From Bacteroidia bacterium (GTDB taxonomy: Bacteria > Bacteroidota > Bacteroidia > Flavobacteriales > Flavobacteriaceae), in contig JAUIAY010000009.1 of assembly GCA_030425285.1 (NCBI GenBank), forward strand, positions 1 through 64,000: a stretch of 64,000 nucleotides of DNA, written 5' to 3'. Every line of letters begins with the position of its first letter. The first letter of the stretch is position 1. This document shows positions 1 to 64,000 of the stretch, piece by piece. The translations under genes and the position numbers were made by a program. The notes beneath the pieces are model-generated. The model was not told where the DNA came from, made no database searches, and saw only the letters and a list, made by a program, of their open reading frames with translations.

Positions 1-1055
1 ATTGACCGTTACAGTCACTGAATCTGAATCAGATACATCTCCTTCACTTACGGTTACTGTATAAGTTGTTGTATTATTTGGACTTACTGTTATACTTTGT
101 GTGATTTCTCCTGTACTCCATTCATAGCTGGAACCTCCAGAAGCTGTCAAGGTTGTACTCTCACCTTCGCAGATGGAAACATCATTTCCTGCATTGGCTG
201 TTACCGTCTCATTGGATTCTACAGTTACCGTTACCGAGTCACTGCTCGTACAACCGTTTGAACTCACCTCTACACTATAGGTCGTAGTCTCACTTGGGTT
301 GACCGTGATACTTTGGGTTGTTTCTCCGTTACTCCACTCGTAATCATCTCCTCCTGTTGCTGTCAAGGTTGTGCTCTCGCCTTCGGTTATTGTCACGTCG
401 TTTCCTGCATTGGCAGTTGGCAATGGATTGACCGTTACAGTCACTGAATCTGAATCAGATACATCTCCTTCACTTACGGTTACTGTATAAGTTGTCGTTT
501 CGCTTGGACTGACCGTTATGCTTTGTGTCGTTTCACCTGTACTCCACGCATAATCCGATCCTCCTGATGCAGTTAATACCACAGTATCATTCTCACAAAT
601 GGCTACGTCCTGGCCTGCATCGGCTTCTATGGGAGTCGGTATGACAGTTACTGTAACAGTATCTTCAGCCATACACCCATTTTGAATGACAGAAACAGTA
701 TATGTAGTTGTTTCATCTGGACTAACTGTAATACTTTGAGTATTGGCTCCAGTATTCCATTCATAAGAACCTCCTCCGGAAGCCGTTAATGTAACAGAGT
801 CGCCTTCATCTATTGTAACATCATCACCAGCATTAGCACTTGGTAATGGATTGACAGTTACGGTAACAGAATCTGTAACACTATTTCCTGAATTATCTGA
901 TAGGGTTACAGTATATGTTGTGGTTTCGGAAGGAGAAACTTCTATGTTTTGAGAGTTTTCACCTGTACTCCAAGAAAAATTTGAACCACCTGTACCATAA
1001 GCTGTTAAATTGGTTGATTCTCCTTCACAAATTGCAATATCATTACCTGCGTTAA
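1..1055 (-). repeat. Tandem PKD-like domain repeats in an alternating A/B pattern
   Basis: Five units of about 210-217 bp start near 1055, 838, 624, 415 and 198 (reading leftward). They alternate. A-type units have a Cys early (ICEGES or ICENDT) and no late Cys. B-type units have no early Cys (TIDEGDS, TITEGES) but a late NGC. The dimer period is about 426 bp: bases 1-69 are identical to 427-495, which suggests recent duplication or recombination of an A+B unit. The array continues beyond the left edge. Confidence 0.85.
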
Positions 1056-2316
1056 CAGTCATTCCTACATTATTTTGAGGAAATTCCAAAACAAATGCTG
1101 GCGCACTCGTTTGATTTGTTTGTGTAGGGTCATTCCAATTACTGGCAAAAATCATTTTAGTACCATTTCTATTAGGGACTACCTGTGTTTCGTGTAAGTA
1201 ACCTGTTGGAGCAGAATGGTGCTTGCCATATCTTTCAATAGTTCCAGAGTTGTCCAATTTTATAGCAAATATTTCTCTTGGAGCAACTGGATTAGAAGAA
1301 CAGCATTGTTCACTTACATAGGCCCAACCTGGTCTGTCAATATTACGTGTAGAAACATGACCTCCCCAAATACCACGCCCATTGACATAAGGAAATAAGT
1401 TGGTCATTCCACCGCCATCCAATCGAACCATGTACATACTGTAACCTGCATCCCATTGCGCTTGATCTCCATAACCAACAAAGACTTCGTTACCAAAAGC
1501 ATCATATCCCAAATCACCATGAGGCGTTGTATCGGCTAGATGTCTTTCATTTTGCATGTTAATATCATAGGATTTTAATCCTTGATTTGGTCCTGACCCA
1601 TCTGTTCTCCAACATAAAACAGCATATTCACCAGATTGCGAAACTGAAAACCAGTCTAAATCACCACTTGGGATGACCATAGAACCTGTAACAACATCAT
1701 TTTGGATATCATATACAAAAACCGTTTTTGTGCTTCCACTTTGGCCTATCAACCCTACATATCTATCATCATTGGATTGATTACCTTCTCCATAACCAAA
1801 ATCGACACTCGAATATTCTGAAAACGTTCGAAGTGTAGTTCGTTGATTTGTTGTAACATCAAACGATTGGAAATTGTTGCTACTACCACCGTACAATATG
1901 TGAGGATCTGTATTGGCCCAACGTCCGTATCCCGGAATATTGGCCCAGTATAAAAACTCATAAGTTTCAGCATCCAAAATAGCTGCTGGATGCCCAGATA
2001 ACTTTATAAGAGTTTCGTCAGAATTCCAAGTTTGATCCTTGGAATAGTTATGACGAATCCTATTGGAATTCGTTCCAAAAACATTTCGGTCACCGATTCT
2101 CCTTACCGTACTACCTGATAAACCTTCAGTAAAGGGTTCAAGGTAATCAGGCATAGATTCAGAAGGTGGCTGATAGTTTTGATAATTTACATTGGATAAT
2201 TGTTCTTGCGTCGGATAATTCTGACCGTTCATCGATAAAATTCCACAAAACAAACAAGTGATTACTATGAAATTCCTGATTATCAGAAATTCCCTCTGGA
2301 GATAAAAGTTCTTCAT
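1..2316 (-). CDS. Secreted protein, beta-propeller-like N-terminus plus PKD-like repeats (3' end outside window)
   Basis: An open frame of 772 codons runs from an ATG at 2316 off the left edge, so the C-terminus is missing. The N-terminus has basic residues followed by a hydrophobic stretch (about residues 12-29, ending near SMNGQ), which reads as a signal peptide. Residues about 30-415 contain repeated Trp/Tyr/Gly-rich strands typical of a beta-propeller (for example WANIPGYGRW and SVSQSGEYAVLCW); I do not recognise the family. From about residue 420 there are five PKD/Ig-like repeats of about 71 residues with motifs such as EGESTTLTASGG and TTTYTVTVS. Proteins of this build in flavobacteria are usually secreted by the type IX system and carry a C-terminal sorting domain, which would lie outside this window. 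It is transcribed away from the polysaccharide locus, so a link to that locus is unproven. Confidence 0.85.
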   Translation of the reverse strand, partial: MKNFYLQREFLIIRNFIVITCLFCGILSMNGQNYPTQEQLSNVNYQNYQPPSESMPDYLEPFTEGLSGSTVRRIGDRNVFGTNSNRIRHNYSKDQTWNSDETLIKLSGHPAAILDAETYEFLYWANIPGYGRWANTDPHILYGGSSNNFQSFDVTTNQRTTLRTFSEYSSVDFGYGEGNQSNDDRYVGLIGQSGSTKTVFVYDIQNDVVTGSMVIPSGDLDWFSVSQSGEYAVLCWRTDGSGPNQGLKSYDINMQNERHLADTTPHGDLGYDAFGNEVFVGYGDQAQWDAGYSMYMVRLDGGGMTNLFPYVNGRGIWGGHVSTRNIDRPGWAYVSEQCCSSNPVAPREIFAIKLDNSGTIERYGKHHSAPTGYLHETQVVPNRNGTKMIFASNWNDPTQTNQTSAPAFVLEFPQNNVGMTVNAGNDIAICEGESTNLTAYGTGGSNFSWSTGENSQNIEVSPSETTTYTVTLSDNSGNSVTDSVTVTVNPLPSANAGDDVTIDEGDSVTLTASGGGSYEWNTGANTQSITVSPDETTTYTVSVIQNGCMAEDTVTVTVIPTPIEADAGQDVAICENDTVVLTASGGSDYAWSTGETTQSITVSPSETTTYTVTVSEGDVSDSDSVTVTVNPLPTANAGNDVTITEGESTTLTATGGDDYEWSNGETTQSITVNPSETTTYSVEVSSNGCTSSDSVTVTVESNETVTANAGNDVSICEGESTTLTASGGSSYEWSTGEITQSITVSPNNTTTYTVTVSEGDVSDSDSVTVTVN

Positions 2317-2752
2317 TTGGGGTTATTTGCTATTAACTTGAGCTAAACTATGTATTCAGACTTTTTAAAATTATACTTAAGGGTTAAAATTCGATGAAAT
2401 ACATAATTATTGTAAAAAACATACTACAAAAAATACGCTTTGTAGGCATTTTACTGCATTTTATCGATAAAAAATTGATTATAGCTATTCTCTGAAAAAC
2501 AAGAATTGCCAAATATACGTTTAGATATCAACTTTGGACTTTCATTTAGTCAATTTTAACATAATAAGATATTAACACCTTATAAACAAAACAGTTAATA
2601 ATGCTTTTTAAATAAAAAATGTCTACAAATACACTTGATATCATAAATATGGTATTTAGTCTAATATCCCAAATTGAATCAGGTATAGAAATAAAAAATA
2701 TCTACTTTTATCCTGAAAACAAATTGATACTTAATCATAAAAACTGACTCGA
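2317..2752. other. Intergenic region between divergent genes
   Basis: These 436 bp are very AT-rich and carry no convincing gene. They should hold the promoters of both the secreted protein (minus) and the polysaccharide operon (plus). A TATATTTG -7-like box lies on the minus strand at 2517-2510, about 190 nt before the ATG at 2316, without an obvious -33 element. A 7-bp inverted repeat (CTACAAA/TTTGTAG, 2424-2430 and 2439-2445) could be a protein-binding site. On the plus strand a near-match TACTTTTA occurs at 2703-2710. None of these is decisive. Confidence 0.35.
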
Positions 2753-3847
2753 TTGAATAAAAGTAAGATTGCTTTTTTATTACCTAGTCTTGAAGCCGGA
2801 GGTGCAGAGCGTGTGGTTGCAACACTTTCCAACAGTTTAGTAGAGCATTATGATATTACAATTATTGCTCTCTATGAAAGCCCTGTTTTTTATGATATTG
2901 ATCCCAAAATAAATGTCCTTTTTTGTGGAGGTAGCTATGAACCTGTTTTTAGTTTAAAACATTCATTAAAAACGCATTTCAGGTTAATACGTACAGTTAT
3001 AAAGTTCTTGAAAAGGCATAAAATAGATGTGGTGATTGGTTTTATGATTACGCCAAATATCTACGCCGTTATAGCATCCAAATGGGTTAAAATACCTTGT
3101 GTTATCAGTGAACGTGTTCATCCAGACTATATTGACACATCCAAATTTTGGTTTAAATTGAGGAAGTTCCTTTATCCATTAGCCAATCGTTTAGTTGTTC
3201 AAACTAATGATATTGCCGAATACTTTTCTAAATTCGTGAATGATAATAAGATTCAAATTATTCTAAATCCATTAAGTCCTGAATTAATACAAAAAAAGAA
3301 TCATACAGTTCCCAAAAAAAACATAGTATTGAATGTTGGACGATTAGATTATCAAAAAAATCAAGATATGTTAATAAACGCATTTGCCAATACCAGACAT
3401 GAAGGTTGGAAATTGGTAATTGTAGGAGAAGGCAAGGAAAGAGAGCATTACAATAGTTTAATTGATGAACTACATTTAAATGACAAAGTACAATTGGTGG
3501 GTAATAGTACCAATATTGAAGATTTTTACAACAAAGCAAGTGTTTTTGCTTTTACATCAAGGTATGAGGGGTTTCCAAATGCATTAACCGAAGCCATGTA
3601 TTTTGGTTTGCCTTGCATATCAACCGATTGCCCTTCAGGTCCTTCTGAACTTATAGCAGATTCTGAAAACGGTTACTTGATTCCTATTGAAAATCAAAAA
3701 TTACTGGAAGACAGATTAAATATCTTGATGAGCAGTACTGAATTAAGGATTAAAATAGGTTCGGAAGCCGAAAAAAACACAGGAAAATTTAAAATTGAAA
3801 ATGTAGCCAAACAATGGCAGGAAACCATAAACAATCTATTGAAATAA
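2753..3847 (+). CDS. GT4 family glycosyltransferase
   Basis: This 364-residue GT-B fold enzyme probably adds one sugar to the lipid-linked repeat unit on the cytoplasmic face of the inner membrane. Family signatures are the N-terminal glycine loop EAGGAER (14-20), NVGRLDYQKN (195-204) at the start of the nucleotide-sugar domain, and EGFPNALTEA (273-282) with the two glutamates of the GT4 EX7E motif. The start is TTG: an in-frame stop lies five codons upstream and no ATG is available near the N-terminus. It is the first gene of the plus-strand polysaccharide operon and is separated by one base from the next gene. The donor and acceptor sugars cannot be read from the sequence. Confidence 0.88.
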   Translation: MNKSKIAFLLPSLEAGGAERVVATLSNSLVEHYDITIIALYESPVFYDIDPKINVLFCGGSYEPVFSLKHSLKTHFRLIRTVIKFLKRHKIDVVIGFMITPNIYAVIASKWVKIPCVISERVHPDYIDTSKFWFKLRKFLYPLANRLVVQTNDIAEYFSKFVNDNKIQIILNPLSPELIQKKNHTVPKKNIVLNVGRLDYQKNQDMLINAFANTRHEGWKLVIVGEGKEREHYNSLIDELHLNDKVQLVGNSTNIEDFYNKASVFAFTSRYEGFPNALTEAMYFGLPCISTDCPSGPSELIADSENGYLIPIENQKLLEDRLNILMSSTELRIKIGSEAEKNTGKFKIENVAKQWQETINNLLK

Positions 3848-3848
3848 T

Positions 3849-4814
3849 ATGGACATAAAATCATTAATTCCAAGATATACTGCGCAACCAGAGAATCTAT
3901 ATGATTATACCTTTACCGTCTTTACACCTGTTTATAATAGAGCAGATACTATAAAGCGAGTGTTTGATTCACTTGAAAAGCAAACCTTTAAAGATTTTGA
4001 ACTACTTATAATCAATGATGGCTCTACGGATAATTCTCATGCTGGGATTGAAACTTTAATTAAGGAATGCTCTTTTCCAGTGCGCTATATAAACAATAAA
4101 GAAAATAAGCATAAAATGGCTTGCTTGCTCCAAGGGGTTGAACTAGCTAAAGGTAAATTTTTCCTGACATTTGACTCCGATGATGAATGTACCGAAGATG
4201 CTCTAGAGGTATTCAAGAATACTTATGATGCTATTCCTGATGATAAAAAGGATAGTGTTTGTAGTTTGACTTGCCTTTGCAAAGACCAATTTGGAAGCTT
4301 AGTAGGTGAAAAATTTGACACAGATTTATATTACAGTTCCACATTTGGTAACATGATACAGAACCGATATAAAAATGAAAAATGGGGTTTTACCAAAACC
4401 GACGTTTTAAAAGGTGTCTTTATTAATGACTATTTATTTGCAAAAGGTTATATCCCTGAAGGCGTTATTTGGAATTTGCTTTCTAAAGAGGGCTTTAAAA
4501 CGCTTTATTTTAATAACATTTTGCGCATTTATTATATAGATACTGAAAACAATATATCTTCAGGGCATATAAAAAACAATGCGCTTGGACTGGCAATTTA
4601 TTCATTAGGCAATATCAATTGGTTTTATAAAGACTATTTCTTTAAAAATCCAATATTGTTCTTAAAGCAAGTTTATTTACTCTTGCTTTCTTCAAAATAT
4701 TTAAGTTTTAAAAGATATGAATACAGCAAGGCTATAGAGAGTATTTTTTTTAGGTTGATTTTTAATGTTTGTTGGCCATTCAGATTCTTAATTACCCCAA
4801 AATCCATTTCATAG
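3849..4814 (+). CDS. GT2 family glycosyltransferase
   Basis: This 321-residue protein has a GT-A fold. It opens with FTVFTPVYNRADTI (22-35), followed by NDGSTDNS (56-63) and the DSDDE metal/nucleotide-binding segment (109-113), all typical of inverting GT2 enzymes. It has no signal peptide. A hydrophobic C-terminal stretch (about 255-310) may sit on or in the membrane. It lies one base after the preceding GT4 gene and directly abuts the flippase gene, so all are likely co-transcribed. It probably contributes one linkage of the polysaccharide repeat unit. The substrate is unknown. Confidence 0.87.
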   Translation: MDIKSLIPRYTAQPENLYDYTFTVFTPVYNRADTIKRVFDSLEKQTFKDFELLIINDGSTDNSHAGIETLIKECSFPVRYINNKENKHKMACLLQGVELAKGKFFLTFDSDDECTEDALEVFKNTYDAIPDDKKDSVCSLTCLCKDQFGSLVGEKFDTDLYYSSTFGNMIQNRYKNEKWGFTKTDVLKGVFINDYLFAKGYIPEGVIWNLLSKEGFKTLYFNNILRIYYIDTENNISSGHIKNNALGLAIYSLGNINWFYKDYFFKNPILFLKQVYLLLLSSKYLSFKRYEYSKAIESIFFRLIFNVCWPFRFLITPKSIS

Positions 4815-6155
4815 TTGCTACGCATAAAAGACATAAAATCCATAATCCAAAAAACTTTTAAAAGTTCTTTAGTGGTAAATATTACCACAGTGGCCTTGAT
4901 TACTATTTTGGTAAAAGGATTTGGTTTTTATAAGGAGGTCGTTATTGCCTCCAATATTGGACTTTCTGAATTATTGGACACCTTTTTTATCGCTTTACTA
5001 CTTCCAGGATTTATTAATCAGGTTTTTTTAATTGCATTCAAATCGGTTTTTATACCAAACTATGTTGCTGAATTAAAAGGAGGAAACAATGTAGGAACTG
5101 TGCAATCTACTAGTTTTTTGATTACACTAGTTGCTGGCATAACTTTTACAGGAATTGCATTTTTATTTACAGATGTGTTCTTGGATTTGTTTTTTGCAGG
5201 TCATACAGAAGATTATTATAATCTCATTAAAACACAGTTTTATTTTCTGGCACCTTGCATTGTTATTTGGGGCTTTTGTGCCCTTTTAGAAGGTATTTTA
5301 AACATTTATAATGAATTTAAGTTTGCCTCAATACACCCTATCTTAACATCAATAGCCATGCTAGTTTGCCTTTTAGGGTTCAAGGAACAACTTCAGGAAA
5401 AAGTATTAGCTGTTGGAATGCTGATTGGTTGCTCTTTAGAACTGCTCCTATTAGCTTCTGTTTGCTTTTACAAAAAGATTATTGATCTAAAAAAAGTGGA
5501 TTTTCAAAACAAGAATGTAAGAATAATGTTCAATCAATTACCTGCTAGGGTTTCTTCTGGATTCTTGACCGGTTTAATTCCTGTAACAGACCAATACTTT
5601 GCTGCAACCTTGGCCATTGGATCCATTGCAGCCCTTAACTATGGAATGAAAATACCTGCATTTTTTTCGTCGATTATTGTTATGGCTTTGGGCAGTGTGC
5701 TACTTCCCTATTTTTCCAACCTAAACTATGACAATAGGGAATTGGCGTTTAAAAAATTAACAACTATTTTGAAAGTATTATTTATTTCACTTATAGTTGT
5801 CGTTATACCATTAATAATTTTTTCTACACCAATTATATCCATTCTTTTTGAAAGAAATGCTTTCAAAGCAGATGATACTGCTTTGGTCGCCAATATTCAA
5901 ATGATTTTTTTAATAAGTATTCCATTTACTATTTGCGGTGATGCTATTGTAAGGTTTTTGACAAGTATCAACAAAAATGCTTTTTTGGCCTATGTTTCAT
6001 TCGGAACCATGCTGTTTAACTTTATACTTGATTATATTTTTATGCAGTTTTATGGTATTTTAGGAATCGCTATCTGTACAACCGTTGTACAAATATTGAA
6101 AGTCCTTGTTTTTATGCAATATGCCAGAAAGCAAAAAAAAACTTCTGTAATATAA
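4815..6155 (+). CDS. MurJ/MviN-type lipid-linked oligosaccharide flippase
   Basis: This 446-residue polytopic membrane protein has about 12-14 predicted helices. The N-terminal part (LVKGFGFYKEVVIASNIGLS, then DTFFIALLLPGF and FKSVFIPNYVAEL) follows the MurJ/MviN pattern of the MOP superfamily rather than the usual Wzx pattern. Its place among glycosyltransferases and directly before a Wzy-like gene argues that it flips the undecaprenyl-linked repeat unit of this locus, not lipid II. The TTG start directly follows the previous stop codon, which supports translational coupling. A true cell-wall MurJ would usually sit outside an exopolysaccharide locus. The substrate assignment is inference. 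Confidence 0.8.
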   Translation: MLRIKDIKSIIQKTFKSSLVVNITTVALITILVKGFGFYKEVVIASNIGLSELLDTFFIALLLPGFINQVFLIAFKSVFIPNYVAELKGGNNVGTVQSTSFLITLVAGITFTGIAFLFTDVFLDLFFAGHTEDYYNLIKTQFYFLAPCIVIWGFCALLEGILNIYNEFKFASIHPILTSIAMLVCLLGFKEQLQEKVLAVGMLIGCSLELLLLASVCFYKKIIDLKKVDFQNKNVRIMFNQLPARVSSGFLTGLIPVTDQYFAATLAIGSIAALNYGMKIPAFFSSIIVMALGSVLLPYFSNLNYDNRELAFKKLTTILKVLFISLIVVVIPLIIFSTPIISILFERNAFKADDTALVANIQMIFLISIPFTICGDAIVRFLTSINKNAFLAYVSFGTMLFNFILDYIFMQFYGILGIAICTTVVQILKVLVFMQYARKQKKTSVI

Positions 6156-6156
6156 T

Positions 6157-7263
6157 ATGAAAGCGCTAAAATACTTATTGCTCATATTAATTTTACTAAA
6201 TATACCCACATTTAGCATAGCATTCATTAGCCCTGGATTAGGCAGCGCTACTAGTATGCTTTTATTGCTCTGCGTAATTATTTTCTATTTTATGGAAGAA
6301 AAATTACGTCCAATAATCCCACTGGTTATTTTAGGACTCAGCTATTACATGATATCTAGTTTAAGTTATACAGAAGACACTTCTGAGTTTATTAAAGATC
6401 TTATTAAATATTTCATTTTTATTTTGGGTATCAGGAAGTTTGCCTCGCTAACATCTAAACAGGAAATTTGCTTTATACTATTGGTAGGTGCATTTAGTAT
6501 TATAATAAATGCACTACTCTTTAGTAGTGCTTTTGGTCGTTACAGTGGTTTTTATGTAAACCCAAATAAAGCTGGGTTTGTTTGCATAATTGGTTTCGCG
6601 TTAACTTATAGTATTAAACAAAAAAATATAAAACTACTATCACAATTCCTTTTTGCAATTGCAGGACTTATGACATTATCCAGATCATTTATATTGCTCT
6701 TTGTTTTGGTGAATATCATTTCAATTGTAATTGATAAAAAGAATATTATCACCCTTGTTTCAGGTGTCATCGCATTAGTACTTATTTTGAGTTTATCAAG
6801 CCTACAGCTTAACACTGATAGGTTCAATGCCCTAAAGAGTATCTTTTCAGATGATGTAGATACGACAACTATTACCAAAGAATCGAGAGATGAAACTTGG
6901 GCAATCTATATTGATGATATATTAACAAACCCAATTTTTGGAAAAGGCTACAAAAAACTGCATGGAAAACCTAAAGGTTTCTATGCTGATAATGATATTG
7001 GCGTTCACAACGCGTTTTTAATGATTATCGGTGAGGCTGGTATTATTCCTTTAATGATAATTGTTGTTTTATATTTATCAATGTTATTCAGGAGTTTTAA
7101 TATTTTCCACGAAGAACCCATTTATTTTTTAGTATCACTATTACTATTATCATACTTGATGGTTAGTCATAACTATTTTGATAATTTTCTAATGTTATTT
7201 TTGACCGTCTGGCTTTATGATAAATTAAAATCACATGATAATACTTCATTAAACACAATATAA
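6157..7263 (+). CDS. O-antigen ligase/polymerase (Wzy-like) membrane protein
   Basis: This 368-residue protein is almost entirely hydrophobic, with about 10-11 predicted helices and one large periplasmic loop (about residues 225-285). The region around GRYSGFYVNPNKAGF (about 127-141) and the loop with VHNAFLMIIGEAG (about 285-297) match the O-antigen ligase/polymerase superfamily, where His and Arg residues in the loop serve catalysis. It lies one base after the flippase and one base before an asnB-like gene. In a Wzx/Wzy-type pathway it would join repeat units in the periplasm. Ligase activity cannot be excluded, but position and the single copy favour polymerase. Confidence 0.78.
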   Translation: MKALKYLLLILILLNIPTFSIAFISPGLGSATSMLLLLCVIIFYFMEEKLRPIIPLVILGLSYYMISSLSYTEDTSEFIKDLIKYFIFILGIRKFASLTSKQEICFILLVGAFSIIINALLFSSAFGRYSGFYVNPNKAGFVCIIGFALTYSIKQKNIKLLSQFLFAIAGLMTLSRSFILLFVLVNIISIVIDKKNIITLVSGVIALVLILSLSSLQLNTDRFNALKSIFSDDVDTTTITKESRDETWAIYIDDILTNPIFGKGYKKLHGKPKGFYADNDIGVHNAFLMIIGEAGIIPLMIIVVLYLSMLFRSFNIFHEEPIYFLVSLLLLSYLMVSHNYFDNFLMLFLTVWLYDKLKSHDNTSLNTI

Positions 7264-7264
7264 T

Positions 7265-9109
7265 ATGTGCGGAATCTACGGTATAACATATTCTAAATAC
7301 ACTTCTGATCAAATTTCAGAAAAACTCAAGCGCATTGAATTCAGAGGTCCCGATTTGAGTGCTCAAAAAACAATAAACAATCGTATAGTTTTTGGACACA
7401 ATCGCCTGTCCATTATTGATTTGGATCCACGATCTAACCAACCTTTCTCTTATCAAGACAAAGTACATATCGTTTTTAATGGGGAAATCTTTAATTTCAA
7501 ATTATTAAAATCTGACTTAATCAAAAAAGGTTACCCTTTCTACACAGAAAGTGACACTGAAGTTATTTGTGCAGCTTATTTGGAGTATGGTGACAATCTT
7601 CCAAATGTACTAAATGGTATGTTTGCTTTTGTTATTTATGACCAAACAAATAATAAATTATTTGGAGCAAGGGACAGGCTAGGTCAAAAGCCATTTTACT
7701 ATTTGTTGAATGACGATGGCTTTGAATTTTCAAGTCAACTTTCTGCCATTCAACTGTACAATACTAATTTGACTATTTCTAGTAAATCAATTACCCAATA
7801 TTTTGCTTGGGGAGCTATCCCTGATCCAAACACTATTTTTAATGAAGTTAAAAAATTGCCCGCAGGCAATTGCTTTACATTTGATATTGATCGTAACGTA
7901 TTAGACATTACACAATATTGGGATATTAATAGTGAAAGGACAAAGCTGTTTACAGGTTCATTTCAAGAAGCCAAATCGGCTCTAAATGAGCTTGTTCAGG
8001 ATGCTGTAAAAATCCGATTGTTTGCCGATGTGCCTGTTGGTGTGTTTTTATCAGGCGGTATTGATTCCTCTTTGATAGCTGCTATGGCTCAAAACACAAC
8101 TAATAGTCAGGTAAAGACTTTTTCGGTGAAGTTTAATGAGAAAGGTTTTGACGAAAGTATCTATGCGCAAAAAGTAGCCGACCATCTAAAAACAGACCAT
8201 CACGTCATATCATGTAATTATAATGAAGGTTTAGATTTAATAGATAGCTTTAGTCATTACTATGATGAACCATTTGCTGATTCTTCTGCAATTCCTTCCA
8301 TGTTACTGTCAAAATACACCAAGAAGCAAGTTACTGTTGCTCTTTCCGGTGATGGAGGTGACGAAATGTTTATTGGTTATCACAGATACCATTGGATGAA
8401 GCAAGTAAGCCCTTTATACAGGACGCCTAAATCGTTGCGCCAACTTACTTCATTTCTTTTGAATGCTGTTCCGCATTACAAATTAAAAACCATATCAAAG
8501 GGACTTCGTTTTAACGATTTGGATAGTCTTTATTTGGCATCCGTTACTGGGATTGATGCCAGTTGGATACAATCAGATTACGATTATTTAAACGTATCTG
8601 AAAGATCCTATTTAGAGCATAAAGACAAGAACATTTATGAGCGCATGTCAGATTTTGACATCAAGGCTTATTTAAATTGGGATATCAACACAAAAGTAGA
8701 TCGCGCTACCATGGCTTATTCATTAGAAGCTAGATCACCATTAATGGACTATCGTGTTGTGGAATTTGCTCAATCACTACCAACCCATTTTAAATACAAA
8801 GGCAGCAATCAAAAAATTATATTGAAAGATATCCTATATGATTATGTTCCTAAAGAATACTTTAATAGACCGAAATCTGGATTTACTATGCCTTTTTCAG
8901 ATTGGTTTAGAAATGAACTTAAGGATTTGGTGCTATCTGAATTGAATGAAGACGGTTTAAATCAAATTCCCAATATTAATGTTAATGAAGTGAAAACACG
9001 TATAGACCAACACATGAAAGGCACTTGGAATAGATACCCCTTGATTTGGAAACTATTGGTTTTAAAACAGTGGCTCAATAAAAATGGAAAGGGATATAGC
9101 ATTATCTAA
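7265..9109 (+). CDS. asnB: Asparagine synthase-like glutamine amidotransferase (copy 1)
   Basis: This 614-residue protein is a full-length class B asparagine synthetase-type enzyme. MCGIYG supplies the N-terminal nucleophile Cys2 of the glutaminase domain, with RGPD (27-30), NGEIFN (72-77) and SDTEV (96-100). The synthetase domain has the pyrophosphatase loop SGGIDSS (263-269). Such enzymes transfer glutamine-derived ammonia to an ATP-activated carboxylate. In polysaccharide loci they often amidate uronic acid carboxyls (WbpS-like) rather than aspartate. Its stop overlaps the next start (TAATG), so it is tightly coupled to the following glycosyltransferase gene. Whether the substrate is aspartate or a uronic acid cannot be decided from sequence alone. 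Confidence 0.85.
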   Translation: MCGIYGITYSKYTSDQISEKLKRIEFRGPDLSAQKTINNRIVFGHNRLSIIDLDPRSNQPFSYQDKVHIVFNGEIFNFKLLKSDLIKKGYPFYTESDTEVICAAYLEYGDNLPNVLNGMFAFVIYDQTNNKLFGARDRLGQKPFYYLLNDDGFEFSSQLSAIQLYNTNLTISSKSITQYFAWGAIPDPNTIFNEVKKLPAGNCFTFDIDRNVLDITQYWDINSERTKLFTGSFQEAKSALNELVQDAVKIRLFADVPVGVFLSGGIDSSLIAAMAQNTTNSQVKTFSVKFNEKGFDESIYAQKVADHLKTDHHVISCNYNEGLDLIDSFSHYYDEPFADSSAIPSMLLSKYTKKQVTVALSGDGGDEMFIGYHRYHWMKQVSPLYRTPKSLRQLTSFLLNAVPHYKLKTISKGLRFNDLDSLYLASVTGIDASWIQSDYDYLNVSERSYLEHKDKNIYERMSDFDIKAYLNWDINTKVDRATMAYSLEARSPLMDYRVVEFAQSLPTHFKYKGSNQKIILKDILYDYVPKEYFNRPKSGFTMPFSDWFRNELKDLVLSELNEDGLNQIPNINVNEVKTRIDQHMKGTWNRYPLIWKLLVLKQWLNKNGKGYSII

Positions 9110-10191
9110 TGGTAGAAAAGAGAATTAAAATACTGTTTATTTTACCGTCTCTAGTTCCTGGAGGGGCGGAACGTATCTTATCATACGTCGCTCAAGAACT
9201 TGACAAAAATGTTTTTGACACGACGCTATTAGTCACAGGATATGAAGCAGATACAGTATATAACCTTAAAAACCTAAAAATTGTCTATTTAAACAAACCT
9301 AGGGTTTTGAAATCGTATGGTGCTATTACAAAATATATAAAGCAGAACAAACCCGAAATTGTTGTAACTGCCATTGTACATTTAAACACATTAGCTGCTT
9401 TCATTTCATTAAGATTTCCAAAAATTAAATTTATTGCTAGAGAGACCAATGTGCTAACAAGCATTAACAACCATAACCCTCATCCTGGATCATATTTTCC
9501 AAATTCAATTGTAAAAATAGCCTATAAATTGATTGACAAAATAATTTGCCAATCAAAAGATATGCAGCAAGACATTATAGAAAATTATGGTATTTCCGAG
9601 AAAAAAACAGTGCTAATAAATAACCCTATTACTCAAAAATACCAGGTTAAAACAAATAACAGAGTTGAACAAGACAGTCTGAAATTTATTACCGTGGGGC
9701 GATTAGGAAAAGAAAAGGGTCATGATCGAATTCTTGACGCCTTATCAAAAATTTCGTTTAAATTCACATATACCATTATTGGTGATGGTTCAGAAAAAGA
9801 AGCGTTATTCAATAAAATTAAACTATATAAACTGGAAAATGTCATCGAGTACATTTCATATACCGACAGAGTAAGCAATTATCTTACTGACAGTGATCTA
9901 TTTTTACAAGGCTCTTATGTAGAAGGGTTCCCAAATGTTATATTAGAAAGTTGTGTGGTTGGAACACCCGTTTTAGCATTTAAGGCGCCAGGAGGTTTGG
10001 CAGAAATAGTCCAAACGGGACAAAACGGTTATATAGCGAACAATATGGATGAATATGTAGAATTTTTAAATAATTTAAACACTAACTTTATATTTAACCC
10101 ACAAACCGTTAGTGAAACAGTAATCAAAAAATTTGATAGTAAAGTGATTATTGGACAATATGAGGATTTATTCAGAAAATCAGTAAAATAG
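9109..10191 (+). CDS. GT4 family glycosyltransferase
   Basis: This 360-residue GT-B enzyme carries PGGAER (17-22), VGRLGKEKG (196-204) and EGFPNVILE (272-280), the last containing the EX7E pair. It resembles the enzymes encoded at 2753 and 10195 and is probably a diverged paralogue. There is no signal peptide or membrane segment, so it should act at the cytoplasmic face of the membrane on lipid-linked intermediates. It overlaps the upstream asnB-like gene by one base and is followed after three bases by another GT4 gene. The sugar specificity is unknown. Confidence 0.87.
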   Translation: MVEKRIKILFILPSLVPGGAERILSYVAQELDKNVFDTTLLVTGYEADTVYNLKNLKIVYLNKPRVLKSYGAITKYIKQNKPEIVVTAIVHLNTLAAFISLRFPKIKFIARETNVLTSINNHNPHPGSYFPNSIVKIAYKLIDKIICQSKDMQQDIIENYGISEKKTVLINNPITQKYQVKTNNRVEQDSLKFITVGRLGKEKGHDRILDALSKISFKFTYTIIGDGSEKEALFNKIKLYKLENVIEYISYTDRVSNYLTDSDLFLQGSYVEGFPNVILESCVVGTPVLAFKAPGGLAEIVQTGQNGYIANNMDEYVEFLNNLNTNFIFNPQTVSETVIKKFDSKVIIGQYEDLFRKSVK

Positions 10192-10194
10192 TAC

Positions 10195-11352
10195 GTGAAA
10201 GACAAAAGAAAAATAGCGTTATTTGTTTCAGCAATTGGATATGGAGGTGCTGAAAAAGTGGTTAGTTTATTGTTGGATGAATTAACCAAATATTTTGATG
10301 TGACTCTAATTCTACTTTATGACGAAATAAAACTACCCATAGCCAAAAATGCAAAAGTTGTTATCTTATCAAAAAAAGGCGAAACATTTAAATCTAATGC
10401 CTTTTCTAGTTTCATTGATTATATAAAATTCATTTTTAAATATCAAAAAGCTCTTAAGAATGAAAATATAGATGTTGCTGTTTCCTTTCTTGTTAAGCAA
10501 AACATTCTTAATGGTATTGCTAAAATGTTTAATCCAAAACTCAAAACCATTATCAGTGAGCGTTGCTTCCCTTCCATTATGTACAGTAATGATAGGGCCA
10601 CATCATTTTTAACTAAAATGCTTATTCCGTTTTTTTATAATAAGAATGATAAACTGTTCTCCAACTCTATTTACATCAATAATGATTTGGTTTCTAATTA
10701 CAACATCAAAATAGATACTTCTGTAATATACAATCCAATCCTCACGGAAAATAGAAAACCAAGATTAAAAACCTATCCTGATACTGAAAAAATATTTAAA
10801 GCTGTTACCGTAGGACGTTTGATTCCAGTTAAAAACCAAAAAAGTATTATTGAAAGCATTGGTATGCTACCCAGTAACTTTTATCTGGACTTATATGGAG
10901 ATGGTGAACTATTGGAAGAATTACAAGAACTATCTAGTGAACTTGAAGTTAATCAACGTATTACATTTCATGGTAATGTAAAAAACGTTAAAGCACATAT
11001 TGTTGAAAACCACTGTTTTGTATTAAGTTCATTAACAGAAGGTTTTCCAAATGTGGTATTGGAAGCTATGTCTGTAGGACTTCCTGTAATTTGCACTAAC
11101 TGTATGTCTGGGCCTTTAGAGCTTTTAAATGACAATGAAAAGGTAACCATTTTATCAGGCTCGTTTGTAAAAGCCAAATATGGTCTTTTGGTAAACGTTG
11201 ATGATGCAGTTGGACTCTCACAGGCTCTCAAATTTTTGCAGAATAATAAAGAATATAGAGATCAATATAGCAGGTTGAGTTTTGAACGTGCTAAAACCTA
11301 CGATGTTTCTAATATTGGTGTTCATGTTAAAAACCTAATCGACAGTCTTTAA
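10195..11352 (+). CDS. GT4 family glycosyltransferase
   Basis: This 385-residue GT-B enzyme starts at a GTG codon. Visible motifs are GYGGAEKVV (15-23), VGRLIPVKN (206-214) and EGFPNVVLEA (282-291). It shares an ISER segment (120-123) with the enzyme encoded at 2753 (119-122), so these two are probably closer paralogues than the one between them. It lies in the same operon, three bases after the preceding gene and nine before the second asnB-like gene. It probably adds one residue to the repeat unit. Donor and linkage are unknown. Confidence 0.87.
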   Translation: MKDKRKIALFVSAIGYGGAEKVVSLLLDELTKYFDVTLILLYDEIKLPIAKNAKVVILSKKGETFKSNAFSSFIDYIKFIFKYQKALKNENIDVAVSFLVKQNILNGIAKMFNPKLKTIISERCFPSIMYSNDRATSFLTKMLIPFFYNKNDKLFSNSIYINNDLVSNYNIKIDTSVIYNPILTENRKPRLKTYPDTEKIFKAVTVGRLIPVKNQKSIIESIGMLPSNFYLDLYGDGELLEELQELSSELEVNQRITFHGNVKNVKAHIVENHCFVLSSLTEGFPNVVLEAMSVGLPVICTNCMSGPLELLNDNEKVTILSGSFVKAKYGLLVNVDDAVGLSQALKFLQNNKEYRDQYSRLSFERAKTYDVSNIGVHVKNLIDSL

Positions 11353-11361
11353 TCAATTTAT

Positions 11362-13236
11362 ATGTGCGGAATTAACGGCATAATAGTAAACTCCAAAGTA
11401 AAACATAAAGATTTGTCTTCTGTTATCAAGAAGATGAATACTTTAATTCACCATCGTGGCCCTGATGATGATGGATTTTATCACAATGATGAGGTTTATA
11501 TGGCCATGAGAAGACTTTCCATTATTGACTTAAATACGGGAAAGCAGCCAATTTCCAATGATGACCATTCAATAACAATCGTTTTTAATGGCGAGATTTA
11601 TAATTACCAAAAACTTCGAAAGGATTTAGAATCTCAAGGAATTTCCTTTAATACAAAAAGTGATACCGAAGTTATTCTCAAGCTGTATGAAAAATATGGA
11701 ACTTCGAGTTTTGAAATGCTTGATGGTATGTTTGCTTTCAGTATTCACGACAAATCTCAAAACAAGGTTTTTATAGCACGTGATTTTTTTGGAGAAAAGC
11801 CACTTTATTATACAAAAACAGAAGAAACGTTTTTTTGGGCTTCTGAGTTAAAATCAATCATTTCTGCTTTACCTTCAAAACCAAGTATATCAAAAGAAGG
11901 CTTAAATCTTTTCTTTAAACTCACCTACATTCCAGCACCTTTTAGTATTTATCAGGATATTTTTAAACTTGAAGCCAATCACTTTATAGAATATGATATT
12001 CAGAAAGCTTCATACCAAATAAAACCTATCCAAAAAATTACCCACAAAAAGTTAGACCTTTCATTTAATGAGGCTAAACTAAAGCTGCATGATTTACTAA
12101 TGAATAGTATCGAGAGTAGATCTGTGAGTGATGTTCCGTTAGGCACTTTTCTTTCTGGTGGTGTTGATTCTTCTATAGTTAGTCTTGGATTATCCAAAAT
12201 TGTGGATTCAAAAATAGACACCTTCTCTATTGGCTTTGACAAAGCATCTTTTGACGAAACTGACAAATCAAGATTGGTTGCCAATCTCATCAACAGTAAT
12301 CATCATGAGTTTGTTTTAAAAGAATCCGACATCATTACCGATATTGATTCTGTCCTATTAAATTTTGATGAACCTTTTGCTGATTCATCAGCACTACCAA
12401 CCTATTTAGTTTCAAAGCAAACCAGTAAACATGTTAAAGTTGCTCTCACAGGAGATGGTGGAGATGAAGTTTTTGGTGGCTACAACAAGTATTACATGGG
12501 GAAATTGAACACCCATTACACGCAATACATTCCGAAATTCTTGCATCGTTCCTATAAACCTATAGCCCAAAAACTTTTATCCACAAAAGATGATAATCGC
12601 GGGAAGCGTTTCAAACTAAAAAAGTTTATTGATGCAGTTGATTATTCGGGAAACAATTATTGGAATATTATTTCGTTGGGTTTTCAAACACCTTCTGCTT
12701 TGTTAGATGATAATTATACTGTCAAGAATGTGTTTTCTTATTATTCCAAGAACATTTCAAACCCCAAAACGCTTCATGATTTTAGGGAAGTTGATAGGTT
12801 ATTAAGCCTTGAAGGTGATATGCTTGTTAAGGTTGACCGAACCAGTATGCTCAATTCATTGGAATGCAGATCACCATTTTTAAACAAGGCGCTTTGGGAA
12901 TTTTCAAATGGTCTTCCTGAAAGCTACCTTATCAATAAATGGGATAAAAAGCATATTTTGAAAGAGGCTTTTAAGCATGAATTCCCTGAAGATTTTTTGA
13001 ATAAATCTAAGAAAGGGTTTGTAGTTCCTGTTGGCGATTGGCTTCGTGAAGGTTTAAGCAGTGAATTAAAAAGCTATATTGAAGATGATTTGCTAGAAAA
13101 ACAAAATATCTTCAATAAGAGTTTTATCAAGAATTTGGTCAACGACCATCTTTCTGGAAAAAAAGACAGTAGTTATCAAATATGGACATTCTATACCTTT
13201 CAAAAATGGTATTTAAATATCTATTCCAAATCGTAG
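11362..13236 (+). CDS. asnB: Asparagine synthase-like glutamine amidotransferase (copy 2)
   Basis: This second full-length AsnB-type protein has 624 residues: MCGING with nucleophile Cys2, HRGPDDDG (31-38), NGEIYN (76-81), SDTEV (100-104) and SGGVDSS (265-271). It is clearly homologous to copy 1 at 7265 but well diverged along its length, so the pair is not a recent duplication and the two may have different acceptors. Two intact AsnB-like genes inside one glycosyltransferase operon point to amide groups on the polymer (for example uronamides), an inference from related loci. A role as the housekeeping asparagine synthetase remains possible for either copy. Confidence 0.85.
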   Translation: MCGINGIIVNSKVKHKDLSSVIKKMNTLIHHRGPDDDGFYHNDEVYMAMRRLSIIDLNTGKQPISNDDHSITIVFNGEIYNYQKLRKDLESQGISFNTKSDTEVILKLYEKYGTSSFEMLDGMFAFSIHDKSQNKVFIARDFFGEKPLYYTKTEETFFWASELKSIISALPSKPSISKEGLNLFFKLTYIPAPFSIYQDIFKLEANHFIEYDIQKASYQIKPIQKITHKKLDLSFNEAKLKLHDLLMNSIESRSVSDVPLGTFLSGGVDSSIVSLGLSKIVDSKIDTFSIGFDKASFDETDKSRLVANLINSNHHEFVLKESDIITDIDSVLLNFDEPFADSSALPTYLVSKQTSKHVKVALTGDGGDEVFGGYNKYYMGKLNTHYTQYIPKFLHRSYKPIAQKLLSTKDDNRGKRFKLKKFIDAVDYSGNNYWNIISLGFQTPSALLDDNYTVKNVFSYYSKNISNPKTLHDFREVDRLLSLEGDMLVKVDRTSMLNSLECRSPFLNKALWEFSNGLPESYLINKWDKKHILKEAFKHEFPEDFLNKSKKGFVVPVGDWLREGLSSELKSYIEDDLLEKQNIFNKSFIKNLVNDHLSGKKDSSYQIWTFYTFQKWYLNIYSKS

Positions 13237-13240
13237 TTAA

Positions 13241-14329
13241 ATGAAAAGAAAAATATGTTTGGTGGGAGGCGAAGATGTCCACAAAAGGATACAACTATCA
13301 CAATACCTTATTGAGGCTGGTTTTGACGTTACTATTATTGGAACAAGCAAACAACTGTTTCCCAACAATGTAACTTATGTAAACTATAATTTGAAGAGAA
13401 ACCTCTCTCCTATTAATGATTATAAAACACTTGTTTGGTATCGGAAGTTTTTCAATGAAAATCATTTTGATCTTATTCACACGTTTGATACAAAACCTGC
13501 TTTTTTGGTGCCATTGGCATTAAAAAACACCCAAACCCCTATTACAAGGACCATAACAGGTCTGGGAACAATTTTCATGTCTAAATCAGTTTTAAGCAAA
13601 GGTTTAAGGTTTATTTACAAGTATTTACACAAACAGGTTAAACCAAGAGTTTATACCACTATTTTTCAAAATTTAGACGATAGGGATCTATATCTAAATA
13701 ACGGATTAATTTCAAAACCAAAATATGAGTTAATCTACAGCAGCGGTATTGAACTGAATGATTTTAAGGAACTAGCCAAAAGAAACAATAACCCTTTTAC
13801 ATTCATTTGTGTCGCTCGGCTGGTCTATGAAAAAGGCATAATAAACTTGCTTGAAGCAGCTAAAGAATGTCAAAAGCAAGGATACAATTTTAAAGTGCTT
13901 TTAGTAGGTCCTTTAGAAGAAAACTCTAAACGGCTAAATAAAGATATTTTAGATGGTTACAAAGATGTTGTTACTGTTTTGGGTGAAAGACAGGATGTTT
14001 TAGACTTGCTTTTAAAGTCAGATGCCTTTGTTCTTCCCACCTTCAGAGAAGGCTTCTCAAGAGTATTGTTGGAAGCTGCAGCAATTGGTTTACCTATAAT
14101 TTCTACTAATGTGACTGGTGTTAGGGACTTTGTGCGAAACAACGAAGAAGCTATTTTAATTGAACCAAGAGATTCTTATTCATTAAGCCAAGCAATGATT
14201 AACCTAGCAACCAATAAAGGTTTATCTGATAAATTAGTTGAAAGCGCCTTAAAAAGGGTTGAACTGTTTAGTCTTGAAAATGTATCCAAACAATATATAA
14301 CTATCTTTGAGAACGCTATTAACAATTGA
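13241..14329 (+). CDS. PglA/TuaC-like GT4 glycosyltransferase
   Basis: This 362-residue GT4 enzyme belongs to a different branch from the three GT4 enzymes upstream. It has the N-terminal pattern KICLVGG, the segment TGLGT (106-110) seen in PglA/WbnK-like enzymes that act on a membrane-bound first sugar, VARLVYEKG (191-199) and EGFSRVLLEAA (270-280). Because it directly precedes the aminotransferase and the PglC-like transferase, it is a good candidate for the second transferase, adding the second sugar to the undecaprenyl-linked amino sugar. That assignment rests on family resemblance and gene order. Confidence 0.82.
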   Translation: MKRKICLVGGEDVHKRIQLSQYLIEAGFDVTIIGTSKQLFPNNVTYVNYNLKRNLSPINDYKTLVWYRKFFNENHFDLIHTFDTKPAFLVPLALKNTQTPITRTITGLGTIFMSKSVLSKGLRFIYKYLHKQVKPRVYTTIFQNLDDRDLYLNNGLISKPKYELIYSSGIELNDFKELAKRNNNPFTFICVARLVYEKGIINLLEAAKECQKQGYNFKVLLVGPLEENSKRLNKDILDGYKDVVTVLGERQDVLDLLLKSDAFVLPTFREGFSRVLLEAAAIGLPIISTNVTGVRDFVRNNEEAILIEPRDSYSLSQAMINLATNKGLSDKLVESALKRVELFSLENVSKQYITIFENAINN

Positions 14330-14334
14330 TTAAA

Positions 14335-15540
14335 ATGAAGATTCCTTTTTCACCTCCCTACATTGATTCTTCTGTTATTGAAGAAGTTACAGATGCTCTA
14401 AATTCTGGTTGGATTACTACTGGACCAAAAGTTAAAAAGTTGGAAGAGTTAGTTTGTTCACATGTTGGTGTGTCTAATGCCTTATGTATAAATTCAGCCA
14501 CATCTGGACTAATGTTAGCCCTAAAATGGTATGGTATAGGCGAAGGCGATGAAGTAATTATTCCAGCCTACACCTATGCGGCTACAGCTCTAGCTGTCAT
14601 TCATGTTGGTGCCACACCAATTATGGTAGACATTAATGATGATTTTAATATTTCTGCAGAAAAAATCAATGAGGCCATTTCGTCTAAAACTAAAGCCATT
14701 ATCCCTGTTGACTTTGCAGGTTGGCCATGTGACTATAAAGAAATTAAAGATGTAATAAATAAAAACCAACATCTTTTTTCGTCCAATAACAATAAACAAG
14801 AACAATTAAACAGAATTCTCTTAATTTCAGATTCAGCTCATGCCATTGGTGCAAAATACAACAATGAATATGTAGGATTGTGTTCAGATATTACTGTATT
14901 TTCATTCCACGCAGTGAAGAATGTAACAACTGCTGAAGGCGGTGTATTATGCTTGAATTTACCTAAACCGTTTGACAATCAAGATGAATACAATTATTTG
15001 CGCTGCTATGCCTTAAATGGGCAGACAAAAGATGCTTTCACCAAATCTAAAGCTGGTGGCTGGCGATATGACATTATATACCCTGGTTTAAAAATAAACA
15101 TGCCAGATGTTCTAGCCGCAATTGGCGTGGCGCAATTACCAACATACTTTTCAAGTATCTTGAAGGAGCGTGAAAATATCTATCAATTTTATCAGGAGTT
15201 TTTTAAAGATAAGAGTTGGGCTATCCTCCCGCCTTTTAAATCTGAAGAAAAATTATCCTCGTGCCATCTCTATCCTTTAAGGATTAAAAACATTACAGAA
15301 GAAACACGAGATAGTATTATTAACCATATTTCAGAAAAAGGGGTTGCGGTAAACGTACACTTTCAGCCATTGCCTTTATTGAGTTTATTCAAAGGAATGG
15401 GATATAGCATTTCTGATTACCCCAATGCATATGACAATTATAAGTCTGAAATATCATTGCCAATTTATCCACAGCTCACCCAGGGTGAATTGAATTATAT
15501 TGTGAAATCTGTTGAACAAGCTGTCGAGTCTCATTTATGA
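14335..15540 (+). CDS. DegT/DnrJ/EryC1 PLP-dependent sugar aminotransferase (PglE-like)
   Basis: This protein (401 residues from the ATG at 14335) is an aspartate-aminotransferase-fold enzyme that would transfer an amino group to a 4-keto nucleotide sugar. It begins MKIPFSPPYID, typical of the family. The phosphate-binding segment is followed by SDSAHA (about 165-170) and the internal-aldimine lysine lies in FHAVKNVTTAEGG (about K195). A TTG nine bases upstream would overlap the preceding gene by four bases; I prefer the ATG because the protein then starts at the conserved IPFSPP segment. The 4-nt overlap ATGA with the next gene supports co-translation with the initiating transferase. Confidence 0.87.
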   Translation: MKIPFSPPYIDSSVIEEVTDALNSGWITTGPKVKKLEELVCSHVGVSNALCINSATSGLMLALKWYGIGEGDEVIIPAYTYAATALAVIHVGATPIMVDINDDFNISAEKINEAISSKTKAIIPVDFAGWPCDYKEIKDVINKNQHLFSSNNNKQEQLNRILLISDSAHAIGAKYNNEYVGLCSDITVFSFHAVKNVTTAEGGVLCLNLPKPFDNQDEYNYLRCYALNGQTKDAFTKSKAGGWRYDIIYPGLKINMPDVLAAIGVAQLPTYFSSILKERENIYQFYQEFFKDKSWAILPPFKSEEKLSSCHLYPLRIKNITEETRDSIINHISEKGVAVNVHFQPLPLLSLFKGMGYSISDYPNAYDNYKSEISLPIYPQLTQGELNYIVKSVEQAVESHL

Positions 15541-16127
15541 TAAAACGAAGTTTTGATATTGTTTTTTCTTCTATAGGATTAATTTTATTATTACCTTTAC
15601 TTTTAATAATAGCATTTTTAATAAAATTTGAATCTCGAGGTTCCATTTTCTACAGACAAAGTCGTGTTGGAAAAAACAATCAAGATTTTAAGATTTTTAA
15701 ATTTAGAACCATGTTTATTGGTTCTGACAAAAAAGGTCTGCTAACAGTTGGTGACAGAGACCCTAGAGTTACCAAGGTTGGTTATTTTTTACGAAAGTAT
15801 AAATTAGACGAACTCCCACAACTAATTAACGTATTACTTGGTAATATGAGCTTTGTTGGGCCTAGACCCGAAGTAAGACATTATGTAAATTATTATTCAG
15901 AAAGTGATTTAGCGATTCTTTCTGTTAAGCCAGGAATTACAGATTACGCCTCTATTCATTTTAGAAATGAGGTGGAGCTTTTAAAAGAATCTGAAAATCC
16001 TGAAGCATTTTACATTGAAAATATTTTACCAAAAAAAATAGCACTAAATAAAAAATATATTGAGCAAAACAATTTATTAATTGACATAAAAATAATTTTT
16101 AAAACATTATTAACCATCATTAGCTAA
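15537..16127 (+). CDS. Initiating sugar-phosphate transferase (PglC/WcaJ-type, monotopic)
   Basis: This 196-residue protein is the small, PglC-like form of the polyprenyl-phosphate hexose-1-phosphate transferase family. It has one N-terminal hydrophobic helix (about 8-28), the KIFKFRTM segment (52-59), a DPRVTKVG stretch and [20 protein letters not shown] near residue 100. It would move a sugar phosphate from UDP-sugar to undecaprenyl phosphate and so start repeat-unit synthesis. It lacks the extra membrane helices of WbaP/WcaJ. It overlaps the aminotransferase gene by 4 nt and the deacetylase start by 1 nt, so the three are probably translated together. Confidence 0.88.
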
Positions 16128-17116
16128 TGAAACCAACCAGTGGTTATTTTATTGTTTCTCTAGACTTTGAGTTGTTCTGGGGTGTTTTTGACGTAAAAAA
16201 ATTAAACGATTACAAAAAAAACCTCCAAAATGTTCGTGTTGTCATTCCAAGATTATTAAAACTTGCAGATGCTTATAACATCAAATTAAGTTTTGCTACC
16301 ATTGGACTTCTGTTTGTAAAAAACAAAGAGGAACTTTTAGAGGCAATTCCAGCAATTAAGCCTACATATTCAAACCAAAATTTTAACCCTTATCGCCTTA
16401 TTGAAGAAATAGGTACCAATGAAGCTGATGACCCATATCATTATGCTAATTCCCTAATTAAACAAATTCAGGAAAATGGGAAGCACGAAATTGCTTGTCA
16501 TACTTTCAGTCATTATTATGTAAATGAAGATGGTCAAACTACGCAACAGTTTGAAGAAGATCTAAAAGCCGCCATAGCAATAGCCAAAAAAAATAATGTA
16601 GAATTAAAGAGTATCGTATTTCCTAGAAATCAAATTAACGAATCCTGCCTAAATGTCTGTAAAAAGTATGGTCTCACCAATTTTAGAGGAACCGAAAAGC
16701 ATTGGATGTTTAACACACACGATACTAAAAAATTGGGAAGTCCTGCACATAAAGGTTTCCGGCTTTTGGATTCCTATATCAATCTTTCAGGATATAATAC
16801 CTATAACTTATCTAGTATAAAGAACCTTTCAGGAATGGTCAATATTCCTTCGAGTAAGTTTTTCAGACCTTATAGTAAATCGCTAAAATTTCTGGAACCA
16901 AGACGAATTTCACGGATTAAAAAAGGAATGACACTTGCTGCAAAAAACAATGAGATTTACCATATCTGGTGGCATCCGCATAATTTCGGAGATAATATTG
17001 ATGCTAACTTTAATAATCTAGAACAGCTTTTTAAACATTATAGTTCCTTGAATAATGACTACAACTTTAATAACGATACTATGGCCGGTCTAGCCGAAAT
17101 AATTAAAAAAGTCTAA
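16127..17116 (+). CDS. NodB-fold polysaccharide deacetylase family protein, apparently cytoplasmic
   Basis: This 329-residue protein shows the core of carbohydrate esterase family 4: SLDFELFWG (11-19, motif 1 with D13 and E15), then HEIACHTFSHYY (motif 2, HxxxH metal ligands), a VFPRNQ segment (motif 3 with Arg) and IWWHPHNFGD near residue 285 (motif 5 His). There is no signal peptide or membrane helix, unusual for an enzyme acting on finished polysaccharide. It could N-deacetylate a nucleotide- or lipid-linked sugar before export. It is the last gene of the first plus-strand unit, and its stop codon overlaps the stop of the convergent gene at 17113. Confidence 0.78.
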   Translation: MKPTSGYFIVSLDFELFWGVFDVKKLNDYKKNLQNVRVVIPRLLKLADAYNIKLSFATIGLLFVKNKEELLEAIPAIKPTYSNQNFNPYRLIEEIGTNEADDPYHYANSLIKQIQENGKHEIACHTFSHYYVNEDGQTTQQFEEDLKAAIAIAKKNNVELKSIVFPRNQINESCLNVCKKYGLTNFRGTEKHWMFNTHDTKKLGSPAHKGFRLLDSYINLSGYNTYNLSSIKNLSGMVNIPSSKFFRPYSKSLKFLEPRRISRIKKGMTLAAKNNEIYHIWWHPHNFGDNIDANFNNLEQLFKHYSSLNNDYNFNNDTMAGLAEIIKKV

Positions 17117-18096
17117 TTCAATTTTAGTTTATGCTTTAGTTTCCAATACCACGTGTTAAAACCTTTTTCCCGTAAGTATTGTTTAAATGTGTAAGACATA
17201 ATTACCATATTAGCAGTGACGTAACTTACCAAGTTTTTGGAATCGTATATAACATGGCAGTCAAAAACATAACTACCACTTGTGAAGCGCTTCTTATAAT
17301 CTTGATCTCCTTTGGAAAAATCAAATGTATCAAAACCATTGTCTATACTCCATTCTATGAGTTTCATTAATTCCAAAACTCCCAAACTATAATTTTTATA
17401 CGAAATGTCAAATGCTTTAATAGCTCCAATAACAGAATCTTTAGATAGAAATGCTAAAGAAATGGCACCAATTTCGCCATCAACCCGAATAAGATTCAAA
17501 ATAGCTTTTTTCTCTTTAAGCATGGGATACACAAGCTCTAAATAAAATGGCCACTTGAGCAAAATATCGTTTTCAAGACCCAAGTCATCAAAACGGGTTT
17601 CCAAGAGTTTTTTAAAAGCTTTCATTACCTCTAAATAATCTTGATATTCAATCTTCTCATCAAGAACCTCATAATCAACCTCATGATTTTTTTCCAGCTT
17701 ATTGAAATACCCTCTAAACTTACTTCGGCTTTTAGCATTAAAACGATTACCCAAAAAGGAATTCATAGAATCGTATTCCTTAATATTTAGTAAATGTCCT
17801 GCATATTGAGGTATTTTTTTTAAGCGATATTTATCGCTTTCTAAAACTACACTATGATAGCTTGGTACATCAAAAATTAAAAGAGTACTGTTTTTAACCA
17901 AGCTCTCGTTATCTGAAAAATGATAGGTAATTCCATTGGTCATGTTCTTACCACAATTCACAAAAAGTGGCAACCATGAAGCTTTACAGAAATTTAAGCC
18001 ATCTACAACATCAACTTGCTTTATTTTGCTATCCTTTGCAAAATGATCAATCCAAATGTTTTGGTAAGTATCGCTTAAAAATGGATTGTCAATCAT
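17113..18096 (-). CDS. GNAT/FemAB-like acyltransferase (tandem copy 2)
   Basis: This 327-residue protein appears to have the double-GNAT, FemAB/Acetyltransf_6-like build found in many polysaccharide loci. The C-terminal half (for example VDGEIGAISLAFLSKDSVIG, and DTFDFSKGDQDYKKRFTSG near residues 265-283) is the recognisable GNAT part with the characteristic FDFSxGD segment. It is a tandem paralogue of the neighbour at 18089, which shares starts of the type NPFxxxTxxxxWxxHF. The two genes overlap by 8 nt and run against the surrounding operon. It may acylate, or attach an amino acid to, an amino sugar; the acyl donor is unknown. Confidence 0.75.
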   Translation of the reverse strand: MIDNPFLSDTYQNIWIDHFAKDSKIKQVDVVDGLNFCKASWLPLFVNCGKNMTNGITYHFSDNESLVKNSTLLIFDVPSYHSVVLESDKYRLKKIPQYAGHLLNIKEYDSMNSFLGNRFNAKSRSKFRGYFNKLEKNHEVDYEVLDEKIEYQDYLEVMKAFKKLLETRFDDLGLENDILLKWPFYLELVYPMLKEKKAILNLIRVDGEIGAISLAFLSKDSVIGAIKAFDISYKNYSLGVLELMKLIEWSIDNGFDTFDFSKGDQDYKKRFTSGSYVFDCHVIYDSKNLVSYVTANMVIMSYTFKQYLREKGFNTWYWKLKHKLKLN

Positions 18097-19327
18097 TTAT
18101 CGAAATTTTAAATGCTTGATTATCACCTTTAGCATATAGTATATTTCCATCTTTATAAACCTTCATGCTATTGACTCGATCCGGATTCATATATAAAAAA
18201 TCATACAAAGCTCTTCTTTCAGAACTAAATTGATCTAAATCCAAATCTATAGATTCTAAACTTTCAAAATCTATTTTGTTATCTGCAATTATATCTACAG
18301 CAAATGATTGCTGTGCCTGATCTTTGGCTGAATACTTTGGAAACAACTTATGCTTGAAATGATGGTACTTCTCATTAAACTTCTTATCCCTTAAAAATCG
18401 TTTTAAACTAAAATAACTTTTAAGAAATCGAGCCATCATAATACTTTTTAATGATTTAGAATCGTATAAAATATGATAATAGGTATCATAGGTACTATCA
18501 CTCCAACGTTTTTTATAATCAAAATCACCTTGTGTGTAATCAAATATCTTAACGCCATTTTCAAAACTCCATTCTAGCATTTTTAGAATAGTAGTATGCC
18601 CAATGTTGAAACGGTAAAAATCAATATCAAAAACGGTCAACGCTTCAATTAAAATATCTCCAAAATGGTAACTGAATGTAATGCCTATCGGCTTTTGGTC
18701 ACAATAAATAACAAATAAAGATGCTGTTTTTTCATTGATCATTTTATAGGCCAAATCCATATAGTAACTCCAAATAGTTGGCTCCAATTCTCCACACGGT
18801 TCACCTTTATCACTATATCGTTTTTCTAAAAGTGCGTAAAAAGCATCAAACACTTCTTTAAAATCAGGTTCAGAAATATGGCCAAAATACATCTTGTAAT
18901 CTACTTCAAAACAAGCTTCCAATCTACTTACATTTCTGCGTAGTTTAGAACGTGTATTGGACTTATAAATAGTTTTTAGATAGTTTTCCAATGAGCCATA
19001 ATTCTCAACTTGGGTTATGTAACCTTCATATTGAGAAACTTTTTTAAGCTTTAATCGTTTGCCTTTTGGATCATGCAGATTTTGGTAAGTAGGCAAATCT
19101 CTTATCAAAAAAGTCTTTCCTTTAAAATCGTCATGAACATCATCTTGTAAGTTATAAGTAATACCATTGGTTAAATTCTTCCCTATATTTATAAAATAAG
19201 GTAAAAAACCGTGTTTAACAAAAACTATATCATCTACAAACTTAAAATTCTTTGGCTGGTTGGAATCATTAAAATGATGACTCCAAGTCTCTATGAAAGT
19301 TTCAGTGACAAATGGGTTTTTTGGCAT
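18089..19327 (-). CDS. GNAT/FemAB-like acyltransferase with C-terminal extension (tandem copy 1)
   Basis: This 412-residue protein is a paralogue of the protein encoded at 17113. It shares the NPFVTETFIETWSHHF opening, the central GNAT core (QKPIGITFSYHFGDILIEA) and the FDYTQGDFDYKKRWSD signature (about 264-279). Residues about 320-412 form an extra acidic, polar C-terminal segment that the shorter copy lacks and that I do not recognise. No signal peptide is visible, so it probably works in the cytoplasm on an activated sugar or lipid-linked unit. It is the first gene of a two-gene minus-strand unit whose promoter should lie in 19328-19624. Confidence 0.75.
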   Translation of the reverse strand: MPKNPFVTETFIETWSHHFNDSNQPKNFKFVDDIVFVKHGFLPYFINIGKNLTNGITYNLQDDVHDDFKGKTFLIRDLPTYQNLHDPKGKRLKLKKVSQYEGYITQVENYGSLENYLKTIYKSNTRSKLRRNVSRLEACFEVDYKMYFGHISEPDFKEVFDAFYALLEKRYSDKGEPCGELEPTIWSYYMDLAYKMINEKTASLFVIYCDQKPIGITFSYHFGDILIEALTVFDIDFYRFNIGHTTILKMLEWSFENGVKIFDYTQGDFDYKKRWSDSTYDTYYHILYDSKSLKSIMMARFLKSYFSLKRFLRDKKFNEKYHHFKHKLFPKYSAKDQAQQSFAVDIIADNKIDFESLESIDLDLDQFSSERRALYDFLYMNPDRVNSMKVYKDGNILYAKGDNQAFKISIND

Positions 19328-19624
19328 ATTATGCGAGCTTTTAAAAACTAAAATTAGTATTAAAAATTAAGAATGCAGAAAGTATTTATTTTTTTTAGAT
19401 GTAATAAAAAAAATAGCGATAAAAAAGTAACCAATAGAATAAAATTAAGACGTTTTGCAAACAATAGCCTTTTAAAATGAGTTGAATATAATTAATTACC
19501 TATTTTTAACTGGTAATTATTGCTGATTTATGCAACCGATTAAGTGCACAAAAAAAGGACTAAACCTTTGTTTAAAATTAAAAGAAAACAAAAATCGTAG
19601 AAATTAGTTATTTGTCGTATTTAT
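19328..19624. other. Divergent promoter region with inverted repeat
   Basis: This AT-rich region separates the acyltransferase pair (minus) from the second polysaccharide unit (plus). It carries an 8-bp inverted repeat TAATTACC/GGTAATTA at 19493-19500 and 19512-19519 with an 11-nt spacer, a candidate operator or RNA hairpin. A 5-bp stem AAAGG/CCTTT lies at 19554-19569. I found no exact TAnnTTTG box. No small gene is supported here. Confidence 0.35.
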
Positions 19625-19627
19625 TTG

Positions 19628-20800
19628 ATGAATACTATTGAAACAATGATATTTACTATGGTAAAAAATGTTAAAAATTTGAATTCAAGAATTTGGTTAT
19701 CTGCTCCTCACATGAGCGGAAATGAACAAGAGTTCATAAATGAAGCATTTGAAACCAATTGGGTTGCACCAATGGGACCGAACATTGATGGTTTTGAAAA
19801 AGACCTTGAAAACTATTTAAACCACGACTCAAATGTCGTGGCATTAAGTACGGGAACAGCGGCAATTCATTTAGCATTGATCTTATTGAAAATTGGGAAA
19901 GGTGATGATGTTATTTGTCAAACCAAAACATTTGTAGCATCGGTGAATCCGGTTACCTATGTTGGTGCCAATCCCATTTTTGTGGATAGCGAAAAAGAAA
20001 CATGGAATATGTGTCCAGATTTACTTGAAGAAGCAATTAAAGATCGAATGTTGATTGGAAAAAAACCCAAAGCAATAATAGCTATTAACCTATATGGTAT
20101 GCCATACAACGTAACACGAATACAAGAAATATCATCTAGATACAGCATACCTGTTATTGAAGACAGCGCAGAGGCTCTAGGTAGTAAATACCTTGATAGG
20201 CCTTGCGGCACATTTGGTGATGTTTCAGTTTTATCGTTCAATGGTAACAAAATCATAACCACTTCTGGAGGTGGTGCTTTAATTTCCAAAGAAAAATCCA
20301 TAAAGAACAAAGCATTATTCTTGGCAACACAAGCCAAGAATGATGGCATGGCGTATTCTCATTCATTTGTTGGTTACAATTACCGTATGTCCAATGTTTT
20401 GGCAGGTATTGGTCGAGGCCAAATGAAAGTTCTAGAAAAGCGAATTGCCTCTAGGAGAAGTAATTATAATTATTATTTTCAAACTTTAAACGAAAATGAA
20501 AATATAGATTTTCTTCAAGAGCCAGAAGGTTATTTTTCTAACAGGTGGCTAACCTGCATCTTGTTAAAAAAACAAAATATGCGAGATGATATTTTAACTC
20601 TTTTGGTTGAAAGCAATATAGAAGCTAGACCTTCATGGAAACCCATGCATCAACAAGAACTTTACAAGAATTTTCCAGCTTATTTAAATGGAACTGCCGA
20701 TGATTTATTTAATCGTGGTTTATGCCTGCCTAGCGGATCAAACTTAAGTGAAGTGGATTTATTACGCATTACAACATTAATTAAGAGCTATTTTGAATAA
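19628..20800 (+). CDS. DegT/DnrJ/EryC1 PLP-dependent sugar aminotransferase (second copy)
   Basis: This protein has about 390 residues. It carries STGTAAIHLAL (PLP phosphate site), EDSAEALGSKY (about 178-188) and the internal-aldimine lysine in SFNGNKIITTSGGG (about K208). The opening RIWLSAPHMSGNEQEF is typical of aminotransferases that act on UDP-4-keto-6-deoxy sugars in pgl/wbp-type loci. The start is uncertain: TTG at 19625, ATG at 19628 and ATG at 19658 are all in frame, and the family core begins after the last of these. It overlaps the WbpM-like dehydratase gene by 8 nt, which supports action on that enzyme's 4-keto product. It is not a close copy of the aminotransferase at 14335. Confidence 0.86.
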   Translation: MNTIETMIFTMVKNVKNLNSRIWLSAPHMSGNEQEFINEAFETNWVAPMGPNIDGFEKDLENYLNHDSNVVALSTGTAAIHLALILLKIGKGDDVICQTKTFVASVNPVTYVGANPIFVDSEKETWNMCPDLLEEAIKDRMLIGKKPKAIIAINLYGMPYNVTRIQEISSRYSIPVIEDSAEALGSKYLDRPCGTFGDVSVLSFNGNKIITTSGGGALISKEKSIKNKALFLATQAKNDGMAYSHSFVGYNYRMSNVLAGIGRGQMKVLEKRIASRRSNYNYYFQTLNENENIDFLQEPEGYFSNRWLTCILLKKQNMRDDILTLLVESNIEARPSWKPMHQQELYKNFPAYLNGTADDLFNRGLCLPSGSNLSEVDLLRITTLIKSYFE

Positions 20801-22688
20801 AGTCTACAACATATTAAGAAAGTTATCTAATCGCTATGCATCCAAATGGCTTGTTTTGCTATTTGATTCATGTGTGGTGGCTTTTACATTCTTTCTAGCC
20901 TACTTAATCAGGTATAATTTCCGGATTGATTTTGATTTTGCTATGTTTATTAAGCAAATCCCCTTTGTTGTACTAGGCGCCATCATCAGCTTTTTGTTGG
21001 TAAGTTCCCACAAAGGAGTGGTTCGATTTACAGGGTTTAAAGATGTTGTGAACATCGTTATTGGTGTAAATATATTAGCCACTATGCTTATCATTTCGAC
21101 ATTTATGAGTCGTAAATACGAGTTTCACAATGTTTTTGATATTCCCGGTTCTATTATTTACATACATCTATTATTAAATATCTTCTTTTTAATTGGCGCC
21201 AAGTTTTTCATTAAGTCTATATATAGAAGTCTTGTTACCGAATATGATGTATTAAGTAAGGTACTTATATATGGCGCTGGCGATTCAGGCATGATTACTT
21301 ATAATGCTTTAATCAATGATGCCAAAAGTAATATAGAAGTCTTTGGCTTTTTAGACGATAATGTAAGCAAGGTTGGAAAAAAAATCAACTTGCTGAATGT
21401 TTACAACCCTAAAAAAATAACCAAGGAATTCATTGAAAAACATGGTATTGATGAAGTAATAATTTCCATTCAAAATGTAAGTTCCAATAGATTGCTTCAA
21501 ATTACCAGCTCCCTTTTTGCGCTTAACCTAAAAGTTAAAATTGTACCAGCTGTACAAAATTGGATTGATGGCGATTTAAGTATCGGTCAAATAAAGGAAA
21601 TAAAAATAGAGGATTTACTGGGTAGAGAGCCTATAAACATTGATAATCCTTTACTAACTAATGAATACACTGGTAAGACCATACTAGTTACAGGAGCGGC
21701 TGGCTCTATAGGAAGCGAATTGGTTAGAAAGCTAACAAACTTTGAGTTCAAGAGAATTATACTTCTTGACAATGCCGAATCAGCTCTTTATGACCTGCAA
21801 CAGGAGTTGGCACAAAACAAAATTAAAAATGTACACCCTGTTGTTGCCGACATTCGGAACATGGTAAGATTGGACAACCTATTCAATAGCTATAAACCTG
21901 AAATTATTTTTCACGCCGCTGCATACAAACATGTGCCTTTAATGGAACAAAATCCCTTTGAAGCAGTTAGTGTAAATGTTCGAGGTACAAATAATGTGGT
22001 AAATTTATCAGTAAAACATGGAGTTGATAAGTTTGTACTTGTTTCAACAGACAAAGCAGTAAACCCTACCAATGTTATGGGTGCTACAAAGCGAATTGCC
22101 GAAATGATTGTTTGTTGCCAAAAGAACGCTAAAAACTGTAAAACTAAATTTATAACAACACGCTTTGGAAATGTTTTAGGTTCAAACGGATCAGTTATAC
22201 CGCTTTTTAAAAAGCAAATTGAAGCTGGAGGTCCCATTACAGTTACTCATAAAGACATTATTCGTTATTTCATGACCATTCCAGAAGCCAGTTTATTAGT
22301 TTTAGAAGCCGCTGCAATGGGATTAGGACATGAGATATTTGTTTTTGATATGGGCAAGCCCATTAAAATATTTGATTTGGCTGTGAATATGATAACATTA
22401 TCAGGTCTTAATTACCCTGAAGATATCGATATTAAAATTATAGGCTTGCGCCCAGGAGAAAAAATTTATGAAGAACTTCTCATTGATGGCGAAAACACAA
22501 AACCAACGTATAATGAAAAAATTATGATTGCCAAGTGTAAGATCATTGATGTTGAAAATGTTGAGAAAATGATAAAAGACCTTTGTTTGCTTGGTTCTAA
22601 TTCTCAAAATATCGAAATTGTATCAAAAATCAAGGAAATTGTAAAAGAGTATAACCCAAATAATTCTACTTACGACGTATTAAATTAA
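20793..22688 (+). CDS. Membrane-bound UDP-sugar 4,6-dehydratase (WbpM/PglF/CapD family)
   Basis: This 631-residue long-form dehydratase has four predicted N-terminal helices (within about 18-145), then a CoA-binding-like Rossmann domain with GAGDSG (161-166), and the catalytic SDR domain with VTGAAGSIGSE (299-309), AAYKHVPLME (376-385) and STDKAVNP (418-425). As in WbpM/PglF, the usual YxxxK pair is replaced by MxxxK (M429, K433 in NVMGATKR). It would convert UDP-GlcNAc to UDP-4-keto-6-deoxy-GlcNAc at the inner membrane, the substrate for a DegT aminotransferase. The TTG start overlaps the preceding gene; the next ATG would remove a membrane helix. Confidence 0.9.
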   Translation: MNKVYNILRKLSNRYASKWLVLLFDSCVVAFTFFLAYLIRYNFRIDFDFAMFIKQIPFVVLGAIISFLLVSSHKGVVRFTGFKDVVNIVIGVNILATMLIISTFMSRKYEFHNVFDIPGSIIYIHLLLNIFFLIGAKFFIKSIYRSLVTEYDVLSKVLIYGAGDSGMITYNALINDAKSNIEVFGFLDDNVSKVGKKINLLNVYNPKKITKEFIEKHGIDEVIISIQNVSSNRLLQITSSLFALNLKVKIVPAVQNWIDGDLSIGQIKEIKIEDLLGREPINIDNPLLTNEYTGKTILVTGAAGSIGSELVRKLTNFEFKRIILLDNAESALYDLQQELAQNKIKNVHPVVADIRNMVRLDNLFNSYKPEIIFHAAAYKHVPLMEQNPFEAVSVNVRGTNNVVNLSVKHGVDKFVLVSTDKAVNPTNVMGATKRIAEMIVCCQKNAKNCKTKFITTRFGNVLGSNGSVIPLFKKQIEAGGPITVTHKDIIRYFMTIPEASLLVLEAAAMGLGHEIFVFDMGKPIKIFDLAVNMITLSGLNYPEDIDIKIIGLRPGEKIYEELLIDGENTKPTYNEKIMIAKCKIIDVENVEKMIKDLCLLGSNSQNIEIVSKIKEIVKEYNPNNSTYDVLN

Positions 22689-22703
22689 AAAACCCACTAA
22701 AGT

Positions 22704-23495
22704 ATGATTCTAATAAATACCTTAAAAGTTCATGCCAGCAAAGCTTTAGCCCTATTGGGTGCTGCCATGTTCCTATCGTGTGCTACAAGTAAAGAAATTG
22801 TATATTTTCAAGATGAGGCCTTAACTGAAGATAATCAGGTTAGTTTGCATTCTGCTATCATTTATAAACCAAACGATTTATTGTTCATAAGCATTGGAGG
22901 CGACAAAGACGCCGTTGCTCCATTTAACTTACCAGCAATATCATATAGCACATCATCCCTTGCTGCAAATGGTGAATTAAAAATGCCTACTTATTTAGTA
23001 GATAACAATGGTAATATAGAGTACCCTGTTTTGGGAACTCTAACATTGGGAGGTTTGACAAGAGAACAAGCTACCATGTATTTAAAAAATAAGATTTCTG
23101 AATATGTCAAGGATCCAATTGTTAATATCAGACTTATAAATTTCACGGTCACAGTATTAGGAGAAGTAAACAACCCTGGTTCTTTTACTGTAGAAGATGA
23201 GCGCATATCACTGACTGAAGCTTTGGGATTAGCAGGAGATTTGACCATACATGGTAAGCGTGAGAATGTTTTTTTGATACGTGAAACAGATGGTAAAAAA
23301 CAGTACACTAAAATAGATTTAACATCAGTTAACGCATTGAGTTCGCCTTCATACTACCTTCAACAAAATGATGTGCTTTATATCGAGCCAAACAAAGCCA
23401 AAATACGTTCTGCATCCTATAATGAAAACAATGGTATAATTATTTCCGCAGTTGCAACACTAGCAACAATTGCTGCCATATTTTTAGCTAATTAA
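22704..23495 (+). CDS. wza: Wza-type polysaccharide export outer-membrane lipoprotein
   Basis: This 263-residue protein has a lipoprotein signal peptide whose lipobox ends at Cys26 (AAMFLSCATSK). A polysaccharide export (PES) domain follows, including NDLLFISIGGD and GNIEYPVLGTLTLGGLTREQ. An SLBB domain contains FTVTVLGEVNNPGSFTVEDE, and a hydrophobic C-terminal helix (about 245-262) probably crosses the outer membrane. It would form the octameric outer-membrane channel that works with Wzc. It lies 15 bases after the dehydratase and 9 before wzc, the usual order in Bacteroidetes. Confidence 0.92.
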   Translation: MILINTLKVHASKALALLGAAMFLSCATSKEIVYFQDEALTEDNQVSLHSAIIYKPNDLLFISIGGDKDAVAPFNLPAISYSTSSLAANGELKMPTYLVDNNGNIEYPVLGTLTLGGLTREQATMYLKNKISEYVKDPIVNIRLINFTVTVLGEVNNPGSFTVEDERISLTEALGLAGDLTIHGKRENVFLIRETDGKKQYTKIDLTSVNALSSPSYYLQQNDVLYIEPNKAKIRSASYNENNGIIISAVATLATIAAIFLAN

Positions 23496-23504
23496 GCATT
23501 ATAC

Positions 23505-25856
23505 ATGAAACAAAAGGAGGACTTTAGAGATTTAATACAGCCTTATTTACACAGATGGAAGTTTATTGTCCTATGTGTATTTATTGCAATTGTTTGTGCT
23601 TTTCTTTACTTAAGATATGCTGAATATGAGTATCAAGCTCATGCCACTATTAAAATTAAAGACGATAAATCTAAAAACAAACTTCCTGAAATTTCATCAC
23701 TGCAAAACTATGGCCTGTTTAGTCGGGATCAAAACAACGTTTTAGATGAAATTGAAATTATCAAGTCCAGAAACCTTATTGAAAGCGTTGTTAAGGACTT
23801 AAAATTCAATATTCAATATTTTGTAGAAGGTCGCATCCAAGGACACGAAGTATACAAAAACCCACCTCTTCATGTTAATTTTAGTGCAACTGATTCTATT
23901 CTTCAAAAAACAGACACCACGTTTAACATCCGAATAAATTCATCTAAAGATTTTTATATCCAAGGAGTTATTGAGGAAAACAAGCTTATTAAGGAAATTA
24001 AGGGTAATAAATTAGTTGGTGGTGATTTATATGATTTCGGACAAAGTGTACCAACCAGTTTTGGAGACATAATCATAACACCCAATATTGGCCAATATGC
24101 AACCAAAATAGGTTCCAATATCAGAATAAAAATATCTCCTATTAATGGGATAACCAGTAATTATAAGGCAAAGTTGCAAATTGAAAGTAACGAATTATCC
24201 AGCATTATAAAGTTGACTATTCGTGATAATGTCAAGGAAAAAGCCCAACTATTTCTAAACAAGCTTATAGAAAAATATAATGAAGACGTAGTCAATGATA
24301 AAAACAAAGTTGTTGAAGCTACTTCCGAATTTATAAATAATCGACTAGAAGTAGTTTCCAAAGAATTGGGTGAGGTAGATTTAACTGCTGAAGACCTTCA
24401 GCAGGCCAATAAGCTAACAGATTTACAAACGCAATCGTCGCTTGTACTTCAAAATGAACGTGAAAACGAAGCCAAGCTTGTTGCTGCCGCAAACCAAATT
24501 CAGCTTATAGATTATATGAGTGAACATTTGGAAGCCAAAAATTCAGCAGATGATTTGCTACCCACCAATATTGGCATTAACGACAATAGTATCTCTCAAG
24601 TTACGCAAAGGCATAACGCACTTGTTTTGGAACGCAACAGAATTTTGAAAAATTCTAGCGAAAAAAACCCTACCGTTGTTAATCTTACGAATGAAATAAA
24701 TCAATTAAAAAACAACCTAACGCAAAGTTTAAATAGTGCTAAATCATCCAATGAAATAAGTTATAATAGCTTACTGTCTGAAAATGCACGTATTTCCTCA
24801 AGAATATATAGTGCTCCTATCAAAGAGAGGCAGTTTCGTGACATCAAACGTCAACAGGATATTAAAGAATCCTTGTATCTATACTTACTTGAAAAACGCG
24901 AAGAATCTGCTATAACGCATGGTGTATCCTCACCAAATGCCAAGATTGTTGACAAGGCTTATGCCTCTTCAGCTCCTGTGGCTCCAAAGAAAATTATCAT
25001 ATTGTTAGCAGCATTGATTTTAGGGTTCAGTGTTCCTATTGTAATAATTTATTTATTGAATCTATTGGATACCAAAGTCCATAGTTCAAACGATGTCAAA
25101 AAAGCAATTAATGTGCCTTTCATTGGAGATATACCTCGCTCTAGCAAAAAGAAGCAATTAGTATCTAAAGTAGACTATTCTCCAAAAGCCGAGGCCTTTA
25201 GAATGGTTCGTACCAATATAGACTTCATGTTAAAAAGCATTGAAGGAAAGGCTAAAACAATTTTTGTTACATCTACAACCAGTAAAGAAGGGAAATCGCA
25301 TACTTCAATCAATCTAGCATTGTCTTTATCTTATTCTGAAAAGAAAACGCTTTTAATTGAAACTGATATTCGTGTTCCTAAAGCAACCAATTATCTAAAT
25401 GTCAAGAATGAAGTTGGATTAACAAATTATATAAGCGACCCTAAATTGGCTTTAAAGGACATCATTGTAAATTTAGAAGGGAATGAACATTTAGATGTTA
25501 TTCCTTCTGGAGTTATTCCTCCTAACCCAGCTGAACTATTGATGAGTGACCGTATGCAAAAACTATTTAAATTAGTTGAAAAAGAGTACGACTACATCAT
25601 TGTAGATACCGCAGCTGTAGGCCTAGTAACCGATACCATGCTAATTAGCAGTCATGCTGATTTATTTGTTTATGTAATGAGAGCCAATTACCTTGACACT
25701 AGACAATTAAAACTGGCCGAAACAATGTATCAAGAAAAACGCCTACCTAATATGGCCATTCTTTTAAATGGTGTTAATCATAAAAAAGGCAGCGGATACG
25801 GTTACGGATACGGGAAAAATCCGAACAAGAAAAAGTGGTGGAAATTTTCTAAATAA
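23505..25856 (+). CDS. wzc: Wzc-type co-polymerase and tyrosine autokinase
   Basis: This 783-residue protein has a Wzz-like periplasmic domain between two inner-membrane helices (about 20-38 and 493-517) and a cytoplasmic BY-kinase. The kinase shows Walker A KEGKS (594-598), Walker A' LIETDIR (617-623) and Walker B IIVDTAA (698-704). The tail carries a short tyrosine cluster GYGYGYG (Y765, Y767, Y769), the usual autophosphorylation target, followed by a basic end. Together with Wza it controls chain length and export. It is the last gene of the locus, and the convergent proline dehydrogenase gene ends five bases beyond it. A weak AT-rich inverted repeat (25855-25873) lies between them. Confidence 0.92.
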   Translation: MKQKEDFRDLIQPYLHRWKFIVLCVFIAIVCAFLYLRYAEYEYQAHATIKIKDDKSKNKLPEISSLQNYGLFSRDQNNVLDEIEIIKSRNLIESVVKDLKFNIQYFVEGRIQGHEVYKNPPLHVNFSATDSILQKTDTTFNIRINSSKDFYIQGVIEENKLIKEIKGNKLVGGDLYDFGQSVPTSFGDIIITPNIGQYATKIGSNIRIKISPINGITSNYKAKLQIESNELSSIIKLTIRDNVKEKAQLFLNKLIEKYNEDVVNDKNKVVEATSEFINNRLEVVSKELGEVDLTAEDLQQANKLTDLQTQSSLVLQNERENEAKLVAAANQIQLIDYMSEHLEAKNSADDLLPTNIGINDNSISQVTQRHNALVLERNRILKNSSEKNPTVVNLTNEINQLKNNLTQSLNSAKSSNEISYNSLLSENARISSRIYSAPIKERQFRDIKRQQDIKESLYLYLLEKREESAITHGVSSPNAKIVDKAYASSAPVAPKKIIILLAALILGFSVPIVIIYLLNLLDTKVHSSNDVKKAINVPFIGDIPRSSKKKQLVSKVDYSPKAEAFRMVRTNIDFMLKSIEGKAKTIFVTSTTSKEGKSHTSINLALSLSYSEKKTLLIETDIRVPKATNYLNVKNEVGLTNYISDPKLALKDIIVNLEGNEHLDVIPSGVIPPNPAELLMSDRMQKLFKLVEKEYDYIIVDTAAVGLVTDTMLISSHADLFVYVMRANYLDTRQLKLAETMYQEKRLPNMAILLNGVNHKKGSGYGYGYGKNPNKKKWWKFSK

Positions 25857-25861
25857 ACTAA

Positions 25862-27037
25862 CTATTTTAGTTTACGTCTTTCTTTTTCTTTTTTTATGAG
25901 CATAAGCTCTCGGCCTGTTTGTCCTGCCACCGAAGTATTTTCTTCAGCACGTCTAATCAAATAAGGCATCACGTCCTTTACAGGACCAAACGGAACATAT
26001 TTAGCAACATTATAACCTAGATTTGCCAAATTAAAACTAATGTTATCGCTCATACCAAACAACTGACCAAACCAAACGCGATTATCATCATTGGCTATTC
26101 CTTTTTCTTTCATGATATCCATTACAAGATAACTACTCTCCTCGTTATGGGTTCCTGCAAAAAGAGAAATCTCCGACAGATTGTCCAATATATATCTGGC
26201 TGCTTCATTAAAATTTACATCCGTTGCCTGTTTGCTTTCACAAATAGGAGTTGGATAACCTTTTTCCAAGGCTCGATCGTGTTCTTTTTCCATGTAAGCG
26301 CCTCTTACAATTTTATAACCCAAAGTGAAACCTTCCTTCTTAGCTATATCATGTTGTTTCTTCAAAAAAGCCATTCTATCATGTCTGTACATCTGTAATG
26401 TATTGTAAACAATGGTAGTATCTGTATTGTATTTGCGCATCATATCGGTTACCAAATCATCCGCAGCATCTTGCATCCAACTTTCTTCTCCATCAATCAA
26501 CACTTCAACATCTTTTTCCTTAGCAAGCTTGCATACAGCATCATAACGAGCAACAACACGGTCCCACTCTGCCTGTTCTGCTTCGGTAAATGCTTTTCCT
26601 TCTCCTTTCTTTTGATATAAATAAAACCGTCCAAAACCAGTAGGCTTAAAAACAGCAATGGGCATCGAATCCTTTTCAGCTGCAAAACGAATGATTTTCA
26701 GTGTTTTTTCCATAGCAGCATCAAAATGGTCTTCAGTTTCCTTACCCTCAACAGAGAAATCCAAAACCGAACTCACACCCTTACTGTACATACGCTCTAT
26801 GATATCCAAACAATCATCTTCACTAACACCACCACAAAAATGATCAAAAACCGTAGACCTGATCAGTCCTTCAACTGGTAAATTAGCTTTAATAGCAAAA
26901 TTTGTCACAGCTGTTCCAATACGCACCAAAGGCTCTATGGAAATCATTTTAAACAAGAAATGGGCACGCTCAAGCTCCGTATCACTTTTTAACTGAAAAG
27001 CGACTTCGGTATTATCAAATAATTTGTGATGTTGCAT
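25862..27037 (-). CDS. putA: Proline dehydrogenase (PutA/ProDH-type, monofunctional)
   Basis: This 391-residue FAD enzyme oxidises proline to pyrroline-5-carboxylate and feeds electrons into the quinone pool. Features are the TIM-barrel strands with VLIDGEESWMQDAAD (about 180-194), KIVRGAYMEKEHDR (about 245-258) and the C-terminal LIRRAEENTSVAGQTGREL block that binds substrate and flavin. It lacks an aldehyde dehydrogenase domain, as expected for the monofunctional flavobacterial form. A TATCTTTG -7 box lies 17 bases upstream of the start. The divergent neighbour is aroB. Confidence 0.92.
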   Translation of the reverse strand: MQHHKLFDNTEVAFQLKSDTELERAHFLFKMISIEPLVRIGTAVTNFAIKANLPVEGLIRSTVFDHFCGGVSEDDCLDIIERMYSKGVSSVLDFSVEGKETEDHFDAAMEKTLKIIRFAAEKDSMPIAVFKPTGFGRFYLYQKKGEGKAFTEAEQAEWDRVVARYDAVCKLAKEKDVEVLIDGEESWMQDAADDLVTDMMRKYNTDTTIVYNTLQMYRHDRMAFLKKQHDIAKKEGFTLGYKIVRGAYMEKEHDRALEKGYPTPICESKQATDVNFNEAARYILDNLSEISLFAGTHNEESSYLVMDIMKEKGIANDDNRVWFGQLFGMSDNISFNLANLGYNVAKYVPFGPVKDVMPYLIRRAEENTSVAGQTGRELMLIKKEKERRKLK

Positions 27038-27053
27038 GAAATTGAAAATAATG

Positions 27054-27061
27054 CAAAGATA
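27054..27061 (-). promoter_or_regulatory. Putative -7 promoter box (TATCTTTG) of proline dehydrogenase
   Basis: TATCTTTG on the minus strand matches the Bacteroidetes -7 consensus TAnnTTTG and ends 17 bases before the ATG at 27037. No clear TTG -33 element is seen at the usual distance. Confidence 0.45.
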
Positions 27062-27130
27062 ATTATCATTCAGTTACTTTTTTATAAAAAAACTCCATAT
27101 TTTTCACTTGAAAAACCATAACAAATTCCC

Positions 27131-28198
27131 ATGGATTCCATTAAAACAACTAATTACTCTATACACTTTAATTCAGTATGTTATCAGAAACTCAATGAGC
27201 ATTTAAACAATACGAATTACTCAAAAATTTTCATTTTGGTAGATGAAAACACCCATAATTTCTGTTTGCCTCGTTTTCTATCAGAAATTGAAACTGGTGT
27301 TGACATAGAGATTATTGAAATTGAATCTGGAGAAATCCACAAGAGTATAGATACATGTGTTGGTGTTTGGAATGCCCTATCCGAGCTAGATGCCGACAGA
27401 AAAAGCCTTATGATAAATCTTGGAGGTGGTGTTATAACTGACATTGGCGGCTTTATTGCTTCAACTTTCAAGCGCGGCATTGCCTACATAAATGTACCAA
27501 CTTCATTATTAGCTATGGTAGATGCTTCAGTTGGCGGTAAAACAGGTGTAGATCTAGGACATTTAAAGAACCAAATAGGCGTTATAAATTCAGGTGAAAT
27601 GGTTTTAATTGACACCAAATTCCTATCTACACTACCTGATAGCCAAATGCGCTCTGGGCTTGCCGAAATGCTAAAGCACGGATTAATACATAGTCAAGAC
27701 TATTGGGATAAGTTAGATAACGCTTTATCTCAAGAATCTGATGTTTTGGACAAGCTAATCTACGAATCGGTAATCATCAAAAAAGATATAGTAGAAAAAG
27801 ATCCAAATGAAAACAACTTAAGAAAAACCCTAAACTATGGCCATACTTTGGGACATGCAATAGAAACCTATTTTCTAGAGAACCCTAATAAAAACACTTT
27901 ATTGCATGGAGAAGCCATTGCTATCGGTATGATTCTGGCCAACTACATTTCATGTAAAATATTGGGGTTTAGCAAGGAAAAATGTGATGCCATAAAAAAG
28001 GAAATACTACAAATTTATAGCAAAGTACCATTTGAAGAATCTGATTTCGAGCCTATAATTCATCTGTTGAAATTTGATAAGAAAAACGAACATGGACAAA
28101 TAAATTTTGTGCTATTAGAGAATATTGGTGCTACCAAAGTGAATTGTCAAGTTAAGAATGAATTGATTTTAGAAGCCTTTAATTATTACCTATCCTAA
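27131..28198 (+). CDS. aroB: 3-Dehydroquinate synthase
   Basis: This 355-residue cytoplasmic enzyme cyclises DAHP to 3-dehydroquinate, the second step of the shikimate pathway. It shows the NAD-binding GGGVITDIGGF segment (about 97-107), then NVPTSLLAMVDASVGGKTGVD (about 119-139), the lysine-rich KDIVEKDPNE region, and the metal-site histidines in LNYGHTLGHAIE and LLHGEAIAIGM. Full length for the family. It stands alone on the plus strand between proline dehydrogenase (divergent) and a small conserved gene. Chorismate synthase is also in this window, at 43730. Confidence 0.94.
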   Translation: MDSIKTTNYSIHFNSVCYQKLNEHLNNTNYSKIFILVDENTHNFCLPRFLSEIETGVDIEIIEIESGEIHKSIDTCVGVWNALSELDADRKSLMINLGGGVITDIGGFIASTFKRGIAYINVPTSLLAMVDASVGGKTGVDLGHLKNQIGVINSGEMVLIDTKFLSTLPDSQMRSGLAEMLKHGLIHSQDYWDKLDNALSQESDVLDKLIYESVIIKKDIVEKDPNENNLRKTLNYGHTLGHAIETYFLENPNKNTLLHGEAIAIGMILANYISCKILGFSKEKCDAIKKEILQIYSKVPFEESDFEPIIHLLKFDKKNEHGQINFVLLENIGATKVNCQVKNELILEAFNYYLS

Positions 28199-28277
28199 CA
28201 TTAAAAAAAATTTGTAACTTTATTACAATGCTATAAAACAGATTGTTGGTATTTATTAATCACTAATTATTTTTAAG

Positions 28278-28572
28278 ATGAAAAGGGTTATCGTTGATTA
28301 TAAAAAGCATCACTCCTGAAATTTTAAGCCTTCTAACCCAAAAGTTTCCAGATGGTTATGACGATGATGATATTATCACTTTTGACAATCACAAAAACGA
28401 AACCATAGAAGCTGTTGAGGTTAAGACTGATGACTGTATCTACCTTGTGAAGGTAAGCAGTAAATTACATTACACAATGACCAATTTTGAGGTTGGAGAT
28501 GATTTAGAACTTAACGATTTAGGACATGTTATTGTAAATGAAGACATGCGTGTTGAAGACGAAGAGGAATAG
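28278..28572 (+). CDS. Small conserved flavobacterial protein, apparently frameshifted near its N-terminus
   Basis: The intact frame of 92 codons can start only at a TTG (28294). However, an ATG at 28278 opens MKRVIVDYKK, the start I associate with this flavobacterial family, and that frame ends at a stop at 28317-28319. Removing one A from the A5 run at 28302-28306 joins the two frames into MKRVIVDYKSITPEIL followed by FPDGYDDDDI, giving 97 residues. The protein is acidic (mid-protein YDDDD, end VEDEEE), has no signal peptide or membrane segment, and its function is unknown. The shift may be a sequencing or assembly error, a real mutation, or the gene may simply use the TTG. The family start is from memory and needs an alignment. 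Confidence 0.65.
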
Positions 28573-28583
28573 ACTGTTCTATC

Positions 28584-29102
28584 CTAATCCAAATAGCGCT
28601 CTCTTATTATTTTGCAATGATGGGTTTCGTGTCCTATTGTGACAAATCCCAACGCCCTTACCGACATATCTGAACCACTTGCCTGCCCTATCCTCATAAG
28701 CATCTCATTGTCAAAGTTTTTGAATAAAGCTATAGTAGATTGCCTTACAGAACTATAATGATTAAGAAGTTGGTCCAAACTTAAATTATTTGCCAAGCTT
28801 GCAGGCGCATAAGCATTTTCATCAAAACCAGGCAAACTGGTCTTATCATTTCTAGCAAACCGTAAAGCGCGATAAGAAAACACTATTTCGGCATCAATTA
28901 TATGCTGAATAATCTCTTTAATGGTCCATTTACCTTCAGCATATTGATAGACTAGCTTATCACTTGGAATTGTTTTAAAAAACGACAGGGTATTTGCAAA
29001 ACTATCTTCAAGACCTTCAATCAAATCCTTATAAGCAACTTGCATGATGTAGTTTTTATAATAAGGATGGTATTCGTTATCCGATAGATCTGAAGGTGCC
29101 AT
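28584..29102 (-). CDS. DinB superfamily protein
   Basis: This 172-residue protein has the four-helix DinB/YfiT fold pattern: a first conserved histidine in TIKEIIQHIIDAEI (about 60-73) and the C-terminal GHETHHCKIIRERYL (about 156-170) supply the usual triad of metal-binding histidines. DinB-like proteins are metal-dependent enzymes, often thiol transferases; in bacillithiol-using bacteria some act as bacillithiol S-transferases. This genome encodes BshA (50928), so that role is plausible here but unproven. It lies 10 bases downstream of the Lrp-type regulator on the same strand. Confidence 0.82.
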   Translation of the reverse strand: MAPSDLSDNEYHPYYKNYIMQVAYKDLIEGLEDSFANTLSFFKTIPSDKLVYQYAEGKWTIKEIIQHIIDAEIVFSYRALRFARNDKTSLPGFDENAYAPASLANNLSLDQLLNHYSSVRQSTIALFKNFDNEMLMRIGQASGSDMSVRALGFVTIGHETHHCKIIRERYLD

Positions 29103-29112
29103 TATAACACAA

Positions 29113-29592
29113 TTACATATTGTTGAAAATAGAATGCATCAATCGTTTTTTGTCATTTATACTCTCTTCTAATGATATCATGGTTTCAGTTCTATAAACA
29201 CCTTCAATATCATCAATCATAAAAATAACTTCCTTGGCATGCTCTGTATTTCTTGCTCTAATCTTACAAAACACGTTAAATTTACCTGTAGTAATATGAG
29301 CCACGGTAACAAAAGGGATTTCATTGATGCGTTCCAAAACAAACTTGGTTTGTGACGTTTTTTGAAGAAACACACCCACATAAGCAATAAAGGAATATCC
29401 TAATTTCTTGTAGTCTAAAGTTAATGATGAACCCTTTATGATTCCAGCTTCTTCCATTTTCTTAACACGAACATGAACCGTTCCTGCCGAAATCACCAAT
29501 TTCTTTGCAATATCTGTGAAAGGAACACGTGTGTTATCGATTAACATATCCAATATTTGATGATCTATATCGTCTAACTTAAATTTACCCAT
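29113..29592 (-). CDS. Lrp/AsnC family transcriptional regulator
   Basis: This 159-residue protein has an N-terminal winged helix-turn-helix (DDIDHQILDMLIDNTRVPFT then DIAKKLVISAGTVHVRVKKM, about 7-46) and a C-terminal RAM/AsnC ligand-binding domain (about 70-150, with GKFNVFCKIRARNTEH). Members sense amino acids and regulate amino-acid metabolism as dimers or octamers. The nearby M14 carboxypeptidase and proline dehydrogenase are possible targets, but this is only suggested by proximity. A TATTTTTG -7 box lies 25 bases before the start. Confidence 0.9.
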   Translation of the reverse strand: MGKFKLDDIDHQILDMLIDNTRVPFTDIAKKLVISAGTVHVRVKKMEEAGIIKGSSLTLDYKKLGYSFIAYVGVFLQKTSQTKFVLERINEIPFVTVAHITTGKFNVFCKIRARNTEHAKEVIFMIDDIEGVYRTETMISLEESINDKKRLMHSIFNNM

Positions 29593-29616
29593 TTAGCAGT
29601 TTGTTTAAATAAAAAT

Positions 29617-29624
29617 CAAAAATA
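29617..29624 (-). promoter_or_regulatory. Putative -7 promoter box (TATTTTTG) of the Lrp-type regulator gene
   Basis: TATTTTTG on the minus strand matches TAnnTTTG and lies about 25 bases before the ATG at 29592. No convincing -33 TTG is seen 17-23 bases further upstream. Confidence 0.42.
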
Positions 29625-29665
29625 ATACATTATTATTGAATATTCCACATTGAAATTGAAGATTT

Positions 29666-30808
29666 TTATAATTTTAATGAAAATAATTCATCATTTATCA
29701 AAACGAAATCGTTTTCGAAACCCTCATAAATTGGCTTTCCATTATGGGTTAAAACCACACCACCATTGACATTGACTTCACGATGCCCAAAAAAACCATT
29801 CAAATTTTCGATTTTTTCAATTTTGGGATGAAATTGTATCTTGTTTTCAATTAATACTTCTTGATACAAAATTCCCACATCAACATTTTCTTCCCCTTTC
29901 TTAACATTCCTTATAATAATATCATAAAAGGTTTTTTCATTTTGAGGGATTTTAAAGTATGCTTCCTGAACGTTCTCCGAAGTGATTCCATTGGAAATTA
30001 CATCAATAGCCAACATTAGCGATTGATAAATATATTCCCTAGTGATATCCCTAGCATAATCAGAATCATAATGCCCAGCTTCAAAAAGAATGGTTGGTGT
30101 GCCCAAACTTTGAAACGTATCTCCAACACAATTAATATTGAAGGAATCGTCATAAATACCTACTTGACCTGGAATTTGTTGTTGAAGATTATTATTCAAA
30201 AAGACTATAACTTCCATAGCCTTTAAGCGTGATTCGGTCACTGTACGATTTTCATCTGCCGCCGGAGACAAAAACGACACTGTGGCTGGCTTATTGGCGT
30301 CGCCTACTCCAAAAATGGTCCGTTGACCATGCAAATTGAAACAAAAATCAGGTTTGAATTCGTCATACAAATTTCGCAATATCACCGATTCGGGTTGTGA
30401 AAGATTTTGCGCGTCCCTATTCAGGTCAACCTCATTCGCATTAAGACGTGTGTATTTTCTGGCACCATCAGGGTTTAGAATGGGAACAATCACTATTTGA
30501 CAATTAGATAAAGTAGTTTTGGCAAAATCAGAATCTGCTTGTAAGGTGTTTAACAAATCAAATAATGCTTTGGTCGTTGTTGATTCGTTTCCATGCATTT
30601 GTGACCAAAAAAGTATTTTTCGGCTTCCTTTTCCAAGTTTGATACTAAAAATATCCTCACTGTTTACTGATTGTCCAATAGATGAAACTTCAAAAATATT
30701 GGGTAATTTTTTTAATAACGGATCTATGTCATCAGCACAAATATATCTATGGTTTAAACTAGGTTCTTTATGTAAAGAGAAAGCTTCTTGTAATGTCTTT
30801 AACTTCAT
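29666..30808 (-). CDS. M14 family zinc carboxypeptidase, no visible signal peptide
   Basis: This 380-residue metallopeptidase shows the M14 zinc site HGNE (H72, E75) and FNLHG (H160), the NPDGARKYTRLNAN and DLNRD substrate-binding segments (112-132), and the catalytic Glu in ILFEAGHY (E243). The N-terminus (MKLKTLQEAFSLHKEPS) is not a signal peptide, so the enzyme seems cytoplasmic and may process peptides rather than extracellular protein. Its gene is divergent from that of an XRE-type regulator, with inverted repeats in the shared promoter region, so co-regulation is likely. The C-terminal ~90 residues form an extra beta-rich segment. Confidence 0.88.
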   Translation of the reverse strand: MKLKTLQEAFSLHKEPSLNHRYICADDIDPLLKKLPNIFEVSSIGQSVNSEDIFSIKLGKGSRKILFWSQMHGNESTTTKALFDLLNTLQADSDFAKTTLSNCQIVIVPILNPDGARKYTRLNANEVDLNRDAQNLSQPESVILRNLYDEFKPDFCFNLHGQRTIFGVGDANKPATVSFLSPAADENRTVTESRLKAMEVIVFLNNNLQQQIPGQVGIYDDSFNINCVGDTFQSLGTPTILFEAGHYDSDYARDITREYIYQSLMLAIDVISNGITSENVQEAYFKIPQNEKTFYDIIIRNVKKGEENVDVGILYQEVLIENKIQFHPKIEKIENLNGFFGHREVNVNGGVVLTHNGKPIYEGFENDFVLINDELFSLKL

Positions 30809-30827
30809 GAAAATAATTTACTAATTA

Positions 30828-30835
30828 CAAAGGTA
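30828..30835 (-). promoter_or_regulatory. Putative -7 promoter box (TACCTTTG) of the M14 carboxypeptidase gene
   Basis: TACCTTTG on the minus strand matches TAnnTTTG, 20 bases before the ATG at 30808. It lies immediately next to the inverted repeat at 30848-30861, so a protein bound there could affect it. Confidence 0.42.
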
Positions 30836-30845
30836 AACATTTAGT

Positions 30846-30900
30846 TATTTACATTTGTAAACATGCGATTTTACATTTTTGTATACAATACTATACAAAA
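30846..30900. promoter_or_regulatory. Cluster of inverted repeats, candidate operator of the divergent regulator
   Basis: TTTACA-TT-TGTAAA (30848-30861) is a perfect 6-bp inverted repeat. A related half, TTTTACATTTTTGTATAC, follows from 30869 and contains the 10-bp palindrome TTGTATACAA (30879-30888). TTTTGTATA (30877-30885) pairs perfectly with TATACAAAA (30892-30900). The 15-mer TATTTACATTTGTAA (30846-30860) recurs exactly at 31060-31074, just upstream of the XRE regulator gene. Such arrays next to a helix-turn-helix gene usually bind that protein. Confidence 0.6.
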
Positions 30901-31059
30901 GCAAACGTGATTTATAGGTCAATAAACTTGAATAACAACCTATTTTGAAATTTTAAAATTAATTCATTTATAATCAATAATTTATACTATTTTATATAAA
31001 CTAAAACATCACTATTAAAAGTGATTTTAAGTTCTTTTTAACGCATTGAATGAAATAAA

Positions 31060-31074
31060 TATTTACATTTGTAA
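31060..31074 (+). promoter_or_regulatory. Second copy of the TTTACATTTGTAA element, overlapping a -7 box
   Basis: TATTTACATTTGTAA repeats the sequence at 30846-30860 exactly. It contains TACATTTG (31064-31071), a perfect TAnnTTTG box 31 bases before the ATG of the regulator gene; a TTG 15 bases upstream is slightly too close for a standard -33. A repressor bound here would block its own promoter, so autoregulation is the simplest reading. Apart from these elements the 30809-31102 gap shows nothing else. Confidence 0.5.
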
Positions 31075-31102
31075 CACGCAGCCTCAAAAAAAATAGTTTA
31101 CA

Positions 31103-31474
31103 ATGATAAACAGTGATGAATTTACCAAAAGACTTGAAAAAGTAATAGAATTTTACAGCGAAACAGCATCTTCATTTGCTGAAAAAATTGGTGTTCAGAG
31201 ATCCAGTATTTCCCATATACTTTCTGGAAGAAATAAACCGAGTTTGGATTTTATTCTAAAAGTGCTTTCGGCCTACCCTGAAGTCGAACTCTATTGGTTA
31301 TTGAATGGTAAAGGCACATTTCCTCATAAAGAACCTATTTCTAACCAAAAAGACAGTTCGGCCGAAATTCAACCTCAAAAATCTTTTCAAGAACAATTCT
31401 CCTCCAACAAGGACATTGAACGTATTGTCATCTTCTTTAAGGATGGCACTTTTAAGAACTTCAACAATAATTAA
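31103..31474 (+). CDS. XRE-family helix-turn-helix regulator
   Basis: This 123-residue protein has an N-terminal Cro/C1-type DNA-binding domain: ETASSFAEKIGVQRSSISHI (about 20-39) supplies the helix-turn-helix, followed by LSGRNKPSLDFILKVLSAYP (about 40-59). The C-terminal half (about 75-123) is polar and of low complexity, with no recognisable ligand domain; the last residues (RIVIFFKDGTFKNFNNN) may form a small strand pair. It is divergent from the M14 carboxypeptidase, and the intergenic region holds repeated inverted sites (30846-30900, 31060-31074), so it probably controls itself and the peptidase gene. Confidence 0.85.
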   Translation: MINSDEFTKRLEKVIEFYSETASSFAEKIGVQRSSISHILSGRNKPSLDFILKVLSAYPEVELYWLLNGKGTFPHKEPISNQKDSSAEIQPQKSFQEQFSSNKDIERIVIFFKDGTFKNFNNN

Positions 31475-31526
31475 TCGTCGATCAGAATTTAATCTGTAAA
31501 TTTTAATTAGTTGGTTGAATAGTTTG

Positions 31527-31534
31527 TAATTTTG
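31527..31534 (+). promoter_or_regulatory. Putative -7 promoter box (TAATTTTG)
   Basis: TAATTTTG is an exact TAnnTTTG match 14 bases before the ATG at 31549. No -33 TTG lies at 17-23 bases, so the assignment rests on the -7 box and its position. Confidence 0.42.
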
Positions 31535-31548
31535 TTTAAAATTCTCAT

Positions 31549-31923
31549 ATGAAAAAACGATTTTCGCTATTGGCCATCCCTTTTTTGTTTATGGGATGTT
31601 ACGAATTTGAGAGAAATTGCTCCAATTTCCAAGAAGGCACCTTTCAGAGTAATATACGCATCAACGATTCGCTTTATACCTCCATATTTACAAGAACCAA
31701 GAACCTACAAATAGAAACGTATAACAATAAGGTAGATTCTTCCCATGTGAGATGGATAAATAATTGTGAGGTTGTTTTCAAAACCATTAATCCAAAAAAT
31801 AGAGTTGAAAAAAAAGACATACATCTTAAAATACTGACCACCACAGATTCCAGCTATACGTTTGAATATTCGTATGTAGGCGAAGAGCTCAAACAAAAGG
31901 GTACTGCTATAAAATTAAAATAG
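31549..31923 (+). CDS. Small lipoprotein, uncharacterised
   Basis: This 124-residue protein has a lipoprotein signal peptide with lipobox FLFMGC (Cys17). The mature part is short and beta-rich with several charged strands and no known domain. Similar short flavobacterial lipoproteins have, as I recall, been labelled DNA topoisomerase IV in databases; nothing here resembles a topoisomerase, so that name should not be propagated. One base separates it from the terC-like gene, and the two are probably co-transcribed from the box at 31527. The function is unknown; the location is likely the outer or inner membrane facing the periplasm. Confidence 0.8.
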   Translation: MKKRFSLLAIPFLFMGCYEFERNCSNFQEGTFQSNIRINDSLYTSIFTRTKNLQIETYNNKVDSSHVRWINNCEVVFKTINPKNRVEKKDIHLKILTTTDSSYTFEYSYVGEELKQKGTAIKLK

Positions 31924-31924
31924 T

Positions 31925-32716
31925 ATGCTAGATTTTCTTTTGACCAGTGATGCCATCATGGCTCTTTTAACCCTTACGTTTCTTGAAATCATATTGGGCA
32001 TTGATAATATTGTGTTTATTTCAATAGCAGCCAATAAACTTCCTGAAAATCAACGGTCAAAGGCTACAAACATTGGTTTAGTGCTGGCAATGGTTCAAAG
32101 AATTATACTATTGTTTTTTGTTACGTTTCTTATTGGTCTTAAAGAACCTTTTTATCACATTGAAACCTCTTGGCTACAAATTGGTATTAGTTGGCAAGCC
32201 ATCATTCTTTTCGCAGGTGGGCTGTTTTTAATTTACAAGAGCACATCTGAAATTCGTGAGAAAGTCGAAACGCCTGAACATGATGAAAACAAAGTAAAAA
32301 CGACTAAAATAAAATCACTATCACATGCCATAACACAAATATTGATAATAGACTTTATTTTTTCGGTTGATTCCATATTAACCGCTGTAGGCATGACTAA
32401 TGGCCTTCATGAAAATCACAATTACAATTTAATGTTAATGATTATAGCTGTAGTTATTTCAATTGGCGTCATGATAGGATTTGCCAACCCAATTAGAAAA
32501 TTTATAGACTCACACCCAAGTATTCAAATTTTAGGATTGGCGTTTTTAATCCTTATAGGCTTTATGCTCATTACCGAAGCTGCACATTTATCCCATACTA
32601 CGATATTTGGAAAAACAGTTGGCGCTATCCCAAAAGGGTACTTGTATTTTGCTATAGCATTTTCGTTGTTTGTAGAGTTTCTGAACTACAGAATCATCAA
32701 AAAAAGAAAACAATAA
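31925..32716 (+). CDS. TerC family integral membrane protein
   Basis: This 263-residue protein has about seven predicted helices. The TerC signature is clear: LTLTFLEIILGIDNIVFISI (about 16-35) with the conserved acidic residues of helix 1, and the repeat-related ILIIDFIFSVDSILTAVGMT (about 138-157). TerC proteins are linked to metal-ion homeostasis, particularly manganese export and metallation of secreted proteins. It follows the small lipoprotein gene by one base. The convergent hydrolase gene ends at the very next base (32717). Confidence 0.9.
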   Translation: MLDFLLTSDAIMALLTLTFLEIILGIDNIVFISIAANKLPENQRSKATNIGLVLAMVQRIILLFFVTFLIGLKEPFYHIETSWLQIGISWQAIILFAGGLFLIYKSTSEIREKVETPEHDENKVKTTKIKSLSHAITQILIIDFIFSVDSILTAVGMTNGLHENHNYNLMLMIIAVVISIGVMIGFANPIRKFIDSHPSIQILGLAFLILIGFMLITEAAHLSHTTIFGKTVGAIPKGYLYFAIAFSLFVEFLNYRIIKKRKQ

Positions 32717-33685
32717 TCAATCAGCCATTTCATCAACCTCTTCTAAAAATTGAATGATTTTGGTATTGACAGCTTCAGCCTGATCAATAGAAAGAAAATG
32801 ACCTGCATTCTCAAGTTTTTCACCTTTACCGTAAGGTAACACTTCATTGGCCATACGCAATGTTTTATCGTTGTTGATCATATCGTCATCACCTATTAAA
32901 ACATACACAGGCATTTTTAAACTTTTTAACTCTTTCAATGTATATGGCATCATATTGATGGTAAATTTGTTTATGGAATCCTTATCAACAGCAATCTTAT
33001 ATTGATCCAAATACGTTTTGTTAATGTTTTGCGGATAAGTCGACATAGTTTTTAAAGTCTCTTCCATTTGCTTTTCTTTTGAAGAAAATGCATAAACAAT
33101 GTTTTTTAAAAGATTGGTACTAGGCCTAACCCAAATAAAGGTTTGAGCAGGACTTATCAGCACCATGCTTTTTATATTTTCTTGATTGTGCAATGCTACT
33201 TTAACGGCTAACCAACCACCTCTAGAAGCACCAATAAGATGATGCTTTTTCAATTGTAGTTTAGAAAGTACTTCATGATACCAAATGGCAATATCATCGG
33301 TTGATTCCATTTCTTTGGTAATATATGACTTACCAGGTTCCAAAATAAAATCAATGGCATAAACCCGATAGTTACTAGCCAAGGGCTTAATATTGGCATA
33401 CCACATAGTAGAACTAGCATTCATCCCGTGCAATAAAACCACAGGAATACCATCTTCAGGACCTGCTACAACCACATGCGCCGTACCAAAGGTTGTTGGA
33501 ATGTACAACTCATCATAAGGTACATCCCATAGTTCAAGTGCTTTGTTATAAGCCTCAAAATAGGCTTGATGTTCCAGCGAAGGATTAGCCACATAATCAG
33601 GTGTTTTTTTAAATTTTGAAAACTCGGATTGACAACCAACAAAAAGACCCAATAGCACAAAGCCAAGCACAGCATTCTTTATCAT
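32717..33685 (-). CDS. Alpha/beta hydrolase, predicted lipoprotein
   Basis: This 322-residue protein has a lipoprotein signal ending at Cys18 (LLGLFVGCQSE). The hydrolase fold shows the oxyanion loop LLHGMNASS (84-92), nucleophile elbow GASRGG (Ser154), acid in LIGDDDM (around 266-268) and catalytic His in AGHFLSID (H296). It should hydrolyse an ester, amide or lactone at the cell envelope. The substrate is unknown; the closest general type is the YvaM/RsbQ/carboxylesterase-like group. It is a single-gene unit, convergent with terC and divergent from the mutS2-like gene. Confidence 0.85.
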   Translation of the reverse strand: MIKNAVLGFVLLGLFVGCQSEFSKFKKTPDYVANPSLEHQAYFEAYNKALELWDVPYDELYIPTTFGTAHVVVAGPEDGIPVVLLHGMNASSTMWYANIKPLASNYRVYAIDFILEPGKSYITKEMESTDDIAIWYHEVLSKLQLKKHHLIGASRGGWLAVKVALHNQENIKSMVLISPAQTFIWVRPSTNLLKNIVYAFSSKEKQMEETLKTMSTYPQNINKTYLDQYKIAVDKDSINKFTINMMPYTLKELKSLKMPVYVLIGDDDMINNDKTLRMANEVLPYGKGEKLENAGHFLSIDQAEAVNTKIIQFLEEVDEMAD

Positions 33686-33769
33686 AAAAAATCTTTTACA
33701 CTTTTTTCAAATCTACATAATTAAACAGTTTCCGATTAATACTTTATCGTTTCTTTTTAAACTAATGCT

Positions 33770-33777
33770 TAAATTTG
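33770..33777 (+). promoter_or_regulatory. Putative -7 promoter box (TAAATTTG) of the mutS2-like gene
   Basis: TAAATTTG is an exact TAnnTTTG match 41 bases before the ATG at 33819. It lies downstream of the alternative ATG at 33765, so if it is used, that upstream start is outside the transcript. Confidence 0.42.
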
Positions 33778-33818
33778 CCTACATTGAAAGTACCTTTTCA
33801 GGTATTGGATGGATTGCT

Positions 33819-35987
33819 ATGGTAAATATTCACGAAAAAACACTTCAGGATTTAGAATTTTCAACTGTTTTGGAACAGGTGAGCGAGTTTTGTATCACAG
33901 CGTTGGGCAATGAAAAGACTTTGCAGATTGCGCCTTTTAAAAAACGTGAAGAAACCAGTCTGAATCTAATCTTAACCAACGAATATCTTTCATCATTTTA
34001 CAATGAAAACAGGATTCCCAACCATGGTTTTGAGCCCATAGCCAACGAACTCAAGTTGTTAGGAATTGAAAATACATTTTTGGAAACCCATGCTTTTAAA
34101 AAAATAGCTTCTATCTCGCTAACGGTGAACACTATTTTGTTATTCTTAAAAAAGTTCAAGGAGTATTATCCTAATCTTCAAGAGCACACATCTAATATCG
34201 AAATCACCAAAAGCATTATAGAAGAAATCGACCGTATTATTGATCGGTTTGGAGATATAAAAGACAATGCTTCACCCTTGTTTACTGAATTAAGGCAACA
34301 AATCAACAAACTTAAAGGCAAAATAAATCAAAGCTTTGCTACTGCATTAAATACTTATCACAATTTAGAATACCTAGACGATATTCGTGAAACTGTTGTT
34401 GACAATAAACGTGTACTGGCAGTTAAGGCTATGTATAGACGCAAAGTCAAAGGCGCCATTATGGGTGGTAGCAAAACAGGAAGTATCGTTTATATAGAGC
34501 CCGAAACTACATTACAACAAACTCGTGAACTGAATAATTTAGAATACGAAGAAAACGAAGAAGTCATTCGTATTCTTAAAGAGCTTACCGATTTCATCCG
34601 CCCGTACAAACCATTGTTATCGGGCTATCAAGCTTTTTTAACCGAATTGGATGTCATTTCCGCTAAAGCCAAATATGCTAAATCCATTAATGCCATTCTA
34701 CCGGACATAAGCAATGACCGTCATTTACACTTACGTGAAGCTTATCATCCATTGCTTTATACAAGCAATAAAAAGAAGAAGGAAAAAACCTTTCCACAAA
34801 CAATTGAATTGGACCAAAACAACCGAATTATAGTTATATCTGGACCCAATGCAGGTGGTAAAAGTATTACTTTAAAAACGGTTGGATTACTACAAATCAT
34901 GCTACAATCTGGATTGCTAATCCCAGTTCATGAGCGTAGTAAGGTTTTCTTGTTTGACAGAGTAATCTCGGATATTGGCGATAATCAATCTATTGAAAAT
35001 CATTTGAGCACCTATAGTTACCGATTGAAGCAAATGAACTATTTTCTAAAAAAATGTAATAAGAACACCCTCTTTTTAATTGATGAGTTTGGGACCGGAA
35101 GTGATCCAGAATTAGGTGGCGCATTGGCTGAAACATTTTTAGAAGAGTTTTATCATCGTGAGGCATTTGGGATAATCACAACACACTATTCCAATTTAAA
35201 AATTCTAGCAAACGAATTGCCTCACATGCAGAATGCCAATATGATGTTTGATGAAAAAACATTGGAGCCCGTATTCAAATTAGCTTTGGGGCAAGCCGGA
35301 AGCTCGTTTACATTTGAGGTAGCCCAAAAAAATGGCATCCCCTACAGTTTGATAAATCGGGCTAAAAAGAAAATTGAACGTGGCAAAGTACGTTTTGACA
35401 GAACTATAGCCAAGCTTCAAAAAGAGCGCTCAAAGCTTGAAAAAACCGAGCAGTCATTGAAGTTAAATGAGCGAAAGAAACAAAACGAAGCTGAAAAGCT
35501 TGAAGAAACCAACAATAGAATTCAAAAAAAACTGGAAAGCTACCAAGAGCTATACGATAGCAATCAACGTTTAATTTATTTAGGTCAAAAAGTGAATGAC
35601 TTGGCCGAAAATTACTTTAATAATAAACAAAAACGCGAATTGATGCACGAGCTTTTCAAATTGGTTCAAATTGAAAACGCTAAACGGAAGAAAGTATCAG
35701 TAAAGCAACAGAAGGCCATCAAGGCCAAAGAACAACAAGTAAAGAAAGAAGCCGAAAAAAAAGTAGCGGTTATTAGAAAAAAGAAACAGGCAGCCAAGAA
35801 AAAAGAGGCCTTAAAACCTCCAACTCCAAAACCCGTATTAAAAATTGGTGATCGAGTCAGACTTGAAGATGGCAGAGCTGTTGGAAGTATTGATAAAATA
35901 GAAAAAAATAAAGCTGTAGTGAATTATGGATTGTTTACGACTAATGTATCAATAGACCAGCTGGAATTGGTTGAGTCAAAAAAGTAA
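33819..35987 (+). CDS. mutS2: MutS2-like DNA-binding ATPase lacking the Smr domain
   Basis: This protein (722 residues from the ATG at 33819) has the MutS core without the mismatch-recognition domain. It shows the clamp/lever region, Walker A GPNAGGKS (342-349), Walker B and signature TLFLIDEFGTGSDPELGG, then a long charged coiled coil (about 525-670), a basic stretch and a KOW-like end (IGDRVRLEDGRAVGSI). The Smr endonuclease domain present in many MutS2 proteins is absent. MutS2 proteins act in recombination control or ribosome rescue, not mismatch repair. An ATG at 33765 would add 18 residues; I prefer 33819 because MVNIHEKTLQDLEF fits the family start and a -7 box sits between the two. 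Confidence 0.87.
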   Translation: MVNIHEKTLQDLEFSTVLEQVSEFCITALGNEKTLQIAPFKKREETSLNLILTNEYLSSFYNENRIPNHGFEPIANELKLLGIENTFLETHAFKKIASISLTVNTILLFLKKFKEYYPNLQEHTSNIEITKSIIEEIDRIIDRFGDIKDNASPLFTELRQQINKLKGKINQSFATALNTYHNLEYLDDIRETVVDNKRVLAVKAMYRRKVKGAIMGGSKTGSIVYIEPETTLQQTRELNNLEYEENEEVIRILKELTDFIRPYKPLLSGYQAFLTELDVISAKAKYAKSINAILPDISNDRHLHLREAYHPLLYTSNKKKKEKTFPQTIELDQNNRIIVISGPNAGGKSITLKTVGLLQIMLQSGLLIPVHERSKVFLFDRVISDIGDNQSIENHLSTYSYRLKQMNYFLKKCNKNTLFLIDEFGTGSDPELGGALAETFLEEFYHREAFGIITTHYSNLKILANELPHMQNANMMFDEKTLEPVFKLALGQAGSSFTFEVAQKNGIPYSLINRAKKKIERGKVRFDRTIAKLQKERSKLEKTEQSLKLNERKKQNEAEKLEETNNRIQKKLESYQELYDSNQRLIYLGQKVNDLAENYFNNKQKRELMHELFKLVQIENAKRKKVSVKQQKAIKAKEQQVKKEAEKKVAVIRKKKQAAKKKEALKPPTPKPVLKIGDRVRLEDGRAVGSIDKIEKNKAVVNYGLFTTNVSIDQLELVESKK

Positions 35988-36002
35988 CAATGTTTTTGTA
36001 AG

Positions 36003-36422
36003 ATGCTGTCAATAATCCCAAATAACAAAAAATTAATCCTCTTTGATGGTGTTTGCAATCTTTGCAACTCTTCTATTCAATATGTCATTAAATATGACAA
36101 AAAAGACATCTTTATGTTTACACCACTTCAAGGGGAAACTGGCAAAAAAATAATCGAGTATTATAAAATTGACACTTCTAAAGTTGACTCCATCATTCTA
36201 TATACTGAAGAAAATGGTTTAGATTACAAATCGATTGCTGCTCTTAAAATAGCTTCAAAACTGGGCTTTCCAAGAAATTTAATGGGTATCTTCTTAATTG
36301 TTCCAACTTTCATCAGAAACTGGGTTTACGATTGGATTGCAAAAAATCGCTATAAATGGTTTGGCAAGAAAAACGAATGTATGATACCAACACCAAATTT
36401 AAAATCAAAATTTTTGAATTAG
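36003..36422 (+). CDS. DCC-family (DUF393) thiol-disulfide-like protein
   Basis: This 139-residue protein has the DxxCxxC motif that names the family: LFDGVCNLCNSSIQYVIKYD (about 13-32). It is followed by TPLQGETGKKI and the pattern VDSIILYTEENGLDYKSIAA seen across DUF393. A redox role through the two cysteines is assumed but not shown for most members. There is no signal peptide; the stretch MGIFLIVPTFIRNWVYDWIA is mildly hydrophobic. It lies 15 bases after mutS2 and may be co-transcribed with it. Confidence 0.87.
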   Translation: MLSIIPNNKKLILFDGVCNLCNSSIQYVIKYDKKDIFMFTPLQGETGKKIIEYYKIDTSKVDSIILYTEENGLDYKSIAALKIASKLGFPRNLMGIFLIVPTFIRNWVYDWIAKNRYKWFGKKNECMIPTPNLKSKFLN

Positions 36423-36429
36423 CCAAAAT

Positions 36430-36437
36430 TATATTTG
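36430..36437 (+). promoter_or_regulatory. Putative -7 promoter box (TATATTTG)
   Basis: TATATTTG is an exact TAnnTTTG match 32 bases before the ATG at 36470. A TTTG at 36413-36416 is only 13 bases upstream, shorter than the usual 17-23. Confidence 0.42.
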
Positions 36438-36469
36438 TAATTTTAGACCACCAACCAAAAACAATAATT

Positions 36470-37225
36470 ATGAAAAAGATATTCTACTTTGCCCTATTTT
36501 TCTCATTAATTACAAATTCAGCTTTTTCGCAAGAAATTGAAACACAGGAAGAAGACAAACGTATTGTAAAAAATGAAATATCATTTGAAGCTCTTCAACT
36601 TATTAATGGTGTTTATCAAATTTCATACGAACGTTATGTTTGGAAAAACTTTTCAGCTGCTTTAGCTTTTGGATATAAAGGCAAAGAAGGTCTGGTTAAG
36701 TTTTCAGGATTGGATTACAATGGTCCAAATGGCGGTCGTCTTTTAACTAATGATATCTTTTATACAGGGTTTCAAATAATACCCGAAATTAGATATTATC
36801 TTAAAAACACATCTAGCAATAACTTAAATGGGTTCTATTTAGGCCTTTATTTTAAATTCTCACAGTACAAATCTGATCTTAAAGGTGGCTATATAGCTTC
36901 GGACAATACGCCTTATGATGTAGAATTTGAAGCCAAATTAAATATTGCTTCAACAGGTCTTATGATTGGTTATAAACTACCAATCACCAAGCGTTTAAAC
37001 ATTGATTTCATTATCGCCGGACCTGGAACTGGGAATTATAATTTTAAAATTATAAATAAGAAAGACCTGCCTGACGAATTTTATGAAAACTTAAACGACG
37101 CATTAGAAAAATATAGTATTTTAGATTTCATTAATGGTGATTTCAGATTCTCTAAAATAGATTCTAGATCCAAATTTTCAGCATTTTCTTTTAGATACGG
37201 TATTGCATTAGGTTATACATTTTAA
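36470..37225 (+). CDS. Predicted outer-membrane beta-barrel protein
   Basis: This protein of 251 residues starts at the ATG at 36470 with a clear signal peptide (MKKIFYFALFFSLITNSAFS, cleavage near SQE). The mature part alternates hydrophobic and polar residues with many aromatic ends (YQISYERYVW, FYLGLYFKFSQY, FRYGIALGYTF), the pattern of an outer-membrane barrel, and ends in Phe. A longer reading from 36356 would overlap the upstream gene and destroy the signal peptide, so I reject it. No specific family is recognised. The lipoprotein gene at 37253 follows after 27 bases. Confidence 0.8.
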   Translation: MKKIFYFALFFSLITNSAFSQEIETQEEDKRIVKNEISFEALQLINGVYQISYERYVWKNFSAALAFGYKGKEGLVKFSGLDYNGPNGGRLLTNDIFYTGFQIIPEIRYYLKNTSSNNLNGFYLGLYFKFSQYKSDLKGGYIASDNTPYDVEFEAKLNIASTGLMIGYKLPITKRLNIDFIIAGPGTGNYNFKIINKKDLPDEFYENLNDALEKYSILDFINGDFRFSKIDSRSKFSAFSFRYGIALGYTF

Positions 37226-37252
37226 ACAACTATTAATTATATAAATCCACAA

Positions 37253-37921
37253 ATGAGAAAGACATTTAACTACATTTCAATTTTATTAGCAGTCATAACA
37301 CTTTCAAGCTGTTCTGGTGTTAAAGTATTAACTTCTTGGAAGTCAGATTCTGTTAGCGATATAAAAGACAATAATTTTTTGGTTATCGCCAGAACCGATA
37401 ATAAGCAAGCTAGAATTGCATTTGAACAGGAAATTTCGAATCAAATGCGCGACAATGGCATGAAAGCCACTGAAAGCTTTAGAGAGCTTCCTGATTTAAA
37501 TCCTGACAAAGAATTAACCGAAGAACAACAAGCCAACTTCAAACAATTTTTGGAAAATGAAGGCTATAACGGTATTGTTTTAACAGTAATCAAAGATTAT
37601 CAAGAAAGCACGAGAACTACTCAAGATGGCGGCTACTATGCAGGTGCTTCCTTGCCTGCATACTATCCTGGTTACTATGGCGGGTTCTATGGATATTACT
37701 ACCATCCGCTATCATACTCAACCTATGGAAACTATGTTCCAATGTCATCAACTACCTATACCGTTAAAACTTATGTTTTAGAAACTGTTGCCTATGATTT
37801 AAGTCAAGAAGATGGTAAGCAATTGGCCGTGGTGGTCACCTCTCAAATAGAAGATCCAAAGGATGTTCAAAAAAATGCTGAAGAATACACCAAAAAAATA
37901 ACGGATGCTTTAAGAAAATAA
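37253..37921 (+). CDS. Lipoprotein with Gly/Tyr-rich segment (DUF4136-like)
   Basis: This 222-residue protein has a lipoprotein signal with lipobox TLSSCSG (Cys20). The fold pattern VLTSWKSDSVSDIKDNNFLV, with a late VAYDLSQEDGKQLAVVVTSQ, resembles DUF4136-type envelope lipoproteins, though I am not certain of the family. An unusual Gly/Tyr/Pro-rich stretch (about 124-160, for example YYPGYYGGFYGYYYHP) interrupts it, probably a surface loop. It is the last gene of its unit and is followed by a strong terminator at 37948. Confidence 0.72.
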   Translation: MRKTFNYISILLAVITLSSCSGVKVLTSWKSDSVSDIKDNNFLVIARTDNKQARIAFEQEISNQMRDNGMKATESFRELPDLNPDKELTEEQQANFKQFLENEGYNGIVLTVIKDYQESTRTTQDGGYYAGASLPAYYPGYYGGFYGYYYHPLSYSTYGNYVPMSSTTYTVKTYVLETVAYDLSQEDGKQLAVVVTSQIEDPKDVQKNAEEYTKKITDALRK

Positions 37922-37947
37922 TTTAAGCATCTTTAATCGTATCAATA

Positions 37948-37980
37948 GAAAAAGGTCTTGAGAATTTCAAGACCTTTTTC
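37948..37980 (+). terminator. Rho-independent terminator
   Basis: A perfect 14-bp stem GAAAAAGGTCTTGA / TCAAGACCTTTTTC (37948-37961 and 37967-37980) encloses the 5-nt loop GAATT, with a run of five T on the descending arm. It lies 26 bases after the lipoprotein stop codon. The A-run on the opposite arm means it could also work on the other strand. Confidence 0.85.
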
Positions 37981-38317
37981 ATAACTTAACTAACCAAAAA
38001 AATTAAACAAACAAAAAATAGTGCTGATATTTAGGTATTTAGCACTCTTATTTTGATATTTAAATTTACAAATCCATTGTAGAAAACAGCTAAATTCTCG
38101 ATGAAGTGATAAAATTATTTGTTTAGGCATATTTTTTTGCAAAAATCATCCATGAAATGCTAATTGTTTCATTTAAAAGCAGTTATCTTATTTTTCAAAA
38201 AAAATACCCTTTTCAATTAAATTATTTATCAAAAGTTCCTTTTTCTTATTCAAAAGCATCGTTCCCTCATTCATCCTTTCAAAAGAATGATTTTTAAAAT
38301 AATTTTAAGTGAACAAG
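37981..38317. other. AT-rich non-coding stretch upstream of the structured RNA
   Basis: No gene is supported here. A 6-bp inverted repeat AGTGCT/AGCACT with a 15-nt loop lies at 38020-38046; it lacks a clear T-run. TAATTTTA (38300-38307) is one mismatch from the -7 consensus and sits about 10 bases before the first base of the RNA stem at 38318, so it could be that RNA's promoter. The rest shows nothing I can name. Confidence 0.4.
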
Positions 38318-38458
38318 AAAACCTTAAAGCAGATTGGTTAATTTGACCCTGGTTTCCGTTAATCAGGAACGAATCAAATTCTTATTGCGTGCATTAGTCT
38401 ACCCACACAATAAGTTTTAGCATTAGCTATCGGACAAAAATATCTGCTTTGAGGTTTT
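38318..38458 (+). ncRNA. Structured non-coding RNA candidate, multibranched and closed by a 17-bp stem
   Basis: AAAACCTTAAAGCAGAT (38318-38334) pairs over 17 bp with ATCTGCTTTGAGGTTTT (38442-38458), with a single U-G wobble that favours the plus strand. Inside are three more helices. P2: AATTTGA/TCAAATT (38340-38346, 38374-38380), capped by a smaller GTT.CC/GGAAC stem. P3: CTTATTG/CAATAAG (38381-38387, 38408-38414), extended by GTG/CAC after one mismatch, with a 12-nt loop. P4: TAGC/GCTA (38418-38429). A U-rich tail (TTTTTATTTT) follows the closing stem. It does not fit tRNA, tmRNA, RNase P or SRP RNA. Size and closing stem allow a 6S-like RNA (a 6S-Flavo family is described) or another flavobacterial ncRNA family, but I cannot assign it. 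Confidence 0.7.
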
Positions 38459-39618
38459 TATTTTAAGCTTTTAAGAATAAAATCTAGACTTTTATTCGAA
38501 TTATCATTAGTCAAATAAGAATCGGTATAATATTTAGAAGTATTGGCCAAGCTTAAACTTTGTAAAGCCATAATAGTGTCCTTGTATTCCAATGACACCT
38601 TTCCAGTCAACAGAACATCCAAATCGCCACCATTTTTGGCATACTTATAAACTTTATTTATTCCTGAAAGATACAAATGGTCCTTTGTGAAGCCGCCGCC
38701 TCGATGAACCCGTAATGAAATAGTAAACGCAGCATCTCTGTTCAATTTATACTGACTATGCAACAAATCAAATGTATCAGAAAAGTTATAGCCTTTATTC
38801 AAGGTATCCACTGCTATAACACGATAAGCCAACTCCTTTAAGCGATTAATAGTCAAACAGCCTGACATGTATTCTGAATATACTGCTAAACCTTCCTGCG
38901 TTTCAACATTGTTTGGAAATCCATTTGAAAATATCTTTAACGGCTGATTAAGAGCGTTAAAGGTAGTTACCATGTGGACCCCTATTTCATGGTTTGTTAA
39001 AACTTTAAGTTGGTTCAAACTGAACTTATGGTTCTTGCGCAACAACAAAGTCTGTGAATTGTTTTGCACCATAGCAGCAGCTGAAATATTAGTTGAAAAC
39101 TTCAGGTTGTAATTAAAATCGTAACGCTTGGAATAATCTTCAAAAAATGCTTTGGCCTCTTCCACATTATACATAGGAAGCATTTCTTCATCAAAATCAC
39201 TATTATCAAACCTCAAAATAAACTTGGCGTTTTCAATATCACGTTCCGTTGGTGTTCCAAAACTCTTTAGACTGTTGTAATAGAATTTTCGGCCTTTGTT
39301 GATGGTTTCAATACACTCAATAAGCCCAGAATACTCATATATGACATCCTCATATAATTGCCTGATGGTTTCGTCTTCTATACGCTCTAATCGTTGCGAG
39401 AAGAACAACCTATGCAACTTGTAACCATTGAACTTAATCTTTGGATACTTAAATTGAGGTTCATACTGATATTTTGAAGCAAAGAATTGTTTTTTTTCGC
39501 TTTCAATATTTAACGGATTGATATAATTCAACAGTTCTATTTTTTTAACCAACCTATTAAGATTGGCATCTATATCAAATAGATGTTGGTGCTGTTCAAT
39601 TTGATTGTCAGAAATCAT
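38458..39618 (-). CDS. DUF1704/QEGLA-motif putative metallocarboxypeptidase
   Basis: This 386-residue protein belongs to the family labelled flavohemoglobin expression-modulating QEGLA motif protein (DUF1704). It has the putative zinc site HEIGVH (H210, E211, H215) and the name-giving TQEGLAVYSEY (240-250) with the likely third ligand E242. Eukaryotic members (MATCAP/TMCP) are metallocarboxypeptidases that remove a C-terminal tyrosine from tubulin, so a peptide-trimming role is plausible for the bacterial protein. There is no signal peptide. It overlaps the upstream N-formylglutamate amidohydrolase-like gene by 4 nt and ends the minus-strand unit. Confidence 0.85.
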   Translation of the reverse strand: MISDNQIEQHQHLFDIDANLNRLVKKIELLNYINPLNIESEKKQFFASKYQYEPQFKYPKIKFNGYKLHRLFFSQRLERIEDETIRQLYEDVIYEYSGLIECIETINKGRKFYYNSLKSFGTPTERDIENAKFILRFDNSDFDEEMLPMYNVEEAKAFFEDYSKRYDFNYNLKFSTNISAAAMVQNNSQTLLLRKNHKFSLNQLKVLTNHEIGVHMVTTFNALNQPLKIFSNGFPNNVETQEGLAVYSEYMSGCLTINRLKELAYRVIAVDTLNKGYNFSDTFDLLHSQYKLNRDAAFTISLRVHRGGGFTKDHLYLSGINKVYKYAKNGGDLDVLLTGKVSLEYKDTIMALQSLSLANTSKYYTDSYLTNDNSNKSLDFILKSLK

Positions 39619-40448
39619 ATAGCTTTATGACTTTTATAAAACATGGAAGCGTGTTCTGTTAAGCGAGTCTTAAGTTCACTCTCAACTGCATAAACTACTT
39701 CCGGATATATTATTTGATTATATTCATCGCAGTAAACCTTTGCGATTTCGGTTGCCAAAACTAATGTATTTTTAAAGTTTTTGGTAATATATTTTAAAAA
39801 ATAACCGTTGCCCTGAAATGTATCATTAATTTTTGAAGTTGAATGAATTCCATTGGGTAATTTCATTTCAGATAAAGATTGTCGCCAAACTTCAACTGTT
39901 TTTCCAAAACGGTCATTATCAATATTACTGGTTCCCAAATTCCAGGTTGGCACTTCCCTATCCCAACGTTGCCAGTTATAACTATGCATGTCATATACGA
40001 CACAGATACCAAATTTTTCTTCGATTTTTGCAATCAAAGCCTGTACAACTTTATAAAAATTAGCGTGCTTTTCTAGACTTGTCTGTTTAAGACTACTTTC
40101 AAGTGGTTTGCGCCAAAGTTGCTTTCCCCAAGCAGTTTCAAAAACGGCCTCTTCTGGTATGCGATTTAAATCATATTCAAACCTAGAGTCGCAACCGGCA
40201 ATGACAATAGGATGTGAAAGAATCATTTGCTTGGTTTCTGGATCTTCTTCATACCATCTATCATATTCAGTATGCAAGCAATTACTCCAAAGCTCCTTCC
40301 TGAATTGATGTCCATCGTGAACGGCTCCACAAACATAATGCACATAGCTATCAATTTTAATCGTGAATGAATAGTCATCAGCTACAGCATGAAAACAAAC
40401 TTCATTTTGGATGTTTTCGATAATTGATTCAATAGATAATCTTTCCAT
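39615..40448 (-). CDS. N-formylglutamate amidohydrolase family protein
   Basis: This protein (277 residues from the ATG at 40448) belongs to the N-formylglutamate amidohydrolase fold. It shows GAVHDGHQFR, IVIAGCDSRFEYDLNR and YDMHSYNWQR, which carry the metal-binding His/Asp residues, and a C-terminal VLATEIAKVYCDE segment. It would cleave an amide bond next to a glutamate-like or other acidic acyl group. An ATG at 40478 would add ten residues but overlap the sulfurtransferase gene by 25 nt, so the ATG five bases after that stop is preferred. No histidine-degradation genes are near, so classic N-formylglutamate may not be its substrate. Confidence 0.82.
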   Translation of the reverse strand: MERLSIESIIENIQNEVCFHAVADDYSFTIKIDSYVHYVCGAVHDGHQFRKELWSNCLHTEYDRWYEEDPETKQMILSHPIVIAGCDSRFEYDLNRIPEEAVFETAWGKQLWRKPLESSLKQTSLEKHANFYKVVQALIAKIEEKFGICVVYDMHSYNWQRWDREVPTWNLGTSNIDNDRFGKTVEVWRQSLSEMKLPNGIHSTSKINDTFQGNGYFLKYITKNFKNTLVLATEIAKVYCDEYNQIIYPEVVYAVESELKTRLTEHASMFYKSHKAI

Positions 40449-40453
40449 AAGTA

Positions 40454-41284
40454 CTATTCGGTTGTCAAACTTCCCCATTCCGTCCAGGAACCATCATAAA
40501 CAGATATGTTCTTGTAATTTATCAATTCAGCTCCCAAAGCCAAAATACAAGCCGTTATACCAGAACCGCAGGAAAAGGTTATAGATGTATTTTCTGGAAC
40601 GATGTTTTCAAAAATAGCTTCGATTTCTGAAACAGTTTTTAGTTTATTACCATTTAATAATTGAGTGTAAGTGATGTTTTTGGAATTAGGGATGTTACCG
40701 CTTCGCAATCCCTCTCTAGGCTCTGCTTCTAAACCTTTAAACCTTCTTTCAGAACGTGCATCAATAATACAATCAGATTTGCTTGCTGATAATTCCTTAA
40801 CATCATCAAAAAACTTCATAAAACCAGATTGTAACTGGGCTTTGAAATTTCCTTTTGCTCCATTATACGGTTCCTTTCTTGCTAAAGGATAATATGCTTC
40901 AATCCAAGCAGGTAATCCACCATCCAAAACTGCTACATTGTTAAAACCAAAAGCTTTAAACAACCACCAAACTCTTGGGCTGGAATAAATACCTTTATCA
41001 TCGTATACGACAATAAAACTATCAGCATTAATTCCTAGGTTTTGCGCTTCGCGTTCAAATTGTTCTTCAGAGGGAAACGTATTTGGAAAAGGCGCTTGGG
41101 TGTCACTAAATTTTTTCTTTATATCAAAAAAACGAGCGTCAGGAATACAGAAATCATTAGTTGTATCTTTATTTTCAACAGCTTTTGGGATACTGGCATC
41201 AAGAACAATTAGGTTGGTTGCGTGCATATTGCTATGAAGCCACTCAACCGAAACTATGGGTTTATGGAACTTTGTTATGACCAT
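40454..41284 (-). CDS. sseA: Sulfurtransferase (rhodanese / 3-mercaptopyruvate sulfurtransferase type)
   Basis: This 276-residue protein has two rhodanese domains. The second carries the active-site loop CGSGITAC (C239-C246). The CG[SA]G[IV]T pattern is typical of 3-mercaptopyruvate rather than thiosulfate sulfurtransferases. Family markers DDKGIYSSPRVWWLFKAFG (about 95-113) and DGGLPAWIEA (121-130) are present. It transfers sulfane sulfur to a thiol or cyanide acceptor. It sits between an ATP-grasp ligase and an amidohydrolase gene on the same strand with gaps of 12 and 5 bases, so it is probably co-transcribed with them. Confidence 0.9.
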   Translation of the reverse strand: MVITKFHKPIVSVEWLHSNMHATNLIVLDASIPKAVENKDTTNDFCIPDARFFDIKKKFSDTQAPFPNTFPSEEQFEREAQNLGINADSFIVVYDDKGIYSSPRVWWLFKAFGFNNVAVLDGGLPAWIEAYYPLARKEPYNGAKGNFKAQLQSGFMKFFDDVKELSASKSDCIIDARSERRFKGLEAEPREGLRSGNIPNSKNITYTQLLNGNKLKTVSEIEAIFENIVPENTSITFSCGSGITACILALGAELINYKNISVYDGSWTEWGSLTTE

Positions 41285-41296
41285 ACAAAATAAAAA

Positions 41297-42334
41297 TTAA
41301 GCGTCTTCTACCCTTTTACGTAAACGAGAGCGCCTGTTGAAGGCTTCAAGGTTATCCAAAACCTTACTCTCTAAAAAGTCGATGACCTTTTCTTCAACCT
41401 TAAATTTATTCTTGTAAACTTTATTGATATAGGTAATCCCTCCAGGAGACATGACATTAACCTCAACCAGTTTTCCGCCAATGACATCAATGCCAACAAA
41501 ATACAAACCATCCTTAACCAGTTTAGGGCCTATTTGTTTACATAAAGCCTTTTCGGCTTTGGTAAGTGTATGTTTTTGAACCGTCCCACCAGCAGAAACA
41601 TTCGATCGATGGTCGTCCGAACCTGGTACGCGCTTCATAGCACCAACCGGCTCGCCATTGAGCATCAAAATCCTGACGTCACCTTGATCGGCTCCTTCAA
41701 TGTAATCTTGAAGTATAACATAATTTGATTTTCCATCACTGGTATTTATATAAAAATCCAATAATGAATTGATATTGCTCATAGCTGATTTTTCAATCAA
41801 AATAACTCCAGAACCACCAAAACCATTCAATGGTTTCAAAATCATCTTATCAGCTTTAGATTCTTTTATTTGACGAATGAGATAGTTCTTATTCTTGGAT
41901 ACATGGGTGTTTGGAATGATGTTACTATGCGCATCACCAAATGCTGCGGTATATAACTTATTGTTGGCCTCTCGCATACCTTCAAGTGAATTGATGATAA
42001 ATACATCATCCTTTACTGAATCCAAAAAATTCAACATCAAAGGGTCCAGTGGTGGATTGGCCCTAAAAAAAATAGCGTCAAAACCCGCCAAAGGCAACAT
42101 TTCTTCTCGCAGAACCGCTTTTCTATAAAATGCTTTAAGGGAACTGGGTACTTTTTCCATCCTGCCTATTACTGTACAAAAAGCATTTGTAACGCTATTA
42201 CGTATAGTTAAATTAGCAGGAGTACATATAGCTACACCATGATTTCTCTTGACACATTCCTTAATTAAAGCTAAACTGGTATCGTTTTCTGGATCAATAT
42301 TTTCCCATGGATACATTAAAAAGCATACATTCAT
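41297..42334 (-). CDS. Glutathione synthetase-like ATP-grasp ligase
   Basis: This 345-residue protein matches the prokaryotic GshB/ATP-grasp layout: N-terminal FLMYPWENIDPENDTSLAL, then FFRANPPLDPLMLNFLD and NSLEGMREANNKL (about 114-126), KMILKPLNGFGGSGVI (about 163-178) as the ATP-binding loop, and VDVIGGKLVEVNVMSPGGIT with the metal-binding Glu/Asn near residue 300. It would ligate a carboxylate to an amine. No gshA is nearby and the genome makes bacillithiol (bshA at 50928), so its product may not be glutathione. It is the first gene of a four-gene minus-strand unit with sulfurtransferase, amidohydrolase and metallopeptidase. Confidence 0.8.
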   Translation of the reverse strand: MNVCFLMYPWENIDPENDTSLALIKECVKRNHGVAICTPANLTIRNSVTNAFCTVIGRMEKVPSSLKAFYRKAVLREEMLPLAGFDAIFFRANPPLDPLMLNFLDSVKDDVFIINSLEGMREANNKLYTAAFGDAHSNIIPNTHVSKNKNYLIRQIKESKADKMILKPLNGFGGSGVILIEKSAMSNINSLLDFYINTSDGKSNYVILQDYIEGADQGDVRILMLNGEPVGAMKRVPGSDDHRSNVSAGGTVQKHTLTKAEKALCKQIGPKLVKDGLYFVGIDVIGGKLVEVNVMSPGGITYINKVYKNKFKVEEKVIDFLESKVLDNLEAFNRRSRLRKRVEDA

Positions 42335-42378
42335 TGGTTCAGTTTTTCGGGTTGTTTAATAAAGTTTAAATTAAGTAT

Positions 42379-43704
42379 TTATTTAACTTTATCATAATTG
42401 TCGTCCCAATTTTTTGGTTTTGGGTCATGAAGCTTACCCAAAGACTTCGCAACCAACATAGAAACGGTTGCGTCTCCCGTAACGTTTACCACTGTTCGAC
42501 ACATATCCAATGGTCTATCTACAGCAAATATCAAAGCTAAACCAATTGGTAATAATTCAGCTGGAAATCCTATAGATTCCAACACTATGACCAACATGAC
42601 CATACCTGCACTCGGCACGGCAGCACTACCAATGGATGCCAATAATGCCGTTGCAATAATGACCAATTGATTTGTGAACGTTAAACCCTCTGGCCAAATA
42701 ACCTGCATAATAAATACGGCCGCAATGCCTTGATAGAGACTGGTTCCATCCATATTAACCGTTGCACCTACTGGTAAAACAAACCCTGAAACTTCCTTAT
42801 CAACACCAATATGTTCTTCAACACGTTCCATTGTAACCGGTAATGTTGCTGCACTGGAACTTGTAGAGAATGCCAATAGTTGTGCTGGTGATATTTCCTT
42901 TAAAAACCAAAATGGTGGCTTTTTAGTATACACACTTATTAAGAACAAGTAGAAAACAATCATCAGTGCCAGACCCAATACCACACATAATGAATAATTT
43001 ACCAATTTTAGAAGTATTTCAGTATCATCAAAAGCAATAATGACATTGGCCATAAGTGCAAAAACCGCATAAGGCGCAAAAAGCATGATTAAATCAACCA
43101 TTTTCATAACTACTTCATTGAGCGAATCAAAAAAGTCAACCAAAGGTTTAGCTTTCTTTTCCGGAATAAGCAATAAGCAAATTCCAACAAACAATGCAAA
43201 AAAGATAACCTGAAGCATTTGGGCTTCACCTAAAGCCGTAAAAATGTTACTCGGAAAAATATCAACTAATGCCTGCAAAGGTCCTGCATCATTCTGTGCT
43301 GTGGCTTTGGTCAATTTATCGGTTACACCTGCATCATTTTCATATTTCATTTTAATTTTCTCAATAGTATCTTGAGACATACCAGAACCAGGCTTAACCA
43401 AGTTTACAATTGATAGCCCTATTACTATCGCTACCAAAGTTGTGCACACATATATAATTATCGTGCGCAATCCCATAGATTTAATTTTTGAAATATCTTT
43501 TAAATCTGAAATGCCTTTTATCAATGAGGCTAGTATCAAAGGAACGGCTATTAACTTTAATAGGTTAATAAAAATGGTTCCAAATGGCGCAACCCAATCG
43601 GTTACAAAACCTTTGCCTCCATCTACTGAATTCATTACGAATCCAAAAAGGACTCCTAAAACCATTCCGATAATTATTTTCCAGTGTAATGCTAGTTTTT
43701 TCAT
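42379..43704 (-). CDS. Dicarboxylate/amino acid:cation symporter (DAACS family)
   Basis: This 441-residue inner-membrane transporter has eight predicted helices and two re-entrant loops. The first loop has the serine-rich AFSTSSSAATLPVT (about 281-294) and the next helix has VGATVNMDGTSLYQG (about 325-339) with the sodium/substrate-binding NMDGT motif. DRPLDMCRTVVNVTGD near the C-terminus binds the substrate carboxylate. It takes up glutamate, aspartate or C4-dicarboxylates with Na+ or H+; which of these cannot be decided here. It lies between aroC and the ATP-grasp gene, all on the minus strand, with gaps of 25 and 44 bases. Confidence 0.92.
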   Translation of the reverse strand: MKKLALHWKIIIGMVLGVLFGFVMNSVDGGKGFVTDWVAPFGTIFINLLKLIAVPLILASLIKGISDLKDISKIKSMGLRTIIIYVCTTLVAIVIGLSIVNLVKPGSGMSQDTIEKIKMKYENDAGVTDKLTKATAQNDAGPLQALVDIFPSNIFTALGEAQMLQVIFFALFVGICLLLIPEKKAKPLVDFFDSLNEVVMKMVDLIMLFAPYAVFALMANVIIAFDDTEILLKLVNYSLCVVLGLALMIVFYLFLISVYTKKPPFWFLKEISPAQLLAFSTSSSAATLPVTMERVEEHIGVDKEVSGFVLPVGATVNMDGTSLYQGIAAVFIMQVIWPEGLTFTNQLVIIATALLASIGSAAVPSAGMVMLVIVLESIGFPAELLPIGLALIFAVDRPLDMCRTVVNVTGDATVSMLVAKSLGKLHDPKPKNWDDNYDKVK

Positions 43705-43729
43705 ATATCTATATCCTGTCTTTTCAGAA

Positions 43730-44791
43730 TTAATTATACATTTTGTTTAGAAGATAGAAATCAACCAACACCAATGCAGCCATCGCCTCTACAATAGGAA
43801 TAGCTCGTGGCACAACACAAGGATCGTGCCTGCCTTTTCCCTGCATTTCAACAATGTTTCCTTCAGAATCTAAAGCATTTTGTTTTTGGATTATGGTTGC
43901 CACTGGCTTGAAAGCTATTCGGAAATAAATATCCATTCCGTTACTGATACCTCCTTGAATACCTCCTGACAAATTGGTTTTGGTGCTTCCATCTTTATTA
44001 AAAAGATCATTGTGCTCCGTACCAGTCATTTTGGCGCCACAAAAACCACTACCATATTCAAATCCTTTTACAGCATTTATCGATAACATGGCTTTTCCTA
44101 ATTCGGCATGCAGCTTGTCAAAAACAGGCTCACCCAATCCTACTGGAACATTTTGAATGACACAGGTAACTGTACCTCCAATTGTATTGCCTTCTTTTCT
44201 TATGGATTTAATGCGTTCAATCATATTATTGGCCACTTCAGCATCGGGACATCTTACAATGTTACTTTCAATTTTAGAAAAATCTAAAGCCTGATAGGGC
44301 TTTTCTAAAAATATATCACCAACAGATGATGTAAAGGCATGAATCTCAATTGACGAAATCACTTGTTTCGCTATAGCTCCAGCAACAACACGGCAAGCGG
44401 TTTCCCTTGCAGAACTGCGGCCGCCACCTCTATAATCCCGTATACCATATTTCTTTTCGTAGGTATAATCCGCGTGACTTGGGCGGTAAACATGCTTTAT
44501 ATGAGAATAGTCCTTTGACTTTTGGTTGGCATTCTTAATAATAAAACCAATAGGTGTTCCCGTTGTCTTGCCTTCAAATAATCCCGAAAGAAATTCAACG
44601 GTATCAGGTTCCTTACGCTGGGTAACTATTTCCGATTGACCAGGTTTTCGTCTGTTTAAATCATTCTGAATAGCCTCCATGTCCAACTCCAAACCAGCAG
44701 GACAGCCATCTATAATGCCACCTATAGCTGCACCATGTGACTCACCAAAGGTCGTTAGTTTAAAAATTGAGCCAAAGCTATTGCCTGCCAT
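43730..44791 (-). CDS. aroC: Chorismate synthase
   Basis: This 353-residue enzyme catalyses the last shikimate step, EPSP to chorismate, with reduced FMN. It is full length and carries the three family signatures: [18 protein letters not shown] (about 12-29), the [12 protein letters not shown] block (about 120-131), and the late [12 protein letters not shown] segment (about 321-332). It starts 181 bases from the divergent LpxH-like gene. No other shikimate gene is beside it; aroB is 16 kb away at 27131. Confidence 0.95.
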
Positions 44792-44972
44792 AAAATATCA
44801 ATGTTAAAAGCCAATATTAGTCTTGCTAATGTAATTGTATTATTAGAGAAACAAAAATCGAATTTTGATCTAACCTAACAATTTAGTAACAAATAACTCA
44901 CAAACAATTAATTATGAGATAATATTTACATAATCTTAAATCTAGTTATTTGCAATACATAATCATTTAGTA

Positions 44973-45812
44973 TTGAAGCATAAGAGAAAAATTGAAATTT
45001 CAGTGATTTCCGATGTCCATTTGGGCACTTACGGATGCCAAGCAAAACAGCTCCTTACCTATCTGAACAGTATTAGCCCAAAAAAACTTATTTTGAATGG
45101 CGATATTATAGATATATGGCAGTTTAGCAAACGTTATTTTCCTAAATCCCACCTTAAGGTTATTAAGAAAATTATTGACATGGCTTCGGATGGTGTTGAA
45201 GTGATTTACATTACCGGTAACCACGATGATATGCTTCGAAAGTTCAGTGGGACAGCGATGGGCAACATTTCCATTGTTGACAAACTAGTTCTAAACATGG
45301 ACGGCAAAAAAGCTTGGTTCTTCCATGGTGATGTGTTTGATGCATCCATACAAAACGCCAAATGGCTAGCCAAACTTGGTGGCTATGGTTATGACCTATT
45401 GATTGTGATAAACCGTATGGTCAACTGGTGTTTGGAACGATTGGGTCGGGAGAAATACTCCTTGTCCAAACGTATAAAAAACAGTGTAAAAGGAGCTGTA
45501 AAATACATTAGTGATTTTGAAGAGGTAGCTTCAGATTTGGCTATAGAAAACGGTTATGATTATGTGGTATGTGGTCATATCCATCAACCCAAAATGCTTC
45601 TTAAAAAGAATAAGCAAGGTGAAACAACCTATTTAAATTCAGGTGATTGGGTTGAAAACTTCACGGCCTTGGAATACCAGTTTAAGCGCTGGAAAATATA
45701 CAACTACCAACATGATAAACTTTCCCCTTTTTATGCCGATGAGGATATCAAGGAAATGGAAATTACCGATTTAATTGCCGCAATTACCATTGTGGACAAG
45801 AAAGGAAAATAA
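44973..45812 (+). CDS. Metallophosphoesterase, UDP-2,3-diacylglucosamine diphosphatase-like
   Basis: This 279-residue protein has the calcineurin-type metal site: SDVHLG (13-18), NGDIID (42-47), GNHDD (about 85-89), FFHGDVFD, and GHIHQPK near residue 200. The layout and the Trp in IIDIWQFSKRYFP resemble the LpxH/YbbF group that cleaves UDP-2,3-diacylglucosamine in lipid A synthesis. Related proteins in Bacteroidetes also occur beside other lipid genes, so substrate specificity is not certain. The start is a TTG; no ATG is available near the N-terminus without losing the first strand. A divergent aroC lies upstream. Confidence 0.85.
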   Translation: MKHKRKIEISVISDVHLGTYGCQAKQLLTYLNSISPKKLILNGDIIDIWQFSKRYFPKSHLKVIKKIIDMASDGVEVIYITGNHDDMLRKFSGTAMGNISIVDKLVLNMDGKKAWFFHGDVFDASIQNAKWLAKLGGYGYDLLIVINRMVNWCLERLGREKYSLSKRIKNSVKGAVKYISDFEEVASDLAIENGYDYVVCGHIHQPKMLLKKNKQGETTYLNSGDWVENFTALEYQFKRWKIYNYQHDKLSPFYADEDIKEMEITDLIAAITIVDKKGK

Positions 45813-45837
45813 AAAAGTATGTTTTTTCGTTAATTAT

Positions 45838-45866
45838 TTTGTCATTATCAAAAATTCTTATTTTTG
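45838..45866 (+). promoter_or_regulatory. Bacteroidetes-type promoter (TTTG-N17-TATTTTTG)
   Basis: A -33 TTTG (45838-45841) and a -7 TATTTTTG (45859-45866) are separated by exactly 17 bases, within the 17-23 known for flavobacterial promoters (TTG and TAnnTTTG). The -7 box ends 24 bases before the ATG at 45891, leaving a short leader. It is the best-formed promoter in the window. Confidence 0.7.
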
Positions 45867-45890
45867 GATGAATTAAAATTTAAAACAACG

Positions 45891-46763
45891 ATGAAAACAT
45901 TAAAGCAATTATTTTTAATCTTGACAGTTTCTACATTTGTGATGGCTTGCTCATCTGACGACAATAATGATCCTGCTCCATCTAATCCACCTTCTGATAA
46001 CACTGGAAACTATTTCCCTATGACAGTAGATGATTATTGGAATTATGATGTAGCCTACAGAGATAACAACGACTCTAATAATGATACAGATTCTGCTGAC
46101 TTCCTTTTTGTAGACTCTCAAACTGGTGCTACTTATGATCTAGGCGTAAATACCAATGATATTGCCAATGGTGCTATGAATGCCATTTTGGTTAATGGTA
46201 CGTTGGAACGTACTGAATCCACCTTATTGTTGGATGGTTCTATTTCTATACCATTTCCTGGTTTTGAAACATCAAGCATAGATTTTACTGACATGGTACT
46301 TTATGACCTAAATGCTGCTAACAATAGTGAATTGTCAAGTGTTTCTGGTACTTTAAATCAAAATATCGATCTAGGAACAGAAACTATTCCTGTGACTATT
46401 GATTATACGGTATCTACAAATCAAATTAACAATAACAGTTCTTTAACAGTAAATGGCGTTAATTATTCATCAGCTTCACGTGCAACTTTTAAATTAAACC
46501 TTAATGTGGTTGCAACTATTGTTAATCCTATAACTATGCAGCCTCAAGATTTGCCTATTTTAACAAATCAGGATGTAACTGTTGCAAATAATTATTTTGT
46601 TGAAAATATTGGATTGGTAAAATCTGAAACTGCCATTGAGTATCAAGTCAATCAATCTACAGTAGATTTATTAGAATTATTTGGCGTCACTATTCCATTC
46701 CCTACATCTGGTTCAGCTACTAATGTTCAAGAATTGACCGATTATATGGTAACTATAGAGTAG
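45891..46763 (+). CDS. Lipoprotein, uncharacterised, beta-rich
   Basis: This 290-residue protein starts at the ATG at 45891. A lipoprotein signal ends at the lipobox VMAC (Cys20). An Asn/Asp/Pro-rich linker (SSDDNNDPAPSNPPSDNTG) follows, typical of flavobacterial surface-exposed lipoproteins, then a repetitive beta-rich body (for example YFPMTVDDYWNYDVAY). The acidic residues right after the cysteine resemble the lipoprotein export signal for surface display in Bacteroidetes. No domain is recognised. A TTG further upstream (45864) is rejected because it lies in the -7 box. It has its own strong promoter and ends one base before the convergent gene. Confidence 0.8.
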   Translation: MKTLKQLFLILTVSTFVMACSSDDNNDPAPSNPPSDNTGNYFPMTVDDYWNYDVAYRDNNDSNNDTDSADFLFVDSQTGATYDLGVNTNDIANGAMNAILVNGTLERTESTLLLDGSISIPFPGFETSSIDFTDMVLYDLNAANNSELSSVSGTLNQNIDLGTETIPVTIDYTVSTNQINNNSSLTVNGVNYSSASRATFKLNLNVVATIVNPITMQPQDLPILTNQDVTVANNYFVENIGLVKSETAIEYQVNQSTVDLLELFGVTIPFPTSGSATNVQELTDYMVTIE

Positions 46764-49688
46764 TTACTTTAATAACGCATCATAAAGAATTTCGATGGGA
46801 TGTAATGCTTGGCGTTGCGTCCCATCTTTTATTTGGTGCCTACAGCTTGTACCATTTGCCGATATAATAACATCGTCATGGGCTTTTCTAACAGCAGGAA
46901 ACAATGTCTGCTCTCCTATTTGCATACTCACATCATAATGCTCTTCTTCATAGCCAAAACTGCCAGCCATACCACAACAACCACTAGGTATTATGGTTAC
47001 TTTATAATTCTTGGGAAGGTTGAGCACCGTAAAGCTTGACAATTGATTACTCATGGCTTTTTGATGGCAATGCCCATGAAATTTTATGGTTTTACTGTCT
47101 TCTAAAAACTGTTCGGCTGTTATGTTTCCCAATGTTATTTCATGTTGCAAAAACGCTTCTATCAGAAACGTGTTATCAGCAATTCGTTTAGCAGATTCCT
47201 TATCATCAGCCAAACGTAAGTATTCATCCTTAAACGTCAAAATAGCCGAAGGTTCAATCCCAATTAAAGGTCGATCTTTTGATACCCTATCTTTAAAAAT
47301 TCTCACATTTTCATTGGCACATTTTTTAGCTTCATTAAGCAGACCTTTAGAAATAAATGCACGTCCAGATTCTTTATTATCAACGATGGTAACCTTATAG
47401 TTTAATGCTTTGAGAAGCTTAATAGCCTTGTAACCAATTGTTGTGTCTAAATGATTGGTAAATTCATCATTAAACAACAACACTTCCTTAATGTAAATTA
47501 TTTTATCATTTTGATTAATAGTCGTTTTGAATAACTTACTTAAACTTTTATTTGAAATAAGTGGTAAACTCCTGTTTTGATGAACTTTTAGCGATTTCTT
47601 TAAAATTGAAGACGATATCTTATTGGAAAAAATAACATTAACCACGCCAGGAAATTTACTTCCAACACGATTCAGTTTATCATTGTATGCAAACAATTTC
47701 GATCGCAATGGAACTCCATTTTCCTTTTGGTATTGATATTGAAACTCGGCTTTCAAACTGGCTACATCTACACTACTCGGACATTCACTTGAACAGGCTT
47801 TACAACTCAAGCATAAATCAAACACCTCTTTTAATTCTTCGTGATTAAATTTATTAGCCTTCTCTGATTGTGTTAAAAATTCGCGAAGCGCATTGGCTCT
47901 TGCTCTCGTGGTATCCTTTTCGTTTCGTGTTGCACGATAACTCGGACACATGGTACCGCCAAATTCTGGGAGTTTTCTACAATCACCCGACCCATTACAT
48001 TTTTCCGCATGCCTCAAAATGCCTTGAGATTCCGAAAAATCCATCAGCGTTTCTATTTCGGGCTCCTTCCTATCAGGTTCATACCGTAACGATCTATCCA
48101 TTGGTTTCGCATCAACTATCTTACCCGGATTAAAGATATTATCAGGGTCAAATACCCTTTTGATGCGCTGCATAATACCATAATTCTTTTCACCAACCAT
48201 CAACGGAATGAATTCAGATCGTACAATACCATCACCATGTTCACCACTCATAGAACCTTGATATTTTTTTACCAAATGAGCAACATCTGTTGTAATACTC
48301 TTAAACAACTTAACATCATTGGATTTTTTTAAATTTAGAATAGGACGCAAATGCAACTCGCCAGCGCCAGCATGCGCATAATAAACGGCTTTTTGATCAT
48401 GTCTTTTCATCAATTGCGTAAACTCATTGATGTAGCTTGACAAATCAGGTAATGCAACAGCGGTATCTTCAATGCATGCAGCAGTTTTATTATCTCCAAT
48501 CAAGTTGCCAAGTAATCCCAAGCCTGCCTTTCGCAACTCCATAGCCTTTTCGATGTCCTCACCTATCAGAATGCTGTTGTCATAACTTAACCAAGTATTG
48601 AATAATGACGCAACCAAAGCATCTATTTGCTTTTTGGCCTCATCAATCGTATGCGATCTAACCTCGCACATAAGTATGGCAGCAGGATCTCCTTTAATAA
48701 ATTGCCGATTGGCTTCTTGTTTTTTATTGTGTTTTGTTAAGTCTAAAATGGTTTTATCCAGCATTTCACAACTGTACAAATCATGCTTCATGACCGTCTC
48801 AACAGCATCCAAACAGCTGCTAATGGTAGCAAAATGCGCTACAAGCATGACACTTTCCTTTGGAGGCAGCAGATCCAATTGAAGCGTTATCTCGGTCGTG
48901 AACGCCAAAGTACCCTCACTACCAGCAAGTAATTTACACATATTAAAACGCTCTTGCGATTCAGCAAACACATTAGTCCTCAAAACTTCATCAATGGCAT
49001 ATCCTGTATTTCTTCTGTGTATTTCAGGTTTTGGGAATTGGCTGGAGATTTCTTCAGCAACACCTTTAGCAGAAAGCTCTTTGTGCAATTTTTGATATAT
49101 GTTGCCCTCTAATGATAGTAATTGGCATTTTTTCAAAAAATCATCTTTTTCAATACTTAAAAATTCAACATCACTCCCATCGCTCAAAATGGTTTTTAAT
49201 CGCAAAACCTTATCTCGTGTTACGCCATATTTAATAGATGTTGTTCCGGAAGAGTTATTCCCAACCATACCTCCTATCATACATCTATTGGAAGTAGAGG
49301 TATTAGGCCCAAAGAACAAACCGTAAGGTTTTAAATAATTATTCAATTCATCCCGAACCACACCAGGTTGCACCGTAACGGTTCTTTCGGTTTCAGAAAA
49401 AGCTAAAATTTTATTGTAATATTTTGAAACATCTACCACAATACCATCGCCAACACATTGCCCTGCCAATGAGGTTCCTGCGGTTCTTGGTATGATGGAT
49501 GTTTGGTTTTTCTTTGCAAAATCAATTAAAACCTTAATATCATTTTCATCTTTAGGCAAAGCCACTGCCAAGGGCAGCATTCTATAAACAGAAGCGTCTG
49601 TAGCATACAATGATTTCATTAAATCATCATAGAACAGTTCGCCCTTTAATTGGGATTTTAGAATTGCCAATTCAGCATTGCCGACCAT
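46764..49688 (-). CDS. FAD-linked oxidase / Fe-S fusion protein (D-2-hydroxyacid dehydrogenase type, YdiJ-like)
   Basis: This 974-residue protein joins three modules. An N-terminal FAD-binding PCMH domain (IIPRTAGTSLAGQCVGDGIV, about 55-74) is followed by the FAD-oxidase C domain (about 270-530). A bis-[4Fe-4S] ferredoxin domain holds CNGSGDCRK (about 564-572) and CLSCKACSSECP (about 632-643). A C-terminal cysteine-rich CCG domain carries HGHCHQKA and SGCCGMAGSFGYE. Proteins of this build oxidise D-lactate or D-2-hydroxyglutarate and pass electrons to the respiratory chain. It appears to be a single-gene unit. The exact substrate cannot be told from sequence. Confidence 0.88.
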   Translation of the reverse strand: MVGNAELAILKSQLKGELFYDDLMKSLYATDASVYRMLPLAVALPKDENDIKVLIDFAKKNQTSIIPRTAGTSLAGQCVGDGIVVDVSKYYNKILAFSETERTVTVQPGVVRDELNNYLKPYGLFFGPNTSTSNRCMIGGMVGNNSSGTTSIKYGVTRDKVLRLKTILSDGSDVEFLSIEKDDFLKKCQLLSLEGNIYQKLHKELSAKGVAEEISSQFPKPEIHRRNTGYAIDEVLRTNVFAESQERFNMCKLLAGSEGTLAFTTEITLQLDLLPPKESVMLVAHFATISSCLDAVETVMKHDLYSCEMLDKTILDLTKHNKKQEANRQFIKGDPAAILMCEVRSHTIDEAKKQIDALVASLFNTWLSYDNSILIGEDIEKAMELRKAGLGLLGNLIGDNKTAACIEDTAVALPDLSSYINEFTQLMKRHDQKAVYYAHAGAGELHLRPILNLKKSNDVKLFKSITTDVAHLVKKYQGSMSGEHGDGIVRSEFIPLMVGEKNYGIMQRIKRVFDPDNIFNPGKIVDAKPMDRSLRYEPDRKEPEIETLMDFSESQGILRHAEKCNGSGDCRKLPEFGGTMCPSYRATRNEKDTTRARANALREFLTQSEKANKFNHEELKEVFDLCLSCKACSSECPSSVDVASLKAEFQYQYQKENGVPLRSKLFAYNDKLNRVGSKFPGVVNVIFSNKISSSILKKSLKVHQNRSLPLISNKSLSKLFKTTINQNDKIIYIKEVLLFNDEFTNHLDTTIGYKAIKLLKALNYKVTIVDNKESGRAFISKGLLNEAKKCANENVRIFKDRVSKDRPLIGIEPSAILTFKDEYLRLADDKESAKRIADNTFLIEAFLQHEITLGNITAEQFLEDSKTIKFHGHCHQKAMSNQLSSFTVLNLPKNYKVTIIPSGCCGMAGSFGYEEEHYDVSMQIGEQTLFPAVRKAHDDVIISANGTSCRHQIKDGTQRQALHPIEILYDALLK

Positions 49689-49825
49689 AAACTTTTGATA
49701 TTATATAAAACTAAAAAGAAATTCAATACTACATACTTTTTGGCGTTATTTTTGAAAGATAATTCCGAAGGTTTAATCCACAAAAATCATTTAAACGTAT
49801 ATAAAACGAGCTTAAAAAAACTTTT

Positions 49826-50344
49826 ATGAGAAAACTAATTTTATTTGCTTTAACATGTTTAGCAACTGTCACATTCAGTAACGCACAAGAAATCTCAAAA
49901 AACACTATAGGTCTCCGCTTGGGTGATAGTAGAGGTTTTGGAGCCGAAGTTTCCTATCAAAGGGCTATTTTTGAAAAAAACCGATTAGAATTTGATTTTG
50001 GATGGCGTGACGGAAAAGATTACGATGGTATTAAACTAATTGGTCTTTATCATTGGATTTGGAACATTGATGGTGGATTTAATTGGTATGCTGGACCTGG
50101 TGCAGGATTTGCAGCTTTCAAACATGAATACGAAAGATATATTCCTGGGCAAGGCATATACTACCGTGAAGAAAGACGTGACTCATTTCCAATTTTAACA
50201 GGAACAGTTGGCATAGAATACAGTTTTGACTTTCCTTTACTACTCTCTTTAGACTTAAGACCAGAACTCGGATTTGGTGATGACATATATGATAATGACG
50301 ACTTGGATTTTGATATTGGCCTTGGGGTCAGATATCAGTTTTAA
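49826..50344 (+). CDS. Predicted outer-membrane protein with small beta-barrel
   Basis: This 172-residue protein begins with a clear signal peptide (cleavage near NAQ, about residue 20). The mature part has alternating strands with aromatic girdles (YQRAIFEKNRLEFDFGW, YHWIWNIDGGFNWYAGPG) and ends LGVRYQF, with the C-terminal Phe typical of outer-membrane barrels. Eight strands are likely, similar to the OmpX/OmpA-like fold. The acidic YDNDDLDFD loop near the end could bind cations. A strong terminator follows at 50365. Confidence 0.82.
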   Translation: MRKLILFALTCLATVTFSNAQEISKNTIGLRLGDSRGFGAEVSYQRAIFEKNRLEFDFGWRDGKDYDGIKLIGLYHWIWNIDGGFNWYAGPGAGFAAFKHEYERYIPGQGIYYREERRDSFPILTGTVGIEYSFDFPLLLSLDLRPELGFGDDIYDNDDLDFDIGLGVRYQF

Positions 50345-50364
50345 AAAAGCCAATTGATAATTAG

Positions 50365-50390
50365 AAAACCACCCAAATGGTGGTTTTTTT
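50365..50390 (+). terminator. Rho-independent terminator
   Basis: AAAACCACC (50365-50373) and GGTGGTTTT (50379-50387) form a 9-bp stem with loop CAAAT, followed by T to 50390. It begins 21 bases after the outer-membrane protein gene ends and insulates it from the acetyltransferase gene. Confidence 0.85.
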
Positions 50391-50408
50391 ATTTAGATTT
50401 ACCCTCTT

Positions 50409-50936
50409 ATGAAGCATCTAGAATTATCCAGTGAAAGATTGAATTTAGTAAACCCTTCAGAGAACCATGCTGAAGATTTGTTATTGTTAAGATCCAACAA
50501 ATTGGTCAATAAATTTATCGACAGAAAAGCTCCTGAAAAGTTAGAAGAGGTTATAGCATTCATTGAAACTATTTCAGAAAACAATAAAAACAACAAGTCC
50601 TGTTATTGGTGCATTTCAGAAAAGAATCATAAAAAAGTAATAGGGACTATCTGTCTTTGGAATTTTTTAGAAGACAAAAAAACAGCTGAAATAGGCTACG
50701 AATTACATCCTGATTATCACGGAAAAGGGATTATGGGTGAAGCCCTTAAAACCGTTTTGGTGTTTGGCTTCAAAACATTAGGCCTTGAAACCATTGAAGC
50801 TTTTACCCACAAAGAAAATCACAATTCCACAAAGCTTCTTTCAAAACATCTATTTAAACATGCTACTGAAAGACAAGACAAACACAATGAAAACAATATT
50901 GTTTTTGTATTGAATAAGGAACAGTATTTATTTTAA
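50409..50936 (+). CDS. GNAT acetyltransferase (RimJ/RimL-like)
   Basis: This 175-residue protein has the RimJ/RimL subtype of the GNAT fold: ELSSERLNLVNPSENHAEDL at the start, IGTICLWNF (about 77-85), then the acetyl-CoA loop ELHPDYHGKGIMGEAL (about 96-111) and FGFKTLGLETIEAFTHKENH (about 118-137). Such enzymes acetylate amino groups of ribosomal proteins, amino acids or small molecules. The substrate is unknown. Its 3' end overlaps the convergent bshA gene by 9 nt. Confidence 0.87.
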   Translation: MKHLELSSERLNLVNPSENHAEDLLLLRSNKLVNKFIDRKAPEKLEEVIAFIETISENNKNNKSCYWCISEKNHKKVIGTICLWNFLEDKKTAEIGYELHPDYHGKGIMGEALKTVLVFGFKTLGLETIEAFTHKENHNSTKLLSKHLFKHATERQDKHNENNIVFVLNKEQYLF

Positions 50937-52067
50937 CTGCATGCAATTTGAAAGTGTGTTCTCGTAAATCACTTCATATTGTGGTACAATTTTGTGAATG
51001 TCAAATTTTTGGGCTTGCGTTTTAGCCTGATTTTTAAAGCCCCATAAAGTTTTAGAGTCCTTGAGAATCTTTAGGGCCTTTTTACTCATACTATCAATAT
51101 CACCAACATCGCTTAAATAACCTGATACACCGTCAATATTCACTTCTGGAATTCCACCTGTATTACTGGAAATTACTGGAACACCTGATGCCATGGCTTC
51201 TAATGCCGCCAAACCAAAACTCTCGGTTTCCGAAGGCAAAACAAACAGGTCTGAAAAGCACAGGATCCTATCAATCTCATTACTGTTTCCAAAAAACACA
51301 ACCCTATCATAAATCCCCAAATCCTTACACAGTTTTTCAGCAGGTTCTTTTTCAGGGCCTTCTCCAACCATCATAAGTTTTGCAGGAATTTCCTTCTGGA
51401 TATTATAAAAAACCTTAATGACATCCTGAATACGTTTAACTGGTCTAAAGTTACTGATATGCGTAATTATACGCTCATCATCATGCGCCATCATGGAGCG
51501 TTGACAATCAGTAAAACCATGATTATACTTGGTTAAATCGATAAAATTGGTCACAACATGAATGGTGTTTTTAATATCGAATAATCGAAGGGTATCCTGC
51601 TTCAAACTTTCAGATACGGAAGTTACTGCATCCGATTTGTTGATACTGAACTCAACTGCTGTTTTATAAAAAGGATGGCTACCCACCAACGTAATATCGG
51701 TTCCATGTAATGTGGTTACTATTGGCACATAAATTCCCGATTCCTGTAACATTTTCTTTGCCATATAAGCAGCATAAGCATGTGGTATGGCATAATGCAC
51801 ATGAAGAATCTCTATTTTGTGCAGCTTAACCATATCAACCAATTTGCTAGATAATGCCAATTCATAAGGTTGGTAATGAAACAATGGATATTCAGGGACA
51901 TTAACTTCATGAAAATGTACGCGACTTCCCAAAAGTTCCAGCCTCACAGGTTGTTTGTAGGTAATGAAATGTACTTCATGGCCTCGATTTGACAATTCGA
52001 TACCCAATTCAGTCGCCACAACGCCACTTCCTCCAAAAGTAGGATAACAAACAATTCCTATTCTCAT
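50928..52067 (-). CDS. bshA: N-acetyl-alpha-D-glucosaminyl L-malate synthase (bacillithiol biosynthesis)
   Basis: This 379-residue GT4 enzyme links GlcNAc from UDP-GlcNAc to L-malate, the first step of bacillithiol synthesis. BshA-specific features are the opening IGIVCYPTFGGSGVVATELG (about 3-22), the segment EVNVPEYPLFHYQPYELALS and HVHYAIPHAYAAYMAK, with the GT4 EX7E in ETESFGLAALEAMASGVPVI near residue 280. These match BshA much better than the polysaccharide GT4 enzymes elsewhere in this window. It is followed on the same strand by the GH3 fusion gene (2 bases upstream), a common flavobacterial neighbour. bshB and bshC are not in the window. Confidence 0.9.
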   Translation of the reverse strand: MRIGIVCYPTFGGSGVVATELGIELSNRGHEVHFITYKQPVRLELLGSRVHFHEVNVPEYPLFHYQPYELALSSKLVDMVKLHKIEILHVHYAIPHAYAAYMAKKMLQESGIYVPIVTTLHGTDITLVGSHPFYKTAVEFSINKSDAVTSVSESLKQDTLRLFDIKNTIHVVTNFIDLTKYNHGFTDCQRSMMAHDDERIITHISNFRPVKRIQDVIKVFYNIQKEIPAKLMMVGEGPEKEPAEKLCKDLGIYDRVVFFGNSNEIDRILCFSDLFVLPSETESFGLAALEAMASGVPVISSNTGGIPEVNIDGVSGYLSDVGDIDSMSKKALKILKDSKTLWGFKNQAKTQAQKFDIHKIVPQYEVIYENTLSNCMQLK

Positions 52068-52069
52068 AA

Positions 52070-54988
52070 TTAATCTTCTATAGATTCATAAATTAACCGT
52101 TGAATATCGGTTCTAATATTTTCTTTTAATAACGTATTCGATCCTGCAACAGGATAAGTTCTATTAGCCAAAAACACATATACTATTTCTTCTTCAGGGT
52201 CTGCCCAAGCATAGGTTCCCGTAAATCCAGAATGCCCAAAACTTGTCATGGACAAACAGCCACATGTGGGACCTGACTCACCTAATTGTGGTTTATCAAA
52301 ACCAACTCCTCGTCTATTGTCCTCATCACAAAAGTAACAGGTATTAAACTTATCAAGTGTTTCAGGTTTGAAATAACGCTTGCCTCCATAATATCCTTTT
52401 TGCAAAAACAATTGCATAATTTTAGCAACATCATTGGCATTGCTGAAAATCCCTGCATGACCACCTACACCGCCTTGCATGGCAGCACCCATATCATGCA
52501 CATAACCTTTTACTTCTTGATATCTATAATAATCATCAACCTCTGAAGGAACAATTGACTTGTTACTAAACTTGTTGTACGGATTATAGGTTGTATAATT
52601 CGCTCCCAATGATTGATATAAATGTTCCTGAACCAATTCATCCATTGATTGGTCGTAATGTTTTTCAATAAATTTCTTTAGAATGTAATATGGCAAATCA
52701 CTATAACGATAACGAAGTCTACTTAATAAATCAGACTCCTTGATAATTTTTTGAATGGAATCCTGATAGTCTTTACGCATGTATAAATTATTTGCAACTT
52801 TCACACTAAAATCACCACTAAATTCATTTCGGTAGTATTTAGAATCCGGTTTTTTTGTAACCGAATCCAAAGTAGCATAGTAAAACGGAATCCAAGGTTT
52901 TAATCGCGCATAATGCGAAAGCATTTTTTTAATTGTCACATCCTTTTTGTTGGATTCTGCATATTCTGGTAATAATTGCGACAGCTTGGAGTCCAAGCTT
53001 ACAACTCCTTGATCTTCAAGCTCCATCATCAGCGGTAATGTTGCCAAAATTTTGGTCAATGAGGCAACATCATAAATATCGCTAAATTTAACAGGTTCCG
53101 AATCTTTATCATAGGTATGCTTTCCAAAGTTTTTATTATAAATAACCTTACCTTTTCTGGCAACCAACAACTGAATACCTGGTGTCATTTCCTTGTCAAC
53201 TGCGTATTGGGCTACAGAATCAAGTTTTGCCATTTTGCTAGAACTCATACCCACACGTTCTGGAACCGAGTAACCCAATAAAGACAATGAATTATAATCC
53301 ACACCATGTCCTTCGCTAAAAAACGTTCCTATAGAAATCGGCAACTTGCCTTTTGCTTCAACAGCTCCAAAAATTATTTGCGCTGATTTTTCTTGTGCCG
53401 TTTCACTATTTTGATAACTTACCACCAATCCTTCAATATTCTCAAAAGTAGCAATATCTAACAATGCATAGGGCTTTACAAACACATCTAAAATCACTGT
53501 ATTGTTCCTAGCTATTTCATAAAGCCAAACCAATTCTTGGTTGGTAAATTTATAATCCTTCCAAGGATGGTCATTTGAACGGTGAAAACCAACAACCACA
53601 GTATTGTATGACTTAAGTTTTTGAATTAATTCATCTAAATTATCCGCTTTTACCTCATGGACTTTTGTGTACTTTTTAAGCTCGCTAAAAAATACAGATC
53701 CAGAGTCATCACCTAACTGAACATAAGCTATTTGCTTATCTTTCAAATTCCTTACAGGCAACAGATTAGATTTGTTTTTCACTACGGTTATAGCATTTTC
53801 AAATGCTAATTCATTTAGAATATCATCTTTAGGTCTATTTAGGTCCTCTACTAAATTTTCAATCTCAATAGGTTTAAAATTATTAAGCCCAACTTTATAT
53901 TTAGCCTGAAGGATTTTTTTAACGGAGTACGACAGTCGCTCTTCAGTTATTACACCAGAATCGTAGGCCTCACGTATTTTAGCCATAGCTTTTGGCACGT
54001 TTTCAGATATGAGCATCACATCATTTCCTGCAAGAAAAGCCGCTAAATCGATATCGCCAGGCTCACTAAAATCAGCAACACCTTTCATCTCCAAAGCATC
54101 AGTATAAATCAATCCTTGAAAGCCCAGCGAATCCTTGAGAATATCAGTAACAATGTGCTTTGACAGCGACGAAGGCAAACCTGATTCTGATTCCAGAGCC
54201 GGAACATTCAAATGAGCTACCATAACACTAGACAGACCTTTATCAATCAATCTTTTATAGGGGTATAATTCAACTGAATCTATTCGCTTTTCATCAAAAC
54301 CTATGGTCGGCAATGTTTTATGGGAGTCACTATCTGTATCCCCATGACCAGGGAAATGTTTGGCATTTGCTAAAACACCAGCATCCTGCATACCTTTCAT
54401 AAAAGCCAAAGCTTTTTCGGTTACATTATCTCTGTCCTCCCCAAAAGAGCGGTTACCAATTATTGGGTTTTTAGGATTAGTATTGATATCAACGACAGGA
54501 GCAAAATTAAAATGTACACCTATACGCTTACAATGTTCGCCAACTTGATAGCCAACCTGCTCAACAATTTTGTTGTCCTTTATCGCTCCAAGTGTCATGT
54601 TCCAAGGATAAGCAAAAGTAGAATCCAAACGCATGCTCAAACCCCATTCTGCATCCATACCAATCAGCAATGGTGTTTTTGCCAAATCCTGCAATCTATT
54701 GTTAAGCTTGGCTTGGGCAACTGGACCTCCTGTTGAATAAATAATTCCACCAATATGTTGGTTCATTATCAACTGACTCACGAGGTTTTCGTGCATTAAA
54801 CCCTGATTGGAAAAAGCCCTAACCATAAAAAGTTGACCAATTTTTTGGTCAATACTCAAACTATTATAAACACTGTCTACCCATTTTTCCTGAAGCTTTG
54901 GATTGGAAGACACTAGTGGGTTTTTATTTTGAGAAAATGTGGTATTATATACTAAAAAACATATCGCTAGAAACGTGAGTCTACGCAT
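52070..54988 (-). CDS. GH3 beta-N-acetylglucosaminidase (NagZ-like) fused to serine beta-lactamase-type hydrolase
   Basis: This 972-residue secreted protein has a signal peptide (cleavage near TFSQ, residue 20). Residues about 40-370 are a GH3 TIM-barrel with the NagZ signature KHFPGHGDTDSDSH (210-223; His/Asp dyad) and the nucleophile D297 in TDALEM. A GH3 C-like domain (about 395-560) follows. Residues about 585-972 form a class C beta-lactamase/esterase domain: SLTK (S643, K646), a YSD-like motif in YRYSDLPYY, and HSGFTG near the end. It probably removes GlcNAc from muropeptides and hydrolyses an attached peptide or ester in the periplasm. Function of the second domain is inferred from fold only. 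Confidence 0.87.
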   Translation of the reverse strand: MRRLTFLAICFLVYNTTFSQNKNPLVSSNPKLQEKWVDSVYNSLSIDQKIGQLFMVRAFSNQGLMHENLVSQLIMNQHIGGIIYSTGGPVAQAKLNNRLQDLAKTPLLIGMDAEWGLSMRLDSTFAYPWNMTLGAIKDNKIVEQVGYQVGEHCKRIGVHFNFAPVVDINTNPKNPIIGNRSFGEDRDNVTEKALAFMKGMQDAGVLANAKHFPGHGDTDSDSHKTLPTIGFDEKRIDSVELYPYKRLIDKGLSSVMVAHLNVPALESESGLPSSLSKHIVTDILKDSLGFQGLIYTDALEMKGVADFSEPGDIDLAAFLAGNDVMLISENVPKAMAKIREAYDSGVITEERLSYSVKKILQAKYKVGLNNFKPIEIENLVEDLNRPKDDILNELAFENAITVVKNKSNLLPVRNLKDKQIAYVQLGDDSGSVFFSELKKYTKVHEVKADNLDELIQKLKSYNTVVVGFHRSNDHPWKDYKFTNQELVWLYEIARNNTVILDVFVKPYALLDIATFENIEGLVVSYQNSETAQEKSAQIIFGAVEAKGKLPISIGTFFSEGHGVDYNSLSLLGYSVPERVGMSSSKMAKLDSVAQYAVDKEMTPGIQLLVARKGKVIYNKNFGKHTYDKDSEPVKFSDIYDVASLTKILATLPLMMELEDQGVVSLDSKLSQLLPEYAESNKKDVTIKKMLSHYARLKPWIPFYYATLDSVTKKPDSKYYRNEFSGDFSVKVANNLYMRKDYQDSIQKIIKESDLLSRLRYRYSDLPYYILKKFIEKHYDQSMDELVQEHLYQSLGANYTTYNPYNKFSNKSIVPSEVDDYYRYQEVKGYVHDMGAAMQGGVGGHAGIFSNANDVAKIMQLFLQKGYYGGKRYFKPETLDKFNTCYFCDEDNRRGVGFDKPQLGESGPTCGCLSMTSFGHSGFTGTYAWADPEEEIVYVFLANRTYPVAGSNTLLKENIRTDIQRLIYESIED

Positions 54989-55143
54989 AAAATCAAGGGC
55001 TTTTTACGAGATTATCAATAACGATACCAAAATAAAGTATTTTACAAAGAGTAAACTAAATTTTATGATAGATTTATAAAGAAGATAATCAACAATTACT
55101 TGCCGATTTGAAATTTGAGAAAACAATACTCGCAAAGCATGAT

Positions 55144-55629
55144 TTACTTAATAAAACGTGCATGCCAACTTTCACTAGCTGGGACTTCCCAATGCTCATT
55201 GAATTCAGCTATGTTACTTATCAAATTATTAAAAACAATGGTGTTTTTTGAAACAGCTTTGTCTTTAGCCATTTTTCTAAAATCGGTTAGGGACTTGTAG
55301 GCAATAAATTCTCCCTGCTTATAAGAAACGTTCATTTTATCCATTAAATCCACATTATAATACTTTTCCAACTGCTGAATAAAATGCACAGAAGCATCGA
55401 TAGAGCAACCAGTAGCTTTGTTTAAGTTTTGATTTAATCCAATAACTATAAAACGTTTATATTTAATTAAGTAACCAGATTGCAAATCACTGCCATGCGC
55501 TGTCCAATTCTCAATAAAAATATTCAACCTTTCTTCTATTTCAGCAATTTCACTTTCGGTAAAAGACCGATTAGCTTGGTAAATCCAAACACGCGACTCT
55601 TCGGGTAAACTTTTAAAATCTACTAACAT
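55144..55629 (-). CDS. Conserved protein of unknown function
   Basis: This 161-residue soluble protein has an Arg/Trp-rich opening (SLPEESRVWIYQANRSFTESE), a central hydrophobic strand pair (YLIKYKRFIVIGLNQ) and the motif GCSIDASVHFIQQLEKYYNV (about 93-112). Related flavobacterial proteins are, as I recall, sometimes labelled ABC transporter ATPase; no Walker A or B motif is present, so that name is not supported. There is no signal peptide or membrane helix. Its start overlaps the stop of the small membrane protein gene at 55629 by one base, so it belongs to the long minus-strand unit. The function is unknown. Confidence 0.75.
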   Translation of the reverse strand: MLVDFKSLPEESRVWIYQANRSFTESEIAEIEERLNIFIENWTAHGSDLQSGYLIKYKRFIVIGLNQNLNKATGCSIDASVHFIQQLEKYYNVDLMDKMNVSYKQGEFIAYKSLTDFRKMAKDKAVSKNTIVFNNLISNIAEFNEHWEVPASESWHARFIK

Positions 55630-55835
55630 TATTTCTTTTCTTCAACAACTTTATACCTAAACATCCAAGACATCAAAAGAGAAAAAATAATTCCTTGAAA
55701 AACATATCTCCCATATTGCAATTCCTCTCCACTATAATAGTCCCAAAGCCCTAAAGCAACCGCTAGCGCAACTGCTTGAATAACGCCAACGATTATTCTA
55801 ATCTTCAAGGGTATTTTTTCTCGTTTAAGAACCAT
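55629..55835 (-). CDS. Small two-helix membrane protein (tandem copy 2)
   Basis: This 68-residue protein has two predicted helices (about 12-29 and 44-59) separated by a charged turn. It is a paralogue of the protein encoded just upstream at 55825: both follow KxxLPLKxRII or KIPLKIRII, then GxxQ, and end with a WxFRYxV-type basic helix end. The two genes overlap by 11 nt. The function is unknown; the size and tandem layout suggest a small membrane complex or accessory subunit. Confidence 0.7.
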   Translation of the reverse strand: MVLKREKIPLKIRIIVGVIQAVALAVALGLWDYYSGEELQYGRYVFQGIIFSLLMSWMFRYKVVEEKK

Positions 55836-56034
55836 TGTTACTTTTCTTTTTTACTCTATATCTAAACGCCAAAGCCATAAAAAACCCAAAAAATGAGCCA
55901 TGGAAAAGAAATCGCCAAATTGAAAAACTATCACCATCAAAATAGTAAAACGCTTCCATTCCAATAGCAAATATCAACCCTTGCACCAAACCTGTGATTA
56001 TTCGGGTTTTTAATGGCAATTTTTCCTTTTCCAT
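55825..56034 (-). CDS. Small two-helix membrane protein (tandem copy 1)
   Basis: This 69-residue protein has two predicted helices (about 10-27 and 40-57). It shares the layout KLPLKTRIITGLVQG and ALAFRYRVKKK with the protein encoded at 55629. Its gene begins one base after the Fe-S protein gene at 56035 ends, so it is likely co-transcribed with the Hdr-like genes. No known domain. A duplication followed by divergence explains the pair. Confidence 0.7.
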   Translation of the reverse strand: MEKEKLPLKTRIITGLVQGLIFAIGMEAFYYFDGDSFSIWRFLFHGSFFGFFMALAFRYRVKKKSNNGS

Positions 56035-56823
56035 TTAATCTTCAGCGTCAGCAATCAGTTCGGCAATATCCATCACCTGAATATTATCCTCTTTCTCTTT
56101 GGCTTTAACACCATCAGTCATCATAGTGTTACAAAATGGGCAAGCCGTAATAATGACCTCTGGGTTGGTTTCTAGGGCATCTTCGGTTCTTAAAACATTT
56201 ATGTCTTTATCGCCTTTTTCAGGTTCTTTAAACATTTGCGCACCTCCTGCTCCACAACACAACGATGTGCGCTGGCTACGCTTCATTTCTTTAAAATTTA
56301 CGCCTAAAGTTTCTATCAGGGCTCTTGGCGCTTCAAAAACGTCGTTTGCACGGCCCAAATAACATGGGTCATGGAACGTAACATTTTTTCCTTTAAATTC
56401 TGATTCTTTAACTTTTATTCTTCCTTCGGAAATTAATTGTTTCAAGAATTGTGTATGATGGTAAACTTCATAATTTCCGCCTAATCCAGGATATTCATTC
56501 TTTAAGGTATTAAAATCATGCGGATCTGTAGTAATGATCTTTTTTACTTGATACATATTCATGACTTCAATATTGGTCATGGCTTGCATCTGAAATAAAA
56601 ACTCATTTCCTGCACGTTTAGCAGCATCTCCAGAATCGGATTCTTCTATTCCTAAAACGGCAAAATCAACATTGGCTTTGTTAAGCAGTTTCACAAATGC
56701 TTTAGTAATCTTTTTTGCCCTATCATCAAAAGCTCCAGCAGAACCCACCCAAAACAAATAATCTGGTTGTCTGCCTTCCGCCATTGCTTCCTGCATTGTT
56801 GGTACTTTAAGTTGCTCGCTCAT
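56035..56823 (-). CDS. CCG-domain Fe-S/heterodisulfide reductase-like protein
   Basis: This 262-residue protein carries two cysteine-rich CCG-type domains seen in HdrB, GlcF and LldE. The later half has FHDPCYLGRANDVFEAPR (about 150-167) and TSLCCGAGGAQMFKEPEKGD (about 186-205), then ITACPFCNTMM. The opening half has the first domain, with its cysteine-containing segment degraded (IEESDSGDAAKRAGNEFLF). It should bind an unusual Fe-S cluster and exchange electrons with the membrane partner encoded at 57737. Substrate and direction are unknown. Confidence 0.85.
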   Translation of the reverse strand: MSEQLKVPTMQEAMAEGRQPDYLFWVGSAGAFDDRAKKITKAFVKLLNKANVDFAVLGIEESDSGDAAKRAGNEFLFQMQAMTNIEVMNMYQVKKIITTDPHDFNTLKNEYPGLGGNYEVYHHTQFLKQLISEGRIKVKESEFKGKNVTFHDPCYLGRANDVFEAPRALIETLGVNFKEMKRSQRTSLCCGAGGAQMFKEPEKGDKDINVLRTEDALETNPEVIITACPFCNTMMTDGVKAKEKEDNIQVMDIAELIADAED

Positions 56824-56863
56824 AGAAATGCCTTTTTATTATCACATCAAAGTGATGCGTTTA

Positions 56864-57310
56864 TTAATCATGTTGACCATCGTCAAAAACCTGAATGGTC
56901 ACTTTTTTATCCACTAAATCAGTAAATTTCCCTTTATAACGGGTTGCCTTTACTAAATGATTATCAATCCAATGGTAATTGCCTCCACGTGGTTTCCCCA
57001 TTAACAAGCTATGAAACTTAAACCCATGCTTGTTTAACCAATTTTCGGTTACTTCGCGATGATCTTCAGTACGCGATGTAAAAAAACAAATTAAATGTCC
57101 TTCGTCATACCATTTATTACAGGTAGCCAAAGCATCAGGATAAGGCGCACAGGTTGCCATGCGTTCCGGTTCCTCATTCGGGACATCTTCTGTAATGGTA
57201 CCATCAATATCTATTAAATAATTTTTGACTCCTTTTGGTAAAATTGGGCTTACTTTCTCACCTGCTTCAACTTTTTCATGCAATAATTTGTCTGCGTCTT
57301 CTCTTTTCAT
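56864..57310 (-). CDS. HAD-like hydrolase family protein
   Basis: This 148-residue protein has HAD motif I in YLIDIDGTITED (about 32-43, two Asp) and motif II in FFTSRTEDH (Thr/Ser). GKPRGGNYHWIDNH (about 104-117) probably stands for motifs III/IV. It lacks a visible cap domain and resembles short flavobacterial proteins that databases sometimes call phosphoheptose isomerase; no SIS isomerase domain is present, so a phosphatase role is the better guess. It sits inside the Hdr-like gene cluster on the same strand. The substrate is unknown. Confidence 0.75.
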   Translation of the reverse strand: MKREDADKLLHEKVEAGEKVSPILPKGVKNYLIDIDGTITEDVPNEEPERMATCAPYPDALATCNKWYDEGHLICFFTSRTEDHREVTENWLNKHGFKFHSLLMGKPRGGNYHWIDNHLVKATRYKGKFTDLVDKKVTIQVFDDGQHD

Positions 57311-57325
57311 AAAATGTTAAGTTCT

Positions 57326-57703
57326 CTATCGTTTTTGGTTTTTATTATCTTCGGTTTCGTTTGTTATTGCTGCGAAATCTTCTTTAGAAATTCTAATTAT
57401 TATAGCCAATTTCTTGGTTCCGTTTACCAAAACATTCTCCGGTAAATAGCGTTCGTCATGCGCCCGTAACAAAGCTCCATAACCTATTTTACTTATTTGT
57501 GCATCTGAACAATAGTCACAAAAAACCTTTATTAATTTGATGTCTTTGGCTTCTCTGTTCTTATATTCAATTTCAGTGTAAACCTTTATCTGCAAGGAGT
57601 CTTTAGCATACCCTTGAGAGAATCCCATTGAACTCCCCAAACAAAATATTAGTATAAATATGCTTAATCTCAAAAACTCGTTATTTATCCAATTTCTCTC
57701 CAA
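57326..57703 (-). CDS. Small secreted or membrane-anchored protein, uncharacterised
   Basis: This 125-residue protein has a hydrophobic segment at about 12-30 (LSIFILIFCLGSSMGFS) that fits a signal peptide or anchor. The rest is a charged mixture with FCDYCSDAQISKIGYGALLR (about 66-85), whose CDYC pair could bind a metal or form a disulfide. I do not recognise it. It lies between the HAD-like gene and the Fe-S membrane protein gene with gaps of 15 and 33 bases, so it is probably co-expressed. Confidence 0.65.
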   Translation of the reverse strand: MERNWINNEFLRLSIFILIFCLGSSMGFSQGYAKDSLQIKVYTEIEYKNREAKDIKLIKVFCDYCSDAQISKIGYGALLRAHDERYLPENVLVNGTKKLAIIIRISKEDFAAITNETEDNKNQKR

Positions 57704-57736
57704 AATTCAACAAACTCATTCATATCCCTATAGACT

Positions 57737-59044
57737 CTACTCATTCTTCCAGTTTAATCGGTCCATTTGGTTATAAGGCCAAGGCGCACCATTATTTTCT
57801 ATATTGGTCATCATATTATTCAACTCAACAGGTGCAGCACTTTGCTCCATAACCAGATAGCGACGCATATCCATGATAATAGACAATGGGTCAATACTCA
57901 CCGGACAAGCCTCAACACAAGCGTTACAAGAAGTACAAGCCCAAAGCTCTTCTCTTGTTATATAATCATCCAGCAGTTGTTTGCCATCTTCTTTAAATTC
58001 ACCATTATTGGCATCGATATTTTTACCGACTTCTTCGAGTCTATCACGTGTATCCATCATGATTTTTCGTGGTGACAATTTTTTGCCTGTTAAATTAGCT
58101 GGACATTCACTGGTACAACGGCCACATTCAGTACAGGTATAAGCATTTAATAATTGAACCCAATTTAAATCTTGCACGTCACTAGCACCAAATTTAGCTG
58201 GGACTGCATTTTCTGCTCCTTCTGGAGGTGCCGCAAAGGGGTCGACATTAGGATCCATCATCATTTTAACTTCTTTGGTAACAGATTCTAAGTTGCTAAA
58301 CTGACCTTTAGGCTTGACACTACCATAATACGTATTTGGAAATGCCAACAATATATGCAAGTGCTTGGAATAGTATAGATAGTTTAAGAACACCAAAATC
58401 CCTAAAATATGCAACCACCAAGCAGAACGCTCAATAATATGTAAGGTTGTTTCAGGCAAACTACTGAACCAAGGCGCTATAAATTGACTAATTACATTAC
58501 CTGAATCCATATTTTGGAATGGGATATCTGTAGCATTCATAACCAAAAACAAGGTCATTAATACCATTTCAAAATACAAGATATAATTGGCATCGTTTTT
58601 AGGCCAAGCTGTCATTTCAGATTTCCAAAAACGCTTAATTTTAATGATGTTTCGTCGAATCCAAAAAACAATAACTGATACCAAAACCAAAACAGCTAAT
58701 ATTTCAAAAGAACCTATTAAAACACCATAAAGACTGCCTATTGAAGAAAAAATTCGATGCGTTCCAAATAACCCATCAATGATGATTTCCAATACTTCAA
58801 TATTGATAATTATAAACCCAACATAAACAATAACATGCAAGAAGCCTGCAATAGGTCTTTTGACCATTTTACTTTGCCCTAAAGCAATCATGGCCATATT
58901 CCGCCAACGCTCCGACTTTTTATCGCTAACATCAACATCCTGACCCAATTTTATATTACGCATAAGCTTTTTGACATTCTTTGCAAAAAAACCTACACCT
59001 GCAATCAAGGCTAGGGCAAATAATATATTTGGAATAAAACTCAT
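57737..59044 (-). CDS. Membrane Fe-S oxidoreductase (HdrDE/GlcF-type electron-transfer subunit)
   Basis: This 435-residue protein has about six predicted helices in the first 240 residues (a cytochrome-b-like or NarI-like membrane part with several His). The cytoplasmic part then carries two 4Fe-4S motifs: CTECGRCTSECP (about 295-306) and CTSCNACVEACP (about 369-380), each with the trailing Pro of bacterial ferredoxins. With the CCG protein encoded at 56035 it probably forms a quinone-linked electron-transfer complex. Such pairs are widespread in Bacteroidetes with unknown physiological donor. It is followed by the MCE gene 12 bases upstream on the same strand. Confidence 0.85.
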   Translation of the reverse strand: MSFIPNILFALALIAGVGFFAKNVKKLMRNIKLGQDVDVSDKKSERWRNMAMIALGQSKMVKRPIAGFLHVIVYVGFIIINIEVLEIIIDGLFGTHRIFSSIGSLYGVLIGSFEILAVLVLVSVIVFWIRRNIIKIKRFWKSEMTAWPKNDANYILYFEMVLMTLFLVMNATDIPFQNMDSGNVISQFIAPWFSSLPETTLHIIERSAWWLHILGILVFLNYLYYSKHLHILLAFPNTYYGSVKPKGQFSNLESVTKEVKMMMDPNVDPFAAPPEGAENAVPAKFGASDVQDLNWVQLLNAYTCTECGRCTSECPANLTGKKLSPRKIMMDTRDRLEEVGKNIDANNGEFKEDGKQLLDDYITREELWACTSCNACVEACPVSIDPLSIIMDMRRYLVMEQSAAPVELNNMMTNIENNGAPWPYNQMDRLNWKNE

Positions 59045-59056
59045 ATTGGTAATTTG

Positions 59057-59986
59057 TTAGTTTTCGGTCTCTTCGTAAGGAATTTCCTTTTTGGATAGTA
59101 TTCTAAAATAGCGTTTTGGGTGTAATTTTATATCACGCAATAATTCTTCCAGTTCCTTGGTTGCTCCTTCAAGATTATTGTACAGTTCATCGTCTTTCAA
59201 TAATTTACCCACAGTTCCTTCTCCTTCATCCAAATCAGAAAGTAAGGTATTGAAATTTAGAAGGGCTGCATCCAAATCGTTAATGGTTTTTGACAATTCG
59301 GCTTTCTTTAAATCATTTGAAAGGCTTGCCAAATCCTTGCTAATAGAATCAAAATTACTGATTACCGACGATAAATTTTTCTCATTTTTCGCAACAAGTG
59401 AATTGAGCGAATTAGACAGGCTTCTAAAAGATGTAATGGTTGTATTTAACTCGGCAATAGCATTCTTTAGCCCTTTATCTGAATTATCATCTACCAAAGC
59501 ATTTAATCCAATAAGCAAGGTGTCAGCCGATTTTAAAGTGGTATCCAAACCATTACTCAAATCGGAAAAATTCCCAGCTAAACCATCCAACAGACCTTTT
59601 TCAACTTCCGATTGAATAACGTCTCCATCTTGTGCAAACTGATTATCTTCAGCAGGAATAATGGCCATGGCATTACCTCCCATCAATCCCATTTCATATA
59701 AGCGTATTTTACTATTCTTGGAAAACTTCAAACCCTTATCAACTGTAAAGGCTACACGAGTTTTTCCAGTTTCGAAATCGTATTTAATATTTTTTATTTT
59801 CCCTACATTATTCCCTTTAATGGTCACAGGAGACGATTCGGTAAGAGCATTATACTCAAATACCGTGAAATAGGTGTTTGATGCGTCTAGTAGGTTTCTT
59901 CCTTTTAAATAGTTTATTCCAAAAATCAAGAAAGCAATTCCCAGAATGACTAGTATGGCAGTTTTAACTTCTTTAGATATTTTCAA
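59057..59986 (-). CDS. MlaD/MCE family lipid-transport protein
   Basis: This 309-residue protein has one N-terminal helix (about 9-25) and an MCE domain (about 38-112: YFTVFEYNALTESSPVTIKG, GKIKNIKYD, MGLMGGNAMAIIPAE). A long helical tail (about 140-260) could form the tunnel of an MlaD/PqiB-like hexamer that moves phospholipids between inner and outer membranes. The usual Mla ABC transporter genes (mlaE, mlaF) are not beside it. It lies between an amidase gene and the Fe-S cluster, in the same strand order seen in other flavobacteria as far as I recall. Confidence 0.85.
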   Translation of the reverse strand: MKISKEVKTAILVILGIAFLIFGINYLKGRNLLDASNTYFTVFEYNALTESSPVTIKGNNVGKIKNIKYDFETGKTRVAFTVDKGLKFSKNSKIRLYEMGLMGGNAMAIIPAEDNQFAQDGDVIQSEVEKGLLDGLAGNFSDLSNGLDTTLKSADTLLIGLNALVDDNSDKGLKNAIAELNTTITSFRSLSNSLNSLVAKNEKNLSSVISNFDSISKDLASLSNDLKKAELSKTINDLDAALLNFNTLLSDLDEGEGTVGKLLKDDELYNNLEGATKELEELLRDIKLHPKRYFRILSKKEIPYEETEN

Positions 59987-60042
59987 AAGTCAGGTTATTT
60001 GGTTATATAACAAAATTAAAGATAAATTTATAAAGAATGGCT

Positions 60043-61161
60043 CTAATTAGCCGATGAATTTAAGACATCGGAAACCGAAACCTGATGACCATTTTTAAAG
60101 GCTACTACAAAACAGGAACTATAACCTTTTTGCTTGGCTGTTGTTTGAAGGCGCTTTACTTCATTGTAATCCGAAGTATTTCCGTAATAATACTTGTAAA
60201 GGCCATCAAAATCGTCCCTTGAAATAGCATCCAAGCCATTAAAGTTATACGATTTAGGCTCCAACTTCCTAGAACTGGCTGCAATCTGAACTTTAAAAAC
60301 GATACCTTCATAAATCTGTTTGGGTTCTTCAGTTGAAACGTTAGAGCTTTCTTCGTTGTAGGGAATGATATTGTCACCAACATTTAAATCCAAACCATGT
60401 TTATAATCTAATATAGCATCTTTGATGGCTGTAGCCATTTGATTTTGTCCTTTACCGGAATTTAAATAGCTCCCTTCAGGCTTATAAGTCAAAAAACCTG
60501 TTTCTATCAAAACACTGGGCATGTATGTATTATGCAAAACCCAAAAACCAGCTTGTTTTACACCTCTACTCTTTCTGTTAAGTTTACCCTTGAAGTTATT
60601 CTCAACTAGGTTTGCCAACAAAATACTTTGGTCCAAATATTCTTCTTGCATAAGGGTCAAGCCAATCAATGATTCTGGTGAATTGGGATCAAAACCTTCA
60701 TAATGCTTCTCGTAATCCTCTTCTAAAAATATTACCTCGTTTTCCTTTTTGGCAACATTAAAGTTCCTTTCATTGGCATGCAGACCCAAAACAAAAGTTT
60801 CGGTACCATGAGCATTATTGGTAAACGAATTACAGTGAACAGAAACAAACAAGTCCGCATCGGCTTTATTGGCTATGGCTGCACGTTCATGCAATTTTAA
60901 GAATACATCGTTTTTTCTGGTATAAATAACTTTAATATCCGGATTCTTCTCTAATTCCTTACCTACTTCCAAAACTATTTTCAGGGCAATGTCCTTTTCC
61001 TTGTAACCATTCCCCAAGTTTCCTGGGTCATGGCCACCATGCCCAGCATCCAAAACCACTACAAACTTATCGGTTTTGGTTTGAGCCATCAGGCTATTTG
61101 GTATTAATATCCATACTGAAATGGCAAGTATGTAGTATTGTAATTTCATGATACTGTTCAT
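60043..61161 (-). CDS. N-acetylmuramoyl-L-alanine amidase with C-terminal SPOR-like domain
   Basis: This 372-residue protein has an N-terminal hydrophobic signal (about 5-26, cleavage near MAQT). An Amidase_3 domain (about 32-260) shows LDAGHGGHDPGN (37-48), the Glu zinc ligand region and VSVHCNSF (about 105-112). The last ~85 residues (VFKVQIAAS onwards) resemble a SPOR domain that binds denuded glycan strands at the septum. It cuts the bond between muramic acid and stem peptide during cell separation. ATGs at 61161 and 61149 are both possible starts. It is divergent from lptD. Confidence 0.9.
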   Translation of the reverse strand: MNSIMKLQYYILAISVWILIPNSLMAQTKTDKFVVVLDAGHGGHDPGNLGNGYKEKDIALKIVLEVGKELEKNPDIKVIYTRKNDVFLKLHERAAIANKADADLFVSVHCNSFTNNAHGTETFVLGLHANERNFNVAKKENEVIFLEEDYEKHYEGFDPNSPESLIGLTLMQEEYLDQSILLANLVENNFKGKLNRKSRGVKQAGFWVLHNTYMPSVLIETGFLTYKPEGSYLNSGKGQNQMATAIKDAILDYKHGLDLNVGDNIIPYNEESSNVSTEEPKQIYEGIVFKVQIAASSRKLEPKSYNFNGLDAISRDDFDGLYKYYYGNTSDYNEVKRLQTTAKQKGYSSCFVVAFKNGHQVSVSDVLNSSAN

Positions 61162-61242
61162 AGTAAGTATAACAACTTTTAAGCAGGTTTATTTTAATTT
61201 TCGAATTTTAAGGTATATTAAATTAATCACAAAAAATATATG

Positions 61243-61250
61243 TAATTTTG
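61243..61250 (+). promoter_or_regulatory. Putative -7 promoter box (TAATTTTG) of the lptD-like gene
   Basis: TAATTTTG is an exact TAnnTTTG match and overlaps the TTG at 61248. If used, transcription would begin about seven bases later and translation would have to start at the TTG at 61299. No standard -33 TTG is seen. Confidence 0.35.
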
Positions 61251-63998
61251 GCAATTCAAAAACCGAGCCATACTTTTACAAAAATACATTTAAAAGCATT
61301 GCGTACAAACATCTTCCACATACTTTTTACCTTAAGTTTTACAGTGTTTATCAACACTTTTGGCTACGCCCAGGACATACCCAAACAAGGTGGGAAAGTT
61401 GAAGCAAGTAAGGAAAATGATACGCTTAATCTATCCATTGGTGATGCCATTAAGCCTGTAGAATCTGAAAAAGGTCAAGACTCCATTTTACAGGACTCCG
61501 TAAAACCGAAACCGGAACTATTAACTGGCCCAGTTACCTACAGAGCAACTGATTACACCTCCTTTAACAACAAGGAACAAAAACTATATTTATACAATGA
61601 GGCTGAAGTGTACTATGAAGACATGGAACTCAAGGCTGGATTAATTATCATTGACTACAACACCAACGAAGTATTTGCCGCTGGAATTGTAGATTCTTTG
61701 GGAAACTACAACCAACCACCTGTTTTTAAACAAGCTAATAATGTGGTTGAACCTGACTCCATTAAGTTTAATACCAAAACAGAAAAAGCCCTTATTTACA
61801 ACTCCAAAACCGAACAAGGCGGCATGAACATTTTTGCGCCAATTACTAAAAAAGTGAATGATTCGGTTATTTTTCTACATAAGGGTCGCTTTACTACAGC
61901 CAAGGATATCGAGAATCCTGAATATTATTTTCAGGCCAATAAAATTAAAATTGTTCCACAGAAAAAAATTGTTGTAGGACCAACAAATATGGTTATTGCC
62001 GATGTTCCAACCATCATTGGTTTGCCCTTTGGTTTTTTTCCGCTTACTGACAAACAAACTTCTGGTGTCATTATTCCTAGTTTCGGTGAAGAAAACAACA
62101 GAGGATACTTTCTACAAAATGGCGGTTATTATTTTGCCATAAGTGATTTTGTCGATTTAGCAGTTTTAGGTGACTATTACACCAATGGTAGTTATGGTTT
62201 GCGATTTGAAAGTGCCTATGCCAATCGATACCGTTATAATGGTAACGTGAGTTTTAGGTATGAAAGTTTGATAAACAGTGAACGTGGCTTTCCAGATTAT
62301 AATAAATCATCTATTTACAATATTAGATGGTCTCATAGTCAAGATGCCAAAGCCAATCCTAGTTCCCGATTTTCAGCATCGGTAAACTTGGGAAGTAGCC
62401 GTTACTATCAAACATCCATAAACCAAGTAAATGCGCCAAGTTTTTTGAACAATACCCTTGCCTCTTCCATTTCCTATTCCAAAACGTTTGAAGGTGAGCC
62501 ACAGGTTAACATGAGTGTTACAGCTACACACTCTCAAAATACTAACACTGAAGTCATTAACATGACTTTGCCTACTATTCAGGCAAGTGTTAGTAGGGTC
62601 TTCCCTTTTGCACCTAAAACAGGTGTTAAAAAAGGGATTATTCAAAATATCAACTTTCAGTATAATATTCGAGCCGAGAATCGCATTCAAACAACTGATT
62701 CATTATTCTTCAAAAAAGAAATGTGGGACAGTGCCGAAAATGGCATCAGACATAGTATTCCGTTAACTACAAATTTTAAGGTGCTTAAATATTTTAGTTT
62801 AAGTGCCAGCACATCCTATGATGAAACCTGGGTTTTTGAGACAGTTAGAAAATATTATGATTTGAATGAAAATGAAGTTGTTACCGAGCCTGTCAAAGGA
62901 TTTGACGCTTATAGAACCTATAATTTCAGTACTAATTTGGGGACGACGTTATACGGTATGTTTGACTTTAGAAAAGAAGGCAAAGACCCTAAAATTCAAG
63001 CCATCAGGCATGTTATGCGCCCTTCCATTAGCTATAACATCAATCCGTCTTTTAGTAATTATTATGAAACCTATGAAGTTATTGATGCCAATGGAACAAC
63101 AACCGATGAAGTTGAATATACTCGCTTTGAAGGCGGTATTTATGGTGCTCCCAATAATAATTATTCAAGTTCCATAGGTATTTCTCTGTCCAATAATATT
63201 GAAGCTAAAGTAAGAGACAAGGATTCTACAGCTACTGAAGCAAAAAAAATTAAAATATTAGACAATCTAAACTTTTCAACTGCATATAATTTAGCAGGCG
63301 ATTCCCTGAACTGGAGCCCTTTAAGAATGACTGGAGGGACGCAATTGTTGCAAAACAAAATGTCGGTGAATTTCGGAATGACATTAGATCCTTATGCTTT
63401 GGATAACAATAACACAAAAATTGATAAGTTCAATATTGATAATGGTGGTAGCTTGTTCAGATTGACAAGTGCCAATATGGCTGTTAGCTATTCACTGTCC
63501 AGTAGTAATTTTGATGGAACCCAAAATGAACGCAGTCAACAAGAAAATTTAAGAAGTGGTGGTCGAGATGACGATCTTTTTGGTCGTGCCCAAGATTTTT
63601 CTGATCAGCGATACAACAATGACGATGATGAAGAAAAGGAAACACCTAGCGAACTGTACAAATCCAAAATACCTTGGAACCTGAAACTAGCATACGCTGT
63701 CAATTATGCCAACTCTAGACGTGAAAATGAAATCTCATCTCACTCGTTAATGTTTTCGGGAGATGTTGAATTTTCACCAAGATGGACTGTTGGTGCATCA
63801 TCAGGTTATGATTTTAAGAACAAAGGCTTTACATATACGCAATTGCGTTTTGAACGTGACTTATTGAGTTGGCGTATGAGTTTTAGCTGGGTACCATTCA
63901 GTACACGTAGTTCTTGGTATTTCTTCATAGGTATTAAATCAAATATTCTCAAGGACATTAAATACGATAAACGCCGTCAACCAGACCAGCAATTATAA
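61248..63998 (+). CDS. lptD: LptD-like LPS assembly outer-membrane protein
   Basis: This 916-residue protein has a hydrophobic signal region (about 24-41, ending GYAQ), an OstA/LptD N-terminal jellyroll (about 85-250, for example KLYLYNEAEVYYEDMELKAG), then a long beta-barrel (residues about 270-900) rich in alternating aromatic strands (YFLQNGGYYFAISDFVDLAV, SSWYFFIGIKSN). It would insert lipopolysaccharide into the outer leaflet. Acidic and Asn-rich barrel loops (about 770-800) are typical of flavobacterial forms. The TTG at 61248 is the longest reading; the TTG at 61299 gives MRTNIFHILFTLSFTVF as a signal peptide and is compatible with the -7 box at 61243. The stop lies two bases before the window end. 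Confidence 0.87.
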   Translation: MAIQKPSHTFTKIHLKALRTNIFHILFTLSFTVFINTFGYAQDIPKQGGKVEASKENDTLNLSIGDAIKPVESEKGQDSILQDSVKPKPELLTGPVTYRATDYTSFNNKEQKLYLYNEAEVYYEDMELKAGLIIIDYNTNEVFAAGIVDSLGNYNQPPVFKQANNVVEPDSIKFNTKTEKALIYNSKTEQGGMNIFAPITKKVNDSVIFLHKGRFTTAKDIENPEYYFQANKIKIVPQKKIVVGPTNMVIADVPTIIGLPFGFFPLTDKQTSGVIIPSFGEENNRGYFLQNGGYYFAISDFVDLAVLGDYYTNGSYGLRFESAYANRYRYNGNVSFRYESLINSERGFPDYNKSSIYNIRWSHSQDAKANPSSRFSASVNLGSSRYYQTSINQVNAPSFLNNTLASSISYSKTFEGEPQVNMSVTATHSQNTNTEVINMTLPTIQASVSRVFPFAPKTGVKKGIIQNINFQYNIRAENRIQTTDSLFFKKEMWDSAENGIRHSIPLTTNFKVLKYFSLSASTSYDETWVFETVRKYYDLNENEVVTEPVKGFDAYRTYNFSTNLGTTLYGMFDFRKEGKDPKIQAIRHVMRPSISYNINPSFSNYYETYEVIDANGTTTDEVEYTRFEGGIYGAPNNNYSSSIGISLSNNIEAKVRDKDSTATEAKKIKILDNLNFSTAYNLAGDSLNWSPLRMTGGTQLLQNKMSVNFGMTLDPYALDNNNTKIDKFNIDNGGSLFRLTSANMAVSYSLSSSNFDGTQNERSQQENLRSGGRDDDLFGRAQDFSDQRYNNDDDEEKETPSELYKSKIPWNLKLAYAVNYANSRRENEISSHSLMFSGDVEFSPRWTVGASSGYDFKNKGFTYTQLRFERDLLSWRMSFSWVPFSTRSSWYFFIGIKSNILKDIKYDKRRQPDQQL

Positions 63999-64000
63999 TT

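Follow-up and report, generated by a model that had tools for sequence, protein, structure and literature searches.

The locus raises the question of how two cysteines that are divided between neighboring repeat domains could be bonded: to each other across the domain boundary, or not at all. The gene concerned lies at the start of the window, by which we mean the whole stretch of 64,000 nucleotides that was analyzed. In the window's list of open reading frames it is found on the minus strand, beginning with an ATG at position 2316 and still open at position 1; base 1 of the window is also base 1 of contig C10 in a genome of 3.12 Mb, for which Hanstruepera and Bizionia (Flavobacteriaceae) are the closest named relatives. 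The predicted protein begins with an N-terminus that appears hydrophobic by eye, continues with a domain of some 385 aa that is conserved, and ends in five successive Ig-like units of about 70 aa each (Table 1). The complete list of cysteines after residue 380 is C430, C548, C574, C689 and C716, and these occupy early, late, early, late and early positions in the five units. The initial annotation had proposed a strict alternation of units with only the early Cys (A) and units with only the late Cys (B), and this was borne out over all five units. The extent of 1-1055 that it gave for the array was nearly right, as the array spans positions 1-1065.

Table 1. Coordinates of the repeat protein gene, its units and its unit cysteines in the window; the cysteine partners are predicted.
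Feature	Position in window	Strand	Remarks
Repeat protein gene (T9SS-secreted product), 5′ part, running off the contig end and resuming on C16:2-1357	1..2316	-	ORF; contig-end overlap; sorting domain on C16
N-terminal domain, residues 33-417, kept in genus (5/5 genomes)	1066..2220	-	Start at residue 33, after the hydrophobic stretch, set by eye
Unit A1, early Cys only, residues 418-490	847..1065	-	
Unit B1, late Cys only, residues 491-560	637..846	-	
Unit A2, early Cys only, residues 562-631	424..633	-	
Unit B2, late Cys only, residues 632-701	214..423	-	
Unit A3, early Cys only, residues 704-772, cut by contig end	1..207	-	
Cys430 (early, A1), predicted partner Cys548	1027..1029	-	Pairing inferred
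Cys548 (late, B1), predicted partner Cys430	673..675	-	Pairing inferred
Cys574 (early, A2), predicted partner Cys689	595..597	-	Pairing inferred
Cys689 (late, B2), predicted partner Cys574	250..252	-	Pairing inferred
Cys716 (early, A3), predicted partner the late Cys of the next unit, past the window on C16	169..171	-	Pairing inferred

The remainder of the gene was found on a second contig, C16, whose first 211 positions share 99.5% identity with the reverse complement of C10:1-211. The C16 part (C16:2-1357) contains units in the order A B A B A with cysteines at residues 14, 129, 156, 271 and 296, followed by Cys355 directly behind the final unit and then by a T9SS sorting domain (TIGR04183, T9SS type A sorting, residues 375-450, 43.4 bits vs a cut-off of 23). 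A T9SS sorting domain is also present in the ortholog of H. ponticola (L020). Counting the units beyond the window had been suggested as a check on the alternation, and the alternation continues there unbroken. If the overlap of C10 and C16 represents a single unit, the whole array would contain nine units, as in H. ponticola; further A+B pairs may have collapsed at the join. Searches with the N-terminal domain found nothing in Pfam, nor any PDB sequence at E 0.1. It carries an adjacent Cys pair in the motif EQCC (residues 338-339, window 1300-1305), which is kept in the orthologs that were viewed in full.

At the DNA level, bases 1-69 are exactly repeated at 427-495, with the first mismatch at 70/496 and a period of 426 bp. 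This is the sole exact direct repeat of at least 25 bases within 1-1065 at spacings of 100-899. A duplicated dimer of about 426 bp had been proposed, and both the exact identity and the period hold, but over its full length the dimer is no recent duplicate: an ungapped comparison of dimer with dimer gave 213 matching bases of 426, and BLAST gave 70% identity over 566 bases. No array was called in the window by TRF.

In terms of family assignment, the label "PKD-like" given to the units is in part justified, as the window protein scores 34.8 bits against K319L-like_PKD (PF22352; gathering cut-off 27 bits). However, FixG_C (44.4 bits) and Ig_7 (PF19081; 38.6 bits vs a gathering cut-off of 27.3) score higher, DUF5959 passes its cut-off as well (34.0 bits), and PKD_4 (PF18911) was absent from C10:1-1065 and C16:1-1357, with five matches elsewhere in the genome. 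Because several unrelated Pfam models pass, no single family is picked out by Pfam. The window protein resembles the CHU_C-associated Ig-like repeats of Ig_7 in scoring above the cut-off of that model, and its ortholog L020 reaches 49.9 bits. It differs from them in that other models pass too, with FixG_C higher, and in that units of the phylum sample mostly carry both cysteines, which here are split between neighbors.

Orthologs of the window protein were compared for unit number and array ends, a comparison of copy number among relatives having also been suggested at the outset. The named records L016-L022 contain 11, 9, 9, 9, 9, 3 and 9 units, each with strict alternation, an A unit at both ends and a Cys 1-2 residues past the final unit. 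The same ends were observed in two congeners with nine (L194) and seven (L195) units, and in L178, from the genus of B. echini, with nine. Thus, the unit count is odd (3, 7, 9 or 11) and a terminal Cys is present in all ten repeat-bearing orthologs that were read. A further ortholog, from an Oceanihabitans relative (L023, 493 aa), consists of the N-terminal domain and the C-terminal tail with zero repeats. Since L023 is free of repeats and the other orthologs differ by pairs of units, the stalk is optional and varies in length by pairs.

For arrays from the family at large, units were typed as E (early Cys only), L (late Cys only) or b (both Cys). A profile of ten A and B units (labeled A3, as distinct from unit A3) was searched against 149 Flavobacteriaceae genomes, 120 of which gave a match, and the arrays taken were the best-scoring places among the matches listed for that profile. 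High-scoring arrays from 24 genomes (29 stretches), two family arrays from the phylum search and seven orthologs were combined and, with L067 excluded as identical to L018, formed a first set of 38 ORFs with at least two units, comprising 339 units and 293 junctions. In the alignment labeled A1, the last four residues of row L021 are misplaced and were kept as such. Over all units read, 763 of 840 unit cysteines fall at model positions 14 and 59. The arrays in 32 of the 38 ORFs are strings of E b...b L modules, mostly ending in E plus a Cys, while the other six are almost all b. When each junction was scored for an early Cys in unit n and a late Cys in unit n+1, both were present at 180 junctions, only the early at 2, only the late at 1 and neither at 110, so that 290 of the 293 junctions fit the rule that the two occur together. 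Both early-only junctions belong to L126, in which the late Cys is shifted by a longer loop, and the lone late-only junction involves a unit cut by the contig start. Widening the late position to 56-61 gave 182, 0, 1 and 110 (292 of 293 fitting), and a rebuilt profile gave the same picture for the family (186, 0, 2 and 110). The alternation in the window is, as read from these arrays, one case of a wider rule, in which unit n has an early Cys if and only if unit n+1 has a late Cys.

The prediction and all definitions were fixed before a second, test set was examined. Of 397 family genomes searched, 57 matched at E 1e-20. The test arrays come from the 16 genomes that had places among the matches listed and no earlier array, and from two congeners, while 12 of the 57 (nine of them new in this search) had no place among the matches listed and contributed no array. 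All 212 unit cysteines of the test set fall at the two model positions. The junction counts were 97, 0, 2 and 64, and the rule fits 161 of 163 junctions in a set that is partly independent, since the window protein has three of its orthologs among the 19 arrays (L178, L194 and L195), and some of the remaining arrays come from genera already represented in the first set. Both misses involve a cut unit: in each case the ORF begins at a contig end and its residue 1 already belongs to the unit. For the seven test arrays from six genera in which no array had been read before, 67 of 68 junctions fit, and the miss is again a cut unit. With the widened late position, three misses are left overall, all of them units cut by contig ends.

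Within-array shuffles produced a mean of 113 discordant junctions of 260 in the first set and 70 of 161 in the test set, vs 0 observed, where the junctions are not independent because of shared ancestry, module copying and selection by an A/B-unit profile. The shuffles leave out the all-b ORFs (L084, L085, L092, L093, L094 and L095) and the cut units, and use the wider late position for L126. The order of the cysteines exceeds chance: it recurs in the ten repeat-bearing orthologs, and shuffling within arrays fails to give the rule. A pattern restricted to the window protein was rejected, as both-Cys units stand under the same rule in 18 of 32 first-set arrays and 12 of 19 test arrays.

The regions outside and between the units were also compared. 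In family runs that end in an early-Cys unit, a Cys lies no more than 8 aa away in 24 of 31 cases, and the seven exceptions are all in b-type arrays that are followed by another domain; the tail Cys is present in the ten orthologs and on C16 as well. Runs that end without an early Cys have a nearby Cys in three of six cases and none in the other three. At the opposite end, no upstream Cys was found for 26 of 28 first units that lack a late Cys (the other two have one), while first units with a late Cys have an upstream Cys in six of seven cases, the seventh (L087) starting near a contig end. Linkers at linked junctions are 9 residues long in 148 of 171 cases (range 8-11); those at unlinked junctions vary between 7 and 13 residues, and 39 of 105 have 9. 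In six of the arrays listed, 9-residue linkers occur at linked and unlinked junctions alike, bar an 11 in two of the six. Two small groups of arrays have ends of other kinds. L086, L090, L183 and L193 (EbL, EL, EbLEL and EbL, respectively) are flanked by two cysteines, one a short distance ahead of the first unit and one, in the motif GC[TS]Y, soon after the last; these two may bond to each other. In L084 and L085 the first both-Cys unit opens with a further Cys, a mirror of the tail Cys behind the last A.

If the bonds were formed at the other kind of junction, between the late Cys of B and the early Cys of the next A, the partners would be only 26-27 residues apart (548-574 and 689-716). This proximity is the attraction of such a pairing. 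It was nevertheless rejected and seems to us hardly credible, as 62 of 293 junctions in the first set and 45 of 163 in the test set are discordant with it, the first A and the tail Cys would be left unpaired in each ortholog, and the linkers vary in length exactly at that junction.

Structures were predicted with AF2 for the window's five units together with 20 related rows (mean pLDDT 94.0, pTM 0.50; four models at pLDDT 91.6-94.0 and one at 64.1). In the numbering of the model, strands 10-13 and 154-157 end with the early Cys13 and Cys157, and Cys299 is found just past strand 296-298, while the late Cys131 and Cys272 open strands 131-142 and 272-283. The usual Ig topology puts the early and late positions at opposite poles of a domain. 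With this topology applied to the predicted strands, the early Cys would adjoin the following domain and the late Cys the preceding one. A second model, of the last three units and tail of L020 (mean pLDDT 87.9), places Cys211 just past strand 199-209, with low confidence for residues 213-224.

GhpA of Aureispira (PDB 9flp and related) was the top PDB match by sequence for the five units (E 2.5e-70) and the top Foldseek match for both models. Like the window protein, it is a chain of Ig-like domains, and the likeness extends to both sequence and fold. It differs in its size of 5898 aa and in a whole-chain TM-score that is low (0.39 by query length), and neither a single window unit nor the both-Cys consensus retrieved it at the thresholds used. 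No paper devoted to the GhpA structure was present among the literature matches listed. GhpA is the nearest relative with a solved structure, and its eight entries together contain 56 chains. Related stalks may therefore bundle, and the cysteines might then pair between molecules or else bind metal. We consider this very unlikely, as interchain bonds would need neither the neighbor rule nor a tail Cys beside the last A.

The explanation that we regard as best, and as very probably correct, is that interdomain disulfides join the early Cys of unit n to the late Cys of unit n+1, giving locked A+B pairs, free B-A joints and a cap by the tail Cys. The initial annotation had left it undecided whether interdomain disulfides form or none do, and the comparative data (the neighbor rule and the shuffles) clearly favor the former. 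On this view, a surface protein secreted by the T9SS would have the array as its stalk. In unit n, strand A′ ends at the early Cys, which would lie at the C-terminal pole of the unit; in unit n+1, strand G begins at the late Cys, which would lie at the N-terminal pole. The disulfides in the window would most likely be those between the partners of Table 1. The B-A joint would be free of bonds, with a linker of variable length, and is likely a hinge. The last A, with no B behind it, would bond to the Cys directly past its own last strand, and the both-Cys units of Flavobacteriaceae would be the middle links of longer chains. We propose that such bonds, combined with the A/B alternation, result in covalently locked A+B pairs, and copy number would then shift by whole pairs because other changes leave a Cys unpaired. 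Counting against this reading, DSBA, VKOR and Thioredoxin_4 gave zero matches in the genome at E 0.001. The low pTM and the one poor AF2 model, the exceptions to the caps in the family, the missing caps in the phylum sample and the uniform 9-residue linkers of six arrays weigh on the same side.

The same order of cysteines might be a product of history only, if an A+B or E-b-L module had a single origin and was then copied whole by unequal recombination, with no Cys bond shared between its units. The exact 69-base repeat at one period and the identical dimers inside L016 and inside L020 are what such copying would leave, and a slight excess of within-type similarity between groups remains when the Cys columns are omitted (E-E 0.570, L-L 0.534, E-L 0.527). 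However, modules vary in length (E-L, E-b-L, E-bbbb-L) and yet their intact junctions obey the rule; the nearest neighbor in another group is of the same type for only 226 of 338 units; and neither the tail Cys behind the last A nor the near-constant linkers at linked junctions are accounted for. History without bonds is therefore, in our estimation, unlikely.

Outside the family, the rule could barely be tested, because most units there carry both cysteines: 220 of 244 in the phylum sample, with junction counts of 150, 2, 6 and 2. That both-Cys units are common in relatives, as the initial annotation assumed, holds for this wider sample. Its further assumption that such units are the norm, and split units a departure from it, probably does not hold within Flavobacteriaceae, where both-Cys units sit inside E-b-L runs: pairing of early(n) with late(n+1) consumes the cysteines of these runs, so that there the both-Cys unit is probably not the normal case and the split no departure. 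The all-b arrays of the phylum fit both readings, a chain of interdomain bonds and bonds within units. Run ends in the phylum sample were mostly without caps: a tail Cys is missing behind 30 of 34 terminal early-Cys units and an upstream Cys before 26 of 31 first units with a late Cys, and many of the uncapped runs extend into domains outside the reach of the profile. In two ORFs of L147 and in L142, b b L ends before a TFSPNNDG stretch, which we take to be the start of a CHU_C-type domain, and this is the ending that a chain would be expected to have.

The abundance of both-Cys units in the phylum is also what would be seen if the bonds formed inside each unit that has both cysteines, the split units having lost one Cys and carrying a free thiol. 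Bonds inside one unit were rejected for the family, where a Cys would be left unpaired in 258 of 339 units of the first set and 148 of 182 of the test set and the neighbor rule would go unexplained. In addition, the predicted strands, read with the usual Ig topology, would set the two cysteines at opposite ends of a 12-residue strand. We hold this alternative to be extremely unlikely.

It is plausible that the pattern of cysteines affects the stiffness of the stalk. If interdomain disulfides of the proposed kind do form, the pattern could be a code for stiffness, a wider claim to which we would give an even chance. E b...b L modules would be stitched rods of at least two domains, L-E junctions would be hinges with variable linkers, the order would evolve by copying of whole modules with Cys end caps, and the common both-Cys repeats in Bacteroidota would likewise form unbroken stitched rods rather than being bonded within each domain. 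One could then tell from the sequence of many Bacteroidota surface proteins which cysteines pair and in what order stiff and flexible joints follow. This would correct the assumption of a bond between the two cysteines of one repeat, which matters when single domains are excised for expression, and would explain the change of copy number by pairs. For bacteria that glide or attach to surfaces, covalent stitching would suit stalks under load.

There are precedents for covalently stiffened Ig-like stalks. An Ig-like adhesin of Mobiluncus mulieris is a tandem Ig-like stalk with covalent cross-links, as is proposed here, but the ester, isopeptide and disulfide bonds described for it are within domains and its interdomain linker is called flexible (PMC10619420). 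RTX adhesin stalks likewise have stiffened joints between successive beta-sandwich repeats; there it is reportedly calcium in the linkers, not disulfides, that stiffens them (PMC7493085). The gliding and T9SS envelope of Flavobacterium, in the same family of bacteria, has functional disulfides in a system of adhesin transport, but those reported connect SprF (the carrier) or PorG to GldK and lie outside the adhesin stalk (PMC12635249). No Cys rule between neighboring repeats was described in the titles and abstract beginnings of the literature matches listed, and among those matches the neighbor rule is apparently new.

Two minor observations were also made. An ELELE array with a tail Cys (L124) is found at a contig start in a genome from another class of the phylum, where either transfer or contamination could have placed it. 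In the window itself, positions 2753-9109 contain in a row two glycosyltransferase-like ORFs, flippase-like and polymerase-like membrane proteins and an asparagine-synthase-like ORF, and judged by eye from the translations this region looks like a surface polysaccharide cluster.
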